Source of the DNA: Rhizobium sp. Leaf371 | Lineage (GTDB): Bacteria > Pseudomonadota > Alphaproteobacteria > Rhizobiales > Rhizobiaceae | Direction of reading: 5' to 3' | DNA length: 64,000 nucleotides | Assembly (NCBI RefSeq): GCF_001424045.1 | Contig: NZ_LMQB01000002.1 | Span: 1-64,000, forward strand | Shown here: one piece after another, positions 1-64,000 of the stretch | Position numbering within the stretch: the stretch's first letter is position 1 | Layout: every line of letters begins with the position of its first letter | The notes under the pieces: generated by a model | The model's input: only the letters and a program-made list of their open reading frames with translations | The model's database searches: none | What the model was told of the DNA's origin: nothing | Made by a program: the position numbers and the translations under genes

Positions 1-355
1 CCCGCAAAGTCAAGAAACTTCAGAGCGAGTTCGTCGGTCGCCAGCAGCGCCGCCGCCCTCGTTGGTGTGCGGTTTATAGATCCCACTGCACCGCTTCGTC
101 AACAGGGGGTGGCGGGAAAAATGACATTTTTTATAACACATTGATATAATACGCCTTTTCAATTTCTCCTGATTTTCGTCGCAACATTTTCCCCAATCGG
201 TCAGCCCATCCGCGGGAATCACCTGTCTGCTGTCTTCCCTTCCTATGCTCATCATCCTGTCCTTTCCGTCTTGGCCACATCATTCGCGCCAGTCTTTCGC
301 GGACAGACAACATGGGCTTCGTGCACTTTGTCTCAGGGCCCTATAGATTGGCACT
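1..355. other. left-edge region without a confident gene
   Basis: No complete gene can be supported here. The first 60 bases have coding-like base use in one frame on each strand, so they may be the end of a rightward gene or the 5' part of a leftward gene cut by the window edge. Bases 120-180 are AT-rich. The ATG of the hrpB helicase gene follows, so its promoter probably lies in this region, but I cannot place it with confidence. Confidence 0.4.
73..102 (-). promoter_or_regulatory. possible sigma70-type promoter pointing left out of the window
   Basis: On the minus strand TTGACG (97-102) is followed after 18 bases by TATAAA (73-78), each one base from the consensus -35 and -10 hexamers. 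Transcription would start near 66 and run off the left edge. No matching start codon is seen inside the window. Confidence 0.35.
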
Positions 356-2827
356 ATGACCATCTTTGCCTCGCTACCCGACCTTCCTGTCAAAGCTGTC
401 CTCGCGCAGATCGGGACGGCTCTTTCGACCGGCGGCCTTGCCGTCCTGTCCGCCCCTCCGGGTGCCGGCAAGACGACGCTCGTGCCGCCCTTCCTGCTCG
501 ACGCGTCCTGGCGGGGGGATGGGCGGATCATTCTTCTCGAACCGAGGCGCCTTGCAGCACGGGCCGCGGCGGGCCGCATCGCATCGCTTCTCGGCGAGGA
601 GATCGGGGAGCGAGCGGGATACCGGATGCGGCTCGACAGCCGCATCTCGGCGCGGACGCGCATCGAGGTGGTGACCGAAGGTGTGTTCGCCCGGATGGTG
701 CTCGACGATCCGGAGCTCAAAGGGGTGGCGGCCGTTCTCTTCGACGAGTTTCATGAACGATCGCTCGATGCGGATGTCGGACTGGCTCTGGCCCTGGATG
801 TGCGCGCCGCGCTGCGGGAGGATCTGCGCCTTCTCGTGATGTCCGCGACGCTCGACGTGGAGCGGGTAGCAGCGTTGATGGGGCATCCCGCTGTGATCGA
901 GAGCCACGGCCGCAGTTTTCCGATCGACATCCGACACGGCGACCGGTTGCCGAACGAGCGGATCGAAGATGCCATGGCACGGGCGATCATCGAGGCGCAT
1001 CGCGGCGAGGAGGGCTCCATTCTGGCTTTTCTCCCCGGGCAGGCGGAGATCAAGCGGACGATCGAGCGGCTGCAGGGTCGCCTTCCCGGAGCGACCGACA
1101 TGATTGGTCTTTACGGAACGATGAGCCAGGCCGAACAGGATCGGGCGATCAAGCCGGTCTCGCCGGGACAGCGCAAGGTGGTGCTGGCGACCTCGATCGC
1201 GGAGACGTCGATCACCATCGACGGCGTCCGGATCGTGATCGATAGCGGCTTGCAGCGCCTGCCGGCCTATGAGGCGGCGACAGGCATCACGCGGCTTGAA
1301 ACCGTTCGCGTCTCCAAGGCCTCGGCCGACCAGCGGGCCGGGCGCGCCGGGCGCACCGAGCCCGGCATCGCCGTCCGGCTCTGGCATCCGGGACAGACAG
1401 CGGCGCTGCCTGCATTCACGCCGCCGCAGATTCTCGCAAGCGATCTCTCCGGGCTCGTGCTCGATCTGGCGCATTGGGGCGTGACCGATCCCTCCTCCAT
1501 GGGATTTCTCGATGCGCCGCCAGGCCCGGCCTGGCGCGAGGCGCGGGCGCTGCTCTCGTCCCTCGGCGCCGTGGATGCCGAGGGGAGGCTGACGGAGGCC
1601 GGACAGCGGATTCGAAATCTGGCCTTGCCGCCGCGGCTTGCGGCCATGGTCGTGGGGGCAGCGTCCGACGGACAGGGCATGGCGGCCTGCGAGCTCGCCG
1701 TCCTTCTGACGGAACAGGGGCTTGGCGGCACATCGATCGATCTTGAGGATCGATTGCGGCAGTTTCGCGCAGACCGCAGTCCGCGCGGCGAAGCGGCGCG
1801 CGGACTTGCGCGGCGCATGGCGTCCGAGCTTGGGGTTCGGCGCAACAGTTCGGCCGAGCCCGTTCTTGCGGGCGCCCTCTTGATCCGGGCATTTCCGGAT
1901 CGGATCGCCCTGCAGCGCGGCGGGCGGGGGCGGTTCGTGATGGCCAATGGGCGCGGCGCCGAGCTGCCGGAAACCGAGCGCCTGTCCGGCGCGACCATGC
2001 TTGTCATCGCGGATGTCACGGGGTCGGCCGGGCGGCACCGGATCTTGGCGGCGGCCGAGATCCGTCGGGAGGATGTCGTCGATCATCTCCCCTCCGCCAT
2101 CGTGACGGGGAACGAGACCTATTTCGACCGCCAAAGCCGGCAGGTGCGGGCGCGGCGCGTCACGCGGATCGGCGCGATCGTGCTGGAGGAGACGCCGATG
2201 GCGCGGCCGGCCGGCCTGGACGCCGCACGCGCTGTGGCGGAGGGCGTGCAGATGCTGGGGCTCGATGTGCTGCCGTTCTCGAAAGAGGGGCGCCAACTGC
2301 GTGACCGGATCGGATTTCTCCACAGGAAACTGGGCGATCCCTGGCCGGATGTCTCCGATCTCGCCCTTCTCGACCGTCTCGACGACTGGTTCGTGCCGTT
2401 CCAGGCGGATGCGCGGGGTTTGAGCGATATCGAGCCGGGCAGCCTCACGCAGGGACTCCAATCCCTCGTTCCACAAGGCGCATCGCGGGACCTGTCCAAG
2501 CTCGTGCCGACGCATTTCGAGGCGCCGACGGGCAACCGCCATGCGATCCGCTACGATGCCGACGAGCCGGTTCTCTCGATCCGGGTGCAGGAGCTGTTCG
2601 GGCTGACCGTGCATCCGGCGATCGGCGGGGGACGTATACCCCTGCTCTTGGAGCTGATATCGCCGGGTCAGCGTCCGATCCAGACGACGCGGGACCTGCC
2701 GGGCTTCTGGGCGGGATCCTGGAAGGACGTGCGTGCGGAGATGCGCGGCCGCTATCCGCGGCATCCCTGGCCGGAGGACCCGGCACAGGCCGTGCCGACG
2801 GCGCGGGCCAAACCGAGGGGGACGTGA
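356..2827 (+). CDS. hrpB: ATP-dependent helicase HrpB
   Basis: This is a DEAH-type superfamily 2 helicase of 823 residues, the normal size for HrpB. The Walker A motif APPGAGKT lies at about residues 33-40, the DEFH form of the DEAH box at 130-133, SATLD near 163, and the arginine-finger motif QRAGRAGR near 330. The C-terminal half matches the HrpB-type accessory region. HrpB is a presumed RNA helicase whose role is poorly defined in bacteria. Its stop codon TGA directly abuts the ATG of the next gene, so the two are probably co-transcribed. No RNA substrate can be inferred from the sequence. Confidence 0.95.
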   Translation: MTIFASLPDLPVKAVLAQIGTALSTGGLAVLSAPPGAGKTTLVPPFLLDASWRGDGRIILLEPRRLAARAAAGRIASLLGEEIGERAGYRMRLDSRISARTRIEVVTEGVFARMVLDDPELKGVAAVLFDEFHERSLDADVGLALALDVRAALREDLRLLVMSATLDVERVAALMGHPAVIESHGRSFPIDIRHGDRLPNERIEDAMARAIIEAHRGEEGSILAFLPGQAEIKRTIERLQGRLPGATDMIGLYGTMSQAEQDRAIKPVSPGQRKVVLATSIAETSITIDGVRIVIDSGLQRLPAYEAATGITRLETVRVSKASADQRAGRAGRTEPGIAVRLWHPGQTAALPAFTPPQILASDLSGLVLDLAHWGVTDPSSMGFLDAPPGPAWREARALLSSLGAVDAEGRLTEAGQRIRNLALPPRLAAMVVGAASDGQGMAACELAVLLTEQGLGGTSIDLEDRLRQFRADRSPRGEAARGLARRMASELGVRRNSSAEPVLAGALLIRAFPDRIALQRGGRGRFVMANGRGAELPETERLSGATMLVIADVTGSAGRHRILAAAEIRREDVVDHLPSAIVTGNETYFDRQSRQVRARRVTRIGAIVLEETPMARPAGLDAARAVAEGVQMLGLDVLPFSKEGRQLRDRIGFLHRKLGDPWPDVSDLALLDRLDDWFVPFQADARGLSDIEPGSLTQGLQSLVPQGASRDLSKLVPTHFEAPTGNRHAIRYDADEPVLSIRVQELFGLTVHPAIGGGRIPLLLELISPGQRPIQTTRDLPGFWAGSWKDVRAEMRGRYPRHPWPEDPAQAVPTARAKPRGT

Positions 2828-4162
2828 ATGGCACATCAGGATACGGCGCTGGAGACCGCGGCGACCGGATCGCGCGAGCCGGACGATCCGACAGCGAGCC
2901 GATCCCTGCGGCTGCAGACCATCGTGCGATTACGCTGGCTGGCGGTGGCCGGACAGTCGATCGCGATCATCATCGTCGCGCTCTGGCTGCGATTCCCGAT
3001 GCCACTGATCGCCTGCTTCCTGCTGATCGCGCTTCTGGCCATCGTCAACATCTACCTGACCCTGCGTTATCCCCCGGCGCACCGGCTGCATCCGGTCGCC
3101 GCCTTCACGCTTCTGGGCATCGACCTCGCGCAGCTGACGGCGCTTCTCTACATGACCGGGGGCATCGCCAATCCGTTTGCGCCCCTCGTTTCGGTTCCCG
3201 TCATCATCTCCTCGGCATCGCAGCCGAAATGGTACAGCGTTGCGCTTGCGCTGCTTGCCGTGGCCGGCGTGACGGCGCTGGCATTTTCGCCCTATCCCCT
3301 GCCCTGGTACGATGGCGCGGTTCTCGTCGTGCCGCCGGCGCTGATGGTCGGCTTCTGGTTCGCCATCGTCTCCACCACGGCTTTTGCCGCTTTCTATGCC
3401 TATCGCGTGTCGCTGGAAGCGAGCGAACTGGCGGAAGCGCTGGCCGCAACCGAGCTGGTGCTGCAGCGTGAGCAGCATTTGTCCCAGCTCGACGGGCTGG
3501 CGGCGGCGGCCGCGCATGAACTCGGCACGCCGCTCGCGACGATCAGCGTGGTCGCCAAGGAGATGGAGCGCGAACTCGGCAACGATCCGAAATTCGGCGA
3601 GGACGTCCAGCTTCTGCGCAGCCAGAGCGAGAGATGCCGCGACATCCTGCGGCGACTGACGACGCTCTCCTCCAACGACGAGGCGCATATGCGCTACCTG
3701 CCGCTGTCGTCGATGATCGAAGAGGTTTTGGCGCCGCATCGGGAGTTCGACATCGAGATCACTCTGGTGGAGGTTTCCGGCCGCAAGGGCGAACCGGTCG
3801 GCACGCGCAATGCCGGAATTCTCTATGGGCTCGGAAATCTGGTCGAGAATGCCGTCGACTATGCGAAGACCGAGGTCATCGTGACGGTAAAACATTCCGC
3901 CGATCGCGTTTCGGTGACGATCGAGGATGACGGCGACGGCTACGCGCCCGACATTCTGAGCCGGATCGGCGAACCCTATGTGACGCGGCGGCAGCGCGAC
4001 GACACCGCAGGCGGGCTGGGGCTCGGGCTGTTCATCGCCAAGACGCTTCTGGAACGGTCGGGCGCGATGCTCGCCTTCGAGAATGGCGGGCCGGAGAAGC
4101 CGGGCGCGCGCGTCAGCGTCGAATGGCCGCGGGCCTTGATGGACACCAAGCCGGCGAAATGA
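2828..4162 (+). CDS. regB: redox-sensing histidine kinase ActS/RegB
   Basis: This is a 444-residue membrane sensor kinase of the RegB/PrrB/ActS family. About six hydrophobic segments lie between residues 35 and 195. The sequence GGIANPF at 111-117 matches the ubiquinone-binding heptad GGxxNPF of RegB. The H-box AAHELGTPLATI places the phosphorylated histidine at 230. A cysteine at 270 lies 40 residues downstream, the spacing of H225 and C265 in Rhodobacter RegB, where the cysteine is a redox switch. The ATPase domain has its N, G1 and G2 boxes. The partner regulator lies 93 bases downstream. In rhizobia this pair (ActS/ActR) controls acid tolerance, redox balance and energy metabolism. Confidence 0.95.
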   Translation: MAHQDTALETAATGSREPDDPTASRSLRLQTIVRLRWLAVAGQSIAIIIVALWLRFPMPLIACFLLIALLAIVNIYLTLRYPPAHRLHPVAAFTLLGIDLAQLTALLYMTGGIANPFAPLVSVPVIISSASQPKWYSVALALLAVAGVTALAFSPYPLPWYDGAVLVVPPALMVGFWFAIVSTTAFAAFYAYRVSLEASELAEALAATELVLQREQHLSQLDGLAAAAAHELGTPLATISVVAKEMERELGNDPKFGEDVQLLRSQSERCRDILRRLTTLSSNDEAHMRYLPLSSMIEEVLAPHREFDIEITLVEVSGRKGEPVGTRNAGILYGLGNLVENAVDYAKTEVIVTVKHSADRVSVTIEDDGDGYAPDILSRIGEPYVTRRQRDDTAGGLGLGLFIAKTLLERSGAMLAFENGGPEKPGARVSVEWPRALMDTKPAK

Positions 4163-4255
4163 CCGGTCGTACCTTTCGCCTTTCGGGACGGACCCTTATC
4201 TATCCCTCCATGAGATGAAGCGAGACGAGCTGAACGAGGCAAGAGGGATCGCGCC

Positions 4256-4846
4256 ATGAGCGAGAGAGCAGACGCCGGGGCCGGCGAAACAGTTGCAGAC
4301 AACCTGGACGACGCGATCGGGCTCGATCCGTCGCTGCTGATCGTCGATGACGACGGGCCGTTCGTGCGCCGTCTGGCCCGCGCGATGGAACAGCGCGGCT
4401 TTATGGTCGCGATCGCCGAATCGGTTGCGGACGGCATCGCCCAGGCGAAACGGCATCCGCCGAAATATGCGGTGGTCGATCTTCGCCTCGGCGACGGCAG
4501 CGGGCTCGACGTGATCGAGGCGATCCGCAGCTGCCGCGACGACACACGCATCATCATGCTGACCGGCTATGGCAATATCGCGACGGCGGTGAACGCGGTG
4601 AAGCTCGGCGCGGTGGACTATCTGTCGAAGCCTGCGGATGCCGACGAAGTCTACAATGCTCTCATCCAGAACGACGGCGACAAGGCGGAACTGCCGGAAA
4701 ACCCGATGTCGGCCGATCGTGTTCGGTGGGAGCATATCCAGCGCGTGTTCGAGATCTGCGAACGCAACGTGTCGGAGACGGCGCGGCGGCTGAACATGCA
4801 CCGGCGCACGCTGCAGCGGATTCTTGCCAAGCGAGCCCCGAAGTAA
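4256..4846 (+). CDS. regA: redox response regulator ActR/RegA
   Basis: This 196-residue regulator has an N-terminal receiver domain with acidic pair D31-D32, phospho-acceptor D75 in VVDLRLGDGSG, T103 and K125. A short linker leads to a Fis-type helix-turn-helix at about 157-190 (ERNVSETARRLNMHRRTLQ), typical of RegA/PrrA/ActR. The start is preceded by a GAGGCAAGAGGGA ribosome site. It is the cognate regulator of the upstream kinase. The 93-base gap suggests it may have its own promoter. Its stop lies only four bases from the stop of the opposing mmcB gene. Confidence 0.95.
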   Translation: MSERADAGAGETVADNLDDAIGLDPSLLIVDDDGPFVRRLARAMEQRGFMVAIAESVADGIAQAKRHPPKYAVVDLRLGDGSGLDVIEAIRSCRDDTRIIMLTGYGNIATAVNAVKLGAVDYLSKPADADEVYNALIQNDGDKAELPENPMSADRVRWEHIQRVFEICERNVSETARRLNMHRRTLQRILAKRAPK

Positions 4847-4850
4847 GCGT

Positions 4851-5381
4851 TCAGAGATCGCTGTCCTGCGCGCCGGACATGATGTCCGACAGCGGCGAGG
4901 CGTCGCCGGCGCCACCGACGCACCATTCCGCGAGCATCAGCCGCTGGGCGGCGGCCCGCGCGAAGTTGAGGGTGACCGACTTGCGCTGCGGGGCGGAAAG
5001 ACGGTGTTCGGGGGCGTCGCGGATCATGTCGGCGCCATAACCGTCCGAGAGGAACAGGCCACAATCCTCCGGGAAGATGTCGAGCGGCACGTCCGCATGC
5101 GTGGCGAAAAACAGCCGGTCGCAATGCAGCCTGTAATCGGGCCATTTCCGATCCACCCTGAAATCCTCGATCGACGTCTTGATCTCGACGATCCAGATCT
5201 CGCCCTTCGGCGAGATCGAGGCGAGGTCGGCCCTGCGGCCGCCCGCAAGCGTGAGTTCGGGCATCACAGCATGGCGCAGGTCGTAGAGATACCGTTGCAG
5301 GCCGCGGCGAACGAGCATCGCACGGCGGGACTGACGTCCATCGACAAGCGGGGTGGTGGCGTGGAGCGAAACGATCGGCAT
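4851..5381 (-). CDS. mmcB: MmcB family DNA repair protein (putative nuclease)
   Basis: This 176-residue protein matches the MmcB (formerly DUF1052) family of alphaproteobacteria. The region GRRADLASI followed by IWIVEIKTS has the D...ExK pattern of the PD-(D/E)xK nuclease fold at about residues 50-70. In Caulobacter MmcB is a DNA-damage protein whose loss causes sensitivity to alkylating agents and mitomycin. It converges with actR and diverges from the L,D-transpeptidase gene, so it is probably monocistronic. No SOS box was located in its upstream region. Confidence 0.85.
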   Translation of the reverse strand: MPIVSLHATTPLVDGRQSRRAMLVRRGLQRYLYDLRHAVMPELTLAGGRRADLASISPKGEIWIVEIKTSIEDFRVDRKWPDYRLHCDRLFFATHADVPLDIFPEDCGLFLSDGYGADMIRDAPEHRLSAPQRKSVTLNFARAAAQRLMLAEWCVGGAGDASPLSDIMSGAQDSDL

Positions 5382-5582
5382 GGCATCTTCCTAACTGGCC
5401 TGCGCTTCAAATGCCGGACATGGCGGTCTTTGTTGCAAAAAAACCATCCAGGCCGAATTTGAATCAGCGCAGCCTCATGCTGCAGCGCATTCCCTTGCAA
5501 GGACCCGGCGAATGGAAAATAAGCATAGAGGCTGATGGTCGAACCACTCGAGCCGTCCTTCGCTCCCTTTTAAGAGATTCTC

Positions 5583-6257
5583 ATGCGCACCCGCAACGCA
5601 TTCTTCCTGTGCAGCCTTCTGGCAAGCGTCGCTCTGGCCGGTTGCTCCACGGCGCCCGTCACCACGTCCAATAATATGCCGATCCAGCATGTCGCGACGA
5701 ACCAGATCTTCTCCGACGGCTACGGTCCTGTCGAAGATCACGGATATGCGCTTCCGGCGATCCCGATCAACCGAGTCGATCAGCGCTTCCATCGCCAGAT
5801 CGTCGATTATGCGACGAACGACCCGGTCGGCACCATCGTGGTCAACACGCCGAACCGCTTCCTCTATTACGTGCTGCCGGGCGGCAAGGCGGTTCGCTAC
5901 GGGATCGGCGTCGGCAAGCAGGGCTTTGCCTGGCAGGGCCGCGCCTATGTGGCCTGGAAGCAGGAATGGCCGACATGGCATCCGCCGAAGGAAATGGCCG
6001 AACGTCGCCCTGACGTCGCGCAGTATGTCGAATCCGGCATGGGCCCGGGCCTGCGCAATCCGCTCGGCGCGCGCGCGCTCTATCTCTTCAACGACGAAGG
6101 CAAGGACACCTTGTTCCGTCTGCACGGCACGCCGGAATGGAACTCGATCGGGACGGCTGCTTCCTCGGGCTGCATCCGCCTGATGAACCAGGACATCATC
6201 GACCTCTATTCCCGCGTTCGCCCAGGCAAGAATACGCTGGTCGTCGTCCAGCAGTAG
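5583..6257 (+). CDS. L,D-transpeptidase (YkuD domain) lipoprotein
   Basis: This is a 224-residue exported protein. The first 20 residues are a lipoprotein signal ending in a lipobox (LAGC, lipidated cysteine 21). The YkuD catalytic motif is HGTPEWNSIG...SSGCIRL, with H181 and nucleophile C197. The family usually has SHGCIRM; a serine replaces the histidine before the glycine, as in many rhizobial ErfK/YbiS proteins. It probably forms 3-3 peptidoglycan cross-links or attaches proteins to the wall. Rhizobiales encode many such paralogues. It is followed by a strong terminator and appears monocistronic. Confidence 0.9.
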   Translation: MRTRNAFFLCSLLASVALAGCSTAPVTTSNNMPIQHVATNQIFSDGYGPVEDHGYALPAIPINRVDQRFHRQIVDYATNDPVGTIVVNTPNRFLYYVLPGGKAVRYGIGVGKQGFAWQGRAYVAWKQEWPTWHPPKEMAERRPDVAQYVESGMGPGLRNPLGARALYLFNDEGKDTLFRLHGTPEWNSIGTAASSGCIRLMNQDIIDLYSRVRPGKNTLVVVQQ

Positions 6258-6288
6258 TCGAGCCGCTCCTGGCGTTTCGGCATTGACG

Positions 6289-6316
6289 AAAAAACCCGGA
6301 TCGCTCCGGGTTTTTT
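6289..6316. terminator. bidirectional intrinsic terminator between L,D-transpeptidase and glcB
   Basis: AAAAAACCCGGA (6289-6300), loop TCGC, then TCCGGGTTTTTT (6305-6316). The GC stem is flanked by A and T runs, so it can end both the rightward transpeptidase transcript and the leftward malate synthase transcript. Confidence 0.9.
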
Positions 6317-6327
6317 TATGGGTCTTG

Positions 6328-8487
6328 TTATCGCGATGCCGCTTTCAATTCGAGGCGGCGGCGGTGAAGGACCGGTTCGGTGTAGCCGTTCGGCTGTTCG
6401 CGCCCCTTGAAGACGAGATCGAGCGCAGCCTGGAAGGCGACAGACGAATCGAAATCCGGTGCCATCGGGCGGTAGGCCGGGTCGTCCGCATTCTGCCGAT
6501 CGACAATGGCGGCCATGCGCTTCAGGGTCTCGGTGACCTGATCGCGCGAGACGACGCCGTGATGGAGCCAGTTCGCCATGTGCTGGGCGGAAATGCGCAG
6601 CGTGGCGCGATCTTCCATCAGGCCGATATTGTTGATGTCGGGCACCTTGGAGCAGCCGACGCCCTGATCGATCCAACGGACGACGTAGCCGAGAATGCCC
6701 TGCGCATTGTTGTCGAGTTCACGCTGGATTTCGTCCGGCGTCCAGTTCGGGCGCGTTGCCACCGGGATGGACAGGATATCGTCGAGCTTGGCGCGGGGGC
6801 GGGTCTTCAGACCCTTCTGAACCTCGGCAACATCGACCGTGTGGTAATGCGTCGCGTGCAGCGTGGCCGCCGTCGGCGAGGGAACCCAGGCGGTGTTGGC
6901 GCCGGCCTTGGGGTGGGCGATCTTCTGCTCCAGCATCGCCGCCATCAGATCCGGCATGGCCCACATGCCCTTGCCGATCTGCGCATGGCCGGCCAGACCG
7001 CAGGACAGGCCGATATCGACGTTCCAGTTCTCATAGGCCGCGATCCAGGCTGCCTGCTTCATGTCGCCTTTGCGGATCATCGGACCCGCTTCCATGGAGG
7101 TGTGGATCTCGTCGCCGGTCCGGTCGAGGAAGCCGGTATTGATGAACACGACACGCGCGCGCGCGGCACGGATGCAGGATTTGAGATTGACCGTCGTGCG
7201 GCGCTCCTCATCCATGATGCCCATCTTGATCGTGTTCGGCGCCATGCCCAGCGCCTGTTCGACGCGGGTAAAGATCTCGCAGGCGAAGGCCACTTCGTCG
7301 GGACCGTGCATCTTCGGCTTGACGACATACATCGAGCCTTCGCGCGAGTTCATGCGACGTCCGGACGGGCCGATATCCCGAAGTGCGATCAGGGCCGTGA
7401 ACATCGCGTCCATGATACCTTCCGGCACCTCGTTGCCGTCGCGATCGAGGATTGCCGGATTCGTCATGAGGTGGCCGACATTGCGCACGAGCATCAGCGC
7501 CCGGCCTTTCAACGCGATCTCGCTGCCATCGGGCGCCGTCAGCGCGACATCCGGATTGAGACGGCGGGTGAAGCGGGTGCCGCCCTTGGAAACCTCTTCC
7601 GTCAGCGTGCCGTCCATCAGGCCGAGCCAGTTGCGGTAGATCAGCGTCTTGTCGTCGGCATCGACGGCCGCAACGGAATCTTCGCAGTCCATGATCGCGG
7701 TGATGGCGGATTCCAGGACGACATCGGAAATATGCGCCGGATCGCCGCCGCCGATGGCGGTCGTGGAATCGATGACGATCTGGACATGCAGGCCGTTGCG
7801 CTTGAGGACGATCGATGCGGGCGCTGCGGCATCGCCCGTGAAGCCGACGAACTGGGCCGGATCCTTCAGCGCGAGGGTGCCGTCGTTCAGGATCAGGCGA
7901 CCGTCGGTCACCGAGATCGAGCGGAGATCTGTCCAGCTCGCGCCTGCGAGCGGTGCGCTCGAATCCAAAAAGTTGCGGGCCCAGGCGATGACCTTGCTGC
8001 CGCGGGCCGGATTGTAGGCCTTGCCCTTCTCCGCGCCGCCTTCGTCGGAAATCGCATCCGTGCCGTAGAGCGCATCGTAGAGCGAACCCCAGCGCGCATT
8101 AGCGGCGTTGAGCGCATAGCGCGCATTCATCACGGGCACGACCAATTGCGGCCCGGCGATCGCTGCGATCTCGGGATCGACATGGGAGGTCGAGACCGTG
8201 AAATCAGGTTCTTCGGGCAGGAGATAGCCGATCTCGGTCAGGAAACCGGTATAGGCCTTGAGATCGACCGGCACGCCGTTTGCGCGATACCAGGCATCGA
8301 TCTTCTCCTGCAAGGCATCGCGAACCTGCAGCAGGGCCCGGTTCTTCGGTGCGAGATCATGGACGATCGCGGAGAAGCTCTCGAAGAAGCGTTCGGGCTC
8401 CAGTCCCGTGCCGGCCAGCGCCTCGTTGACGATGAAGCCATGAAGGCCCTGTTCAATCTGCAAACCGTTGATATCGATGCGGTTCAT
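6328..8487 (-). CDS. glcB: malate synthase G
   Basis: This 719-residue protein condenses glyoxylate with acetyl-CoA to malate in the glyoxylate cycle. Length and sequence fit the monomeric G isoform. Diagnostic segments include [16 protein letters not shown], the metal-binding [15 protein letters not shown], and the C-terminal [13 protein letters not shown] carrying the catalytic aspartate. The start was chosen at the ATG preceded by GAGGAG. An in-frame ATG 33 bases upstream is less likely. It ends just before a terminator shared with the opposing gene. No isocitrate lyase gene is in the window. Confidence 0.95.
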
Positions 8488-8589
8488 GAGGTCTCCTCGC
8501 TCTTGCCCCGTTGCGTGCACTGCAATGTCCTCACGTACGCCGCGAAGTCAACGTCTTCCGATGGGGAAGGGCTATGCACGGTGAGTATC

Positions 8590-9984
8590 CTATCGTCGCG
8601 TCACCCGCATGGGGATGCCGCCCTGCGGCTGCGTCGTCAGCCGTTGAACCGGCCAGGGGCGGGTCTGGGGCGTCACGTCGAAACGATAGTCTTTCATCAG
8701 AACGCCGAGCGCGATGACGGCTTCCTGCAGCGCGAAGGTCGCACCGATGCAGACGCGTGGGCCGGCGCCGAAGGGCAGATACTGGAACCGGTGCAGGCTC
8801 TCGCGATGGCCGGGCAGGAAGCGCTGCGGCACGAAAGCGCGCGGGTTTTCCCAATAGAGCGTGTGCCGGTGCAGGGTCCAGGGCATGACGAGAACCGAGA
8901 CGCCCTTTGCGATATCGACGCGCTCGCCGGTCGGCGACGTCCAGCTGTCCGCCTCGATGGCCGCACGATTGATCGAGGGCGCCGGCGGATAAAGCCGCAT
9001 GGATTCCTCGAACGCGGCGCGGACATGCGGCATGTTGTCCAGCCAATCGACGGGATCCGTGCCGTCTGCGACGACGCGATCGATTTCCGCCTCCATCAGA
9101 GCCCGAAATTCGGGGACATGCGCGATGCAATAGAACGTCCAGCCCAGCGCTCGGGCCGTCGTTTCATGACCGGCGCCGATGAAGGTGAGGATGTTGTCGG
9201 CGATCTCGTCGGCATGCAGCCCGTCCGGGCCTTCGCGTTCGAGAAGCAAGGTCAGGAAATCCTGCGGCACCGTCTCGGGGTGGGCGCGCATCTGCCGGCG
9301 GCGCTCCTCCATCGTGGCGGCAACGACCGTTCCGAAGCGGCGCATCAGTTTGCCGCTCCCCCAGCGGGTCACACGCGGGACCCAGGATGGGGCCAGCAGC
9401 ATGTCCATGGGATCGATACGGCCCATGCTGCCGAGCAGCGTCTCGACATCCTTGGTGAAGGCTTCGGTTTCCGCAGCGATCTGCCCGGAAAACAAGGTTT
9501 CCGCCAGGATATCGTAGGTTAGTTCGGTCATGTCGGTGGCGATATCGACAGACATGCCCCCGTCGGCCGCCCGCGTATACCGGCGCGCATAGTGCTTGCA
9601 GGTCGAAAGCATCTTGTCGGCGAAGCCCTTGGCGTGGCGGGGCGTGAAGACCGGCGCGACCGCCTTGCGCGTGCGCTTCCATGTCGGCCCTTCGGCCGTC
9701 AGCAGTCCATCGCGCAGGATCGGCCGCAGCACGAGCCGGCGCACCTCCGACATCTCGTAATTCGCGACGTTCTCGACAAGGATGTAGCGGATGAGGCCGG
9801 GATCGTTGACGATCAGGGTCTGCTGGTTGACGAACCGTGTCTCGATCCAGGGGAGCGTGTAGGATTGCTCGCTCCAGAGTTCGAGCGGATTGCGCAGAAC
9901 CGTCCGGAGAACGTTGAGCTTCGAGAGTTCCTGCTTGCGGGGAATGGGGGCCGGCGGCTCGAACGTTCGCGAGATCATGTCCAT
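8590..9984 (-). CDS. cytochrome P450
   Basis: This is a 464-residue soluble P450. The I-helix oxygen-activation motif is AGHETT, the K-helix ExxR is ESMR, and the heme-binding loop FGAGPRVCIG places the thiolate ligand at C412. The start chosen is the ATG (MDMIS) preceded by AAAGG; longer in-frame extensions look non-coding. No ferredoxin, reductase or obvious substrate pathway is adjacent, so substrate and redox partner are unknown. It sits between glcB and the DUF1402 gene, all leftward. Confidence 0.9.
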   Translation of the reverse strand: MDMISRTFEPPAPIPRKQELSKLNVLRTVLRNPLELWSEQSYTLPWIETRFVNQQTLIVNDPGLIRYILVENVANYEMSEVRRLVLRPILRDGLLTAEGPTWKRTRKAVAPVFTPRHAKGFADKMLSTCKHYARRYTRAADGGMSVDIATDMTELTYDILAETLFSGQIAAETEAFTKDVETLLGSMGRIDPMDMLLAPSWVPRVTRWGSGKLMRRFGTVVAATMEERRRQMRAHPETVPQDFLTLLLEREGPDGLHADEIADNILTFIGAGHETTARALGWTFYCIAHVPEFRALMEAEIDRVVADGTDPVDWLDNMPHVRAAFEESMRLYPPAPSINRAAIEADSWTSPTGERVDIAKGVSVLVMPWTLHRHTLYWENPRAFVPQRFLPGHRESLHRFQYLPFGAGPRVCIGATFALQEAVIALGVLMKDYRFDVTPQTRPWPVQRLTTQPQGGIPMRVTRR

Positions 9985-10052
9985 CGGATGTTGACCTTTG
10001 AGGTTTGGGCCGGGATCGGGGTGGGGGGCTTCTGGCGCCGACCTCCGTTGGA

Positions 10053-11033
10053 TCAGAGAAGCGCCTTCAACTCGGGCAGCTTCTCGTTCACCAGCCAGCC
10101 ATAATAGTTTTCCTCCGGCCACTGCACGGAGCCCGATCGGTTCTTCGCGGCAAGCGCTGCGGCGCGCTGGTCGGGATTGCCGATATTGTAGAGCGTCGCA
10201 GTGATGCCGGGATTGTCGCTGATGTCGATGTCGGCCACCGAGCGATAGACGTCGATCGAGTGGCGGATGACGGCCGCCATGTAGGCGAGCGACTGGTCGG
10301 GATCCATGATTGCTTTATAGACGTCGGCCGCGCTGTTTTCGTCCAGCCGATCATAGCCGGACACGCGGGTGACCGTGTCGGTCATCATCAGGGCCGTCAG
10401 TGGATTGATCTGGCCAAGGCCGAAGGTCTGTCCCGCATAAAAGGGCTGGAAGAAGACGGCGGAAAAACGGTTGTTCGGGAACGTTGTCCCCCCCACCGTT
10501 TCGCCGCGGAACTCTTTGTCCCAGACGCTCTCGCGGCAGCTCCAGAGAGCGTAGGACCCTTTCTTGCCGGCACAGACGGAAAATTGCGGACGGTCGACGA
10601 AGTCGGCGATCGATTCGCCCTCATAGGCAAAACGGAAGCTGTCTCCGGCATAGGCCGCCGCCTTGACGTAATAGGACTGCAGCCGGTCATAGGCATCGAC
10701 ATTATAGGTATGTTCGCCGACGATGGCGCCGACCATATGGATCGGGTCGATGCCATAGGCGCGTGCCGTGGACTTGATCTTGCCCATTAGCTTGCTGTCG
10801 GTCGCAAGCAGCTGGCGAACCTTTTCATACTTTGCGTCGAAGGTCGATTTTCCGGCCTTCGTGCGGCGAACCGAAGCGCCGGGCACGGACGGCTGTTCCG
10901 CATTGCGGTTGCCCTCCGGCATGACGTGCATCTCCGCTCTGGCCGGCGATCCCGACGCAGCCAGTCCCGAAACGAGCAGGCCCGAAGCAATCAGGACCGT
11001 GACGAGGGCGAGAGCGGGAACAAGTTTGCGCAA
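10053..11033 (-). CDS. DUF1402 family exported protein, lysozyme-like motifs
   Basis: I recognise this as the DUF1402 family found in Rhizobiales. I favour a TTG start preceded by GGAG at nine bases. It gives 326 residues beginning with a clean signal peptide (basic RK, a hydrophobic core of about 25 residues, then ARAE). An upstream ATG frame reaching 11147 is possible but would place about 38 unlikely residues before the signal. Three segments resemble a soluble lytic transglycosylase: GAIVGEHTYN near residue 107 (candidate catalytic glutamate), GLGQINPL near 205, and TLYNIG near 281. A periplasmic peptidoglycan-cleaving role is an inference. Confidence 0.75.
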   Translation of the reverse strand: MRKLVPALALVTVLIASGLLVSGLAASGSPARAEMHVMPEGNRNAEQPSVPGASVRRTKAGKSTFDAKYEKVRQLLATDSKLMGKIKSTARAYGIDPIHMVGAIVGEHTYNVDAYDRLQSYYVKAAAYAGDSFRFAYEGESIADFVDRPQFSVCAGKKGSYALWSCRESVWDKEFRGETVGGTTFPNNRFSAVFFQPFYAGQTFGLGQINPLTALMMTDTVTRVSGYDRLDENSAADVYKAIMDPDQSLAYMAAVIRHSIDVYRSVADIDISDNPGITATLYNIGNPDQRAAALAAKNRSGSVQWPEENYYGWLVNEKLPELKALL

Positions 11034-11198
11034 GGCTTCAGTCTCCAAAGGATATGGCGGTGCGCTCGTGATGCGGCGCAAAGGTGTCGGAATCATGCCA
11101 TGGGGCATGTCCTCTGCCATCCTCCGATATTCGGCATGCTGCCGCAACCGCCTGCCCCACGCCTCTCAAAGACACGGCGGCAGGCGGATCGCAGCGCA

Positions 11199-12506
11199 TC
11201 AGAGAATATAGCGCGACAGGTCCGTATTGGCAGCGAGGTCACCGACATGCTTGCGCACATACTCGGCATCGATCGCGAGCTGCTCGCCCGACTTGTCGGG
11301 TGCGGCAAACGAAATCTCGTCGAGCACACGCTCCATGACCGTCTGCAGCCGGCGCGCGCCGATGTTCTCGACGCTGGCGTTCAGATGCACCGCGACATCC
11401 GCCAGCGCATCGAGCGCATCGTCGGAAAAGTCGAGGACGACGCCTTCGGTTTCCAGAAGCGCCTTGTACTGGCGGATCAGGCTCGCCTCGGTTTCCGTCA
11501 GGATGCGGCGGAAGTCTTCCTTGGTCAGCGCCTTCAGCTCGACCCGGATCGGCAGGCGGCCCTGAAGCTCCGGCAGGAGATCGGAGGGCTTGGACACATG
11601 AAAGGCGCCGGATGCGATGAAGAGGATATGGTCGGTCTTCACCGGCCCGTATTTCGTCGCGACCGTCGTGCCTTCCACCAGCGGCAGCAGGTCGCGCTGC
11701 ACGCCTTCGCGCGAGACGCCGGCGCCCATGCCGCCGTCGCGGGCGGCGATCTTGTCGATCTCGTCCAGGAAGACGATGCCGTCATTTTCGGCCGAGCGCA
11801 CGGCTTCCCGCTGGATCTGCTCGTTGTCGAGCAGCTTGTCGGACTCATCGTCGATCAGAAGCGCGTAGGACTCCTTGACGGTCGTGCGCACTTTCTTGGT
11901 CCGGCCGCCCATGGCATTGCCGAACATTTCCGACAGGTTGAGCACGCCGATATTGGCGCCCGGCATGCCGGGAATCTCGAAGCCGCCGCCCGGGCTCGCA
12001 CTGTCGGCGACCTCGATGTCGATCTCCTTGTCGTCAAGCTCGTTGTCGCGCAGCTTGCGGCGGAAGCTGTCGCGGGTCGCGGGCGACGCCGTGCTGCCCA
12101 CGAGCGCATCGAGAACGCGTTCCTCCGCATTCTGGTGGGCCTTCGCCTTTACTTCGCCGCGCTTCTTGTCGCGCACGAGGCCGATGCCGACCTCGACCAG
12201 ATCGCGGATGATCTGCTCCACATCGCGGCCGACATAGCCGACTTCGGTGAATTTGGTGGCTTCCACCTTGATGAACGGCGCCCCGGCGAGCTTGGCGAGA
12301 CGACGCGAAATCTCGGTCTTGCCGACGCCGGTCGGTCCGATCATCAGGATGTTCTTCGGCATCACCTCGTCACGCAATTCGTCGGGCAGCTGTTGGCGGC
12401 GCCAGCGGTTGCGCAGGGCGATGGCGACGGCGCGTTTCGCATCGTGCTGGCCGATGATGTAGCGATCGAGTTCGGAAACGATCTCGCGGGGGGAAAAGGT
12501 CGTCAT
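11199..12506 (-). CDS. hslU: ATP-dependent protease ATPase subunit HslU
   Basis: This is a 435-residue AAA+ unfoldase that feeds substrates to HslV. Walker A is GPTGVGKT at 57-64, the pore loop GYVGRD lies at 89-94, and Walker B VFLDEIDK is present. The C-terminal tail that docks into HslV ends LSRYIL. The start codon overlaps the stop of the upstream acetyltransferase gene (ATGA), so all three genes are probably translated from one hslV-led mRNA. Confidence 0.97.
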
Positions 12507-13027
12507 GGTGTGTCCGTTTCTTCAATCTGGGGATCCAGCGCCATGAGATGGGCCGGACCGTATTGGCTGTGACGCCGGTCGACGAAGCGGAATCCGGCTT
12601 TCTCATAGGCGCGGATCGCGCGTGCATTCTCGGGATGCGGGTCGACGATGATCCGCATCGTGCCTGTTGCAAAAAGCCGGGCCGCAAAGCTGGCGGCGAT
12701 CCGGCCGCCATGGCCTCTGCCGATCTCCTCGGGCGGGCCGATCGCCATGTCGATGCCGATGGTTCCCGCCGGCTGGTCGCGATAGGGATGGTCCGCCTCC
12801 CGGTGCGGATCATAGGACTGGAGGTAGGCGATCGGCCGCCCCTCCCGTTCCACGATCATTGGCTGCGTCTCTCCCGTCTCCATGGCTTTCGCAATGGCGT
12901 CGAGCTCGTCCTCCACCGCATCCCACCATGTCCTGACATGCGGCTCTGCAAGCCACTGCGCCAGACGGGGGAAATCCGCGGGGCGCAGCGGGCGAAAGAC
13001 GTAAGAGGCGCCCGGCTCGAAGGGCAT
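12503..13027 (-). CDS. GNAT family N-acetyltransferase inserted in the hslVU operon
   Basis: This 174-residue protein has a GNAT fold. The segment [21 protein letters not shown] resembles the acetyl-CoA-binding R/QxxGxG/A loop, followed by [19 protein letters not shown], the typical final helix. It resembles AacA4-type 6'-N-acetyltransferases but the substrate cannot be predicted. It starts two bases after the hslV stop and overlaps hslU by four bases. The gene therefore sits inside the protease operon, as in several rhizobia. Confidence 0.85.
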
Positions 13028-13029
13028 GT

Positions 13030-13587
13030 TCAGGCGGCGTCCAGCGTCTCGACGACGATGTTGCCATTGGTATAGACGCAGATATCGCCGGCGATCTCCA
13101 TGGCGCGGCGGGCGATCTCTTCGGCTGTGCGATCCGAATCCATCAGCGCGCGTGCCGCGGCATAGGCGTAGTTGCCGCCGGAACCGATCGCGATCGTCCC
13201 ATGTTCCGGCTCCAATACGTCACCATTCCCGGTGATCGCCAGCGTGATCGACTTGTCGGCGACCAGCATCATGGCTTCGAGATTGCGCAGATACTTGTTG
13301 GTCCGCCAATCCTTGGCAAGCTCGACGGCGGCGCGCATCAGCTGGTCGGGATACTGCTCGAGCTTGGCTTCGAGCCGCTCCAGCAGGGTGAAGGCATCCG
13401 CCGTGGCGCCGGCAAAACCCGCGATGACCTGGCCCTTGCCGAGCCGGCGTACCTTTCGGGCGTTTGCCTTCATCACGGTCTGACCGAGGCTGACCTGGCC
13501 ATCGCCGGCCATGACCACCTTGCCGCCCTTGCGCACGGTGATGATCGTGGTCGCATGCATGGTTCCGTAGGGGTTATGTTCGCTCAT
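13030..13587 (-). CDS. hslV: ATP-dependent protease peptidase subunit HslV
   Basis: This 185-residue proteasome-like peptidase has the conserved block [21 protein letters not shown]. The catalytic N-terminal threonine is therefore residue 13, preceded by a 12-residue propeptide that must be removed. Many other HslV proteins lose only the initiator methionine. The gene leads the hslV-GNAT-hslU operon and diverges from hisB. Confidence 0.96.
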
Positions 13588-13651
13588 GAGAGTCCTGTTG
13601 CCTTCCGCACCCGGGACTGTCCGGGGCGTTTGAATGCTTGATGTCGCGATC

Positions 13652-13679
13652 TATGTAAGAATGCCGGAAGCGATTGCAA
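13652..13679 (-). promoter_or_regulatory. possible hslV promoter
   Basis: TTGCAA (13674-13679) and TACATA (13652-13657) lie 16 bases apart on the minus strand, about 65 bases upstream of the hslV start. They fit a weak sigma70 pattern. hslV is often heat-shock regulated, but no clear RpoH site is visible. Confidence 0.3.
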
Positions 13680-13797
13680 AGGGTGGTCCCGGCGTCCGTC
13701 GGGACACCCGATCGTGCCCGGGAGATGCGGGTCAATCGAAGCTGGATCTTTCCCGGCCGGCCTGATATCAGGCGACTTTCACACACCGGAGTTCCCG

Positions 13798-14403
13798 ATG
13801 GCAGAGGCAGAAGGCCGCACCGGCAGCATATCCCGCAAGACCAACGAGACGTCCGTCTCCGTGTCCGTCGCAATCGACGGGACCGGGGCATCGACCATCT
13901 CGACGGGGGTCGGATTTTTCGACCATATGCTCGACCAGCTGTCGCGTCATTCTCTGATCGACATGACGATCGAGGCGAAGGGCGACCTGCATGTGGACGA
14001 TCACCACACGGTTGAGGACACCGGCATCGCCATCGGCCAGGCGATCGCCAAGGCGCTCGGCGACCGGCGCGGCATCACGCGCTATGCCTCGATCGACCTT
14101 GCCATGGACGAAACCATGACCCGCGCCGCCGTCGATGTGTCCGGCCGTCCATTCCTTGTCTGGAACGTCGCCTTTTCCGCGCCGAAGATCGGCACGTTCG
14201 ATACGGAACTGGTGCGGGAGTTCTTCCACGCTCTGGCGCAGAATGCCGGCATCACGCTGCATATCCAGAACATCTACGGCGCCAACAACCACCATATCGC
14301 CGAGACATGCTTCAAGGCCGTCGCCCGTGTGTTGCGCACCGCAACCGAGATCGATCCCCGCCAGGCCGGCCGCATTCCCTCCACCAAGGGGACTCTGGCC
14401 TAA
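13798..14403 (+). CDS. hisB: imidazoleglycerol-phosphate dehydratase
   Basis: This 201-residue monofunctional HisB dehydrates imidazoleglycerol phosphate in histidine synthesis. Metal-binding signatures are [10 protein letters not shown] (HH at 69-70) and NNHHIAET near 160. The start MAEAEG is chosen because GGAG precedes it and the upstream in-frame residues are not family-like. It heads the rightward his operon. The histidinol-phosphatase domain of the enteric fusion is absent, as usual in alphaproteobacteria. Confidence 0.96.
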
Positions 14404-14438
14404 GCCGGGTTCTTCCGCTGCGGACGCCGGGCTACTTC

Positions 14439-14460
14439 GGTTTGGTTTGGTTTGGTTTGG
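14439..14460. repeat. pentanucleotide tandem repeat (GGTTT)x4
   Basis: Four perfect copies of GGTTT followed by GG lie in the 135-base gap between hisB and the DUF2628 gene. The tract is non-coding. Confidence 0.9.
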
Positions 14461-14538
14461 GCGCATTCCCGAGGGTGCGCCGCCCCGTCGAGACATGTCT
14501 TCCCAAGAGAAGATTCCTCTGTTGAGAGCAGGCTGCTG

Positions 14539-15033
14539 ATGACACCGTTTCTCGTCTATCTCCCGCCCGGCGCGCGGCGCGACAGCCCGGATGCGGTCTT
14601 CGTGGCCGATCGTTTCGCCTGGCCGGCTTTCGTCTTCCCGGCCTTCTGGCTTCTCTTCAAGCGCCAATGGATCGCCGGCATCGCCGTCTTCATCCTGCAG
14701 GGTGCGATGACCATGGCCGGCGGACTGGCCGATGCGGCACTTGCCGCGATCCTGCTGGAACTTGCGCTCCGGCTCCTGGTGGCGTTGGAAGGGCCAACCT
14801 ATCTTGCGCACCGGCTGGAGAAGCGGGGCTTCACGCTTGCCGCCGTCCTGCCGGCACCCGATCTGAAGACGGCCGAAGCCATGTATGGCGCGACGCTCGA
14901 CGATCTCGCGAACGATCCTGCGCTGCCTCTACCGCGCCTTGGCCCGAGCTTCGGTCCTGGCCAGAACGGCGCAAGGGCGATCGACCCTGCCAATCCGGGC
15001 TTCGGCCTGTTCGACACCTATGGGAGCCGCTGA
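14539..15033 (+). CDS. DUF2628 family membrane protein
   Basis: This small 164-residue protein has about three hydrophobic segments: WPAFVFPAFWLLF near 34, WIAGIAVFILQGAMTMAGG near 52 and ALAAILLELALRLLVALE near 75. A soluble proline-rich tail follows. I recognise it as the DUF2628 protein that regularly sits between hisB and hisH in Rhizobiales. Its TGA overlaps the hisH ATG (TGATG), so translation is probably coupled. Its function is unknown. Confidence 0.85.
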   Translation: MTPFLVYLPPGARRDSPDAVFVADRFAWPAFVFPAFWLLFKRQWIAGIAVFILQGAMTMAGGLADAALAAILLELALRLLVALEGPTYLAHRLEKRGFTLAAVLPAPDLKTAEAMYGATLDDLANDPALPLPRLGPSFGPGQNGARAIDPANPGFGLFDTYGSR

Positions 15034-15683
15034 TGCGCGTCGCGATCATCGATTACGGATCCGGAAACCTGCGGTCCGCGACCAAGGCCTTCGAGCGCGC
15101 CGCCCGCGAGGCCGGCATCGCTGCGGAGATCGACCTGACCGACAAGGTGGATCGCGTGGCGACGGCCGACCGGATCGTTCTGCCGGGTGTCGGCGCCTAT
15201 GCCGATTGCCGGGCCGGTCTATCCGCCGTCGATGGCATGAGCGAAGCCGTCATCGACGGCGTCGAGAACGCTGGAAAGCCGTTCCTCGGCATCTGCGTCG
15301 GCATGCAACTCATGGCCTCGCGCGGGCTGGAGAAGGCGACGACGCAAGGGTTTGGCTGGATCAAGGGCGATGTGGTGGAGATGAAGCCGGCGGATGCCGC
15401 GCTGAAAATTCCGCAGATCGGCTGGAACACACTCACGCTCAACCGGCCGCACGCTCTGTTCGACGGCATTCCGACCGGGCCTGATGGACTGCATGCCTAT
15501 TTCGTGCACTCCTATCACCTCGCGACGGAAAACCCTGACGATCTCGTCGCAACGACGCGCTACGGGGCGCCTGTCACGGCTTTCGTTGCGCATGAAAACA
15601 AAGCGGGCGCTCAGTTCCATCCGGAAAAGAGCCAGACGCTCGGCCTTGCCCTTTTGACCAATTTCCTGCGCTGGAAGCCCTGA
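15033..15683 (+). CDS. hisH: imidazole glycerol phosphate synthase, glutaminase subunit
   Basis: This 216-residue class I glutamine amidotransferase supplies ammonia to HisF. The catalytic triad is C88 in GICVGMQL, H196 and E198 in FHPEKSQ. The ATG overlaps the previous stop codon; longer in-frame extensions upstream run through the DUF2628 gene and are not real. hisA follows after one base. Confidence 0.97.
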
Positions 15684-15684
15684 C

Positions 15685-16428
15685 ATGATCCTTTTTCCCG
15701 CGATCGACCTCAAAGACGGTGCCTGCGTCCGCCTGAAGCTCGGCGACATGGCGGAGGCCACCATCTACAATCCGGACCCCGGCGCCCAGGCGAAGGCCTT
15801 TGAGGATCAGGGGTTCGAGTGGCTGCATGTGGTCGATCTCAATGGCGCCTTTGCCGGCGAAACGGTCAATGGCGCAGCGGTGGAGGCGATCCTGAAGGCG
15901 ACCACCAACCCGGTCCAGCTCGGCGGTGGCATCCGCACGCTGGCCCATATCGAAACCTGGCTCTCCAAAGGTCTTGCCCGCGTCATCCTCGGCACCGTCG
16001 CGGTGCGCGATCCCGCGCTGGTCCGCGAGGCCTGCCGCCTCTTTCCGGGCAAGGTCGCCGTGGGCATCGATGCGAAGGGCGGCAAGGTTGCCGTCGAGGG
16101 CTGGGCCGAGGCGTCCGAACTTGGCGTGATCGAGCTTGCGCAGCGCTTCGAGGGTGCCGGCGTTGCCGCGATCATCTATACCGATATCGATCGCGACGGC
16201 ATTCTCGCCGGGATCAACTGGGCGGGCACCCTGGCCCTCGCCGATGCGGTCGCCATTCCCGTCATCGCCTCGGGGGGCCTTGCCTCCATGGAGGATATCA
16301 ATCGTCTCGCAGCACCCGACATGGCCAAGCTCGAAGGTGCGATTTCCGGGCGCGCGCTCTATGACGGCCGGATCGACCCGGCCGAGGCGCTCGCCGTTCT
16401 CAACCGTGCAAGAGGACGTGCCGCATGA
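15685..16428 (+). CDS. hisA: phosphoribosyl isomerase HisA
   Basis: This 247-residue (beta-alpha)8 barrel isomerises ProFAR to PRFAR. Catalytic aspartates are D8 (FPAIDLKDG) and D129 (VGIDAKGG). Phosphate-binding segments LGGGIRTL and [10 protein letters not shown] are visible. It overlaps hisF by four bases (ATGA). Confidence 0.97.
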
Positions 16429-17234
16429 CCCTCAAGGCCCGCGTGATCCCCTGCCTCGACGTCAAGGACGGCCGCGTCGTCAAGGGCGTCAGCTTCGTCG
16501 ATCTGATCGATGCCGGCGACCCCGTCGAATCGGCCAAGGCCTATGACGCGGCCGGGGCCGACGAACTCTGCTTTCTCGATATCACCGCCTCGTCGGACGG
16601 CCGCGACACGATCTTCGACGTGGTCGAGCGCACCGCCGAACATTGCTTCATGCCGCTGACCGTCGGCGGCGGCGTACGCAGTGTCGCCGACATTCGCCGC
16701 CTGCTTCTGGCGGGCGCCGACAAGGTCTCGATCAACTCCGCGGCCGTGCGCGATCCCGATTTCGTGGCGCAGGCGGCCGACAAGTTCGGCAACCAGTGCA
16801 TCGTCGTCTCGATCGACGCCAAGCGGCGCGTGTCGCCGGGAGCGGAAGGCACCAGCGCCTGGGAGATCTTCACCCATGGCGGCCGCACGGCAACGGGCAT
16901 CGACGCGGTGGACTTCGCAGCGCGAATGGTCGAGCGCGGGGCCGGCGAACTGCTGGTCACCTCCATGGATCGAGACGGCAGCAAGATCGGCTACGACCTC
17001 GACCTGACCCGCGCCATCGCCGACCGCGTTTCCGTCCCCGTCATCGCTTCGGGCGGCGTGGGAACGCTTGATCACATGGTGGAAGGCATTCGCGACGGGC
17101 ATGCGACGGCGGTTCTGGCCGCATCGATCTTCCACTTCGGAACGCACAGCATCGGCGAGGCGAAGCGCTACATGGCCGAGCACGGCATTCCGATGCGGCT
17201 CGACGGCTTGGCGCAGGCGGAGAGCATCCTGTGA
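16425..17234 (+). CDS. hisF: imidazole glycerol phosphate synthase, cyclase subunit
   Basis: This 269-residue barrel enzyme partners HisH to make imidazoleglycerol phosphate and AICAR. Catalytic D12 lies in [14 protein letters not shown] and a second aspartate in SIDAKRR near 130. LTVGGGVRS and [10 protein letters not shown] form the phosphate sites. Its stop overlaps the GTG start of hisE. Confidence 0.97.
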
Positions 17235-17551
17235 CCCGGTTTTTGCTTTCCGATCTCGAAGCCATCGTCGCCGAGCGGGCAAAGGCCTCACCGGAGACAT
17301 CGTGGACCGCCAAGCTCGTTGAACAAGGACAGGCGCGCGCGGCCAAGAAGCTTGGCGAGGAAGCCGTGGAAACGGTGATCGCCGCAATTTCCGGCGACCG
17401 GAAGGAACTGGTCTCCGAGAGTGCGGATCTGCTTTATCATCTCATGGTGGTATTGAAAATTGCGGACGTTCCGTTACAGGAAGTTCTGGAGGAGCTTGAG
17501 GGACGCACGGTCCGGTCAGGCCTTGAGGAGAAGGCGAGCCGAAAGACGTGA
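17231..17551 (+). CDS. hisE: phosphoribosyl-ATP pyrophosphohydrolase
   Basis: This 106-residue MazG-like enzyme hydrolyses PR-ATP at the second step of histidine synthesis. The family segment [11 protein letters not shown] and the metal-binding [12 protein letters not shown] are present. It starts with GTG inside the hisF stop. hisI is not in this cluster; the two functions are separate proteins, as usual in this group. Confidence 0.95.
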
Positions 17552-18543
17552 CCATTGCGCCGCAGAACAGGGGTGAAGCGGATATGCCGGACGATCTCGG
17601 CAGGCGAGACTATTCCCCCTACCACTTCTTTTCGGCCGATGCATGGTCGCAGTTTCGAGCGGACACGCCCCTGACACTGACGGCGGACGAGGTTCGCCGG
17701 CTGCGCTCCCTGAACGACCCGATCGATCTCGATGAGGTGCGTCGGATCTATCTGTCGCTGTCGCGCCTGCTCTCCACCCATGTCGAGGCGTCGCAGATCC
17801 TCTACGAACAGCGCAAGCGCTTCCTGACGATCTCGGACGAAACCAAGACGCCGTTCGTGATCGGCATCGCCGGATCGGTGGCTGTGGGAAAATCGACCAC
17901 CGCCCGTATTCTGGCCGAGCTTCTGTCGCGCTGGCCCTCCAGCCCCAAGGTCGATCTCGTGACGACGGACGGGTTTCTCTATCCGAATGCCGTGCTGATG
18001 CGCGACAACATCATGAACCGGAAGGGTTTTCCGGAAAGCTACGATATCGGCGCGCTGCTGCGCTTTCTCTCGGCCATCAAGGCCGGACAGCCGAACGTGC
18101 AGGCGCCGAGTTATTCCCACCTCGTCTATGACGTGTTGCCCGACCAGTTTCAGGTCGTGGACCGGCCGGATATCCTGATCTTCGAGGGCATCAACGTTCT
18201 GCAATCGCGCGACCTGCCGGAGGACGGCAAGATCGTGCCGATGGTGTCGGACTTCTTCGACTTCTCGATCTATATCGATGCCGACGAGACGCTGATCCAC
18301 TCCTGGTATGTCGATCGCTTCATGCGGCTGCGCCAGACGGCGTTCAAAAACCCGGAATCCTTCTTCAAGCGCTATGCCGAGGTGAGCGAAGAGGAGGCCC
18401 GGTCGATCGCCGAGGGTCTCTGGCAGAATACGAACCTCAAGAACCTGCGCCGCAATATCCTGCCGACCCGGCCCCGTGCGGACCTGATCCTGCAGAAGGG
18501 CACCAATCACCTCGTCCAGACGGTTGCGCTGCGCAAGCTGTAA
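17548..18543 (+). CDS. coaA: type I pantothenate kinase
   Basis: This kinase phosphorylates pantothenate, the first step of CoA synthesis. It has 331 residues from a GTG overlapping the hisE stop. The P-loop is [12 protein letters not shown] at 106-117 and YSPYHFFS near 22 is family-typical. An ATG at 17584 behind AGGGG is an equally plausible start, giving 319 residues. It is translationally linked to the his operon. It converges with the next gene with only four bases between stop codons. Confidence 0.95.
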
Positions 18544-18547
18544 ACGC

Positions 18548-20041
18548 CTACAGGAGACCGGCTTCCCGAAGCCAGGTTTCGAGAGGCGCGAGCGAGGAAT
18601 GATCGAGCGCTTCGCGGAGATAGGCGAACGTGCGCGGCATGTGTTTCATATAGCCGGGCTTGCCGTCCCGCTGCATCAGCCGCACCCAGATACCGACGAG
18701 CTTGCAATTGCGTTGCGCCGCCATCAGGTGGAAGTGCTCGATGAACGCAGCCTCATCGAAGGGGCCGAGACGGCGTCGCTCGGTGATATAGGCATCAATG
18801 ATGGCCCGCCCGAGATCCGGCGGGATGGTGACCCGCGCATCCTGGACGAGCGAAGCCACGTCATAGGCCGTGGGGCCGATCATGGCATCCTGAAAATCGA
18901 TGAGAGCGACGCGGTCGATGCCCGTCCTGTCCTTGCGCCAGAGGATGTTCGGCGAATGGACGTCGCGCAGGAGGAGGTGCTTCTCTCCGCGCTCCGACAG
19001 GTCGATCAGCCGGTCCCAGACGGCGGCATAGGTTTCGCGCTCAGCAGGCGTGGCCGGCGTGCCGCGATGATGCGGCAGGAACCAGTCGATTAGCAGCCGG
19101 GTCTCGATCTTGATTGCGGCACGATCGAAGGGCGGGATGACATGGACCTGTCCGCCGGGAAGCGGCAGGCGGTTTTCCGGTGGCTCGCCATGCAGTCGGG
19201 CAAGCAGGCGCGCCGTTTCGATGTAGCGTTCCGCAACCGGCGCACCGCCCGTGTCGAGCACGCCTTCGGCCCCGAGATCCTCCAGAAGAAGCATGCCGGC
19301 GTCGATATCCTGAGCATGGATTTCCGGCGCAGCGAAGCCGCGTTTTCGCAGATAGAGGTCGATCGCGACGAAGGCGCCGACATCCTCGGCGATATGGGCG
19401 ATCTGCTGATAGTATTTTCCATCCTCAAGGATCGGCCCGGGAATGGTGCGCGGGGCATCCATCAGGATCAGGTCCAGCCCGGCTGGCTGATGGATGCGCT
19501 CGTAGCCGCGCACCGAAGCATCGCCGTTGAGATGGCGGCGCGCGACGCCGTGGTAGCCATGGTCGTCCAGAAACTGCCGGATCGAAAGGCTGCGGCGGAT
19601 GCGGGACAGGATCGGTTCGCTGCCGGAGACGATGGCCATGCGACCGTCTCCATCCTGTTCCAAGGCCAACACGATGCTCTGTCGCGGCAGGTAGCCCTCC
19701 GCCCGCTCGGGCCATTCGATCAGGCAGATGCCGTTCGCCGAGAGTTCATCGAGGCCAAGCTCCAGCACCTCGCTCGCATCCCCCAGTCGATAGAGATCGA
19801 AATGCGAGACGGTCGTGCGCAGATCGTAGGACTGCACGAGCGTGAAGGTCGGGCTGGGCACCTCCAGAAAAGGATCGTCTGCGACGGCCCGGATGAGCGC
19901 GCGGGCGAGGGTCGATTTTCCCGCACCGAGGTCGCCCGAGAGAGCGACCGTGTCTCCGGATTTCAGAGCGAGCGCCAGATCTTGGCCAAGCCTGATCGTG
20001 GCGGCTTCATCGGCAAGCGGCAGGCGCAGCATGTCGGTCAT
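18548..20041 (-). CDS. tsaE: TsaE / AmgK-type phosphotransferase fusion
   Basis: This 497-residue protein joins two functions. Residues 1-150 are TsaE, the ATPase of the t6A tRNA-modification complex, with Walker A GDLGAGKST at 36-44 and SHFDLYRLGD. Residues 170-497 form an aminoglycoside-phosphotransferase-like kinase with LLRDVHSPNIL (catalytic D) and LIDFQDA. It matches AmgK, which phosphorylates MurNAc/GlcNAc at the anomeric position in peptidoglycan recycling. The ATG overlaps the divL stop (ATGA). AmgK's pathway partner MurU is usually the next gene but here lies about 12 kb away in the opposite orientation. Confidence 0.9.
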   Translation of the reverse strand: MTDMLRLPLADEAATIRLGQDLALALKSGDTVALSGDLGAGKSTLARALIRAVADDPFLEVPSPTFTLVQSYDLRTTVSHFDLYRLGDASEVLELGLDELSANGICLIEWPERAEGYLPRQSIVLALEQDGDGRMAIVSGSEPILSRIRRSLSIRQFLDDHGYHGVARRHLNGDASVRGYERIHQPAGLDLILMDAPRTIPGPILEDGKYYQQIAHIAEDVGAFVAIDLYLRKRGFAAPEIHAQDIDAGMLLLEDLGAEGVLDTGGAPVAERYIETARLLARLHGEPPENRLPLPGGQVHVIPPFDRAAIKIETRLLIDWFLPHHRGTPATPAERETYAAVWDRLIDLSERGEKHLLLRDVHSPNILWRKDRTGIDRVALIDFQDAMIGPTAYDVASLVQDARVTIPPDLGRAIIDAYITERRRLGPFDEAAFIEHFHLMAAQRNCKLVGIWVRLMQRDGKPGYMKHMPRTFAYLREALDHSSLAPLETWLREAGLL

Positions 20042-22566
20042 TCCGCGGCTTCGGCCTTCGGCAATGCGCCCGAGGGAATACGGCAAATGACCTCGGTCCC
20101 CTCGCCTTCCCGCGTCACGATGCGGACCTTGCCATGGTGGAGGGTGATGAAGCTGTCGACGATCGAAAGGCCGAGGCCGGCGCCGCCGCGCTGGCCATGG
20201 CTCTCGAAGCGATGGAAGACGCTTTCCAGTACGTCCTTCGGAATACCGGGTCCCTGATCGCTGACGGTGAAGACGAAATCGCTGGCCTCGCGCGCGCAGG
20301 AGAGGCCGACGACGCTGCCCTCCGGCGCGAAGTTGGCGGCATTGGTCAGGAGCTTGATGAAGATCTGCTTCAGCCGCTGGTGGTCGGCAACGAAGGTGCC
20401 GAGCATGTCGGGCGTGTCGATGCGCAGGGTGACAGAGCTTTCCTGCAGACGATCGGCCATCTGTTGCGACACCTCATCGAGGAAATCGGTGAGATTGATC
20501 TCGCTGAGGTCGAGCTCGACGATGCCGGCATCCACGGTCGCGAGGTCGAGAATATCGTTGACGATGGTCAGGAGCAGCGAGGAGGAGGTGGAGATATGAT
20601 CGACATATTCCGCCTGGCGCGTCGAGAGCTCGCCGAAGGCGGGCGTTTTCAGAAGGTCGGCGAAACCGATGATGTTGGTGAGCGGCGAGCGCAACTCGTA
20701 GGAGACATGCTGCACGAAATCGTTCTTCAGCGAATCGGCCATGCGCAGCGCCTCGTTCTTTTCCGTCAGGGCGCGCTCGACGCGCACGCTGTCGGTCATG
20801 TCGACGAAGGTCAGCATGGTCTGCGCATTGGGAAGAGGGATGATGGCAAAGTCGAGGATGAGACCGGTGCGCAATTCGAGCATGCCGCGGCTCGACGGCC
20901 GCTCGTCCTCGAAGCTGGTAATGGCGTGGGAAAACCGCTTCCAGCCATCCGGCTGGTCGTAGGAAACGGTGCAGGCCTGCTCGATGGCGCGGATATGGGT
21001 GCCCGGCGCGACTTCGGTTTCGGTCACACCCCAGAGCGCCCGGAACGCCGGGTTGGACAGCTTGATACGCCCGTCCGGACCGAACACTGCAACGCCTTCG
21101 GAAAGGTGGTCGATGGTTTCGCCCTGAACCTGCACCAGCGTATTGTAGCGGGTTTCCAGATCGACACGCTCAGTGAGGTTTTCGAAGACCCAGGTTGCCC
21201 CGCCCTGCGGACGGGCCGTCGCGAAAACGCGCAGGGTCTGGCCGTTCGGCAGATGCCACATGTCCATCTGGGTTTCGATGGCCTGATAGACGGAGAGAGC
21301 CTGTTCCTTCCATTGCTTCCAGCTGAGCTGCTCGGGAAGGCGGCCGCTTTCGCGCAGCTGGTCGAAGATCTCGCCATTGCCGGGGCGGCGGGCGAGAAAG
21401 GCCGTGTCGAGGTTCCAGAGGGTCTGGAACGCCTGATTGTAGAATTGCAGGCGCTGCGAGCCATCGAAGGTCGCCACGGCCGTTGCCAGATGGTCCAGCG
21501 TTTCGGCGTGGCTCTTCAGCGTGCGGGACAATTCCTCGCGAACGGCCTCGATGGCGCTGACATCATGGGCGATACCGGCCGTGCCATAGGTGGTCTTCGC
21601 ATCGACGACATCGAAGAAGGTGCGCTGGCCGCGCACGACGGTCGAGATCTTGTCGCGGAAGGGCGAGTCATAGGTGGCGAGCGCCTTGGCTTTTTCACGT
21701 GAAACGGTTGCCAGCAGTTCGCGGCCTTCCTGGACCACGACGTCGGTGCTCGGCGCTTCCACGGCGTCGCGATAGGCTTCGTTGACCCAGGCAATCTGCC
21801 CGTCGCGTCCACGCTGCCAGACCGGCATATCCACCGCATTCAAAAGCGTCTGAAGGCTTGCGAGATCGCCGCGCAGCCGGTCGCGCTCCAGCGTCAGCTC
21901 GGCCAGTTCCTCGCGCAGATTGTTGAGCGCGACGAAGCGCACGAAGGCGCGGCCGCCGGACACGCGCCCCTGAGCTTCCAGGATCTCGTTGCGGTTCGTC
22001 TGCACGACGAGGTCGAAGCTTTCGGCAAAGGTGCGCAGGCGATCGATGGCCCGTTCGAGTTCGCTCGCCGACGTCGCCTTGATCCAGCGGCCGAAGGCGA
22101 GGAAATCGCGGTCGTCCTGCGGCGCACCCGTTTCCGGCGGTAGCTGGCCAAGAAATTCGGGCTTTTCGGCCGGACCATCCCAGACCACGATGCTGCGGTT
22201 CTTGTCGGAAATCAGCGCCTGGAAGCGCGTGATGCTCTGGCGCGCATCGGCAAGCGCCGTCTTCAGGTCGCGATTGTCGGTCTCGACGGTGCTGCGCTGC
22301 CGGATCACCCAGACGGCCGAAATCATAGCGGCAGCAATGGCACCGGTGAGGAGCGAGAATGTGATGATCTCAGAGGAGTGAAAAACGCTCGCGACGCCTT
22401 CCGCGGCCATGGCCTCGCCGGAGAGGAGCCCGAGGGCAGAACCTGCGGCAAGGTGGCGAATGATCGACGACAGGCGCTTGCGACGTCGATCCGGCCGGGT
22501 GTCGACCGCAGAGCTTACGCCCGGCTCGGCAGGCGTTCGTCCAGCGTTCCAAGAAGCTTTCGTCAT
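20038..22566 (-). CDS. divL: cell-cycle sensor kinase-like protein DivL
   Basis: This 842-residue protein has an N-terminal hydrophobic region (residues 40-55 and a membrane span near 71-88), several PAS-like modules between about 240 and 595, and a HisKA/HATPase core. In the H-box HVSYELRSPLTNI a tyrosine (Y623) replaces the phosphorylated histidine, the hallmark of Caulobacter DivL. The ATPase N-box (LLTNAANFAPEG), DQGPGIP and GGAGLGLSI are intact. DivL acts with DivK and CckA to control CtrA phosphorylation. The start ATG follows GGGGACAG. A parS-like palindrome lies in the coding sequence at 21691-21706. Confidence 0.88.
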   Translation of the reverse strand: MTKASWNAGRTPAEPGVSSAVDTRPDRRRKRLSSIIRHLAAGSALGLLSGEAMAAEGVASVFHSSEIITFSLLTGAIAAAMISAVWVIRQRSTVETDNRDLKTALADARQSITRFQALISDKNRSIVVWDGPAEKPEFLGQLPPETGAPQDDRDFLAFGRWIKATSASELERAIDRLRTFAESFDLVVQTNRNEILEAQGRVSGGRAFVRFVALNNLREELAELTLERDRLRGDLASLQTLLNAVDMPVWQRGRDGQIAWVNEAYRDAVEAPSTDVVVQEGRELLATVSREKAKALATYDSPFRDKISTVVRGQRTFFDVVDAKTTYGTAGIAHDVSAIEAVREELSRTLKSHAETLDHLATAVATFDGSQRLQFYNQAFQTLWNLDTAFLARRPGNGEIFDQLRESGRLPEQLSWKQWKEQALSVYQAIETQMDMWHLPNGQTLRVFATARPQGGATWVFENLTERVDLETRYNTLVQVQGETIDHLSEGVAVFGPDGRIKLSNPAFRALWGVTETEVAPGTHIRAIEQACTVSYDQPDGWKRFSHAITSFEDERPSSRGMLELRTGLILDFAIIPLPNAQTMLTFVDMTDSVRVERALTEKNEALRMADSLKNDFVQHVSYELRSPLTNIIGFADLLKTPAFGELSTRQAEYVDHISTSSSLLLTIVNDILDLATVDAGIVELDLSEINLTDFLDEVSQQMADRLQESSVTLRIDTPDMLGTFVADHQRLKQIFIKLLTNAANFAPEGSVVGLSCAREASDFVFTVSDQGPGIPKDVLESVFHRFESHGQRGGAGLGLSIVDSFITLHHGKVRIVTREGEGTEVICRIPSGALPKAEAAE
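21691..21706. promoter_or_regulatory. parS-like ParB-binding palindrome inside divL
   Basis: The 16-mer TTTTTCACGTGAAACG matches the widespread parS consensus TGTTTCACGTGAAACA at 14 of 16 positions, including the whole TTTCACGTGAAA core. It is about 39 kb from the proposed origin. Confidence 0.6.
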
Positions 22567-22860
22567 CACGTGCCTGTCCCCGTTGCACGGCGCCCGGCCG
22601 GTCTTCCGCCAAGATGGCAAAACCCCACAGGCACGCATCCGCCGTCCGCACGACCTTTCGACAAGGCCGGTTGAACGAATATCGTCGTCTTCGGGATCGT
22701 TACGCGTTCATGCTTGCCCGCCGCTTACGGCGTGCGTCGTTCCGTCCTGAAAACCAACGCTTTTTTCCGATTCGGTCCGCGTCAGTGCCGCATCTTCGTC
22801 CCGAATCGATACAGGTCAGCATAGTCCCTCCCCTTGGAAGCGGGAAGCATGGAGACGAAA
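22567..22860. other. divL upstream intergenic region
   Basis: The gap between the ahcY terminator and the divL ATG carries no open frame with coding character. It should hold the divL promoter. I looked for CtrA full sites (TTAA-N7-TTAA) and found none. Confidence 0.5.
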
Positions 22861-22894
22861 AAGAGGCCGCACGCTCTTCAGCGTACGGCCTCTT
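22856..22894 (-). terminator. intrinsic terminator of ahcY
   Basis: On the minus strand a 15-bp stem AAGAGGCCGTACGCT, loop GAAG, and AGCGTGCGGCCTCTT is followed by a T run. The stem has one internal mismatch. Confidence 0.85.
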
Positions 22895-22921
22895 CCAACT
22901 CAGGATATTTTTCGCTCGCGC

Positions 22922-24322
22922 TTAGTAGCGGTAGTGATCCGCCTTGAACGGGCCCTGCGGGGTCACGCCGATATAGGACGCCTGTTCATCCGACAACGTC
23001 GTCAGCTTGACGCCGAGCTTGGCGAGGTGAAGGCGCGCGACCTTCTCGTCGAGGTGCTTCGGCAGGATGTGGACGCCGGCTTCGTACTGCTCGCCCTTGG
23101 TGAAGAGCTCGATCTGAGCGAGCACCTGGTTGGTGAACGACGCCGACATGACAAAGGATGGGTGACCCGTGGCATTGCCGAGGTTCAGCAGGCGACCTTC
23201 CGACAGAAGGATCATCCGGTTGCCCTTGGGGAACTCGATGAGATCGACCTGCGGCTTCACATTGTTCCACTTCAGGTTCCGCAAGGCGGAAACCTGGATC
23301 TCGTTGTCGAAGTGGCCGATGTTTCCGACGATCGCCATGTCCTTCATCTCGCGCATATGCTCGATGCGGATGACGTCCTTGTTGCCGGTCGTGGTGATGA
23401 AGATATCGGCGCTCGCGACGACGTCTTCGAGCTGGACGACTTCGAAGCCATCCATGGCGGCCTGAAGGGCGCAGATCGGATCGACTTCCGTGACCTTGAC
23501 GCGGGCACCCGCACCCGACAGCGAGGCTGCCGAACCCTTGCCGACGTCGCCGTAACCGCAGACGACGGCAACCTTGCCGGCCATCATCACGTCGGTGCCG
23601 CGGCGGATGCCGTCAACGAGCGACTCCTTGCAGCCGTACTTGTTGTCGAACTTCGACTTTGTGACGCTGTCGTTGACGTTGATCGCCGGGAAGGGCAGCA
23701 AGCCCTTGGCGTGCAACTGGTACAGGCGGTTGACGCCGGTGGTGGTTTCCTCGGTGACGCCCTGGATCGCGTCGCGCTGCTTCGTGAAGAAGCCGGGCGT
23801 TTCGGCCAGACGCTTCTTGATCTGCGCGAACAGGATCTCTTCTTCTTCCGAGCCCGGGTTCGACAGCACGTCTTCACCGGCTTCGGCGCGCGCGCCGAGC
23901 AGGATGTACATGGTGGCATCGCCGCCATCGTCGAGGATCATGTTGGAGACGCCGCCGTCAGTCCACTGGAAGATCTTGTCGGTGTAGGTCCAGTATTCCG
24001 TCAGCGTCTCGCCCTTGACGGCGTAGACCGGAATGCCCGCAGCCGCGATCGCCGCAGCGGCATGGTCCTGCGTCGAGAAAATGTTGCAGGATGCCCAGCG
24101 AACGTCGGCACCGAGCGCGACGAGCGTCTCGATAAGAACCGCCGTCTGGATCGTCATATGCAGCGATCCGGTGATGCGGGCACCCTTCAAAGGCTTCGAC
24201 GCACCGAATTCCTCGCGCGAGGCCATCAGGCCCGGCATTTCGGTTTCGGCAATGGTGATTTCCTTGCGGCCGAAGTCGGCCAGGCCGATATCGGCTACCA
24301 GATAGTCATTGGTCGTGCTCAT
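22922..24322 (-). CDS. ahcY: adenosylhomocysteinase (S-adenosylhomocysteine hydrolase)
   Basis: This 466-residue enzyme hydrolyses S-adenosylhomocysteine to adenosine and homocysteine in the SAM cycle. The NAD-binding loop [13 protein letters not shown] and the C-terminal ADHYRY (close to the family KPDHYRY) are present. The chosen ATG follows CGGAGAG; upstream in-frame residues are not family-like. A perfect 24-bp palindrome 132 bases upstream suggests repression by an ArsR-type SahR regulator. A terminator follows, so it is probably a single-gene unit. Confidence 0.97.
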
Positions 24323-24453
24323 GAAGCTCTCCGCTGGTGGCTCGCCGGGTCGAAAGCTTGAGGCTCCGGGACCGCAGGCGGGCACTGATCTCTTGCCCGG
24401 TCATAGGCGGGGCGCGATCTTTCTCTAGCAGGAAAGCGGATCGCAGGCAACCT

Positions 24454-24477
24454 ACATATAAAGACGTCTTTATATGT
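24454..24477. promoter_or_regulatory. perfect 24-bp palindrome, candidate SahR operator of ahcY
   Basis: ACATATAAAGAC (24454-24465) is followed immediately by its exact reverse complement GTCTTTATATGT. It lies in the gap between the HPr stop and the ahcY start. It resembles the ATATAAAGA/TCTTTATAT operators predicted for SahR-type regulators of SAM-cycle genes. Confidence 0.75.
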
Positions 24478-24485
24478 TTATATCC

Positions 24486-24758
24486 CTACATTTCCTCGCC
24501 GAACCGGTCGCGCACCAGAGCGTCGAGCGCTTCCAGCGCCGCCTCCGCCTGCTGGCCGCTTGCGGTGACGGAAATCGAGCTACCGGTGCTGGCCGCCAGC
24601 ATCATCAGACCCATGATCGACAGGCCGCCGACGGTCATGCCGTCTTTGGTGACGTGGATTTCGGCATCGTAGGCCTCGACCGTCTGCACGAATTTGGCAG
24701 AGGCACGCGCATGCAGGCCGCGCTTGTTGATGATCTGGAGGTCCCGCGACAGTGTCAT
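24486..24758 (-). CDS. ptsH: HPr family phosphocarrier protein
   Basis: This 90-residue protein is HPr. The active-site histidine is H16 in KRGLHARASA and the regulatory serine is S47 in GGLSIMGLM. It accepts phosphate from a PTS enzyme I encoded elsewhere and can be phosphorylated on the serine by the HPr kinase three genes upstream. In alphaproteobacteria this incomplete PTS is regulatory, not sugar-transporting. It lies 15 bases downstream of the EIIA gene. Confidence 0.95.
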   Translation of the reverse strand: MTLSRDLQIINKRGLHARASAKFVQTVEAYDAEIHVTKDGMTVGGLSIMGLMMLAASTGSSISVTASGQQAEAALEALDALVRDRFGEEM

Positions 24759-24773
24759 GAAGGATTGCGCCCG

Positions 24774-25175
24774 CTATTTGCCGCTGAGAACGCGGCTGGC
24801 AACATTGATGTACTTACGCCCGGCCTCGGAGGCCTCCACCAAGGCCTTGTCCATGTCGCTCTCGCCACGCACACCCGCCAGCTTGATCAGCATGGGCAGG
24901 TTGACGCCGGCGATGACCTCGACCGTGCCGCTCTGCATGACGGAGATGGCAAGATTGGACGGCGTGCCGCCGAACATGTCGGTGAGAATGATGACGCCGT
25001 TGCCCTCGTTGGCAGCGATCACGGCCGTCAGAATATCCTGCCGCCGCTGATCCATGTCGTCTTCCGGGCCGATACACACGGTCTCGATGAATTTCTGCGG
25101 CCCTACGACGTGTTCGAGCGCATGACGAAACTCTTCAGCCAGCTTGCCGTGCGTGACAAGCACAAGTCCGATCAT
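24774..25175 (-). CDS. PTS EIIA component, mannose (fructose) family
   Basis: This 133-residue single-domain EIIA-Man protein has active-site histidine H9 in VLVTHGK. The ATG follows GGAG at eight bases. No membrane EIIB/C/D partner is encoded nearby, so it is the terminal regulatory acceptor of a non-transporting PTS, often named ManX or PtsM in rhizobia. It lies between the HPr kinase and HPr genes. The 172-base gap upstream shows no gene. Confidence 0.92.
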   Translation of the reverse strand: MIGLVLVTHGKLAEEFRHALEHVVGPQKFIETVCIGPEDDMDQRRQDILTAVIAANEGNGVIILTDMFGGTPSNLAISVMQSGTVEVIAGVNLPMLIKLAGVRGESDMDKALVEASEAGRKYINVASRVLSGK

Positions 25176-25347
25176 GTGTCTTTGCTCCAACTGCCTTTTC
25201 CCTTCGGCGGACGATAGCCATGCCATGCCGCAATGCAACAATTTCATTCCGCCTTGGGGCGGTCATCTTGGCGAGGAAATGCCGGAGTGCAAGTCAAAAA
25301 TCCTAAAACTCGGATCACATGAGCAAAATCTGTGCAGACTGCGACAT

Positions 25348-25836
25348 TTAAAGAGTCGAAAAGCGGCTGAGTGCATCGAGCGGGTCAAGCCCCGGCAAAA
25401 GCGGAAGCCGAAGCAGGGGAAGGGTCACTGCGCCCACCATCCAGGTCTCAGCCTCCGGTGCGACCCGCAGCCCGACAGGGGCCAGAACAGGCAGGACGGC
25501 AAAGGACATGACGGCCGCCCGGACGCTGCGGATCGGCACCGGGCCGACGCCGCGCAACTCGGCAAGGCCCGCAATGCTCGCCGGCGCGCGGGCGACGAGG
25601 CGGTCGCCTTGCAAAGAGATAAGGACCTGATCGTCCGAAACGAGTGCCGCGTTCCAGCCGCGACGAACGGCGGAGGACAGGCAGGCAAGGGCGGTGCTGG
25701 TCTTGCCTGTTCCGGAGGGTCCGACGAAGAGATAACCGAGCGTGCCGAGAACGATGGCCGTCGCGTGGATGTTGGCGGGCGCGTTCTTCTCTCGGCGTGC
25801 GTGACTGCGTTCGGCCTCGTCCTCTCCGGACTTCAT
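25348..25836 (-). CDS. hprK: HPr kinase/phosphorylase, short alphaproteobacterial form
   Basis: This 162-residue protein corresponds only to the C-terminal catalytic half of HprK of Firmicutes (about 310 residues). Walker A is GPSGTGKT at 39-46, the acidic pair is D68-D69 in LVSDDQ, and the segment AELRGVG resembles the family signature. It phosphorylates and dephosphorylates the HPr serine. It starts ten bases after chvG ends, linking the envelope-stress pair ChvG/ChvI to the regulatory PTS. Confidence 0.92.
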   Translation of the reverse strand: MKSGEDEAERSHARREKNAPANIHATAIVLGTLGYLFVGPSGTGKTSTALACLSSAVRRGWNAALVSDDQVLISLQGDRLVARAPASIAGLAELRGVGPVPIRSVRAAVMSFAVLPVLAPVGLRVAPEAETWMVGAVTLPLLRLPLLPGLDPLDALSRFSTL

Positions 25837-25846
25837 CGCGCAGCGC

Positions 25847-27628
25847 TCATGCCGCCTCGCCGACAGGCAGCGAGAGGATGAAGCGGGCGCCGGTGATCTT
25901 TCCGTGCGGATCCGTCATGTTTTCCGCCCGCAGCGTGCCGCCATGCGCCTCGGCGATCTGCCGCGAAATCGAGAGACCGAGGCCCGAATTCTGTCCGAAG
26001 TCTTCGCCATCGGGCCGATCGGTGTAGAAGCGTTCGAAGATGCGGTCGATATCCTCGGCCTGGATGCCCGGGCCGTTGTCCTCGACATAGACGATGCAGC
26101 GCGTGCGGTTGCGCGTCAGCCGCACGATGATGTGTCCCCCCTCTTCCGGCACGAAGGACCGGGCGTTCTCGATGAGGTTGGTGATGATCTGGCCGATGCG
26201 CAGCTCGTAGCCGCTGACATCGAAGCGAGCCTTCGGATTGTCCTTTCGCTCCACGACGAAGTTGAGCAGCACCGCCTTCTTCTTGTTGCGCACCTGCCGC
26301 GAGATATCGACGAGATCGCCGAGCAGCTTTTCGAGATCGACGACGCGCGCATCGCTGCGGGCAAGCTCCGCATCCAGCCGCGAGGCGTCGGAGATGTCGC
26401 TGATCAGGCGGTCGAGCCGGCGCACATCGTGCTGGATGACGTCCATCAGGCGCTTCTTGGACTCGTCGCTGCGGGCCAGCGGCAGGGTTTCCACCGCACT
26501 GCGCAGCGAGGTCAGCGGGTTCTTCAGCTCGTGGCTGACATCGGCAGCGAAATTCTCGATGGCGGCGATACGGTCGTAGAGTGCACCCGTCATGTCGCGC
26601 AGCGCCACCGAGAGATTGCCGATCTCGTCCTGACGCGAGGAGAAATCGGGAATCTCCTGGCGCTCCTTGGCGCTGCCACGGCGCACGCGAATGGCGGCGG
26701 CCGAAAGGCGGCGCAGGGGATTGGCAATCGTGCTCGACAGGAGCAGCGACAGGATGACGTTGACGAGGGCTGCGACGCCGAAGACGCGGATGATCGCCAG
26801 CCGCTCGGCGTGAACGATCTTGTCGATGTCGCCCGCCTGGGTCGAGAGGAGCAGCACGCCGAGAACGGCCCGGAAACGCTGGACGGGGACGGCGACGGAC
26901 ACGATGAGCTCGCCCTGTTCCGTCACGCGCACGACCGCGCCGCGCACGCCGGTGAGCGCGTTCATGACCTCGGGATAGATCGATCCGTTGCCACCCGGCG
27001 GCTCCTTGTAGAGCGGCAGATTGCCCGGCTGGAGCATGCGATTGTACCAGGTGTTGAGTTTTCCGGTCAGCGTCTGGTTTTCGGGCTCGATCGGCGGCAG
27101 GTCGAAGCGCAGCACCTGCCCGCCCGTATAAAGGTGACGGCTGTCGAGCAGGAGATCGGCATCGGCATCGAACAGACGGGCGCGGGTGCGGGTCGGCGAG
27201 ATCAGCCGTCGCAGCACGGGCGCCACACGCTCCTGGGTGATCGGAAATTCCAGGTCTTCATCGCGCGGCAGCGGCGTGATGCTCTGCCCGGCCTGCAGCT
27301 CGAGAAGCTTTTCCGGATCGATGGTGATGGAATTGGTATCGACCGAAGCCGAGGCGGCGATGGCACCGGCGATGATCTCGCCCTGCGTCAGCAGGCTCTC
27401 GACGCGGGCGTCGATCAGTCCCTCGCGGAACTGGTTGAGATACATGATGCCGCCCACGAGCACGACGAGCGCCACCAGATTGAAGAACAGGATGCGGCGC
27501 GTGAGGCTCGAAAAGACGGCGTTGCCGAAGAGGCGGCGGATCAGCGTGAAGGGATGCGCCCAGCGCCGGCCGGAGCGATAGGCTCCGTCCGCTTCCTCGA
27601 TCGCCGCATGCCTCGTGATGTCTGCCAC
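25847..27628 (-). CDS. chvG: envelope/acid-stress sensor kinase ChvG (ExoS)
   Basis: This 593-residue kinase has a membrane span at about 46-64, a periplasmic sensor of about 215 residues, and a second span near 281-300. HAMP, the H-box ADVSHELKNPLTSL (H366) and a complete HATPase domain (DNGPGI, GLGLSI) follow. It matches ChvG of Agrobacterium and ExoS of Sinorhizobium, which control acid response, exopolysaccharide and motility and are held off by periplasmic ExoR. The chvI gene is 58 bases upstream. Confidence 0.95.
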   Translation of the reverse strand: MADITRHAAIEEADGAYRSGRRWAHPFTLIRRLFGNAVFSSLTRRILFFNLVALVVLVGGIMYLNQFREGLIDARVESLLTQGEIIAGAIAASASVDTNSITIDPEKLLELQAGQSITPLPRDEDLEFPITQERVAPVLRRLISPTRTRARLFDADADLLLDSRHLYTGGQVLRFDLPPIEPENQTLTGKLNTWYNRMLQPGNLPLYKEPPGGNGSIYPEVMNALTGVRGAVVRVTEQGELIVSVAVPVQRFRAVLGVLLLSTQAGDIDKIVHAERLAIIRVFGVAALVNVILSLLLSSTIANPLRRLSAAAIRVRRGSAKERQEIPDFSSRQDEIGNLSVALRDMTGALYDRIAAIENFAADVSHELKNPLTSLRSAVETLPLARSDESKKRLMDVIQHDVRRLDRLISDISDASRLDAELARSDARVVDLEKLLGDLVDISRQVRNKKKAVLLNFVVERKDNPKARFDVSGYELRIGQIITNLIENARSFVPEEGGHIIVRLTRNRTRCIVYVEDNGPGIQAEDIDRIFERFYTDRPDGEDFGQNSGLGLSISRQIAEAHGGTLRAENMTDPHGKITGARFILSLPVGEAA

Positions 27629-27686
27629 GTCGGATGCTCAGCCTCTCCCGCTCGTCGCGATGTTCAGGGCGTCATGATTCGAGGCG

Positions 27687-28418
27687 TCAGGCCGATTCGC
27701 GGAACCGGTAACCGACGCCATACAGGGTTTCGATCATATCGAAGTCGTTGTCGACCATCTTGAACTTCTTGCGCAGCCGCTTGATGTGGCTGTCGATGGT
27801 GCGATCGTCCACGTAGACCTGCTCGTCATAGGCCGCATCCATCAACGAGTCCCGGCTCTTCACGACGCCGGGGCGCTGGGCAAGGGAATGCAGGATCAGG
27901 AACTCGGTCACCGTCAGCGTCACCGGCTCGTTCTTCCAGGTGCAGGTGTGGCGCTCCTGGTCCATCGACAGCTGGCCGCGTTCCAGCGAGCGGGCCTGGA
28001 TGTCGTCCTTCATCTTCTGCAGGCCGGCCGGACCGGCCGCGGCCGCCGCTTCCCGGTTGGCGGAGCGGCGCAGGATCGCCTTGACGCGCTCGACCAGCAG
28101 GCGCTGGGAGAATGGTTTGGTGATGAAGTCGTCGGCACCCATCTTGAGGCCGAAAAGCTCGTCGATCTCCTCGTCCTTGGAGGTGAGGAAGATGACGGGG
28201 ATATCCGACTTCTGCCGCAGGCGGCGCAGCAGTTCCATTCCGTCCATGCGCGGCATCTTGATATCGAAGATCGCGAGCTGCGGCGGTCGGGCGAGAAGCC
28301 CATCGAGCGCGGAGGCGCCGTCCGTATAGGTCTCGACCTTGTAGCCTTCCGCTTCCAGCGCGATCGAGACCGATGTCAGGATGTTCCGGTCGTCATCGAC
28401 AAGTGCAATGGTCTGCAT
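27687..28418 (-). CDS. chvI: response regulator ChvI
   Basis: This 243-residue OmpR-family regulator has D52 as phosphoacceptor in [11 protein letters not shown], the conserved lysine in FITKPF, and a C-terminal winged helix ending [11 protein letters not shown]. The start [10 protein letters not shown] follows GGAG at nine bases. It is the cognate regulator of ChvG and the first gene of a leftward chvI-chvG-hprK-EIIA-ptsH series. Confidence 0.95.
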
Positions 28419-28627
28419 CGTATTCCGCTCCATCATATCTTCGCGCCTTCTCTCATCCGGCCCCTCTCCCGCTGGAAGAAGGGCGTCATCGACAGAGGCC
28501 GGCCAGGATAGACAGAACTCCGCATCAGGAGGTCGGCCGAGGCCGGCGCGCGTTCATGAGTATAAAGGTGGAACAAATTGTGGCGAAGCGAAAATGTCGC
28601 GATGACGCACAATCGTTCGTATGAGCG

Positions 28628-28645
28628 CTGAGGTGCGCACCTCAG
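28628..28645. promoter_or_regulatory. 18-bp perfect palindrome of unknown role
   Basis: CTGAGGTGC is directly followed by its reverse complement GCACCTCAG, 176 bases upstream of the pckA start and 210 from chvI. No T run follows, so an operator is more likely than a terminator. Confidence 0.6.
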
Positions 28646-28662
28646 ATATTTTCAATTCGAAA

Positions 28663-28676
28663 TTTAAACCGATTGA
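28663..28676 (+). promoter_or_regulatory. candidate LacI-family operator upstream of pckA (site 1)
   Basis: TTTAAACCGATTGA has the central CG and A/T-rich arms of LacI-type operators. It is repeated with three changes 30 bases downstream. PckR, a LacI-family regulator, controls pckA in Sinorhizobium; the assignment to PckR is inference. Confidence 0.5.
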
Positions 28677-28692
28677 ACATTGAACAATTTCC

Positions 28693-28706
28693 TTTAAATC
28701 GATTAA
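28693..28706 (+). promoter_or_regulatory. candidate LacI-family operator upstream of pckA (site 2)
   Basis: TTTAAATCGATTAA lies 30 bases after site 1, about three helical turns, and about 98 bases before the pckA start. The inner AATCGATT is a perfect palindrome. Confidence 0.5.
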
Positions 28707-28803
28707 TATATTGAATTTATTGTATTTTTTAGGATGTCATCTTGCGTTTTCTGTAACTCCGGCTAATGTTGCGGCATTGATACAACGCAGGGGAGCAGCG
28801 CTC

Positions 28804-30414
28804 ATGGAAGAATTTGGCATTCGCAATCCGGATCTCGGAATCGCTGCACTCGGTTTCGACGATATCGTCGCCGTCCGTTACAATCTGACGCCTGCAGAAC
28901 TCTACGAAGAGTCGCTGCGTCTCGGCGAAGCACAGGTCACGGCCGATGGCGCTCTTCGGGCATTGACCGGCCAGCACACCGGTCGCTCCGCCAAGGACAA
29001 GTTCGTCGTTCGCGATGCGACGACGACCGATCAGATCTGGTGGGATAACAACAAGGAAATGTCGCCGGCGCATTTCGAGACGCTGTGCAACGACATGATG
29101 GACCACGCCCGTGGCCGTTCGCTCTATGTGCAGGACCTGATCGGCGGTGCCGACCGCGACAACGCCCTGCCGACGCGCGTCATCACCGAATTCGCCTGGC
29201 ATTCCCTGTTCATCCGCAACCTGCTGATCCGTCCGGACCGCGAAAGCCTGAAGACGTTCGCGCCGAAGCTGACGATCATCGATCTGCCGCATTTCCGCGC
29301 CGACCCGGCCCGTCACGGCTGCCGCACGGAAACGGTCATCGCCTGCGATCTCGTCAACGGCCTCGTGCTGATCGGCGGCACCTCCTATGCCGGCGAAATG
29401 AAAAAATCGGTCTTCACGGCGCTCAACTACCTGCTGCCGGAAAAGGGCGTCATGCCGATGCACTGCTCGGCGAATGTCGGCCCGGACGGCGACTCCGCCG
29501 TCTTCTTCGGCCTCTCCGGCACCGGCAAGACGACGCTGTCGGCCGATCCGAAGCGCACGCTGATCGGCGACGACGAGCATGGCTGGGGCAAGGACGGCAT
29601 CTTCAACTTCGAGGGTGGCTGCTATGCCAAGACGATCCGCCTTTCGGCCGAAGCTGAGCCGGAAATCTTCGCCACGACCAAGCGTTTCGGCACCGTGCTC
29701 GAGAACGTCATCCTGGATGAAAACCGGGTGCCGAACTTCGACGACGGCTCGCTGACCGAAAATACGCGCTGCGCCTATCCGCTCGACTTCATTCCGAATG
29801 CCAGCGCAACGGGCACGGCCGGTCATCCGAAGACGATCATCATGCTGACGGCCGATGCCTTCGGCGTCATGCCGCCGATCGCCAAGCTGACCGCCGACCA
29901 GGCCATGTACCACTTTCTCTCCGGCTACACCGCCAAGGTCGCCGGCACGGAAAAGGGCGTGACGGAGCCGGAAGCCACCTTCTCGACCTGCTTCGGCGCC
30001 CCCTTCATGCCGCGGCATCCGAGCGAATACGGCAACCTGCTGCGCGACCTGATCGCCGAGCATGGTGTTACCTGCTGGCTCGTCAACACCGGCTGGACCG
30101 GTGGCGCCTACGGCACGGGCCGCCGCATGCCGATCAAGGCCACGCGTGCCCTGCTCGCCGCAGCGCTGGATGGCTCGCTGGCCGAGACCGACATGCGCAC
30201 CGACGCCAATTTCGGCTTCGCGGTTCCGGTCGAAGTTGCCGGCATCGAGGGTGGCATTCTCGACCCGCGCTCCACCTGGGCCGATGGCGTGGCCTATGAT
30301 GCGCAAGCGAGCAAGCTTGCCAACATGTTCGTGGCGAACTTCACCAAGTTCGAAAGCCACGTCGATGGCGGCGTGCGGGATGCAGCACCGGGTCTGGCGA
30401 TCGCTGCGGAATAA
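28804..30414 (+). CDS. pckA: phosphoenolpyruvate carboxykinase (ATP)
   Basis: This 536-residue enzyme converts oxaloacetate and ATP to PEP at the entry to gluconeogenesis. The P-loop [14 protein letters not shown] lies near residue 237 and the family segment [10 protein letters not shown] follows. The ATG is preceded by AGGGGAG. It diverges from chvI, as in other Rhizobiaceae, and ends in a strong terminator. Growth on C4-dicarboxylates depends on it in rhizobia. Confidence 0.97.
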
Positions 30415-30443
30415 GCGCAGCGAGCCGGAGACGCCCTACCAAT

Positions 30444-30459
30444 GATTTCACGTGAAACC
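30444..30459. promoter_or_regulatory. parS-like palindrome at the pckA 3' end
   Basis: GATTTCACGTGAAACC contains the complete 12-bp core TTTCACGTGAAA and matches the 16-bp parS consensus at 13 positions. Its right arm overlaps the left arm of the pckA terminator. Confidence 0.5.
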
Positions 30460-30485
30460 CGACGCTGTCGACAGCGTCGGGTTTT
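30455..30485 (+). terminator. intrinsic terminator of pckA
   Basis: A 30-bp perfect palindrome is formed by AAACCCGACGCTGTC and GACAGCGTCGGGTTT, ending in a T run. It lies 40 bases after the pckA stop. Confidence 0.9.
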
Positions 30486-30548
30486 GTCGTTCTGCTCTAT
30501 TTGCAAAGTGCCCTGAGCTGGAATAAACAGGGAACGAAAGGCGACGGC

Positions 30549-30983
30549 ATGGCAAGCGACCCCCTCTATATCAATGATCGGATCGTGATTGCCGGCTGGG
30601 AGCTGAGCGAACAGTTCGTGCTGGCGGGCGGGCCCGGCGGGCAGAACGTCAACAAGGTCGCAACCGCCGTCCAGCTGTTCTTCAATATCGCCGCCTCCCC
30701 GTCTTTGCCCGAGCGCATCCGCGACATCGCCATTGGCCTTGCCGGGCGGAAGGTCTCGAAGGACGGCGTGCTGATGATCGAGGCCAACCGTTTCCGCAGC
30801 CAGGACCGCAATCGCGAGGACGCGCGCGAACGGTTGAAGGCGCTGATCCTCAAGGCGGCCGAACCCCCACCGCCGCCCCGCCGGAAGACAAAGCCGACCC
30901 GCGGCTCGGTCGAGCGCCGTCTCAAGGCAAAAAGCGGGCGCGGAGAGGTCAAGAAGATGCGCGGCCGGCCGGATGGCGATTAG
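30549..30983 (+). CDS. arfB: ribosome-rescue peptidyl-tRNA hydrolase ArfB (YaeJ family)
   Basis: This 144-residue release-factor-like protein carries the catalytic GGQ motif at 30-32 (AGGPGGQNVNKVATAVQ). A basic C-terminal tail rich in K and R fits the mRNA channel of stalled ribosomes. Length and tail fit ArfB rather than RF1/RF2. The start MASDPL is chosen by homology; the ribosome site is modest. It lies between pckA and alkB with its own gap on each side. Confidence 0.92.
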   Translation: MASDPLYINDRIVIAGWELSEQFVLAGGPGGQNVNKVATAVQLFFNIAASPSLPERIRDIAIGLAGRKVSKDGVLMIEANRFRSQDRNREDARERLKALILKAAEPPPPPRRKTKPTRGSVERRLKAKSGRGEVKKMRGRPDGD

Positions 30984-31126
30984 ATGAAGTCAAAGACCGG
31001 ACGCGTCCTTCGGGGACACGATGTGTCGAGCGAAAGCGGATCGATCGCGGTGAGACTCCGGCAACCGATGCCGTCCTGGCCGGATCCATCTTGAGCAACT
31101 GGCAACAACGCGAACAGGAGGAGGCC

Positions 31127-31738
31127 ATGCTGGTCCTGCCGAAAGGCTTTCGCCACATTCCGGGCTTTCTCGATCGCGATCGGCAGGAAGCCCTTGTCGA
31201 GGCGGTGAGAGGCATCGTCGCCGCGGCCCCGCTCTACCGCCCGGCCATGCCGAAGACCGGCAAGGAACTCTCGGTCAGAATGACAAATTGCGGCACGCTC
31301 GGCTGGGTCACGGACAAGGATTTAGGCTATCGCTACCAGCCGCTTCACCCCGTGACGCAAGAGCCTTGGCCCGCCATTCCGCAGAGCCTCCTGGATCTCT
31401 GGCAGACCGTTGCCGGCGCCGCCAAGCCGCCACAGGCCTGCCTCGTCAACTTCTATGCGGAAACGGCCCGGATGGGTCTGCACCAGGACAAGGACGAGCA
31501 GGATCTTCAGACGCCCGTGGTTTCGGTGTCGCTGGGCGATGCCTGCCTGTTTCGGGTCGGCGGGAGCGAGCGAAGCGACCGGACGGTCTCGTTCAAGCTG
31601 TCGAGCGGCGACATTGTCGTCCTCGGCGGAGAAAGCCGCTTGGCCTTTCACGGCGTCGATCGGATCTACCCCGCGACATCGACGCTTCTGAAGAACGGCG
31701 GCCGGATCAACCTGACGCTTCGGCGCGTCACGCCTTGA
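31127..31738 (+). CDS. alkB: alpha-ketoglutarate-dependent DNA repair dioxygenase AlkB
   Basis: This 203-residue Fe(II)/2-oxoglutarate dioxygenase reverses alkylation damage in DNA and RNA. Iron ligands are H119 and D121 (GLHQDKDE) and H175 (AFHGVDRI). R193 and R199 in GGRINLTLRR bind 2-oxoglutarate. The ATG is preceded by AGGAGG at five bases. An upstream TTG in frame would add 12 residues but has no such site. No Ada-type regulator is nearby. Confidence 0.93.
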   Translation: MLVLPKGFRHIPGFLDRDRQEALVEAVRGIVAAAPLYRPAMPKTGKELSVRMTNCGTLGWVTDKDLGYRYQPLHPVTQEPWPAIPQSLLDLWQTVAGAAKPPQACLVNFYAETARMGLHQDKDEQDLQTPVVSVSLGDACLFRVGGSERSDRTVSFKLSSGDIVVLGGESRLAFHGVDRIYPATSTLLKNGGRINLTLRRVTP

Positions 31739-31862
31739 GAAGGGGTCGGCAACGTGTCACCTGCAAGGATCGGTTCTTGAACCCTGCCGCGTTTCGGAAA
31801 TGATGCAAGGCTTCGATTACGAATCACGGCGCCAACGCAGCGCCAACCCGGGAAAGGGCGAC

Positions 31863-32591
31863 ATGCTCATCGAGAATGCCATGGTGCTGGCCGCAGGGCT
31901 CGGAACGCGCCTGCGCCCCATCACCGACACCATACCAAAACCGCTGGTGCCGATCGCCGGCAAGCCGATGATCGATCATGTGCTCGATCTTCTGGTCGAT
32001 GCCGGTATCAAGACCGCTGCCGTCAACGTGCATCATTTCGCAGACCGGATGGAAGCCCATCTCCACGCCCGCGCCGCACCCGCCATCCGGATATCCGATG
32101 AACGCGATGCCCTGATGAATTCGGGCGGTGGGCTTGCCAAGGGGCTCTCGCTTCTGGAGTGCGGTCCCGTGCTGGTCATGAACGCCGATCTGTTCTGGAT
32201 CGGCGAGCCGGAAGGCCGCAGCAATCTGGCGCGACTGGCCGAAGCCTTCGATCCCGCCCGCATGGACATGCTACTTCTCTGCGTCGATCTCGAGCGGACC
32301 ACGGGGCATGACGGCAAGAAGGATTTCTCGCTTCAGGCGAACGGCAAACTCGTGCGTTATGCCGAGGGCATGTCCCGACCGGTCGTCTATGCCGGCGCCA
32401 TCGCCATGATGAGCACATTGTTCGATGATGCGCCGAAGGATGCCTTCAATCTCAACATCTATTTCGACAGGGCCATCGCCGCCGGGCGCCTATACGGCCT
32501 GATGCTGGAAGGCGAGTGGATCACGGTGGGAACGCCGGATGCGATCGGCAAGGCCGAAGCGCAGTTTGCGCGGCTGGCGGAACGCGCCTGA
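31863..32591 (+). CDS. murU: nucleotidyltransferase, N-acetylmuramate-1-phosphate uridylyltransferase MurU
   Basis: This 242-residue sugar nucleotidyltransferase has the signature LAAGLGTRLRPITDTIPKPL at 9-28. MurU activates MurNAc-1-phosphate made by AmgK, bypassing de novo UDP-MurNAc synthesis. In Caulobacter and rhizobia murU follows amgK directly. Here it follows alkB, and the AmgK domain lies about 12 kb away on the other strand. It is followed by addB after 13 bases. Confidence 0.85.
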   Translation: MLIENAMVLAAGLGTRLRPITDTIPKPLVPIAGKPMIDHVLDLLVDAGIKTAAVNVHHFADRMEAHLHARAAPAIRISDERDALMNSGGGLAKGLSLLECGPVLVMNADLFWIGEPEGRSNLARLAEAFDPARMDMLLLCVDLERTTGHDGKKDFSLQANGKLVRYAEGMSRPVVYAGAIAMMSTLFDDAPKDAFNLNIYFDRAIAAGRLYGLMLEGEWITVGTPDAIGKAEAQFARLAERA

Positions 32592-32604
32592 GGGGACCAA
32601 GACC

Positions 32605-35600
32605 ATGACGCCAGCGCGACAGAACGTCTTCACGATCCCGGCCGGCGTGCCCTTCCTGAAGACGCTCGTCCACGCAATCTGCGACGGGGCCATCGTCCCT
32701 GAGTATCGCTACGATCCCGCCGATCCTTTGTCGCTTGCGGGCGTTACGATCTTCGTTCCGACGCGGCGCGCGGCGCGCGTGCTGCGCTCGGAGTTCGTGG
32801 ATTGCCTCGGTGCCCGCTCGGCGATCCTTCCGGTCATCCGGGCGCTGGGGGAGACGGACGACGATAGCGGCTTCTTCGATGCGGAAATGCCCGCCGTCCT
32901 CGACCTCGCGCCGCCGCTGACAGGCCCGGCCCGTCTGATCGAACTGTCTCGGCTGATCCTTGCCTGGCGCAACACGCTGCCGCGGATCGTCACCGAACTT
33001 CACGGCGACAGCCCGCTGATCGCCCCGGCCAGCCCGGCCGACGCCCTGTGGCTGGCCCGAAACCTCGTGCAGATCATCGACGATATCGAGACGGAGGATC
33101 TGGACTGGACGAGCCTGGGCACGCTCGACGCCAGCAACTACGCGCAATGGTGGACGCTGACGCTCGAATTCCTCGAGATCGCCAGCCAGTTCTGGCCGGC
33201 CCGGCTGGCCGAACTCAGCCGATCCTCGCCCGCCCGCCACCGCAATGCCATCCTTGAGGCGGAAAGCCACCGGATTGTGGCCGGCGCCATCGATGGTCCG
33301 GTCATCATCGCCGGCTCCACGGGCTCCATTCCCGCCACCGCCCGGCTGATTCTTGCGGTGCAGAAGCTGGCGCAGGGCGCCATCGTCCTGCCCGGCCTCG
33401 ATGAGACGATGACGGAGACGGACTGGAACCTGATCGATCCCCCGGCCACCGACGCTGCACGCCGCGATGATTCCGCCAGCCGGAGCCACCCGCAATATGG
33501 CTTCGTGCGCCTCCTCCGGCGCATGGGCATCTTCCGAAGCGAGGTCGTTTCGATCGGCACGGTCGAAACCGATCTCGGCGACCGTGCGGAGACGCTGTCG
33601 CATGCCTTTCTGCCGGTCGAGGCGACCAGTTCCTGGGACGCCGTGCGACGGTCGCTCGACGCAGGACGTGTCGAGGCGGCTTTTGCCGACGCGGCCTTGA
33701 TCGAGGCTATCAACGAACGGGAAGAGGCGACGGCGATCGCGCTCTCGCTGCGACTGGCCTTGCAGAAGGACGAGGAATGCCAGGCGGCGCTGATCACGCC
33801 CGACCGGGATCTCGCCCGTCGGGTTGCCGCCGAACTGCAGCGCTTCGGCATCGAGGCGGATGATTCGGCGGGAACACCGCTCGCGTCCACGCCGCAGGGC
33901 ACGCTGCTGCGGTTGATGCTCGATGTCGCGCTGCGCCCCGGCGATCCCGTCGCCATCACCACACTGATGAAGCATCCGCTCGCCCGCTTCGGCGTTTCGC
34001 CCGAACGTCTCCGCCCGGCCGCGACGCTGCTGGAGCTGCTCGCCCTTCGCGGAGGAACGGTGCCGGCCGATATCGCCGACCTCAGGCCCCTGCTCGACGA
34101 GGCGGCGCCGCGTCGGCGGGCCGATCGCCATGCACCGGAATGGCTGACGCAGGTGAGCGATGCGGATATCGAGGAGGCGCGCGCGGTGGCTGGTGCCATC
34201 GCCACGGCCGTCGAGCCGCTCGTCGCCATGCTGGTGCGGCGGCGAAAGGGGGCCGGCGGCTTCAGTACCTCGCTGACCCTGTCCGACTGGGCCGAGCGGA
34301 CCGGCCGGGCGCTGGAAGGCGTTGCCACGACCGAGACAGGCGATCTCGGTGCGCTCTGGTCCGGCGAGGCGGGTGCGGCACTGGCCGATCTGCTGCGCGC
34401 CGTCATCGAGGCCGACGGGCAGATCGAGGCGGATGGCGGGCAGTGGTGTGAGGCAGTGGAAGCGTTGATGGCCGGCTCCGCCGTCAAGCCGCGCGCCATG
34501 CGGCACCCGCGCGTCTTCATCTTCGGGGCGCTGGAGGCGCGACTGCAGAGCGTCGATCTCGTCGTGCTCGGCGGCATGAACGAAGGGACGTGGCCGGGAC
34601 AGACCGCCAACGACCCCTTCCTGTCGCGGAGCATGAAGACCGGCATCGGACTTGAGCCGCCGGAACGGCGCATCGGCCAGCTGGCCCATGACCTGCAAAT
34701 GGCCTGCGGCACGCGCCGCCTCGTCTTCAGCCGATCCTTGCGCAAGGGTGCGACCCCCACCGTGGCATCACGCTGGCTGCAGCGGCTTCTCGCCGTCGGC
34801 GGCAAGGATCTCGGTGAGCGCCTGCGCGAAAACGGACGCGATCGTCTGCGCTACGCGGCCCTTCTCGATGCGCGGCCGGATACGCCGCTCGCGCGGCGGC
34901 CGGAGCCTAAGCCCGATTTCGCGCTACAGCCGAAGCGCTATTCCTTCAGCGAGGTCGGGCGCCTGCGCCGCGATCCCTATTCCATCTATTCCCGGCGCAT
35001 CCTGCGCCTCCAGCCGATCGACGGCTTCAACGCAGACCCGGGCGCGGCCGAGCGCGGCACGATCTACCACGCGATCGTCGAGCGCTTCGCCAAAAGCACC
35101 GTCGATCCGGCAACGGCCGAAGCCCAGATCGTGATGAAAGAGCTGATCGACGCGGCCTTCGACGAGCAGCGCCTGCCCGTCCATATCGACGTCATCTGGC
35201 GGCCCCGCTTTGCCGCCGTCGGTCGGGCCTTCATCGATTGGGAGATCTCCCGCAAAGACGGAATCCGGCAATCCTTCCTGGAGCGCTATGCGAAATTCCA
35301 GGTCGGCGTCGCCGATATCGAGCTGACCGGCATGGCCGACCGGATCGACATCGGCCCGGATGGCGAGGCTGTGATCGTCGACTACAAGACCGGCGCCAGT
35401 CCCTCGGTGAAGGAAGCCCGCGCGCTGCTCGATCCGCAATTGCCGCTGGAAGCCGCCGCACTGAAGGCAGGTGCCTTCGACACGGTCGGCAAGCGCCACC
35501 CCGCCTCTCTTCTGTATGTCCGGCTGAAACCCGGAGATCGGTTCGAGGTGGACGAGGTCAACAATGAGGGGCGCGCGAAAGGCGATGCCGAGCCGAAGAC

Positions 35601-35793
35601 GGCGGAAATGCTGGCCGACGAATCACTTGCACAGTTCACCGGTCTGCTGCGGGCGTTGCAATCGGGTCAGCGCGGCTTTGTCTCGCGCGTGATCGTCCAG
35701 AAGGAGAAATCCTATGGCGGCGAATATGATCACCTGGCACGCGTGGCCGAGTGGTCGACCGCGGATGGCGAAGAGGAGACGGGGGATGCCTGA
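32605..35793 (+). CDS. addB: double-strand break repair helicase-nuclease subunit AddB
   Basis: This 1062-residue protein is the alphaproteobacterial AddB, partner of AddA in end resection for RecA recombination. A RecB-type nuclease motif with VIVDYKTGASPS lies near residue 930. The N-terminal helicase-like region is degenerate, as expected of AddB in this group. The ATG follows AGGGGA. It overlaps addA by eight bases, implying coupled synthesis of the two subunits. Confidence 0.94.
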   Translation: MTPARQNVFTIPAGVPFLKTLVHAICDGAIVPEYRYDPADPLSLAGVTIFVPTRRAARVLRSEFVDCLGARSAILPVIRALGETDDDSGFFDAEMPAVLDLAPPLTGPARLIELSRLILAWRNTLPRIVTELHGDSPLIAPASPADALWLARNLVQIIDDIETEDLDWTSLGTLDASNYAQWWTLTLEFLEIASQFWPARLAELSRSSPARHRNAILEAESHRIVAGAIDGPVIIAGSTGSIPATARLILAVQKLAQGAIVLPGLDETMTETDWNLIDPPATDAARRDDSASRSHPQYGFVRLLRRMGIFRSEVVSIGTVETDLGDRAETLSHAFLPVEATSSWDAVRRSLDAGRVEAAFADAALIEAINEREEATAIALSLRLALQKDEECQAALITPDRDLARRVAAELQRFGIEADDSAGTPLASTPQGTLLRLMLDVALRPGDPVAITTLMKHPLARFGVSPERLRPAATLLELLALRGGTVPADIADLRPLLDEAAPRRRADRHAPEWLTQVSDADIEEARAVAGAIATAVEPLVAMLVRRRKGAGGFSTSLTLSDWAERTGRALEGVATTETGDLGALWSGEAGAALADLLRAVIEADGQIEADGGQWCEAVEALMAGSAVKPRAMRHPRVFIFGALEARLQSVDLVVLGGMNEGTWPGQTANDPFLSRSMKTGIGLEPPERRIGQLAHDLQMACGTRRLVFSRSLRKGATPTVASRWLQRLLAVGGKDLGERLRENGRDRLRYAALLDARPDTPLARRPEPKPDFALQPKRYSFSEVGRLRRDPYSIYSRRILRLQPIDGFNADPGAAERGTIYHAIVERFAKSTVDPATAEAQIVMKELIDAAFDEQRLPVHIDVIWRPRFAAVGRAFIDWEISRKDGIRQSFLERYAKFQVGVADIELTGMADRIDIGPDGEAVIVDYKTGASPSVKEARALLDPQLPLEAAALKAGAFDTVGKRHPASLLYVRLKPGDRFEVDEVNNEGRAKGDAEPKTAEMLADESLAQFTGLLRALQSGQRGFVSRVIVQKEKSYGGEYDHLARVAEWSTADGEEETGDA

Positions 35794-38700
35794 CGATCTC
35801 GCACCGACGAGCGGCTCGCCCGCCGACTGGCTGAACTGGACGACACAGCAGCAGGCGCTCGCCTCGGACCCGAAACGATCGGCTTGGGTGTCGGCCAATG
35901 CCGGATCGGGCAAAACCCATGTGCTGACGCAGCGTGTCATCCGGCTGCTTCTCTCGGGATGCCGCGCCTCGGCCATTCTCTGCCTGACCTACACGAAGGC
36001 GGCGGCCGCGGAAATGTCGAACCGCGTCTTCGAGCGTCTCGGCGAATGGGTGACGCTGGACGACGCGACGCTGTCGGCGCGCATCACCGCACTCGAAGGG
36101 CAGGCGCCGAGCGCTGACACGGTTGCCGAGGCACGGCGTCTGTTTGCCCGTGCGCTGGAAACGCCGGGCGGGCTGAAGATCCAGACGATCCACGCCTTTT
36201 GCGAAGCGCTGCTGCATCAGTTTCCGCTCGAAGCCAATGTGGCCGGGCACTTTTCCGTGCTGGATGACCGGACCGCGACGATCCTTCTGGCCGACGCACG
36301 TCGCCTTCTCCTCACGGCTGCCGCGACGGAAGGCGATCCGGTGCTGACCGGCGCCTTCGAGACCGTTCTCTCGCTGGCCGACGATACCGGGCTCGAAAGC
36401 CTGCTCTCGATGATCGTCGCCAACCGGACCGCACTTCAGGTCTTTCTGAGCGAAGCCGAACAGCGCGGCGGCACGGAGCCGGTCCTCCGCGACGCGCTGG
36501 GCCTGTCTGCGGAGGAGACGGCAGACAGCTTCGTCGCGCAGTTCTGGCCGCTGGCAGGCCTCAATGGTCCGGATCTGACGCGCTATATCGATCTTTGCCG
36601 CGCCTCGGGCGGCGCCAAGGTACGGGATTTCGCCGATGGGCTGGCCGTTGCGGCAGAGCTGAAGACACCGCTCCAGCGCTATCAGGCCGTTCGCGAACTT
36701 TTCTTCTCCGCCTCGTCGGGCAAGCCGCGCGCGATCTCGGGCTTCTTTTCCGCACCGCTGCGCAAGGCGGCGCCCGATCTCGAAGACAAGGTGCAGGCCG
36801 CCTATGACGCGGTCATCGCGCTTTCCGACAGGCTGGCGCTCCTGCACATGTTCGAGGCGACGCAAGCCGCCATGGTGCTGGCCGAGCGGCTGACGCACGA
36901 CTACGAGGACATCAAGAAAAGCCGCAGCCAGCTCGATTTCGACGATCTGATCAACCGCACCGCCCGGCTGCTGACACGTGCGGACGTCGGGGCCTGGGTG
37001 CATTACAAGCTCGACCAGGGCATCGATCATATCCTCGTGGACGAGGCGCAGGATACGAGCCCGGTGCAGTGGTCGATCATCCGGTCGCTGGCCGAGGATT
37101 TCTTCACCGGCGACAGCGCCCGCGGGCGGCATCGCACGCTCTTTGCCGTCGGCGACGAGAAGCAGTCGATCTACTCGTTCCAGGGCGCGCGACCGGAGCG
37201 TTTTTCGGAAGAGGAGCGCGAGGCGAGGCGGCGAATCGATGCCAGCGGGCTCGCCTTCAGCCCCGTACAGCTGCAGCTCTCCTTCCGTTCGACCGAGGAC
37301 GTGCTGTCGGCCGTCGACACCGTGTTTCGCCAGCCCGCGCATGCGCGCGGCCTCAGCGCCCGCAACGAGCCCGTCGTGCATGCCTCCAACCGTGTCGGCC
37401 ATCCCGGTCTGGTCGAGATCTGGGATGCCATCGCGCCCGCGCCGAGCTTCGAGGAAGAGGACTGGACAGCCGCCTTCGATGCGACGCCGGAAAATGCGCC
37501 GGCGAACATTCTGGCCGAACGCATCGCGGCGACGCTTGCAAGCTGGATCGGCACCGAGACCATCATCGAGAAGACCACGCGTCGCGTCATGCGGCCGGGG
37601 GACGTGATCGTGCTGGTGCGCAAGCGCGATGCCTTCGTCAACGCGCTGATGCGCGCCCTGAAGACCCGGCACGACATCCCCGTGGCCGGTGCCGACCGGC
37701 TGGTGCTGACGGCGCATATCGCCGTGCAGGACCTGATGGCGCTTGGCCGCTTCCTGCTCTTGCCGCAGGACGACCTGTCCCTCGCCGCCGTGCTGAAAAG
37801 CCCGCTTTTTGCGGTGACCGAAGAGATGCTGGCAGAGGCCGCGACCCTGCGGCCGCTCGGCCAAAGCCTCTGGTCCGCGCTTCAGAGATCGGATGATCCC
37901 GCTCTGGAGCCGGTCGTCGCTCGGCTGGCGAACTATCGGACACTCGCGGATACGCTCTCCGTTCATGATCTCTATGCGCGCCTGCTGGGTGCGGATGGCG
38001 GCCGCGCGGCGTTTCTGTCGCGGCTCGGCAGCGAGGTCAGTGATATCCTCGACGAATTCCTGACCTTCTGCCTCGATCACGAAGCCAACGGGCTTCCGGG
38101 TCTGCAGAGCTTTATCTCCGGGCTTGAGCTGGAAGCGCCGACGATCAAGCGGGAGCAGGACAAGGAGCGCAACGAGGTGCGCGTCATGACCGTGCATGCG
38201 GCCAAGGGGCTGGAGGCGCCGGTCGTCTTTCTGGTCGATGGCAGCGGCAAGGCCTTCAACAACCAGCATGTTCCGGCACTCCGCATGGTGCCCTCCCCGC
38301 ATGGGCGCGGCCCTGGCGGCGAGATCCCGATCATTCCCGTGTGGCGACCGCCACGGGCCGCCTCCAACAGCCTGATCGACGGCGATACCCAGCGGCTGAA
38401 GGCAGGCGCCGAGGAGGAATATCGCCGGCTGCTCTATGTGGGCATGACGCGGGCGGCGGACCGCCTGATCGTCTGCGGCTATCGCGGCAAGCTCGACAAT
38501 CCCGAGAGCTGGCATGCGATGGTGAAGGCCGGCCTTTCAGCGGATACGGAAGGCCGTCTCATGCCCGTCGATTTTTCAGTGGCCGGGCTGCAATGGACCG
38601 GCGCGCGCTGGCATGCGCTGACGAAGCGGACGGAATTCGACATCGAGTCCGTGAAGAGCGACATCACGGCCGAAGACGTCGGGGCCTTGCCGCAGGCCTT

Positions 38701-39355
38701 GCTCGACCCCCTGCCGCCGCAGCGTCACCTCCCCCGTCCCTTGAGCCCGTCCGGAGCCGGCTTTACGGTGGAGGCGGATGCGGCGGACACGGTCACCGGT
38801 TCGCGCCTCTTTTCCGAAGACAAGCGAACCGGGCCGTCTTTGTTGCGCGGTGCGATCCTGCATCGGCTGCTGCAGGTTCTGCCCGCCCGCGCGCCGGGGG
38901 AACGGGAGGCCGATGCCGCCCTTTACCTGTCGCGCGCCGTTCCCGGCTGGAGCGAAAAGCAGCGGACGGAAATCGTGCGCTCCGTTCTTGCGGTCATCGA
39001 GGATCCTGCGCTTTCCGCTCTGTTCTCTGCCAACAGCCGCGCCGAGGTCTCAATCATGGGAACGCTTCGACTCGGCGCGCGCGATCACGCGGTCTCGGGA
39101 CGAATCGATCGTCTGGCCGTCTCAGACCAGGACGTGGTGATCGCCGACTTCAAGACGAACCGCGACGTTCCCGGCGATGTCGGTGCCGTGCCCCTCGTCT
39201 ATCGAACACAGCTCGCGATCTACCGGGAGATCCTGCGGCCGCTCTATCCGGCGCGTCGGTTTCGCTGCATCCTGGTCTTTACCGAGGGGCCGCGCGCGAT
39301 CGAGGTATCGGACGCGCTTCTCGATGCCGCGCTTGTGGACCTTGCGACAAAATGA
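35786..39355 (+). CDS. addA: double-strand break repair helicase-nuclease subunit AddA
   Basis: This 1189-residue UvrD-type helicase has Walker A NAGSGKTHVLTQRV near 39, Walker B HILVDEAQDTSP near 420, and IYSFQGARPE. The C-terminal nuclease site VIADFKTNRDVP lies near 1120. It forms the AddAB complex with the overlapping upstream gene. The chosen ATG (MPDDLAP) lies within the end of addB. Confidence 0.95.
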   Translation: MPDDLAPTSGSPADWLNWTTQQQALASDPKRSAWVSANAGSGKTHVLTQRVIRLLLSGCRASAILCLTYTKAAAAEMSNRVFERLGEWVTLDDATLSARITALEGQAPSADTVAEARRLFARALETPGGLKIQTIHAFCEALLHQFPLEANVAGHFSVLDDRTATILLADARRLLLTAAATEGDPVLTGAFETVLSLADDTGLESLLSMIVANRTALQVFLSEAEQRGGTEPVLRDALGLSAEETADSFVAQFWPLAGLNGPDLTRYIDLCRASGGAKVRDFADGLAVAAELKTPLQRYQAVRELFFSASSGKPRAISGFFSAPLRKAAPDLEDKVQAAYDAVIALSDRLALLHMFEATQAAMVLAERLTHDYEDIKKSRSQLDFDDLINRTARLLTRADVGAWVHYKLDQGIDHILVDEAQDTSPVQWSIIRSLAEDFFTGDSARGRHRTLFAVGDEKQSIYSFQGARPERFSEEEREARRRIDASGLAFSPVQLQLSFRSTEDVLSAVDTVFRQPAHARGLSARNEPVVHASNRVGHPGLVEIWDAIAPAPSFEEEDWTAAFDATPENAPANILAERIAATLASWIGTETIIEKTTRRVMRPGDVIVLVRKRDAFVNALMRALKTRHDIPVAGADRLVLTAHIAVQDLMALGRFLLLPQDDLSLAAVLKSPLFAVTEEMLAEAATLRPLGQSLWSALQRSDDPALEPVVARLANYRTLADTLSVHDLYARLLGADGGRAAFLSRLGSEVSDILDEFLTFCLDHEANGLPGLQSFISGLELEAPTIKREQDKERNEVRVMTVHAAKGLEAPVVFLVDGSGKAFNNQHVPALRMVPSPHGRGPGGEIPIIPVWRPPRAASNSLIDGDTQRLKAGAEEEYRRLLYVGMTRAADRLIVCGYRGKLDNPESWHAMVKAGLSADTEGRLMPVDFSVAGLQWTGARWHALTKRTEFDIESVKSDITAEDVGALPQALLDPLPPQRHLPRPLSPSGAGFTVEADAADTVTGSRLFSEDKRTGPSLLRGAILHRLLQVLPARAPGEREADAALYLSRAVPGWSEKQRTEIVRSVLAVIEDPALSALFSANSRAEVSIMGTLRLGARDHAVSGRIDRLAVSDQDVVIADFKTNRDVPGDVGAVPLVYRTQLAIYREILRPLYPARRFRCILVFTEGPRAIEVSDALLDAALVDLATK

Positions 39356-39444
39356 GATACCGGACATTGAAATTCAGGGTCTGGATCATCACATCCTGAC
39401 CATGCCCTGCGGGTCCTCCGCACCATAGAAACCAGGAGCGCATC

Positions 39445-39768
39445 ATGGCGACCGTGAAAGTCGATACATCCAATTTTCAGGATGAAGTTCTCAATGCACA
39501 GGAGCCGGTCATCGTCGATTTCTGGGCCGAATGGTGCGGCCCGTGCAAGATGATCGCACCGAGCCTCGAGGAAATCTCCAACGAGATGGCCGGCAAGGTG
39601 AAGGTCGCCAAGATCAACATCGATGAGAACCCGGAAATTGCCGCGCAGTACGGCGTCCGCTCGATTCCGACGCTCGCGCTCTTCAAGGCCGGCGAAGTCG
39701 CCGACATCAAGGTGGGTGCAGCGCCGAAGACCGCGCTGACCTCCTGGATCTCCAACGCGGCCGCTTAA
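39445..39768 (+). CDS. trxA: thioredoxin
   Basis: This 107-residue thioredoxin has the WCGPC active site at 31-35 and the cis-proline segment RSIPTLALF. It follows addA by 89 bases and ends the rightward murU-addB-addA-trxA group. That order is conserved in alphaproteobacteria. Confidence 0.97.
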
Positions 39769-39797
39769 ATCTCCGCTTTATCGGATATGAGAATTGG

Positions 39798-39825
39798 AAA
39801 ACCCGGCCTCGCAGCCGGGTTTTTT
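39798..39825. terminator. bidirectional terminator between trxA and folC
   Basis: AAAACCCGGC (39798-39807), loop CTCGCA, GCCGGGTTTT (39814-39823) and further T residues. It separates convergent trxA and folC. Confidence 0.9.
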
Positions 39826-39850
39826 CATATCGTTTCTTCGTTGACGTCGT

Positions 39851-41191
39851 TTATCGCGGCGGTGTCCCGTTATCGGCCAGAACGTTGCCGACAAGGTAGA
39901 GCGATCCGCCGATCAGAATGCGTGGCGGGACCGGCTGGTCCTCGAACACGGCCGATAGGATCGACAGCGCTTCCGTGACCGACGAGACGGGCTCGGCCTC
40001 AAAACCCTGCGCTGCCGCATCCTGCGCCAGCGCGACCGGATCGATGCCGACATCCGAGCCCCGGATGGGCACCGTGAAGACCTGTTCGGCAAGGCCGGAA
40101 AAGGCCTGGAAATAGCCGGCGGGATCCTTCGTGTTGATCATGCCGATGATGAGAAACAGGGGTCGCGGGTCGCGTTCCTCCAGATTTGCCATCGTCTCGG
40201 CGATCACCTTGCCGGCACCCGGATTGTGCCCGCCATCGACCCAGATCTCGGCGCGCTTGGGGGCGTGATCCGCCAGCCGTCCGCTCGTCAGCCGCTGCAG
40301 GCGGCCCGGCCATTCGACCGTCGTCAGGCCGGTCTCGATCGCCGCGTCGGCTGGATCGAAACCGGCAGCACGAACCGTGCGGATCGCCGCGGCGGCATTG
40401 GCGTATTGATGCCGGCCGGGAAGACGCGGCAGCGGCAGGTCGATCAGCCCGTCATCATCCTGATAGATCAGCCGGCCGAACTCCTCATGGGCGAGAAAAT
40501 CCTGTCCGTAGACGGACACGGGGCATCGCAGGCGCTCGGCGGTGGCCACCAGCACGTCGCGCGCGGCCTCCTCCTCCTGCTGCCCGATGACAACAGGACA
40601 GCCACGTTTCATGATCCCCGCCTTTTCGGCGGCAATGAGTTCGACCCGATCCCCGAGATAGGCCTGATGATCGAGCGAGATCGGCATGATCGTGGAAACG
40701 GCTGGCGTCTTGATGACATTGGTCGCGTCGAAGCGTCCGCCGAGACCGACCTCGATGATGGCGACATCGGCCGGATGCTCGGAGAAGAGAACGAAGGTTA
40801 CGGCGGTCAGGATCTCGAAGACCGTGATCGTCTCACCGCGATTGGCGGCCGCCACACGACGAACGGCATCTGCGAGCACCGGGTCCGTCGCGTATTGACC
40901 GCGTCCGCCCCGAACGCCGAGCCGGTAGCGCTCGTGCCAGGTGACCAGATGCGGAGAGGTGTGAACATGGACCGAAAGACCGGCCGCTTCAAGGATCGCC
41001 CGCGAGAAGGCCGAAACCGACCCCTTGCCGTTGGTGCCTGCCACGTGAAGGACCGGCGGCAAGCGCTCCTGCGGATTGCCAAGCCGGTCGAGGAGCCGGG
41101 TGACGCGCTCCAGCGACAGATCGAAGCCTTTGGGATGGAGGGCAAGGAGCTTGTCGATCTCCTGCGTGGCTTCGCTCGCCTCGACCGTCAT
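39851..41191 (-). CDS. folC: bifunctional folylpolyglutamate synthase/dihydrofolate synthase
   Basis: This 446-residue Mur-ligase-like enzyme adds glutamates to folates. The ATP loop HVAGTNGKGSV lies at about 49-59, and WVDGGHNPGAG in the C-terminal domain. It starts seven bases after accD and is the last gene of the trpF-trpB-trpA-accD-folC cluster. Confidence 0.95.
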   Translation of the reverse strand: MTVEASEATQEIDKLLALHPKGFDLSLERVTRLLDRLGNPQERLPPVLHVAGTNGKGSVSAFSRAILEAAGLSVHVHTSPHLVTWHERYRLGVRGGRGQYATDPVLADAVRRVAAANRGETITVFEILTAVTFVLFSEHPADVAIIEVGLGGRFDATNVIKTPAVSTIMPISLDHQAYLGDRVELIAAEKAGIMKRGCPVVIGQQEEEAARDVLVATAERLRCPVSVYGQDFLAHEEFGRLIYQDDDGLIDLPLPRLPGRHQYANAAAAIRTVRAAGFDPADAAIETGLTTVEWPGRLQRLTSGRLADHAPKRAEIWVDGGHNPGAGKVIAETMANLEERDPRPLFLIIGMINTKDPAGYFQAFSGLAEQVFTVPIRGSDVGIDPVALAQDAAAQGFEAEPVSSVTEALSILSAVFEDQPVPPRILIGGSLYLVGNVLADNGTPPR

Positions 41192-41198
41192 CGCGAGA

Positions 41199-42125
41199 CT
41201 AGACGCTGGCCGCGACCGGCACGGCGGCCGCGGGAACCACGACCTCCGGCTCGACGGGACGCTTCACGGCATCGACCGGCTTCTTGAGCATGATCTTCAG
41301 CACGCGTGCGAGCGTCGAAGGGATATCATGCCGCTTGATGACCATGTCGATCATGCCGTGATCCATGAGATATTCCGACGTCTGGAAACCCTCGGGAAGC
41401 TTTTCGCGGATGGTCTGCTCGATGACGCGCTTGCCGGCAAAACAGATCTCGGCACCCGGCTCCGCAAGATGCAGATCGCCCAGCATGGCATAGGAAGCCG
41501 TGACGCCGCCCGTGGTCGGGTTGGTGAGGACGACGATATAGGGGAGGCCCGCCTCCTTCAGCATCTGCACGGCGACCGTCGTGCGCGGCAGCTGCATGAG
41601 CGAGAGGATGCCTTCCTGCATGCGGGCGCCGCCGGAGGCCGGGAAGATGACCAGCGGGCATTTTTCCGCGATGGCACGCTCGAAGGCCTTGATGATCGCC
41701 TCGCCGGCGGCGATGCCGAGAGAGCCGCCCATGAAGGCGAATTCGTGGACGACGGCCACGAGCTTCAGACCCTCGACGGTGCCGACACCGGCAAGGATCG
41801 TATCCTCCATCTCGGTCTTCGCCCGGCTGTCGCGCAGGCGGTCGGTGTATTTCTTCGAGTCGCGGAACTTCAGCGGATCCTGCGCCACCTTCGGCTGCGG
41901 CAGCGTCTCGTAGACGCCCGCGTCGAACAGATCCTTCAGACGCGCCTTGGCCGGCATCTTCATGTGGAAGCCGGAGGCGGGAATGACCCATTTGTTTTCT
42001 TCGAGATCGCGGTGGAACACCATCTCGCCCGTTTCCGGGCACTTGATCCAGAGGTTTTCCGGAACCTCGCGGCGGCCGAGCATCGAATTGATCTTCGGGC
42101 GAACGTAGTTGGTAATCCAGTTCAC
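41199..42125 (-). CDS. accD: acetyl-CoA carboxylase carboxyltransferase subunit beta
   Basis: This 308-residue protein transfers carboxyl groups to acetyl-CoA at the first step of fatty acid synthesis, together with AccA encoded elsewhere. The carboxyltransferase core is intact ([27 protein letters not shown]). The usual four-cysteine zinc ribbon at the N terminus is degenerate: only C29 remains, with T32, I48 and S51 at the other three positions. It lies between trpA and folC. Confidence 0.95.
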
Positions 42126-42174
42126 ATGAAACTCCTGAAATCGTTCAGCCTGTCATTGCCCTGAATGTGGGCGA

Positions 42175-43014
42175 TTATTCGGCTGCGGCAAGACGTGCGG
42201 CGCGGACGCCGGCCGAAAGGCCGCGAACCAGAGCCTCGACGCCCGGAACGGTCGCGCCCGTGGCCTGACCGTCTTCGGTGAGGCTGGAAGCGACCTGATT
42301 GATGATGACGGTGCCGACGACCACCCCGTCGGCCGACGCACCGATGGCGCGCGCGTGCTCGGCGGTCTTGACGCCGAAGCCGACGCAGACGGGCAGGCTG
42401 GTGTGCTCCTTGATGCGCGCCACGGCCCCGCCGACCAAAGCCGGCTCCGGCAGAGCCGAGCCCGTGATACCGTTCATGGAGACGTAATAGACGAAGCCCG
42501 AGGTGTTTTCGAGAACTTTGGGCAGGCGGCGGCCGTCCGTGGTCGGTGTCGCCAGCCGAATGAAGCTGATGCCCTTCGCAAGCGCGGGCAGGCAAAGCTC
42601 GTCGTCCATTTCCGGCGGCAGATCGACGACGATCAGCCCGTCGATACCGGCGGCAAGAGCGTTTTCCAAGAAGCGATCGACGCCGTAGATGTAGATGGGA
42701 TTGTAGTAGCCCATCATGACGACGGGCGTGTCGGTGTCGGTCTTGCGGAACTGCCGGGACAGTTCCAGCGTCTTTTCGAGCGTCTGGCCACCGGCAAGGG
42801 CGCGCTGGCCGGCAAGCTGGATTGCCGGGCCATCGGCCATCGGGTCGGAGAAGGGCATGCCGAGCTCGATGATGTCGGAGCCGGCAGACGGCAGCGCCTT
42901 CATGATCGACAGCGACGTGTCGAAATCCGGATCGCCCCCCATGATGTAAGTGACGAGCACCGGACGGCGCTCGGCGGCAGCCTTGGCGAAGGTCCTGTCG
43001 AAACGTGCGCTCAT
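42175..43014 (-). CDS. trpA: tryptophan synthase alpha chain
   Basis: This 279-residue barrel cleaves indoleglycerol phosphate to indole. The catalytic glutamate lies in [17 protein letters not shown] near 50 and an aspartate in [12 protein letters not shown]. It follows trpB by four bases, matching their function in one complex. Confidence 0.97.
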
Positions 43015-43018
43015 GTTC

Positions 43019-44239
43019 TTACAGTTCCAATCCGAGCAGCTTGCCGACGGTGAAGATATCCTTGTCGCCGCGTCCGCAGAGGTTCATCACGATGATCTGG
43101 TCCTTGTCCATCGTCGGCGCCCGCTTGATGACCTCGGCGAGCGCATGGCTCGGTTCCAGCGCGGGAATGATGCCTTCGACACGAGTCAGAAGCTGGAAGG
43201 CTTCGAGCGCCTCATGGTCCATGATCGGCACATATTCGACACGGCCGGCATCCTTCAGCCAGGAATGTTCGGGGCCGATCCCGGGATAATCGAGGCCGGC
43301 CGAGATGGAATGGCCTTCCTTGATCTGCCCGTCCTTGTCCTGCAGCAGATAGGTCCGGTTGCCGTGCAGGACGCCCGGGGAGCCTGCCGTCAGCGAGGCG
43401 CAATGCTCCTCGCCGTCGAGACCCTTGCCGCCGGCTTCCACGCCGACGATCTTGACGCTGGCATCGTCGAGGAAAGGATGGAAGAGGCCGATGGCGTTGG
43501 AGCCGCCGCCGACGGCGGCAACCAGCATGTCCGGCAGACGGCCTTCCATCGCCATCATCTGCTCGCGCGTTTCCCGGCCGATGACCGACTGGAAGTCGCG
43601 CACCATCTCCGGATAGGGATGCGGGCCTGCAGCGGTGCCGATCAGGTAATAGGTATCGTCCACATTGGTGACCCAATCGCGCAGGGCCTCGTTCATGGCG
43701 TCCTTCAGCGTGCCGTGGCCGGCCGTGACGGGACGGACTTCCGCGCCGAGCAGCTTCATGCGGAAGACGTTCGGCGACTGACGCTCGACATCGGTCGCGC
43801 CCATATAGACGACGCAGGGCAGGCCGAAGCGGGCGGCAACGGTCGCGGTCGCCACGCCATGCTGGCCGGCACCGGTTTCCGCGATGATGCGCGTCTTGCC
43901 CATGCGCTTGGCAAGCAGGATCTGGCCAAGGCAATTGTTGATCTTGTGCGAACCGGTGTGGTTGAGCTCGTCGCGCTTGAAGTAGACCTTCGCGCCACCC
44001 AGCTCTTCCGTCAGCCGCTCGGCAAAATAGAGCGGGCTCGGACGGCCGGTGTAGTGCGTGTTGAGATGTTCGAGCTCTGCCTTGAAGGCAGGATCGGTCT
44101 TGGCCTTCTCCCACTCGGCTTCAAGCTCGAGGATCAGCGGCATCAGCGTTTCCGCAACGAAGCGACCGCCGAAAATGCCGAAGCGGCCGTCCTCATCGGG
44201 ACCGGAACGGAAGGAATTGGGTAAAGGGGTCTGATTCAC
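43019..44239 (-). CDS. trpB: tryptophan synthase beta chain
   Basis: This 406-residue PLP enzyme condenses indole with serine. The Schiff-base lysine lies in HTGSHKINN and the glutamate of the active site in [11 protein letters not shown]. It starts with GTG overlapping the trpF stop (GTGA). Confidence 0.97.
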
Positions 44240-44910
44240 GTCGTGCTCCTTAACCGGAAAGGCTCTGCACGAGCCTCAGCAACGGCATCGAAAAACTCTT
44301 CCATCCGCCTGAGATCCTTGACGCCGGGCGCGCGCTCCACTCCGGAGGAGATGTCGATCGCGCGCGTGCCTGTCTTCTCCAGGGCCTCGCGGATATTTCC
44401 GGCGTTGAGGCCGCCGGAAAGCATGTAATCCACCTCGGCGTCAAGCGCATCGAGGAGCGTCCAGTCGAACGATACGCCGTTGCCGCCCGGGATCTCGGAG
44501 CCCTTTGGCGCTTTGGCATCGAACAGGAAGCGATCGGCAATGCCGATATAAGCATCGACCGCACGCAGATCCTCGGCTTCGCGCACCGAAAACGCCTTCA
44601 TGACCGGGCGACCGTAAATGGCACGGATGTCCAGCGTGCGCGCGGCCGTCTCGTGACCGTGGAGCTGAAGAATGTCGGGGTCGAGCGACGAGACGATTTC
44701 GTCCAGCGTGTCGTTGTCCGCATCGACCGCTACGGCAACGATCTTCGCGCGACCGCGAATCCGGTCGGCAAGCCGCGCGGCATCGTCCGGCTCGATATTG
44801 CGCGGGCTCTTATCAAAGAAGATGAAGCCGACATGGTTCGCGCCCAAGGCAACCGCCTTGTCGACGGCCTCGGCGGTCTTCAATCCGCAGATCTTGACAT
44901 CGATGGTCAT
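44236..44910 (-). CDS. trpF: phosphoribosylanthranilate isomerase
   Basis: This 224-residue barrel isomerises phosphoribosylanthranilate. The catalytic cysteine is in VKICGLKT near residue 7, and the aspartate in AIDISSGVE. The start MTIDVKICG is chosen by homology; upstream in-frame residues are not conserved. It heads the trpF-trpB-trpA-accD-folC series. No attenuator was recognised in the 75 bases upstream. Confidence 0.95.
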
Positions 44911-44985
44911 ACGGCATCGCATTTGCATGAATCGGCCTGCGAGTCGAGCCAAAACAAGGGCTCGCGCCTGTGTCGCAGGCCGCGA

Positions 44986-45765
44986 TCAGGTGAAGTCGAT
45001 GGCGTGAAGAAGCGTCCCGTTACGCTTCAGCCAGTGACGGGCGTCCGGGGTGCGGGGGCAGAGCCGTTCGCAGAGCGCCCAGAAGTTCGGGCCGTGGTTC
45101 ATTTCCTTGAGGTGGGCGACCTCATGGGCGGCGAGATAATCGATGACATAGGGCGGCGCCATGACGATGCGCCAGGAGAAATTCAGCGCGCCATCCACCG
45201 CGCAGGAGCCCCAGCGGCTTCGCGTGTCGCGCAGCGTCATCGACTTGATCCGCCGCCCGACGGTTAACGCATGCGCGGGCGCCAGACGCTCCAGGTCCTT
45301 GCGGGCTTCCTTCTTCAGGAAATCGGCGATGCGGCGGCCGAGATGCTCGGGCGCACCGCTGACCCGGAGCACGGGCTCATCCTCGACCACGGCGCTTTCC
45401 GTGACGCCGCGCAGGCGCCCCGTCCGTTCGATACGGTGGGCGATGCCGCGCACGAAGATCATGCCGCCTTCCTCCAGCACGCTTTCGCCGGAAAAGCGTG
45501 CGAGCCGACTTGAGAGCCAAGCCTGATGACGATCGAGAAACTGGGTGATTTCGCGCTCGGGCAGCCCTTCGGGGATGGTCATCTTCAAGGCCCGGCCACC
45601 GGGCTCGATGCGCAGGGTCATGCGTGTCGCACGCGGGTTCTGCCGGATGGTCAACGGAACCGGCCGCTCATCGACGATCAACGTCTTCACCACGGTCTTT
45701 GTCGCCGGCCGGACAGGTGCGACCGGCTTCTTGCGGCGAACGGGATTCAGCAGCAGAGGAAACAT
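44986..45765 (-). CDS. YgjP-like metallopeptidase (DUF45, M48-related)
   Basis: This 259-residue protein carries the zinc-binding motif HEVAH in AAHEVAHLKEMNHGPNFW and the upstream segment SRWGSCAVDGALNFSWR typical of the YgjP/DUF45 family. It has no signal peptide. The chosen ATG (MFPLLL) lacks a strong ribosome site and longer forms are possible. Family members are putative cytosolic metalloproteases of unknown substrate. It lies upstream of trpF but separated by 75 bases. Confidence 0.85.
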   Translation of the reverse strand: MFPLLLNPVRRKKPVAPVRPATKTVVKTLIVDERPVPLTIRQNPRATRMTLRIEPGGRALKMTIPEGLPEREITQFLDRHQAWLSSRLARFSGESVLEEGGMIFVRGIAHRIERTGRLRGVTESAVVEDEPVLRVSGAPEHLGRRIADFLKKEARKDLERLAPAHALTVGRRIKSMTLRDTRSRWGSCAVDGALNFSWRIVMAPPYVIDYLAAHEVAHLKEMNHGPNFWALCERLCPRTPDARHWLKRNGTLLHAIDFT

Positions 45766-45814
45766 GACGTTCCTGATAGATGATTCGCGGGCTTTGCGCC
45801 GCAGGCGCGGCATG

Positions 45815-45848
45815 AAAAAGCCGGCCTTCCTGCTTGAGGGAGGCCGGC
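45815..45848 (-). terminator. intrinsic terminator of the DUF2852 gene
   Basis: On the minus strand GCCGGCCTCCC, loop TCAAGCA, GGAAGGCCGGC, then TTTTT. It lies 44 bases after the DUF2852 stop and upstream of the YgjP-type gene. Confidence 0.85.
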
Positions 45849-45891
45849 CTTGGGGTGTCGAGGGCCGTTGCGTGACACGGCGCTTGATGGA

Positions 45892-46344
45892 TCAGTTGCC
45901 GGTGTAACCGGTGACCGGACCGTTCGACGGTTTGTCGCGCTCGCGCATGAAGCGGTCGAAATCGTCCTGGTCCTTGGCACGGCGCAGTTCGCGGACATAG
46001 GCGTCGAAATCTTCGCGCATGTCGTCCAGGCGGCGGCGTTCTTCATCGAGACGCGTCAGTTCCGCTTCGCGCCAGTCGTCGAAAGCGACGTTGCCGGTAT
46101 CGCCTGCACGGTAGGTACCGCGCGTGAAACCACTCCTGCGAAGGCCACCAAAGCTGCCCCTGAACGTGGAAAAGACCGTGTCGACAGAGGCATTCGCGTC
46201 GCGCTTGAAGGATTTCAGGCGTTCGCCGAACAGGATGTAGGCCAGCATGGCAAGGCCGAGCGGCCAGAAGACGACGAAGCCGAGAACCATCAACGCAATG
46301 GTTGCGGGCGTCCAGTCAGGACGGATCAAGGCATTCTGATTCAT
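45892..46344 (-). CDS. DUF2852 family membrane protein
   Basis: This 150-residue protein has one or two membrane segments at about 15-40 (IALMVLGFVVFWPLGLAMLAYILFG). A basic stretch follows, then a C-terminal coiled-coil-like region rich in E, R and D (LDEERRRLDDMREDFDAYV). It matches the rhizobial DUF2852 family of unknown function. It is bounded by terminators and appears monocistronic. Confidence 0.85.
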   Translation of the reverse strand: MNQNALIRPDWTPATIALMVLGFVVFWPLGLAMLAYILFGERLKSFKRDANASVDTVFSTFRGSFGGLRRSGFTRGTYRAGDTGNVAFDDWREAELTRLDEERRRLDDMREDFDAYVRELRRAKDQDDFDRFMRERDKPSNGPVTGYTGN

Positions 46345-46437
46345 GGAGTTTAGTCCTCGTCAATGGAGGGTTCGGTCGTCGAACCCGCTGACGTCGATGT
46401 GGGAATAGCGACATTCCTTCACAAGACAAAACGAATC

Positions 46438-46462
46438 GAAATCGGGCAAATGCTTGCCCGAT
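46438..46462 (-). terminator. probable terminator of phaZ
   Basis: On the minus strand ATCGGGCAA, loop GCAT, TTGCCCGAT forms a perfect 9-bp stem followed by a U-rich but interrupted stretch. It lies 38 bases after the phaZ stop. Confidence 0.6.
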
Positions 46463-46500
46463 CTCATGATTTTTCGATGTTTGATTCGCTTTTGCGGGGG

Positions 46501-47772
46501 TTATCCGGTTTTTCCGCCTCTGATGACCTTGACGGAGGCCGTCTTGTGGCCGTGCTCGCGCTGGAAAGCCGTGATGCGCGGAGCGATCTCGCGGCGGAAG
46601 CGCGATCCGTTGAAAACGCCGTAATGGCCGACGTCCGGCTGCACGTAATGCATCCGCATATGGTCGGGAATATTGGCACAGATCGTCTGGGCCGCTTCCG
46701 TCTGACCGGCGCCGGAAATGTCGTCGTTTTCGCCCTCGACCGTCAGAAGGGCCACCTTGCGGATCGCGTTCGTATCGACCCGCTCGCCGCGATGCATCAT
46801 CTCGCCTTTCGGCAGCGCGTGCTGCATGAACACGACATCGACGGTCTGCAGATAGAATTCGGCGGTCAGGTCCATTACGGCGAGGTATTCGTCGTAGAAC
46901 TCCCGATGCTTCTCGGCCGCATCGCCGTCATGCTTGACGAGATGGTCGAAGAATTCCTTCTGGGCATTGATGTGTCGATCGAGATTCATCGACATGAAGC
47001 CGGAAAGCTGCAGGAAGCCGGGATAGACCGGCCGCATGAAACCGGGCTGCGGGAAGGGCACGGGCATTACGACATTGTCGCGGAACCATTCGATCGGCTT
47101 GTCCTTGGCAAGCTTGTTGACGGCCGTCGGGTTGATCCGCGTGTCGATCGGGCCGCCCATCAGCGTCATGGAAGCCGGCGACAGGAGATCGCCTCTCGCT
47201 TCCATGATCGCCGCCGCGGCCAGAACCGGAACGGCGGGCTGGCAGACCGCGATGACATGCGTATCGGGGCCCAGGAAATGCAGGATCTCGATGACGTATT
47301 CGATATAGTCGTCGAGGTCGAACGTGCCTTCCGTCAGAGGCACCATGCGGGCGTCGATCCAGTCCGTGATGTAGACATCGGATGTGGGCAGCAGCGCTTC
47401 CACTGTGCCGCGCAGAAGCGTGGCGTAGTGGCCGGACATCGGAGCGACGATCAGGACGCGCGGATCGGACCGGGCCGGTTTCTCAAGGACGCGCTCGAAA
47501 TGGATGAGATTGCAGAAAGGCTGCCGCCAGACGATCTTCTGGTCGATCGAGATCGGCCGATTGTCGATGATCGTTTCGTCAAGGCCGAATTCGGGCTTGC
47601 CGTAACGGCGGGTCGAGCGCTCGAAGACTTCGAGGCCCGCTGCGGCCGTTCGGCCGAGATAGGTTTGCGACAGCGGATTGAGGGGATTGCTATAGGCCAG
47701 ACGCATGGCGTCGGCTGCGGCTCGCCAGGGCGCCATGATCGCGTGGTTCAATTCGTAGAACTGGTAAAACAT
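46501..47772 (-). CDS. phaZ: intracellular polyhydroxyalkanoate depolymerase
   Basis: This 423-residue alpha/beta hydrolase matches intracellular PhaZ. The nucleophile elbow reads VCQPAVP with C177 in place of serine, as in the PhaZ1 type. Segments VAPMSGHYATLLRGTVE and YITDWIDAR are family-typical. It has no signal peptide, fitting degradation of intracellular PHB granules. The ATG follows AGGAG at ten bases. An upstream TTGTGCAATGCGGCAA element could be a PhaR site. Confidence 0.92.
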   Translation of the reverse strand: MFYQFYELNHAIMAPWRAAADAMRLAYSNPLNPLSQTYLGRTAAAGLEVFERSTRRYGKPEFGLDETIIDNRPISIDQKIVWRQPFCNLIHFERVLEKPARSDPRVLIVAPMSGHYATLLRGTVEALLPTSDVYITDWIDARMVPLTEGTFDLDDYIEYVIEILHFLGPDTHVIAVCQPAVPVLAAAAIMEARGDLLSPASMTLMGGPIDTRINPTAVNKLAKDKPIEWFRDNVVMPVPFPQPGFMRPVYPGFLQLSGFMSMNLDRHINAQKEFFDHLVKHDGDAAEKHREFYDEYLAVMDLTAEFYLQTVDVVFMQHALPKGEMMHRGERVDTNAIRKVALLTVEGENDDISGAGQTEAAQTICANIPDHMRMHYVQPDVGHYGVFNGSRFRREIAPRITAFQREHGHKTASVKVIRGGKTG

Positions 47773-47862
47773 TGGATGCAAACTCCTTTTACCATGAGAG
47801 GAGACGATGTCTGGCGTGAGGTCTCCGCTCACTTCTCTGTCAATATTTCAGGCTACGCTTTA

Positions 47863-47878
47863 TTGTGCAATGCGGCAA
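47863..47878. promoter_or_regulatory. possible PhaR-type element upstream of phaZ
   Basis: TTGTGCAATGCGGCAA contains TGC/GCA-type arms like those reported for PhaR, the PHB regulator, 91 bases upstream of the phaZ start. The match is loose. Confidence 0.25.
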
Positions 47879-47917
47879 GTTCTCTAGAGTATCAGGTGAG
47901 GCCAGTGTGAGGCTGTT

Positions 47918-48046
47918 CTATGGCGGTCTCTTCATCCGCCATTGAAATAGACAATCGTTCTGCGAGGGGAGTGTGCGCCCGTAGGAATTGACAAGTCGAT
48001 AATACGCCTCAATAGCCTGACGCTCCTGTCGGCTGGGACGTTTCAT
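47918..48046 (-). CDS. possible small basic protein, unrecognised
   Basis: A 42-residue frame starts with MKRPSRQERQAIEAYYR behind AAGG. It overlaps the last 38 bases of the aldolase gene in another frame and runs into the phaZ upstream gap. I recognise no family. It could be a downstream small gene of the aldolase operon or a chance frame. Confidence 0.25.
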   Translation of the reverse strand: MKRPSRQERQAIEAYYRLVNSYGRTLPSQNDCLFQWRMKRPP

Positions 48047-48812
48047 CGCCTTGATATTGCAGGCGGAGACGGGTCGTTGCTTGCGCGAGCGTCGTGACAT
48101 CCGCGCCGATCGCCATGAAGTCTGCGCCGAGATCGCGATAGAGTTTCGCCTGATCGAGGTTCAGCGTCATGATGCCCGCGGCCTTGCCGGCGCGGGCGAT
48201 GCGCCCGAACGCATCGCGAATGGCCTCCGTGACGTCGGCATGACCGGGCTGGCCGAGGAGCCCCATATCGGCTGCCAGATCGGACGGGCCGATGAACAGG
48301 CCATCGACGCCATCCACCGCAGCGATCTCATCGAGCATCTTGAGACCGGCCCGGCTCTCGATCTGGACGATCAGGCAGATTTCGCGCTCCGCCGTTTCCA
48401 GATAATCCTCGATGCGGCTGAAAGCCGAGGCGCGCCCGAGGGCCGCACCCACGCCGCGATCGCCCCGCGGCGGATAGCGGACCGCGCGGACGAGCCGCTC
48501 GGCCTCCTCCACCGTCTCCACCATGGGGATCATGATGGTCTGCGCGCCCGCATCGAGGATCTGCTTAATCATCCATGTCTCGCCCACCGGCAACCGCACG
48601 ATCGGGTGGCTCTGCGAGCCGTTCAGCGCCTGGACCTGCGCTGCGAGCAACGGAAAATCGTTCGGTGCATGTTCGCCGTCGATGAGGAGCCAGCCATAAC
48701 CGCTGCCGGACAGGATCTCGGCGGCATAGGGACTGGCCAGCGCCACCCAGAACCCGAGTTGGAAGCGCCGCTCGCGCAAGGCCGCCTTGAAGTGGTTGAC
48801 CGGTGCCGGCAC
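48009..48812 (-). CDS. HpcH/HpaI family aldolase
   Basis: This 267-residue class II aldolase is related to 4-hydroxy-2-oxoheptanedioate and 2-keto-3-deoxy-rhamnonate aldolases. Segments LIDGEHAPNDF near 45, VQIESRAG with a metal-binding glutamate, and FIGPSDLAADMG with the metal-binding aspartate are visible. The start is taken as GTG, six bases after AAGGAG. An in-frame ATG at 48818 directly abuts that site and is too close. No catabolic operon surrounds it, so the physiological substrate is unknown. Confidence 0.88.
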   Translation of the reverse strand: MPAPVNHFKAALRERRFQLGFWVALASPYAAEILSGSGYGWLLIDGEHAPNDFPLLAAQVQALNGSQSHPIVRLPVGETWMIKQILDAGAQTIMIPMVETVEEAERLVRAVRYPPRGDRGVGAALGRASAFSRIEDYLETAEREICLIVQIESRAGLKMLDEIAAVDGVDGLFIGPSDLAADMGLLGQPGHADVTEAIRDAFGRIARAGKAAGIMTLNLDQAKLYRDLGADFMAIGADVTTLAQATTRLRLQYQGDETSQPTGASGY

Positions 48813-49012
48813 GCGCATCTCCTTCTTGTGTCCTAAAAAACCACATAGGGCATATCGCCAACGTCTCCATGGCAAAGACACTCTATTCGCCGAAAGCATC
48901 TTGTCGGCGATGATATGGACTTACTAGATGGTGTCGTGCGCGCTCCCTCGCACGCCCGCGCTTTCCCATCGGCACCGCTGGCTCAGCGGCCGACACATCA
49001 AGGACCAGAACC

Positions 49013-49615
49013 ATGACCACATCGAGCAATTTCCGACAGGCCGATTTTCCGATCGAAGCCAGCTTTCTCGACCGCTGGTCGCCCCGCGCCTTCAAGGACG
49101 AGAGCATGGGGGAGGCGGAACTCCTGACGATCCTGGAGGCCGGACGCTGGGCACCCTCCGCCTTCAATTCGCAGCCCTGGCGTTTCTCCTATGCGCTCCG
49201 CGGAACGCCGGAATGGGACACACTGTTGCCGATCCTCAACGATTTCAACCAGAGCTGGGCGAAATCCGCATCCGCCATCGCGATCATCATCTCGAAGACG
49301 CATTTTACGGCACCGGGCTCGACCGAATCCAAGCCTTCCTACAGCCATAGCTTCGACGCGGGCGCAGCCTGGGGCGCCATCGCCCACCAGGCGACGCTGC
49401 TCGGGTATCAGGCGCATGGCATGACGGGGATTCATTTCGACAAGGCAACAGAGATCCTCGGCATTCCCGAGGGTTATCGCGTCGAAGCCGCCATCGCGAT
49501 CGGCCGGGTCGGCGACAAGTCCGTGCTGCCGGAAGGCCTGCAGGCCCGGGAGACCCCGAGCCCCCGTCGTCCGCTGTCCGAACTCGCCTTCAACGGCAGC
49601 TTCAAGGCCGACTGA
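49013..49615 (+). CDS. nitroreductase family protein
   Basis: This 200-residue FMN-dependent oxidoreductase has the family segments RWSPRAFKDE near 21, APSAFNSQPWRF near 46 for FMN binding, and DAGAAWGAIAHQATLLGYQAHGMTG for the C-terminal half. The electron acceptor cannot be predicted. It diverges from the aldolase and ends in a strong terminator before gyrB. Confidence 0.9.
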   Translation: MTTSSNFRQADFPIEASFLDRWSPRAFKDESMGEAELLTILEAGRWAPSAFNSQPWRFSYALRGTPEWDTLLPILNDFNQSWAKSASAIAIIISKTHFTAPGSTESKPSYSHSFDAGAAWGAIAHQATLLGYQAHGMTGIHFDKATEILGIPEGYRVEAAIAIGRVGDKSVLPEGLQARETPSPRRPLSELAFNGSFKAD

Positions 49616-49638
49616 TCACAGCACGGGACCGACATAAG

Positions 49639-49674
49639 AAAGCCCTCGCAGCCGAAGGGTTGCGAGGGCTTTTT
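49639..49674. terminator. terminator between nitroreductase and gyrB
   Basis: AAAGCCCTCGCA (49639-49650), a ten-base loop and TGCGAGGGCTTT (49661-49672) form a 12-bp perfect stem followed by T residues on the plus strand. It probably also ends the leftward gyrB transcript. Confidence 0.9.
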
Positions 49675-49701
49675 GATGTGAATGTCCGACAATGACGTCC
49701 G

Positions 49702-52257
<2,556 letters not shown>

Positions 52258-52408
52258 TCAGGGTTCGCTTCCACAGTCTGACAGAGGGTTGCGGCCTGAA
52301 ACCGGACTGGAAATCGATCCGGTGAAAGCGGAATCGGAAGGGATAGGTTCATCGGTTGTCGTCACTGCTTCCGCGGCATATCAAAAAGCGCTGGCGCCGG
52401 AGAGGGGT

Positions 52409-52786
52409 TCAGGAACCATCTTTAGCACCCTTCTGCGCATTGTCCAAAAGTTGCGTGATATCCACAACCGTCTGATCCGGGAGATGCCGGATGCGGGCTG
52501 CCAGCCGGTTTGCGAGGATCGTGTGGCGAGGGGAGAGACCTGCGGTGTCCAGGGTGACGCGGGGGTTCGATTGGGCGGCCAGCGCAAAGAGAGCATCCGC
52601 CTCGTCCCAGATGATGTGGAAGTAGCCGGCCACCCGCTGGAGGAAATCGAAGCTCGGCGTGCCGCGCCGTCCGTGCTCCAGCGCCGAGAGATAGGCGGCG
52701 GACACGTTGAGCGCGTGGGCCATCTGCTTCTGCGTCACCCCACGCTCCGCCCGAAGGCGAACCATCTCCTCGCCGAAAGGTGTCAT
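52409..52786 (-). CDS. XRE family transcriptional regulator
   Basis: This 125-residue protein has a Cro/C1-type helix-turn-helix at about 6-60 (LRAERGVTQKQMAHALNVS, then AYLSALEHGRRG). A C-terminal region of unknown role (LPDQTVVDITQLLDNAQ) follows. It lies 19 bases after the Smr gene in the leftward mltA-smr-xre series. Its target is unknown. Confidence 0.9.
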   Translation of the reverse strand: MTPFGEEMVRLRAERGVTQKQMAHALNVSAAYLSALEHGRRGTPSFDFLQRVAGYFHIIWDEADALFALAAQSNPRVTLDTAGLSPRHTILANRLAARIRHLPDQTVVDITQLLDNAQKGAKDGS

Positions 52787-52805
52787 GGCTTCTCACCGAC
52801 GGCCG

Positions 52806-53375
52806 TCATGCAAGGGGGCCGGAACCGTGTCGCGAAAAGCCGTGCCGCGACAGCCGAACATAGAGCGCGCCCTCGCCCCCATGATTGCGGGCCGCAGGCT
52901 CAAAGGAGGAAATCAGCGGGCGAAAATCGGGAAGCGAGAACCAGAGCGGCACCGCCCGCTTCAGGGCGCCTTCGCTGCCCATCGATGTGCCCTTTCCGGT
53001 GATGACGAGCACGTGCCGCAAACCGCGATCATGGGCCCGCGACAGGAACTGCAACAGGAGACCATGCGCTTCGGACTGTGCCATGCCGTGAAGGTCGATG
53101 CGGGCATCGATCGGGAGATGACCCTTGGCGAGCTTTCGCTTGACCGGCTTTTCGAGCGGCTGGTGCCGTTTCTGCGTTTCGACCTTGACGGCGGGCGCCA
53201 TCTCCCGCGCCCGGATCGCGGCGGGAACCGGCACGGGTTCGGCGGGCTTCGGCGGGGGTTCCTCTCCCTCGAAGAGGGCGAGCAGTTCCATGCGTCCGGG
53301 AAGCGCGCGGGTCGAACGGGCGACCTTGCCCCAAAGAATGCGGTCTTCGCTCGAAAGCGTCTTCTTCCTCGTCAT
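52806..53375 (-). CDS. Smr domain-containing protein
   Basis: This 189-residue protein has a basic, proline-rich N-terminal half and a C-terminal Smr domain (IDLHGMAQSEAHGLLLQFLS, VLVITGKG) like that of MutS2. Smr domains are endonucleases or RNA/DNA-binding modules. The ATG overlaps the mltA stop (ATGA), so the two are translationally coupled, although no functional link is obvious. Confidence 0.9.
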   Translation of the reverse strand: MTRKKTLSSEDRILWGKVARSTRALPGRMELLALFEGEEPPPKPAEPVPVPAAIRAREMAPAVKVETQKRHQPLEKPVKRKLAKGHLPIDARIDLHGMAQSEAHGLLLQFLSRAHDRGLRHVLVITGKGTSMGSEGALKRAVPLWFSLPDFRPLISSFEPAARNHGGEGALYVRLSRHGFSRHGSGPLA

Positions 53376-54478
53376 GCGCCGTATCTTGCCGCGGCCGCCT
53401 TCGGAATCAAGATGAAAAAGTCCGCCGCATTGCGGACCGCGCCCGCCCTCTCGCCGGCCTCGTCGCCCGAGCCGGTGAAGATGTCGCCGCGCGCGGGCCC
53501 GACGATGGCGGTGCCGGTATCGAGTGCCAGCATCAGGCGGCGGAAGGGTCGTCCCGCGTCGATGCGGGTCAGACTGTCGCTCGCAACGAAGAACGGCACG
53601 CCGAAGGTATGGATGAGGCGATCGACGGCGAGCGAGCGTCCCGCTTGCAACGGAACCTTTGCGGCAGCGACGGGTCCGAGCACGGGATCATCGACGGCGG
53701 CCTCGCGAAAGAAGATGAAGGAGCGATTGTGCCACATCACCGCGTCGGCTTCTTCGGGATGGGTATCGAGCCAGGTCTTGATCGACTGCATGGACACGGT
53801 CGCCGCATCGATCGCACCGCGATCGATCAACAGCCTGCCGATGGCCGAGAAGGGGTGTCCGCTCTTTGCGGCATAGGTTATGCGCTCAGTGGACCCGTCG
53901 GAGAGGAGGAGGCGAGCCGCTCCCTGCACATGAGCGAAAAAGACATCCGTCTTGGAGCGAGCAAAGGCGATCTCCAGCCCACGCCCGTCCAGGCAGCCGG
54001 TTTCGATCGCCTTCCGGTCGGGATATTCCTCGATCCGGTCTCCTACGCGGCGGGCGAAGGCGAAGCTCTCGTCCAACGAGGCCGGACGGTTGGTCGCATC
54101 GAGATCCACCAGGTCGTCCGGACGTCGATAGAAGGGATGAATATAGTCGCCGGTGCGCTCCCGGCTGACGGCGACCGTCGGCTCGAAAAAGGCGGTGACG
54201 AAGCCCAGCTGTCCATCGCGGCGCTCGATCGCGAAGGGTTGAAAGTTTTCCTCGAAGAAGGCTCGCACCGAGGCGGCATCGCGACCGTCTACCTCATCGG
54301 CCGCTTTGAAGGCGGGGAGGAGATCATCGGAGGAAATGCCGAGCGATCCCGTCCGATAAGGTTTGACGGTCTCGACATGATGCCGGCACCGGCGCATGGC
54401 CGGCAGGAGCGCCGAGGGATCGTCCTCCGCCCAGCCGGGCAGGTCCGAAAAAGACACCTTGCGGAGCACGAAATCCAT
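53372..54478 (-). CDS. mltA: membrane-bound lytic murein transglycosylase A homologue
   Basis: This 368-residue protein has the MltA domain (FVTAFFEPTVAVS, YIHPFYRRPDDL, HVQGAARLLL) and the 3D domain ending AIVGPARGDIFTGSGDEAGERAG with its catalytic aspartates. No signal peptide or lipobox is seen. An in-frame TAG lies just upstream of the ATG, which follows AGGGA at six bases, so the start is firm. Export of the protein is therefore unexplained. Confidence 0.92.
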   Translation of the reverse strand: MDFVLRKVSFSDLPGWAEDDPSALLPAMRRCRHHVETVKPYRTGSLGISSDDLLPAFKAADEVDGRDAASVRAFFEENFQPFAIERRDGQLGFVTAFFEPTVAVSRERTGDYIHPFYRRPDDLVDLDATNRPASLDESFAFARRVGDRIEEYPDRKAIETGCLDGRGLEIAFARSKTDVFFAHVQGAARLLLSDGSTERITYAAKSGHPFSAIGRLLIDRGAIDAATVSMQSIKTWLDTHPEEADAVMWHNRSFIFFREAAVDDPVLGPVAAAKVPLQAGRSLAVDRLIHTFGVPFFVASDSLTRIDAGRPFRRLMLALDTGTAIVGPARGDIFTGSGDEAGERAGAVRNAADFFILIPKAAAARYGA

Positions 54479-54544
54479 CGGCGATCCCTATCCCTCTGAC
54501 ACGCTTTCCGCGACGTCATGCTTGAAAACAGACCGCACCGGATC

Positions 54545-55243
54545 TCAGTTTTCGGATTCGGTCGCGATCAGCTTCCAGTTCGGATCGCGCGAGCGGGTGT
54601 CGCGTGCGAAGGTCCAGAGGTCGTTGACCTCGGAAACGGCTTCCGCATCGCCATCCACCAGCTTGCCCGACGCGTCGAAGGTCGCCGAGATCAGCTGGCT
54701 GAAAATGCGCACGGTGACGATCGCTTCGCCATCCTTGAGATCGGCGGACACGATGTCGGACTTCTCGATGCCGACGAAGGTGGACTTGACGGTTTCGCCC
54801 TTGGCCTCGCGATCGGCGATCGCCGCTTCGAAGCCGTCATAGACCTCCTTGGACAGGAGCGACTTCAAAGTCTTCCGGTCGCCATCCGCGAAAGCCATGA
54901 CGATCATTTCATAGGCCATGCGCGCACCGTTGACGAACGTCTTCGGGTCGAAGCCGGTGTCGGCATCGGCGATCTTGCGTAGCGAGGCGTTCAACGGCGT
55001 TTCGGGCTTGGCAAAGGCATCGATCGCGGCGTAGCGCGCCGCTTCGTCTACGACGGTGTCGCGGCGGGGCAGCTGCACGACCTTGCCTGTCGGGTCGGCA
55101 CTGTCGACAGGCTCGCGGGCGGAGAAGGGATCGGACGGCGGGCGTTCATTGCCAGTCCGACGGCCCAGCACGCTGCGAAGCTGGATGAAAATGATCACCG
55201 CGGCGACAAGAAAGAACAATGTTACGAAGTCGAAAGATCCCAT
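54545..55243 (-). CDS. Tim44/TimA domain-containing membrane protein
   Basis: This 232-residue protein starts MGSFDFVTLFFLVAAVIIF, a single N-terminal membrane anchor. A linker and a Tim44-like domain at about 85-230 follow (ARMAYEMIVMAFADGDRKTLKSLL, FSQLISATFD). It matches alphaproteobacterial TimA, related to the mitochondrial import factor Tim44. It precedes mltA in the same direction and diverges from fxsA; secB lies beyond. Confidence 0.9.
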   Translation of the reverse strand: MGSFDFVTLFFLVAAVIIFIQLRSVLGRRTGNERPPSDPFSAREPVDSADPTGKVVQLPRRDTVVDEAARYAAIDAFAKPETPLNASLRKIADADTGFDPKTFVNGARMAYEMIVMAFADGDRKTLKSLLSKEVYDGFEAAIADREAKGETVKSTFVGIEKSDIVSADLKDGEAIVTVRIFSQLISATFDASGKLVDGDAEAVSEVNDLWTFARDTRSRDPNWKLIATESEN

Positions 55244-55473
55244 TTCCACCAATGCCGCTTTTATGATGTATCTTAAAGACCCATATAGACGCGATGATCC
55301 GATCATTCAAATGGCCAGAAGCAGATTGGGGCGGAGCTGGAGCCGCTCGGCAAAGTAGATCGACCGTATCGTCACGAAAGCGACAGGTCGGTTCGTGATC
55401 CAATACCCCCTTCATGCCTCGTGCCAGACGGCATGAGCGAGACGACAACCCTTCCAACGAACATGTGGACCGA

Positions 55474-55965
55474 ATGCGCCTCTCCCTGATCCCGCTTTTC
55501 TTCCTGCTCATGCCGATGGCCGAAATCGCCACCTTCATCGTCGTCGGACGCGAGATCGGCGTGGTGGCCACGCTGGGCCTCATTCTCCTGTCGGCCATTG
55601 TCGGCGCGGTGCTCCTGCGCGCGCAAGGCCTTGGAGTCTTGCGGAAACTCCAGTCCGTCTCGCGCACGGGCGAAAATCCCGGACGCCAGATCGTGCATGG
55701 TGCCATGATCGTCGTCGCCGCGTTTCTCCTGATCCTGCCCGGGTTCCTGAGCGACCTCATCGGCATTCTTCTCTTCATTCCGGCGGTGCGGGAGGCGACC
55801 TGGCAGTTTCTCCGCAAGCGGGTCACCGTGGTGACGCGGACCAGCAGTGCCAGGCCCGACCCAGCGGAAACGCGGGCCCGCTCCATACCCGGTGTGATCG
55901 ATCTCGATGACGCAGAATTTACCAGGGATCCGGATCTCAACGACCCGAATGACCGTTTGCGCTGA
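55474..55965 (+). CDS. fxsA: FxsA family membrane protein
   Basis: This 163-residue inner-membrane protein has hydrophobic segments at about 3-22, 25-45 and 75-100 and the family motif LLRAQGLGVLRKLQ. The C-terminal tail is polar. FxsA relieves F-exclusion of phage T7 in E. coli; its normal role is unknown. It is followed by secB in the same orientation. Confidence 0.9.
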   Translation: MRLSLIPLFFLLMPMAEIATFIVVGREIGVVATLGLILLSAIVGAVLLRAQGLGVLRKLQSVSRTGENPGRQIVHGAMIVVAAFLLILPGFLSDLIGILLFIPAVREATWQFLRKRVTVVTRTSSARPDPAETRARSIPGVIDLDDAEFTRDPDLNDPNDRLR

Positions 55966-56115
55966 CCAAAGGCTTTCCGAACCACTGTTTCCGCCGCCGA
56001 GATCGGTCCGGCTGTTCGGGTTGTAAGGGCATGCCCGAAATGATAGATGCGCTCGACCGATGAACCGCTCCCATCAACGTCTTTTCCGATCGAACGCCTC
56101 CAAGGAACGCGACTC

Positions 56116-56607
56116 ATGACCGATACAGCAGCCCCCACGAACGATGGTACCGGCGAAAATCCCTCGCTGAACATTCTCGCCCAGTACATCAAGGATCTCT
56201 CGTTCGAAAACCCGGGTGCGCCGCGTTCGCTCCAGGCCCGCGACAAGGCTCCGGCGATCAACATCAACGTCAATGTCAACGCCAATCCGCTCTCGGATAC
56301 GGAGTTCGACGTCGTGCTTACGCTGAATGCCGAAGCCAAGGATGGCGACAAGGTTCTGTTTGCGATCGAACTGACCTATGGCGGCGTCTTCCGCGTCACC
56401 GGCTTCCCGCAGGAGCACATGCTGCCACTGCTCTTCATCGAGTGCCCGCGCCTGCTGTTCCCCTTCGCACGCCAGATCGTGGCCGATGCGACGCGCAATG
56501 GCGGTTTCCCGCCGCTGATGATCGACCCGATCGATTTTGCGCAGATGTTCACGCAGCGCATGGCCGAAGACCGCGTCCGCGCGCAGGTATCATCGACCCC
56601 CAACTGA
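56116..56607 (+). CDS. secB: protein-export chaperone SecB
   Basis: This 163-residue chaperone keeps preproteins unfolded and delivers them to SecA. The family segments [13 protein letters not shown] near 20 and [14 protein letters not shown] near 135 are present. The ATG follows AAGGA. The order timA, fxsA, secB, dnaQ, coaE, aroE, maf near the origin is typical of Rhizobiales. Confidence 0.97.
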
Positions 56608-56633
56608 TCGGCACATCCGTCGATTGTTTGCAG

Positions 56634-56662
56634 CGCCCGGTCCGACAAGACCGGGCGTTTTT
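56634..56662. terminator. terminator between secB and dnaQ
   Basis: CGCCCGGTC, loop CGACAA, GACCGGGCG, then TTTTT on the plus strand. It separates the convergent secB and dnaQ genes. Confidence 0.9.
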
Positions 56663-56665
56663 CGT

Positions 56666-57364
56666 TCAGACTTCGTAGCGCGACCAGATGGCTTTGGCGC
56701 CCATCGTCTCGATCAGCGCCGCATGCGCGGCTATGTCGGTTTCAACGAGGCGCGGGTGCAGCGGAGCCGGGCGCTCGCGTGGCACGACGACCAGATCGTC
56801 GGAGGCGTCGGCCTGGGCGCGGCTTTCCCGCGTGGTCAGGCCGAGGGCTGCCTGCCGGCCGCCGATCATCTCGATATAGACTTCCGCCAGAAGCTCGGAG
56901 TCGAGCAGCGCGCCATGCTTCGTGCGGTGGGTATTGTCGATGCCATAGCGACGGCAGAGCGCGTCGAGAGAGTTCGGACCCATCGGGTGCTTGCGGCGGG
57001 CGAGCGAAAGGGTATCGGTCACCAGATCCTGCGAGACGGCCGGACGCTCGAGACGGGCCAGTTCGGCATTGATGAACCCCATGTCGAAGGTGGCATTGTG
57101 CGCGACCCAGCGCGCGCCGTCGAAGAAGGCCATGAGCTCCTCGACCACGTCGGCGAAGACCGGCTTGTCTTTCAGGAAATCATCGGTGATGCCGTGGACG
57201 GCGAGTGCGTCGGGATGCACCTTGCGATCGCCGGGGTTGATATAGCGATGGAAGGTTCTTCCCGTCGGAAAATGGTCGTTGAGTTCGATGCCGCCGATTT
57301 CGATGACGCGATCCTGGCGATTGTCGAGGCCGGTGGTTTCCGTATCGAAGATGATTTCCCGCAT
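56666..57364 (-). CDS. dnaQ: DNA polymerase III epsilon subunit (proofreading exonuclease)
   Basis: This 232-residue DEDDh exonuclease has Exo I DTETTGL (D7, E9), Exo II HNATFDMGF and Exo III HGALLDSELLAEVY. The chosen start MREIIFD matches the family. It is the last gene of the leftward ppsR-maf-aroE-coaE-dnaQ series. Confidence 0.96.
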   Translation of the reverse strand: MREIIFDTETTGLDNRQDRVIEIGGIELNDHFPTGRTFHRYINPGDRKVHPDALAVHGITDDFLKDKPVFADVVEELMAFFDGARWVAHNATFDMGFINAELARLERPAVSQDLVTDTLSLARRKHPMGPNSLDALCRRYGIDNTHRTKHGALLDSELLAEVYIEMIGGRQAALGLTTRESRAQADASDDLVVVPRERPAPLHPRLVETDIAAHAALIETMGAKAIWSRYEV

Positions 57365-57393
57365 GGCTCTTCCTTTCGCCGAACGCGACCCGC

Positions 57394-58011
57394 TCATCCC
57401 TCAAGAGAGCCAGGAGACGTTCCGTCCGCTTTCGCTGTGAGATCGCTGACAATCTCTTCGACCCTTTGACGCGCGACTTCAAGTCCGTGCCCGGTATCGA
57501 TCACATAGTTTGCACGGGCGCGCTTCTCATGGTCCGGCATCTGCCGCGACAGGATCAGCGCGAACTTCTCGGGCGTCATGCCGGGCCGGGCGAGGACGCG
57601 GTCGCGCTGGATGTCGGCATCGCAACTGACGACCGCGACCGCATCCACCCGCGCCGCGCCGCCGGTTTCAAAGAGGAGGGGAATATCGAGGACGACGAGC
57701 GGCGTACCCGCCTCTTTCTCCCGCTTCAGGAAGGCCCATTCCCGCGCGCGGACGAGAGGGTGGACGATCGCCTCCAGGGTCTTGAAGCCGTCCGGATGTC
57801 TTGCAAGTGCGGCACTTAGCGCCGCCCTGTCGACCGCGCCGTCTTTCGTGGAGCCGGGGAAAGCCGCTTCGATCGGGCCGACGGCCTGCCCGCGATAGAG
57901 ATCGTGAACCACGGCATCGGCATCGTTGACGGGAACGCCGAGCGCCTTGAACATGTCGGCCGTCGTCGACTTGCCCATGCCGATCGATCCCGTGAGCCCG
58001 AGGACGATCAT
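57394..58011 (-). CDS. coaE: dephospho-CoA kinase
   Basis: This 205-residue kinase performs the last step of CoA synthesis. The P-loop [12 protein letters not shown] lies at 5-16 and [10 protein letters not shown] at about 30-39. The ATG overlaps the aroE stop (ATGA). An open frame extending upstream to 58497 runs through aroE and is not used. Confidence 0.96.
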
Positions 58012-58871
58012 GTGTGCGCCGCCATGTCCGCGATGACGAGATCGCGGAGCATCTCGTCCACGACGGGCTTTTGACCGAACCATTTCTCGAAGCCCGGTGC
58101 CGCCTGATGCAGCAACATGCCCAGCCCATCCACCACGGTGCGGCCCTGCGCCTGTGCCTGCGCCAGAATGGGCGTCATCAAGGGGACGTAGACGATGTCG
58201 GTCACAACGGCGTCCGTCGGCATGGTCGTGAAATCGAAGTCGGGAACAGGCGTGCCATCCATTCCAAGAGAGGTGGTGTTGATGAACAGGCGTGCATCGG
58301 ACAGAAGTTCCGGCAGGGCGTCCAGGGCATGGGGAACCACCCGGGTCCGTCCGAAACGATCGGAGAGTTCGCGGGCGCGCGGCAGCGTCCGATTGACGAC
58401 ATGAATGGTTTTCACGCCTCGATCGCGCACAGCCTGGATCACTGCACGGCTGGCCCCGCCCGCGCCGAGCACGATTGCCGTTCCCGCCTGGTCCCAACCG
58501 GGCGCGCGCTCGTCGAGATTGGCGGCGAAGCCGATGCCGTCCGTGTTGGTCGCCCTCAGCCGGCCTTCGTCCAGCCAGACCGTGTTGGCGGCCCCCATTT
58601 CCCGGCTGAGGGGATCGGCCTCGTCGACATGGGCGATGACCGTTTCCTTGTGGGGAATGGTGACGTTGCCGCCGATGAAGCCGGACTGTCCGGATTTAAG
58701 GAGCGCGATGAAATCGGGAAAGACAGCGGGCGTGACTTCCCGCGTGGTGTAGCTGCCTGTGAGACCCAGCGTCTTCAGCCAGTGCGCGTGGATCAGCGGC
58801 GAGCGCGAATGGCGCACGGGATAGCCCGCGACGAAGGCATGGTTAACAAATGTTTCACGTGAATCACGCAT
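58008..58871 (-). CDS. aroE: shikimate dehydrogenase
   Basis: This 287-residue enzyme reduces 3-dehydroshikimate with NADPH. The substrate-site HSRSPLIH, catalytic lysine in NVTIPHKE and the NADP loop [10 protein letters not shown] are present. It overlaps maf by eight bases. A near-consensus parS site covers its first codons. Confidence 0.95.
58851..58866. promoter_or_regulatory. parS ParB-binding site at the maf/aroE junction
   Basis: TGTTTCACGTGAATCA matches the consensus TGTTTCACGTGAAACA at 15 of 16 positions. It lies 1.5 kb from the left edge of the proposed oriC, a normal location for a primary centromere site. Confidence 0.8.
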
Positions 58872-59505
58872 CGATCGCACGCAATCTTCTGAGTTCGTTC
58901 AGCAGCGGCAGGAGGGGCAAACCGAGGATCGTGAAATAGTCGCCCTCTATCGCCTCGAACAGCTGGATCCCCTCGCCTTCCAGCTGGTAGGCCCCGACAC
59001 TGGTCAGCGCCTTGGTGCCGACGCGCTCCAGATGGCGGGCGATGAAGCTGTCATCCAGCGGTCGCATCGTCAGGCGCGCGGTCGAGATATGCGACCACAC
59101 AGTCCGACCGTCCTGATGAAGCGCGATGGCGCTGTTCAACTGATGGGTCTTGCCCGACAGCGCCCGCAAGTGCTCATGCGCTTCCGCAATCGAGGTGGGT
59201 TTGTGAAAGACGCGGGCGCCGAGCGACATCGTCTGGTCCGAGCCAATGACCAGAGGACCGCGACCGGTTTCCGTCTCTTCGGTCTTCCCAGATTGCGCCG
59301 CCGCAAGAGCCGAGGCGACGGCTTGCGCCTTCGCCTCGGCCAGGACGGCTGCAACTTTTTCGGGAGAGGCACCTTCTGCTTCGAGCGGCGCTTCCAACGC
59401 GCGTTCGTCGATCGCGGCGGCCTGCCACGAAAAGGCGATGCCGGCATTGGCAAGCAGCATGCGCCGGAACGGGCTCGCGGAGGCGAGGACAAGCTGATGC
59501 GTCAT
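58864..59505 (-). CDS. maf: Maf-like nucleotide pyrophosphatase
   Basis: This 213-residue protein has the family start [14 protein letters not shown] and [11 protein letters not shown]. Maf proteins hydrolyse non-canonical or canonical nucleoside triphosphates, and some inhibit septum formation when overproduced. It lies 30 bases downstream of the PPDK/PEPS regulator gene and overlaps aroE. Confidence 0.94.
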
Positions 59506-59535
59506 GAATGATATTCTCCCTGTGCCGATTGCGGA

Positions 59536-60357
59536 CTAGCGCAGGCGCGGCCTCAGGGCAACGATGGCGGCTGCCGTTTCCTCGATCGAACGACGGGTGA
59601 CATCGATGATCGGCCAGTTGTTGCGCGCGCACAGCGCCCGCGCATATTTCAGTTCCTCGGCAATGGCCGCCCGGTCGGTGTATTCCTGACCGTGAAAGCC
59701 CTGCGTGCTGCCGAGCACCCTGTGCTCCCGCACCTGGGACACGCGGTCGGCCGTGGCGATGAGGCAAACGACCAGCGGTTTCGTTGCCTCCATCAGCCGC
59801 TCCGGCAGAGGCACGCCCGGAACGATCGGAATGTTGGCGGTGCGAATGCCGCGATTGGCGAGGTAGATGCTGGTCGGCGTTTTCGATGTCCGGCTGATCC
59901 CGATCAGGACGACATCGGCATCGTTGAAATCGGCGGGAAGCTGTCCGTCGTCGTGATCCATCGTGAAATTCAACGCGTCGATCCGTGCGAAATAATCCGC
60001 GTCCATCACGTGCTGCGCCCCGGAGCGCCGACGCGACGATGTGCCGAGATAGGTCTGGAACAGATCGATGATCGGCTCCAGCACCGATACGCAGGGTACG
60101 CCGATCTGTTGGCACTGGGCATTGATGATGTCGGAGAGTTCGCGATCGACGATCGTATAGAGAACGATGCCCGGCGCCTTGTCGATGGATTCCAGTACCT
60201 GCATCAATTGTTTGCGGTTTCGGATCAGCGGATAGACGTGCTCCAGCGCGTGATAGGTCTGGAATTGCGCCGCTGCTGCCCGGCCCGCTGCGATGAGCGT
60301 CTCCCCTGTCGAGTCGGAGATCAAATGGAGGTGGAAATAGTTTTTCTGATTGTCCAC
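59536..60357 (-). CDS. ppsR: PPDK/PEP synthase regulatory kinase-pyrophosphorylase (RP001 homologue)
   Basis: This 273-residue DUF299 protein has the P-loop-like [19 protein letters not shown] near 150. Members phosphorylate and dephosphorylate pyruvate phosphate dikinase or PEP synthetase on threonine. It starts with GTG and has only a weak ribosome site. The Rickettsia homologue RP001 and the Caulobacter homologue lie beside the replication origin, and this gene borders the proposed oriC. Confidence 0.94.
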
Positions 60358-60442
60358 GCTATTCTCGGCCGCCTGTTGATGATGGTGGATGACGAGAGCC
60401 TAGGGGCGAGCCGCCCCGGCAGGCAAGGGGAAAACCTCCGAC

Positions 60443-60451
60443 TTATTCACA
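60443..60451 (+). promoter_or_regulatory. DnaA box TTATTCACA
   Basis: Matches TTWTNCACA at every position, on the plus strand within the candidate oriC. Confidence 0.75.
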
Positions 60452-60485
60452 AAGAGGCCCGCGCCGGCGTTCTTTCCGGAGAGCT

Positions 60486-60494
60486 TGTGAAAAA
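60486..60494 (-). promoter_or_regulatory. DnaA box TTTTTCACA
   Basis: Matches TTWTNCACA at every position on the minus strand within the candidate oriC. Confidence 0.65.
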
Positions 60495-60533
60495 GACTCG
60501 CGATGCGACCGATCGCCGCCGACGATCAACAGC

Positions 60534-60542
60534 TCATCCACA
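60534..60542 (+). promoter_or_regulatory. near-consensus DnaA box TCATCCACA
   Basis: One mismatch to TTATCCACA. A weaker minus-strand box AGATCCACA (two mismatches) lies at 60558-60566. Confidence 0.65.
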
Positions 60543-60763
60543 GGCGGAAAATCGAGATGTGGATCTGCAAGTTGCTCCAACAACAGGATAATCCGAGCTT
60601 ACGCTCTATGTTGTCCCTGGAGCGCTCCTTCGTCGTACCGCGAACTTCGGCGGAGGGACGTGCTGGGGACAAAGGACCGACAACCTTTAATCCTTGATAG
60701 TCACCGACTCTAAGAAATAGAAACCCTTAGATTCAAGATTCTATTTTAAGAGGGAAGCTGTGT

Positions 60764-61795
60764 GTGACGTCTGAAAACCGCAAACTCGTCCGGGTTCTGA
60801 ACGGCGAGACACTGACCCCCCCTCCCATCTGGCTGATGCGCCAGGCCGGACGATATCTGCCGGAATATCGCGAGACGCGGGCGCGAGCGGGAAGCTTTCT
60901 CGATCTCTGTTACTCCCCGGACTTTGCCACGGAAGTGACGCTGCAGCCGATCCGACGCTACGCCTTCGACGCGGCCATTCTGTTTTCGGATATCCTCGTC
61001 ATTCCCGATGCCTTGAAGCGGAATGTCCGTTTCGAGGAGGGAAACGGGCCGAAGCTCGATCCGATCGATGTCGCCGGAATTCAGGCTCTCGACGGACGAC
61101 CGGTTGCCGATCATCTGCGTCCCGTGATCGAAACCGTGGCGCGTCTGCGGCGGGAGCTACCGGATGAGACAGCGCTGCTCGGCTTTTGCGGAGCCCCTTG
61201 GACGGTTGCAACCTACATGATCGCCGGGCACGGGACGCCGGACCAGGCGCCGGCCCGCCTGTTCGCCTACCGGCATCCGGAAGCCTTCGACGCACTGCTT
61301 GCCATCCTCGCGGAGCTTTCCGCCGATTATCTGGTTGCGCAGCTCGATGCCGGCGCGGACGCGGTTCAGATCTTTGATTCCTGGGCGGGCGTTCTCGGCG
61401 AAGAGACGTTCGAGCGCTACGCGGTCGCGCCCGTCCGTCGGATCATCGACAGCGTTCGGGCCCGGCGACCGGATGCAAAGATCATCGCCTTTGCCAAGGG
61501 CGCGGGTCTGCTGCTGAAGGACTATCGCCAGAAGACGCAGGCCGACGCGATCGGCCTCGACTGGTCGGTTCCCCTCTCGTTCGCGGTCGATCTGCAGAAG
61601 GAAGGGCCTGTACAGGGCAATCTCGATCCGATGCGGGTGGTCGCCGGGGGGAAGGCGCTCGAAGAAGGCATCGACCGGATCCTCGATCGTCTCGGACAAG
61701 GGCCTCTGATCTTCAATCTCGGTCATGGCATCACGCCGCAGGCCGATCCCGCCCATGTCGCCGATCTCGTCGCCCGTGTCAGGAGGCGCGTATGA
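60764..61795 (+). CDS. hemE: uroporphyrinogen decarboxylase
   Basis: This 343-residue heme-pathway enzyme converts uroporphyrinogen III to coproporphyrinogen III. The N-terminal substrate motif [16 protein letters not shown] lies at 21-36. The central segment [13 protein letters not shown] is also visible. It starts with GTG behind AGAGGGAAG. It is the first gene to the right of the proposed origin, and its stop overlaps the hemJ ATG. Confidence 0.97.
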
Positions 61796-62355
61796 GCACC
61801 TCTGGGCGCGATGGGGATGGTTCCCGCCAGACCGATGCCCCGGCAGGCCGGAGATCGCGTCTGCGGGCCTTTGTGGCGCTTTCCGTCCTCGTCGCCATCG
61901 TCGTCGGCCTGATCGCCTGGCAGCCGGCGGATCTCATGCTCTGGATCAAGGCGCTGCATGTCATCGCCGTCATCTCCTGGATGGCGGGGCTTCTCTACAT
62001 GCCGCGGCTGTTCATCTACCACACCGACGCCGAGCCGGGCTCGCAGACATCCGAGACGTTCAAGGTCATGGAGCAGCGGCTTCTGAAAGTGATCATGCGC
62101 CCGGCCATGATGATCACCTGGACGCTCGGGCTCTATCTCGCCTGGAGCGTCTACGGTTTTCAGGGCGGCTGGCTGCACGCGAAAATTCTGGCGGTGATCC
62201 TGCTGACGGCCGTCCACCTGCATTACGCCGACGCCGTCGGGCGCTTCTCGCGGGACAGCGCGCGACGGACAGCGCGCTATTGGCGGCTGATGAACGAGGT
62301 CCCGACCGTTCTGATGATCGTCATCGTCATCCTCGTCATCGTGAAGCCGTTTTAG
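61792..62355 (+). CDS. hemJ: protoporphyrinogen oxidase HemJ
   Basis: This 187-residue membrane protein has about four or five hydrophobic segments. Conserved residues lie in [20 protein letters not shown] and in the [17 protein letters not shown] segment. HemJ oxidises protoporphyrinogen IX in most proteobacteria lacking HemG or HemY. The overlap with hemE (ATGA) couples two heme-synthesis steps. Confidence 0.92.
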
Positions 62356-62538
62356 GCCATCACAGACATTTTAGCGTCTTGCATCCTTCGGCCCCTTGCG
62401 GCGCAGACCGGAAGTCGCTAGCCTATGCCATCCCATCTTTCTGGCGCGCGTCCGAGTTCGAGTGGCTATCCCCCTGCCGCTCCCTCGACCCACACAGCGC
62501 CAGCCTTTCCATTCCCTCTGCAAGTGTGATTTTCCTTC
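62356..62538 (+). promoter_or_regulatory. rho leader with C-rich, G-poor (rut-like) stretch
   Basis: In bases 62461-62520 there are 29 C and 10 G out of 60, the unstructured C>G bias of Rho-loading sites. Rho genes are commonly autoregulated by Rho-dependent attenuation in their leader. No alternative gene is seen here. Confidence 0.55.
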
Positions 62539-63804
62539 ATGGCTGAAATGAAGCTACAAGACCTCAAGAACAAATCTGCAACCGATCTTCTGGCATTTGC
62601 AGAATCGGTCGAGGTCGAAAACGCCAGCGTCATGCGCAAGCAGGAGCTGATGTTTGCCATTCTGAAGATGCTGGCGGCCCAGGACGTCGAGATCATCGGC
62701 GAAGGCGTGGTCGAGCTTCTCCAGGACGGCTTCGGCTTCCTGCGCTCCGCCAACGCAAACTACCTCCCCGGCCCCGACGATATCTACATCTCTCCCTCCC
62801 AGATCCGACGCTTTTCGCTGAAGACCGGCGATACGGTCGAGGGGCCGATCCGGGGACCGAAGGAAGGCGAACGCTATTTCGCGCTTCTGAAGGTCAACAC
62901 GATCAATTTCGAAGATCCGGAAAAGATCCGGCACAAGGTTCACTTCGACAATCTGACGCCGCTCTATCCGAACGAGCGCTTCAAGATGGAGCTCGAGGTT
63001 CCCACGTCGAAGGACCTGTCGCCACGCGTCATGGATCTCGTGGCACCGCTCGGCAAGGGCCAGCGCGGCCTGATCGTTGCACCACCGCGGACAGGCAAGA
63101 CCGTCCTGCTGCAGAACATCGCGCATTCGATCACTGCCAATCATCCGGAATGTTATCTGATCGTTCTTCTGATCGATGAGCGGCCGGAAGAAGTGACGGA
63201 CATGCAGCGTTCCGTGAAGGGCGAGGTCGTGTCCTCGACCTTTGACGAGCCCGCAACGCGCCACGTTCAGGTCGCCGAAATGGTGATCGAGAAAGCGAAG
63301 CGGCTGGTCGAACATGGTCGCGACGTCGTTATTCTTCTCGACTCGATCACGCGACTGGGACGCGCTTATAACACGGTCGTGCCCTCCTCCGGTAAGGTTC
63401 TGACGGGCGGCGTCGATGCCAATGCGCTGCAGCGCCCGAAGCGCTTCTTCGGCGCGGCACGCAACATCGAGGAAGGCGGTTCGCTGACGATCGTGGCGAC
63501 GGCGCTGATCGACACTGGCAGCCGCATGGACGAAGTGATCTTCGAAGAGTTCAAGGGGACCGGTAACTCGGAAATCGTGCTTGATCGCAAGGTCGCCGAC
63601 AAGCGCATCTTCCCGGCCATGGATATCCTGAAATCGGGAACCCGCAAGGAAGACCTGCTCGTCCCGCGTCAGGATCTCCAGAAAATCTTCGTCCTTCGCC
63701 GTATCCTCGCGCCCATGGGCACAACCGATGCGATCGAGTTCCTGATCGACAAGCTGAAGCAGACAAAAACGAACGGCGATTTCTTCGACTCGATGAACAC
63801 CTGA
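62539..63804 (+). CDS. rho: transcription termination factor Rho
   Basis: This 421-residue hexameric RNA helicase ends untranslated transcripts. The N-terminal Rho domain and the RNA-binding GFGFLR segment (about 65-70) are present. Walker A APPRTGKT lies near 180, and [14 protein letters not shown] contains Walker B residues. Its size is standard. It sits between hemJ and mnmE, the usual order near the rhizobial origin. Confidence 0.98.
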
Positions 63805-63869
63805 CGTCGCACGATCCGAAGTCGGAGATCGCCGAAACGGCCGGTCTCCGCTCATGCTGGACGAACTGA

Positions 63870-63896
63870 TCATCCCTGGCGTCGTCCAGGGATTTT
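63870..63896 (+). terminator. intrinsic terminator of rho
   Basis: TCCCTGG, loop CGTCGT, CCAGGGA, then TTTTTT, 66 bases after the rho stop. Confidence 0.88.
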
Positions 63897-63940
63897 TTAT
63901 TGGTCGCAAGGCGAGATTCTGATCAAGATTCTGAAGGGCA

Positions 63941-64000
63941 ATGCGGATGGCGGCGGCAAGCGACACGATCTATTCCCTTTCGTCCGGTGGACTGCCGTCC
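63941..64000 (+). CDS. mnmE: tRNA modification GTPase MnmE, N-terminal fragment cut by the window edge
   Basis: The ATG follows GAAGGG and the 20 codons before the edge include SDTIYSLSSGGLPS, the typical MnmE/TrmE N terminus. A second ATG two codons on is an alternative start. MnmE with MnmG modifies wobble uridine in tRNAs. The hemE-hemJ-rho-mnmE order supports the call. Confidence 0.85.
   Translation, partial: MRMAAASDTIYSLSSGGLPS

Follow-up and report, generated by a model that had tools for sequence, protein, structure and literature searches.

The gap between an RP001 homologue and hemE as the probable chromosomal origin of a Rhizobium strain, and a conserved GANTC-bearing block within it

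The origin of the Sinorhizobium meliloti chromosome maps beside hemE, an adjacency for which our literature search, within the texts it reached, returned no paper naming hemE. The closest well-described system is Cori of Caulobacter crescentus. According to the account in PMC1914354, it occupies the gap between hemE and the RP001 (COG1806) homologue and carries five boxes for DnaA, five sites for CtrA and one for IHF; this account backs the initial annotation of the DNA studied here, which had drawn on the same arrangement. We analysed a window of 64,000 nucleotides from Rhizobium sp. Leaf371, comprising bases 1–64000 of a contig of 159,084 bp (C2) in a 5.09-Mb draft of 29 contigs. The window contains a gap between the same two genes.

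The gap resembles Cori in its flanking genes, DnaA boxes and AT-rich stretch, and differs in its DnaA boxes (two exact, one weak), in a single weak IHF-like site and in a GANTC-bearing block specific to the family. It falls outside the narrow Caulobacter type of Cori, in which there are several CtrA sites, as no CtrA site (TTAA-N7-TTAA, up to one mismatch) was found in the gap. Other hemE-linked origin regions of the Rhizobiaceae, such as that of R. leguminosarum Norway (L031), agree with the present gap in length, in the position of box 1 and in the block, whereas boxes 2 and 3 vary among them both in number and in quality. As a candidate origin the gap is an ordinary one of the alphaproteobacterial hemE type, apart from one unusually conserved element.

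Gene context and DnaA boxes of the gap

The position of the gap between hemE and COG1806 is that of the alphaproteobacterial hemE-type oriC (Table 1). The left-hand gene was assigned with model PRK05339, which we take to be equivalent to RP001/COG1806, and hemE has its best named match in Ferranicluibacter rubi (Rhizobiaceae; 95% identity). Genes point outward on both sides, as had been annotated: five run leftward (the RP001 homologue, maf, aroE, coaE and dnaQ) and four rightward (hemE, hemJ, rho and then mnmE, which starts at 63941 and runs past the end of the window). Near the locus are encoded rho, mnmE, mnmG and holA, together with a gyrB assigned by reading rather than by a model match; from these genes we infer that C2 belongs to the main chromosome. 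The dnaA gene lies on another contig, C23, with no exact DnaA box within 1.5 kb of it and the closest one on C23 about 177 kb away. Elsewhere in the window, 35714–39355 encodes an AddA of alphaproteobacterial type and 28711–30414 a PEP carboxykinase of the ATP type, neither of them out of the ordinary. A region of R. leguminosarum used to seek the left neighbour of C2 held genes that looked accessory by eye.

Table 1. Coordinates of features at the hemE locus (positions of the window)
Feature	Position	Strand	Basis
RP001/COG1806 homologue (PPDK/PEP synthase regulator, PRK05339)	59536..60357	-	340 bits, cut-off 225
Probable oriC region, gap between RP001/COG1806 homologue and hemE	60358..60763	.	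Flanking genes and gaps of relatives
Conserved CTGTTGAT adjoining start of RP001 homologue	60373..60380	.	60373–60379 at least 90% conserved in 29 gaps
DnaA box 1, TTATTCACA	60443..60451	+	Exact; exact in 28/29 aligned Rhizobiaceae gaps
DnaA box 2, TTTTTCACA	60486..60494	-	Exact; in 29 gaps: exact 4, up to 1 mismatch 17, up to 2 mismatches 25
Weak DnaA box 3, TCATCCACA	60534..60542	+	1 mismatch; in 29 gaps: exact 7, up to 1 mismatch 16, up to 2 mismatches 23
AT-rich low-stability stretch, candidate DNA unwinding element	60680..60763	.	Composition and stability
Highly conserved 39-bp block, proposed opening/regulatory element	60685..60723	+	Alignment of 29 gaps
IHF-like site, weak	60687..60699	-	1 mismatch; equalled by 160/1000 gap shuffles
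Core GACTCTAAGAAATAGAA with GANTC (CcrM-type) site	60706..60722	+	Pattern searches of genome, order, family and gaps
hemE, uroporphyrinogen decarboxylase	60764..61795	+	TIGR01464, 406 bits, cut-off 303

Homologous gaps were compared in a set of 69, made up of the window and 68 of the best 80 relatives. The 12 relatives omitted, 11 whose fetched DNA gave no RP001 match and one, L043, whose match was partial, were looked at separately. An alignment of 29 sequences was made from a Rhizobiaceae-like subset picked by hand out of the 69 gaps. Gap length is 391–406 bp in 53 of the 69, with a full range of 378–754 bp. The CTGTTGAT that is conserved across this aligned subset, close by the RP001 homologue, may be promoter sequence or a weak site for a protein. 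One record titled Bacillus subtilis strain SK6B4 (L049) has a Hyphomicrobiales-type hemE origin locus, so that its label seems wrong or its assembly mixed.

DnaA boxes were sought on both strands as TTWTNCACA, a pattern that, like those for IHF, CtrA, KOPS and parS and the −35 consensus, belongs to general background knowledge. The scan recovered the two exact boxes and the one-mismatch box of the initial annotation at the same positions and on the same strands. Boxes 1 and 2 are the only exact DnaA boxes on the 159-kb contig. Their number alone is unremarkable, since at least two exact boxes occur in 16 of 100 shuffles of the 64-kb window; one-mismatch boxes in the window are at chance level (19 seen, 23 expected), and the pattern itself is not enriched genome-wide, with 72 exact boxes against 68 for a reversed control pattern. 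The clustering goes beyond chance, as expected of a hemE-type oriC. Boxes 1 and 2, 43 bp apart, are the closest pair among the 72 exact boxes of the genome, where 0.043 such pairs are expected at random, and when the gap was put through 1000 dinucleotide shuffles, two exact boxes never appeared. Moreover, at least one exact box is present in 53 of the 69 homologous gaps and absent from 16, compared with 29 of 1576 length-matched control windows taken from the same loci. Taken together, the 69 gaps hold 78 exact boxes, where shuffles average 1.45.

DNA stability, partitioning sites and GC skew

The AT-rich stretch annotated next to hemE is borne out by composition, with 35–40% GC in 60-bp windows across 60680–60779 against 60–63% in the surrounding 4-kb windows. 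Only two separate places in the 159 kb are less stable than the 60-mer at 60688. Judged by composition and stability alone, the gap thus has the easily opened, AT-rich stretch of a hemE-type oriC. Sites for other origin proteins were also sought. IHF-like sites total 68 over the 69 gaps against 30.9 in shuffles, and CtrA-type sites occur in 17 of the 69 gaps, with 24 sites in total against 11.4 in shuffles. An IHF reading of TTAATCCTTGATA was rejected, as its conserved letters include positions that are free in the IHF consensus and its significance in a single gap is poor. A strand bias of the KOPS-like GGGNAGGG was likewise discarded because the counts are too small and show no clear split at the gap: on C2 there are 4 copies left and 14 right on the plus strand and 3 left and 7 right on the minus strand, and in the R. 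leguminosarum tiling 15 and 18 on plus and 7 and 1 on minus.

ParB of S. meliloti is described in PMC7822825 as binding at and around oriC. Across alphaproteobacteria, PMC8116508 places parAB near the origin in almost all genomes, with some exceptions in Rhizobiales, and parS1 of A. tumefaciens equals the B. subtilis consensus as given in PMC9239152. We counted parS-like places as matches to GTTTCACGTGAAAC with up to one mismatch, each palindromic place once. All seven in the 5.09-Mb draft fall at 21.7–93.2 kb of C2 and none elsewhere. At about 67.8–69.6 kb, C2 also encodes a ParA-like protein, whose best model scores below its cut-off, and a member of the ParB family, which clears its own. 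The gap therefore has parS and parAB close by, as a hemE-type oriC should. In 400-kb tilings around hemE, R. leguminosarum has five parS-like places and Mesorhizobium ciceri three; none was found in 20 coarse 20-kb samples from each of these genomes.

A GC-skew minimum lying elsewhere had been named in the initial annotation as the observation that would speak against an origin here. On C2 no minimum was found at the gap: the cumulative skew does not turn there, its minimum is at base 508, and the mean skew is +0.017 to the left of the gap and +0.028 to the right. Of four relatives, three change skew sign in the interval containing hemE. All four were sampled coarsely, as 20 stretches of 20 kb per chromosome; the R. 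leguminosarum (G001) and M. ciceri (G002) records are titled complete, and the other two (G432 and G381) are chromosome-size contigs whose closure is not known. In G432 the motif is at 3.333 Mb and the sign flips between the samples taken at 3.23 and 3.42 Mb, one sample elsewhere being discordant; in G381 the motif is at 4.353 Mb, the flip falls between 4.32 and 4.56 Mb and two samples are discordant. In R. leguminosarum the coarse sum turns between the 4.42- and 4.66-Mb samples, with hemE at 4.51 Mb, and the 400-kb tiling reaches its minimum where the 20-kb bin starting next to hemE ends. Contrary signs in the same chromosome are a short rising arm and a half-split that is best at 3.74–3.92 Mb, about 0.6 Mb off, with halves of the same sign. 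M. ciceri has no skew minimum or turn at hemE. The skew evidence is mixed: it supports the origin in two relatives and partly in a third, is contrary in M. ciceri and shows no turn on C2.

A conserved block with a GANTC core

The most conserved part of the gap is a block of 39 bp. Over the 29 aligned gaps its mean identity to the window is 93%, against 44% in the rest of the gap, and it holds 22 of the 41 invariant columns. Its core, searched as GACTCTNAGAAWNANAA, is single in the genome even when two mismatches to its own form are allowed. In an order-wide sample of 297 genomes the pattern was present in 10, all among the 13 of the window's family, and in none of the 284 others; its reversed control matched two genomes. 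A family sample gave matches in 103 of 247 genomes (99 once, 4 twice) and one for the reversed control, the pattern being absent from the other 144. Thirty of these 107 matches were fetched with their surroundings, and in 29 of them the core lies 53–102 bp before hemE, the remaining one being elsewhere.

The GANTC site at the start of the core is maintained while its free letter changes. A core match with up to four substitutions was found in 65 of the 69 gaps, and its first five letters are GACTC in 55, GAGTC in 5 and GATTC in 1, so that GANTC is kept in 61 of 65 under a match rule that is biased towards GACTC. A second GANTC begins 8 bp further on in 32 of the 65. GAGTC or GACTCA variants of the core were noted in some relatives. 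Over the gaps as a whole there are 275 GANTC sites against a shuffle mean of 147.5, or 9.6 per kb compared with 2.3 per kb of flanks; the four in the window's own gap are matched by 264 of 1000 shuffles and hence are not an enrichment singly. For dividing Ensifer cultures, PMC8725594 reports that GANTC methylation increases from origin to terminus.

The core can also be read as A-centred triplets, AAG-AAA-TAG-AAA, a feature it would share with the basal unwinding system of Bacillus subtilis, which consists of DnaA-boxes and DnaA-trios. The rule stated in PMC8287927 is a DnaA box within 16 bp of the triplets, of which such a module has at least three of the form NAN. Here, unlike in B. subtilis, no box with up to two mismatches was seen by eye within that distance, on a provisional reading of the strand rule. 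For want of an acceptable box seen beside the triplets, the trio reading is kept only as a weak idea. A literature search at the level of titles and abstracts, with most subscription papers and all figures outside its reach, returned no paper on bacterial origins for the core string. The block is apparently undescribed in the literature searched, a search that does not establish absence of publication.

Loci that lack one of the two neighbouring genes bear on what the block belongs to. Eight fetched loci (L040, L042, L047, L054 and L199–L202) have maf beside hemE, with no RP001 homologue matched there. All eight carry the core with up to one mismatch, and no exact DnaA box was seen in their fetched DNA. 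At L047 not even a one-mismatch box occurs in the 500 bp upstream, and the whole genome gave no RP001 homologue. A core without an exact box at these loci weakens the tie between the block and DnaA boxes. Aureimonas glaciei (G540), one of these eight and a genome in which no RP001 homologue was found, still has the core before hemE, with maf as the left neighbour. Conversely, in Pseudaminobacter soli (G538; L062 and L259, the latter at 2317–2742 of its contig C49) hemE is missing at the locus, and the RP001 homologue is followed by a 426-bp gap and then hemJ and rho. Within this gap are an exact DnaA box and a copy of the core that carries two mismatches (GAGTCGTAGAATCAGAA), and all six parS-like places of the genome are on the contig that carries the RP001 homologue. 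The sole hemE found in this genome, on contig C34, has no core match with up to five substitutions in the 700 bp upstream. In a metagenome-assembled genome (G539; L063, L257/L260) there are two hemE genes, the copy at the origin locus with a core (one mismatch) and the copy on another contig without one; the hemE of P. soli may therefore be a second copy and not the original moved. Retention of the core in A. glaciei and P. soli indicates that the block stays with the locus when either neighbouring gene is missing.

Alternative readings and a proposed mechanism

Promoter activity is the main rival explanation for the block. The origin would then lie here all the same, and the block would serve the hemE-hemJ-rho operon as its promoter or leader rather than act as an origin element, a reading we treat as a serious possibility though not as the probable one. 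It would account for the position of the core ahead of hemE in nearly all fetched loci and for the CTTGAT in the block, which resembles the alphaproteobacterial −35 consensus. It also fits the eight loci with maf beside hemE, L047 included, in which the core precedes hemE though an exact box was unseen. Even in P. soli the core, now preceding hemJ, could serve that operon; a promoter would likewise stay with the locus, and so the promoter reading stands alongside that of an origin element. Between the supposed −35 and −10, however, 12 of the 17 spacer columns are invariant over the 29 sequences, which is unlike an ordinary promoter. The −10 fit is poor by eye, and more distant relatives lose the −35-like part while keeping the core. 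That hemE of P. soli has no upstream core argues in the same direction, a weak point, as this hemE may be the second copy and the origin-side copy lost.

Two further readings concern the gap itself. The origin could be elsewhere, for instance beside dnaA or at the skew minimum of the whole chromosome, with the boxes here regulating hemE or the RP001 homologue. We consider this very unlikely: although C2 has no local skew minimum and dnaA is on another contig, dnaA has no exact box near it, parS and parAB are on the contig of the hemE locus, and the sampled relatives flip skew sign in the hemE interval in three cases of four. The conservation might instead reflect a small RNA or other transcribed element, as the block is non-coding and highly conserved. 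Such an element is likewise very unlikely: no Rfam match was obtained in 59400–61900 even at E 1, and it would leave the conserved DnaA boxes unexplained.

The flanking genes, the box cluster and its conservation, the concentration of parS-like places, the proximity of parAB and the skew of three relatives together support the initial proposal that this is oriC of the main chromosome. Counting against it are the missing skew minimum on C2 and in M. ciceri, the displaced half-split in R. leguminosarum, the presence of just two exact boxes here and of none in 16 homologous gaps and the eight loci with maf beside hemE, the lack of a CtrA-type site, and the exceptions to parAB proximity in Rhizobiales. 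On these sequence grounds, the gap at 60358–60763 very probably is the origin. The best-supported mechanism we infer is DnaA-driven initiation at boxes 1–3 with opening at about 60685–60763. DnaA would bind the three boxes, the strands would open in the AT-rich stretch beside hemE, and helicase would be loaded there, sending out two forks in opposite directions. We propose that the conserved block, on the side nearest hemE, forms part of the opening site; CcrM methylation of its GANTC may distinguish an origin that has already fired from one that has not. ParB bound to the parS sites close by would segregate the new origin copies.

As for the block, we read it as a putative opening or regulatory element of the rhizobial oriC. 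A more specific proposal, to which we attach only a low probability, is that it is a Rhizobiaceae-specific origin element in which a strand-opening site is fused with a CcrM methylation site. The 13-mers of E. coli oriC carry GATC sites, and by analogy both would be AT-rich opening elements bearing a cell-cycle methylase site; the sequence and the methylase (GANTC and CcrM here) are different. If the proposal is true, methylation state would license or block opening once per cycle, making the block a GANTC counterpart of the GATC-bearing 13-mers.

An origin at the place that the alphaproteobacterial rule predicts is mainly good annotation. The block may matter more: of the 103 genomes that carry its core, 99 have one copy, and the core is confined to one family in the order-wide sample, is retained when a neighbouring gene is missing and has a GANTC whose free letter changes. 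It offers a small and precise target for studying the opening and timing of the rhizobial origin, a question with a bearing on endoreduplication in nodule bacteroids.
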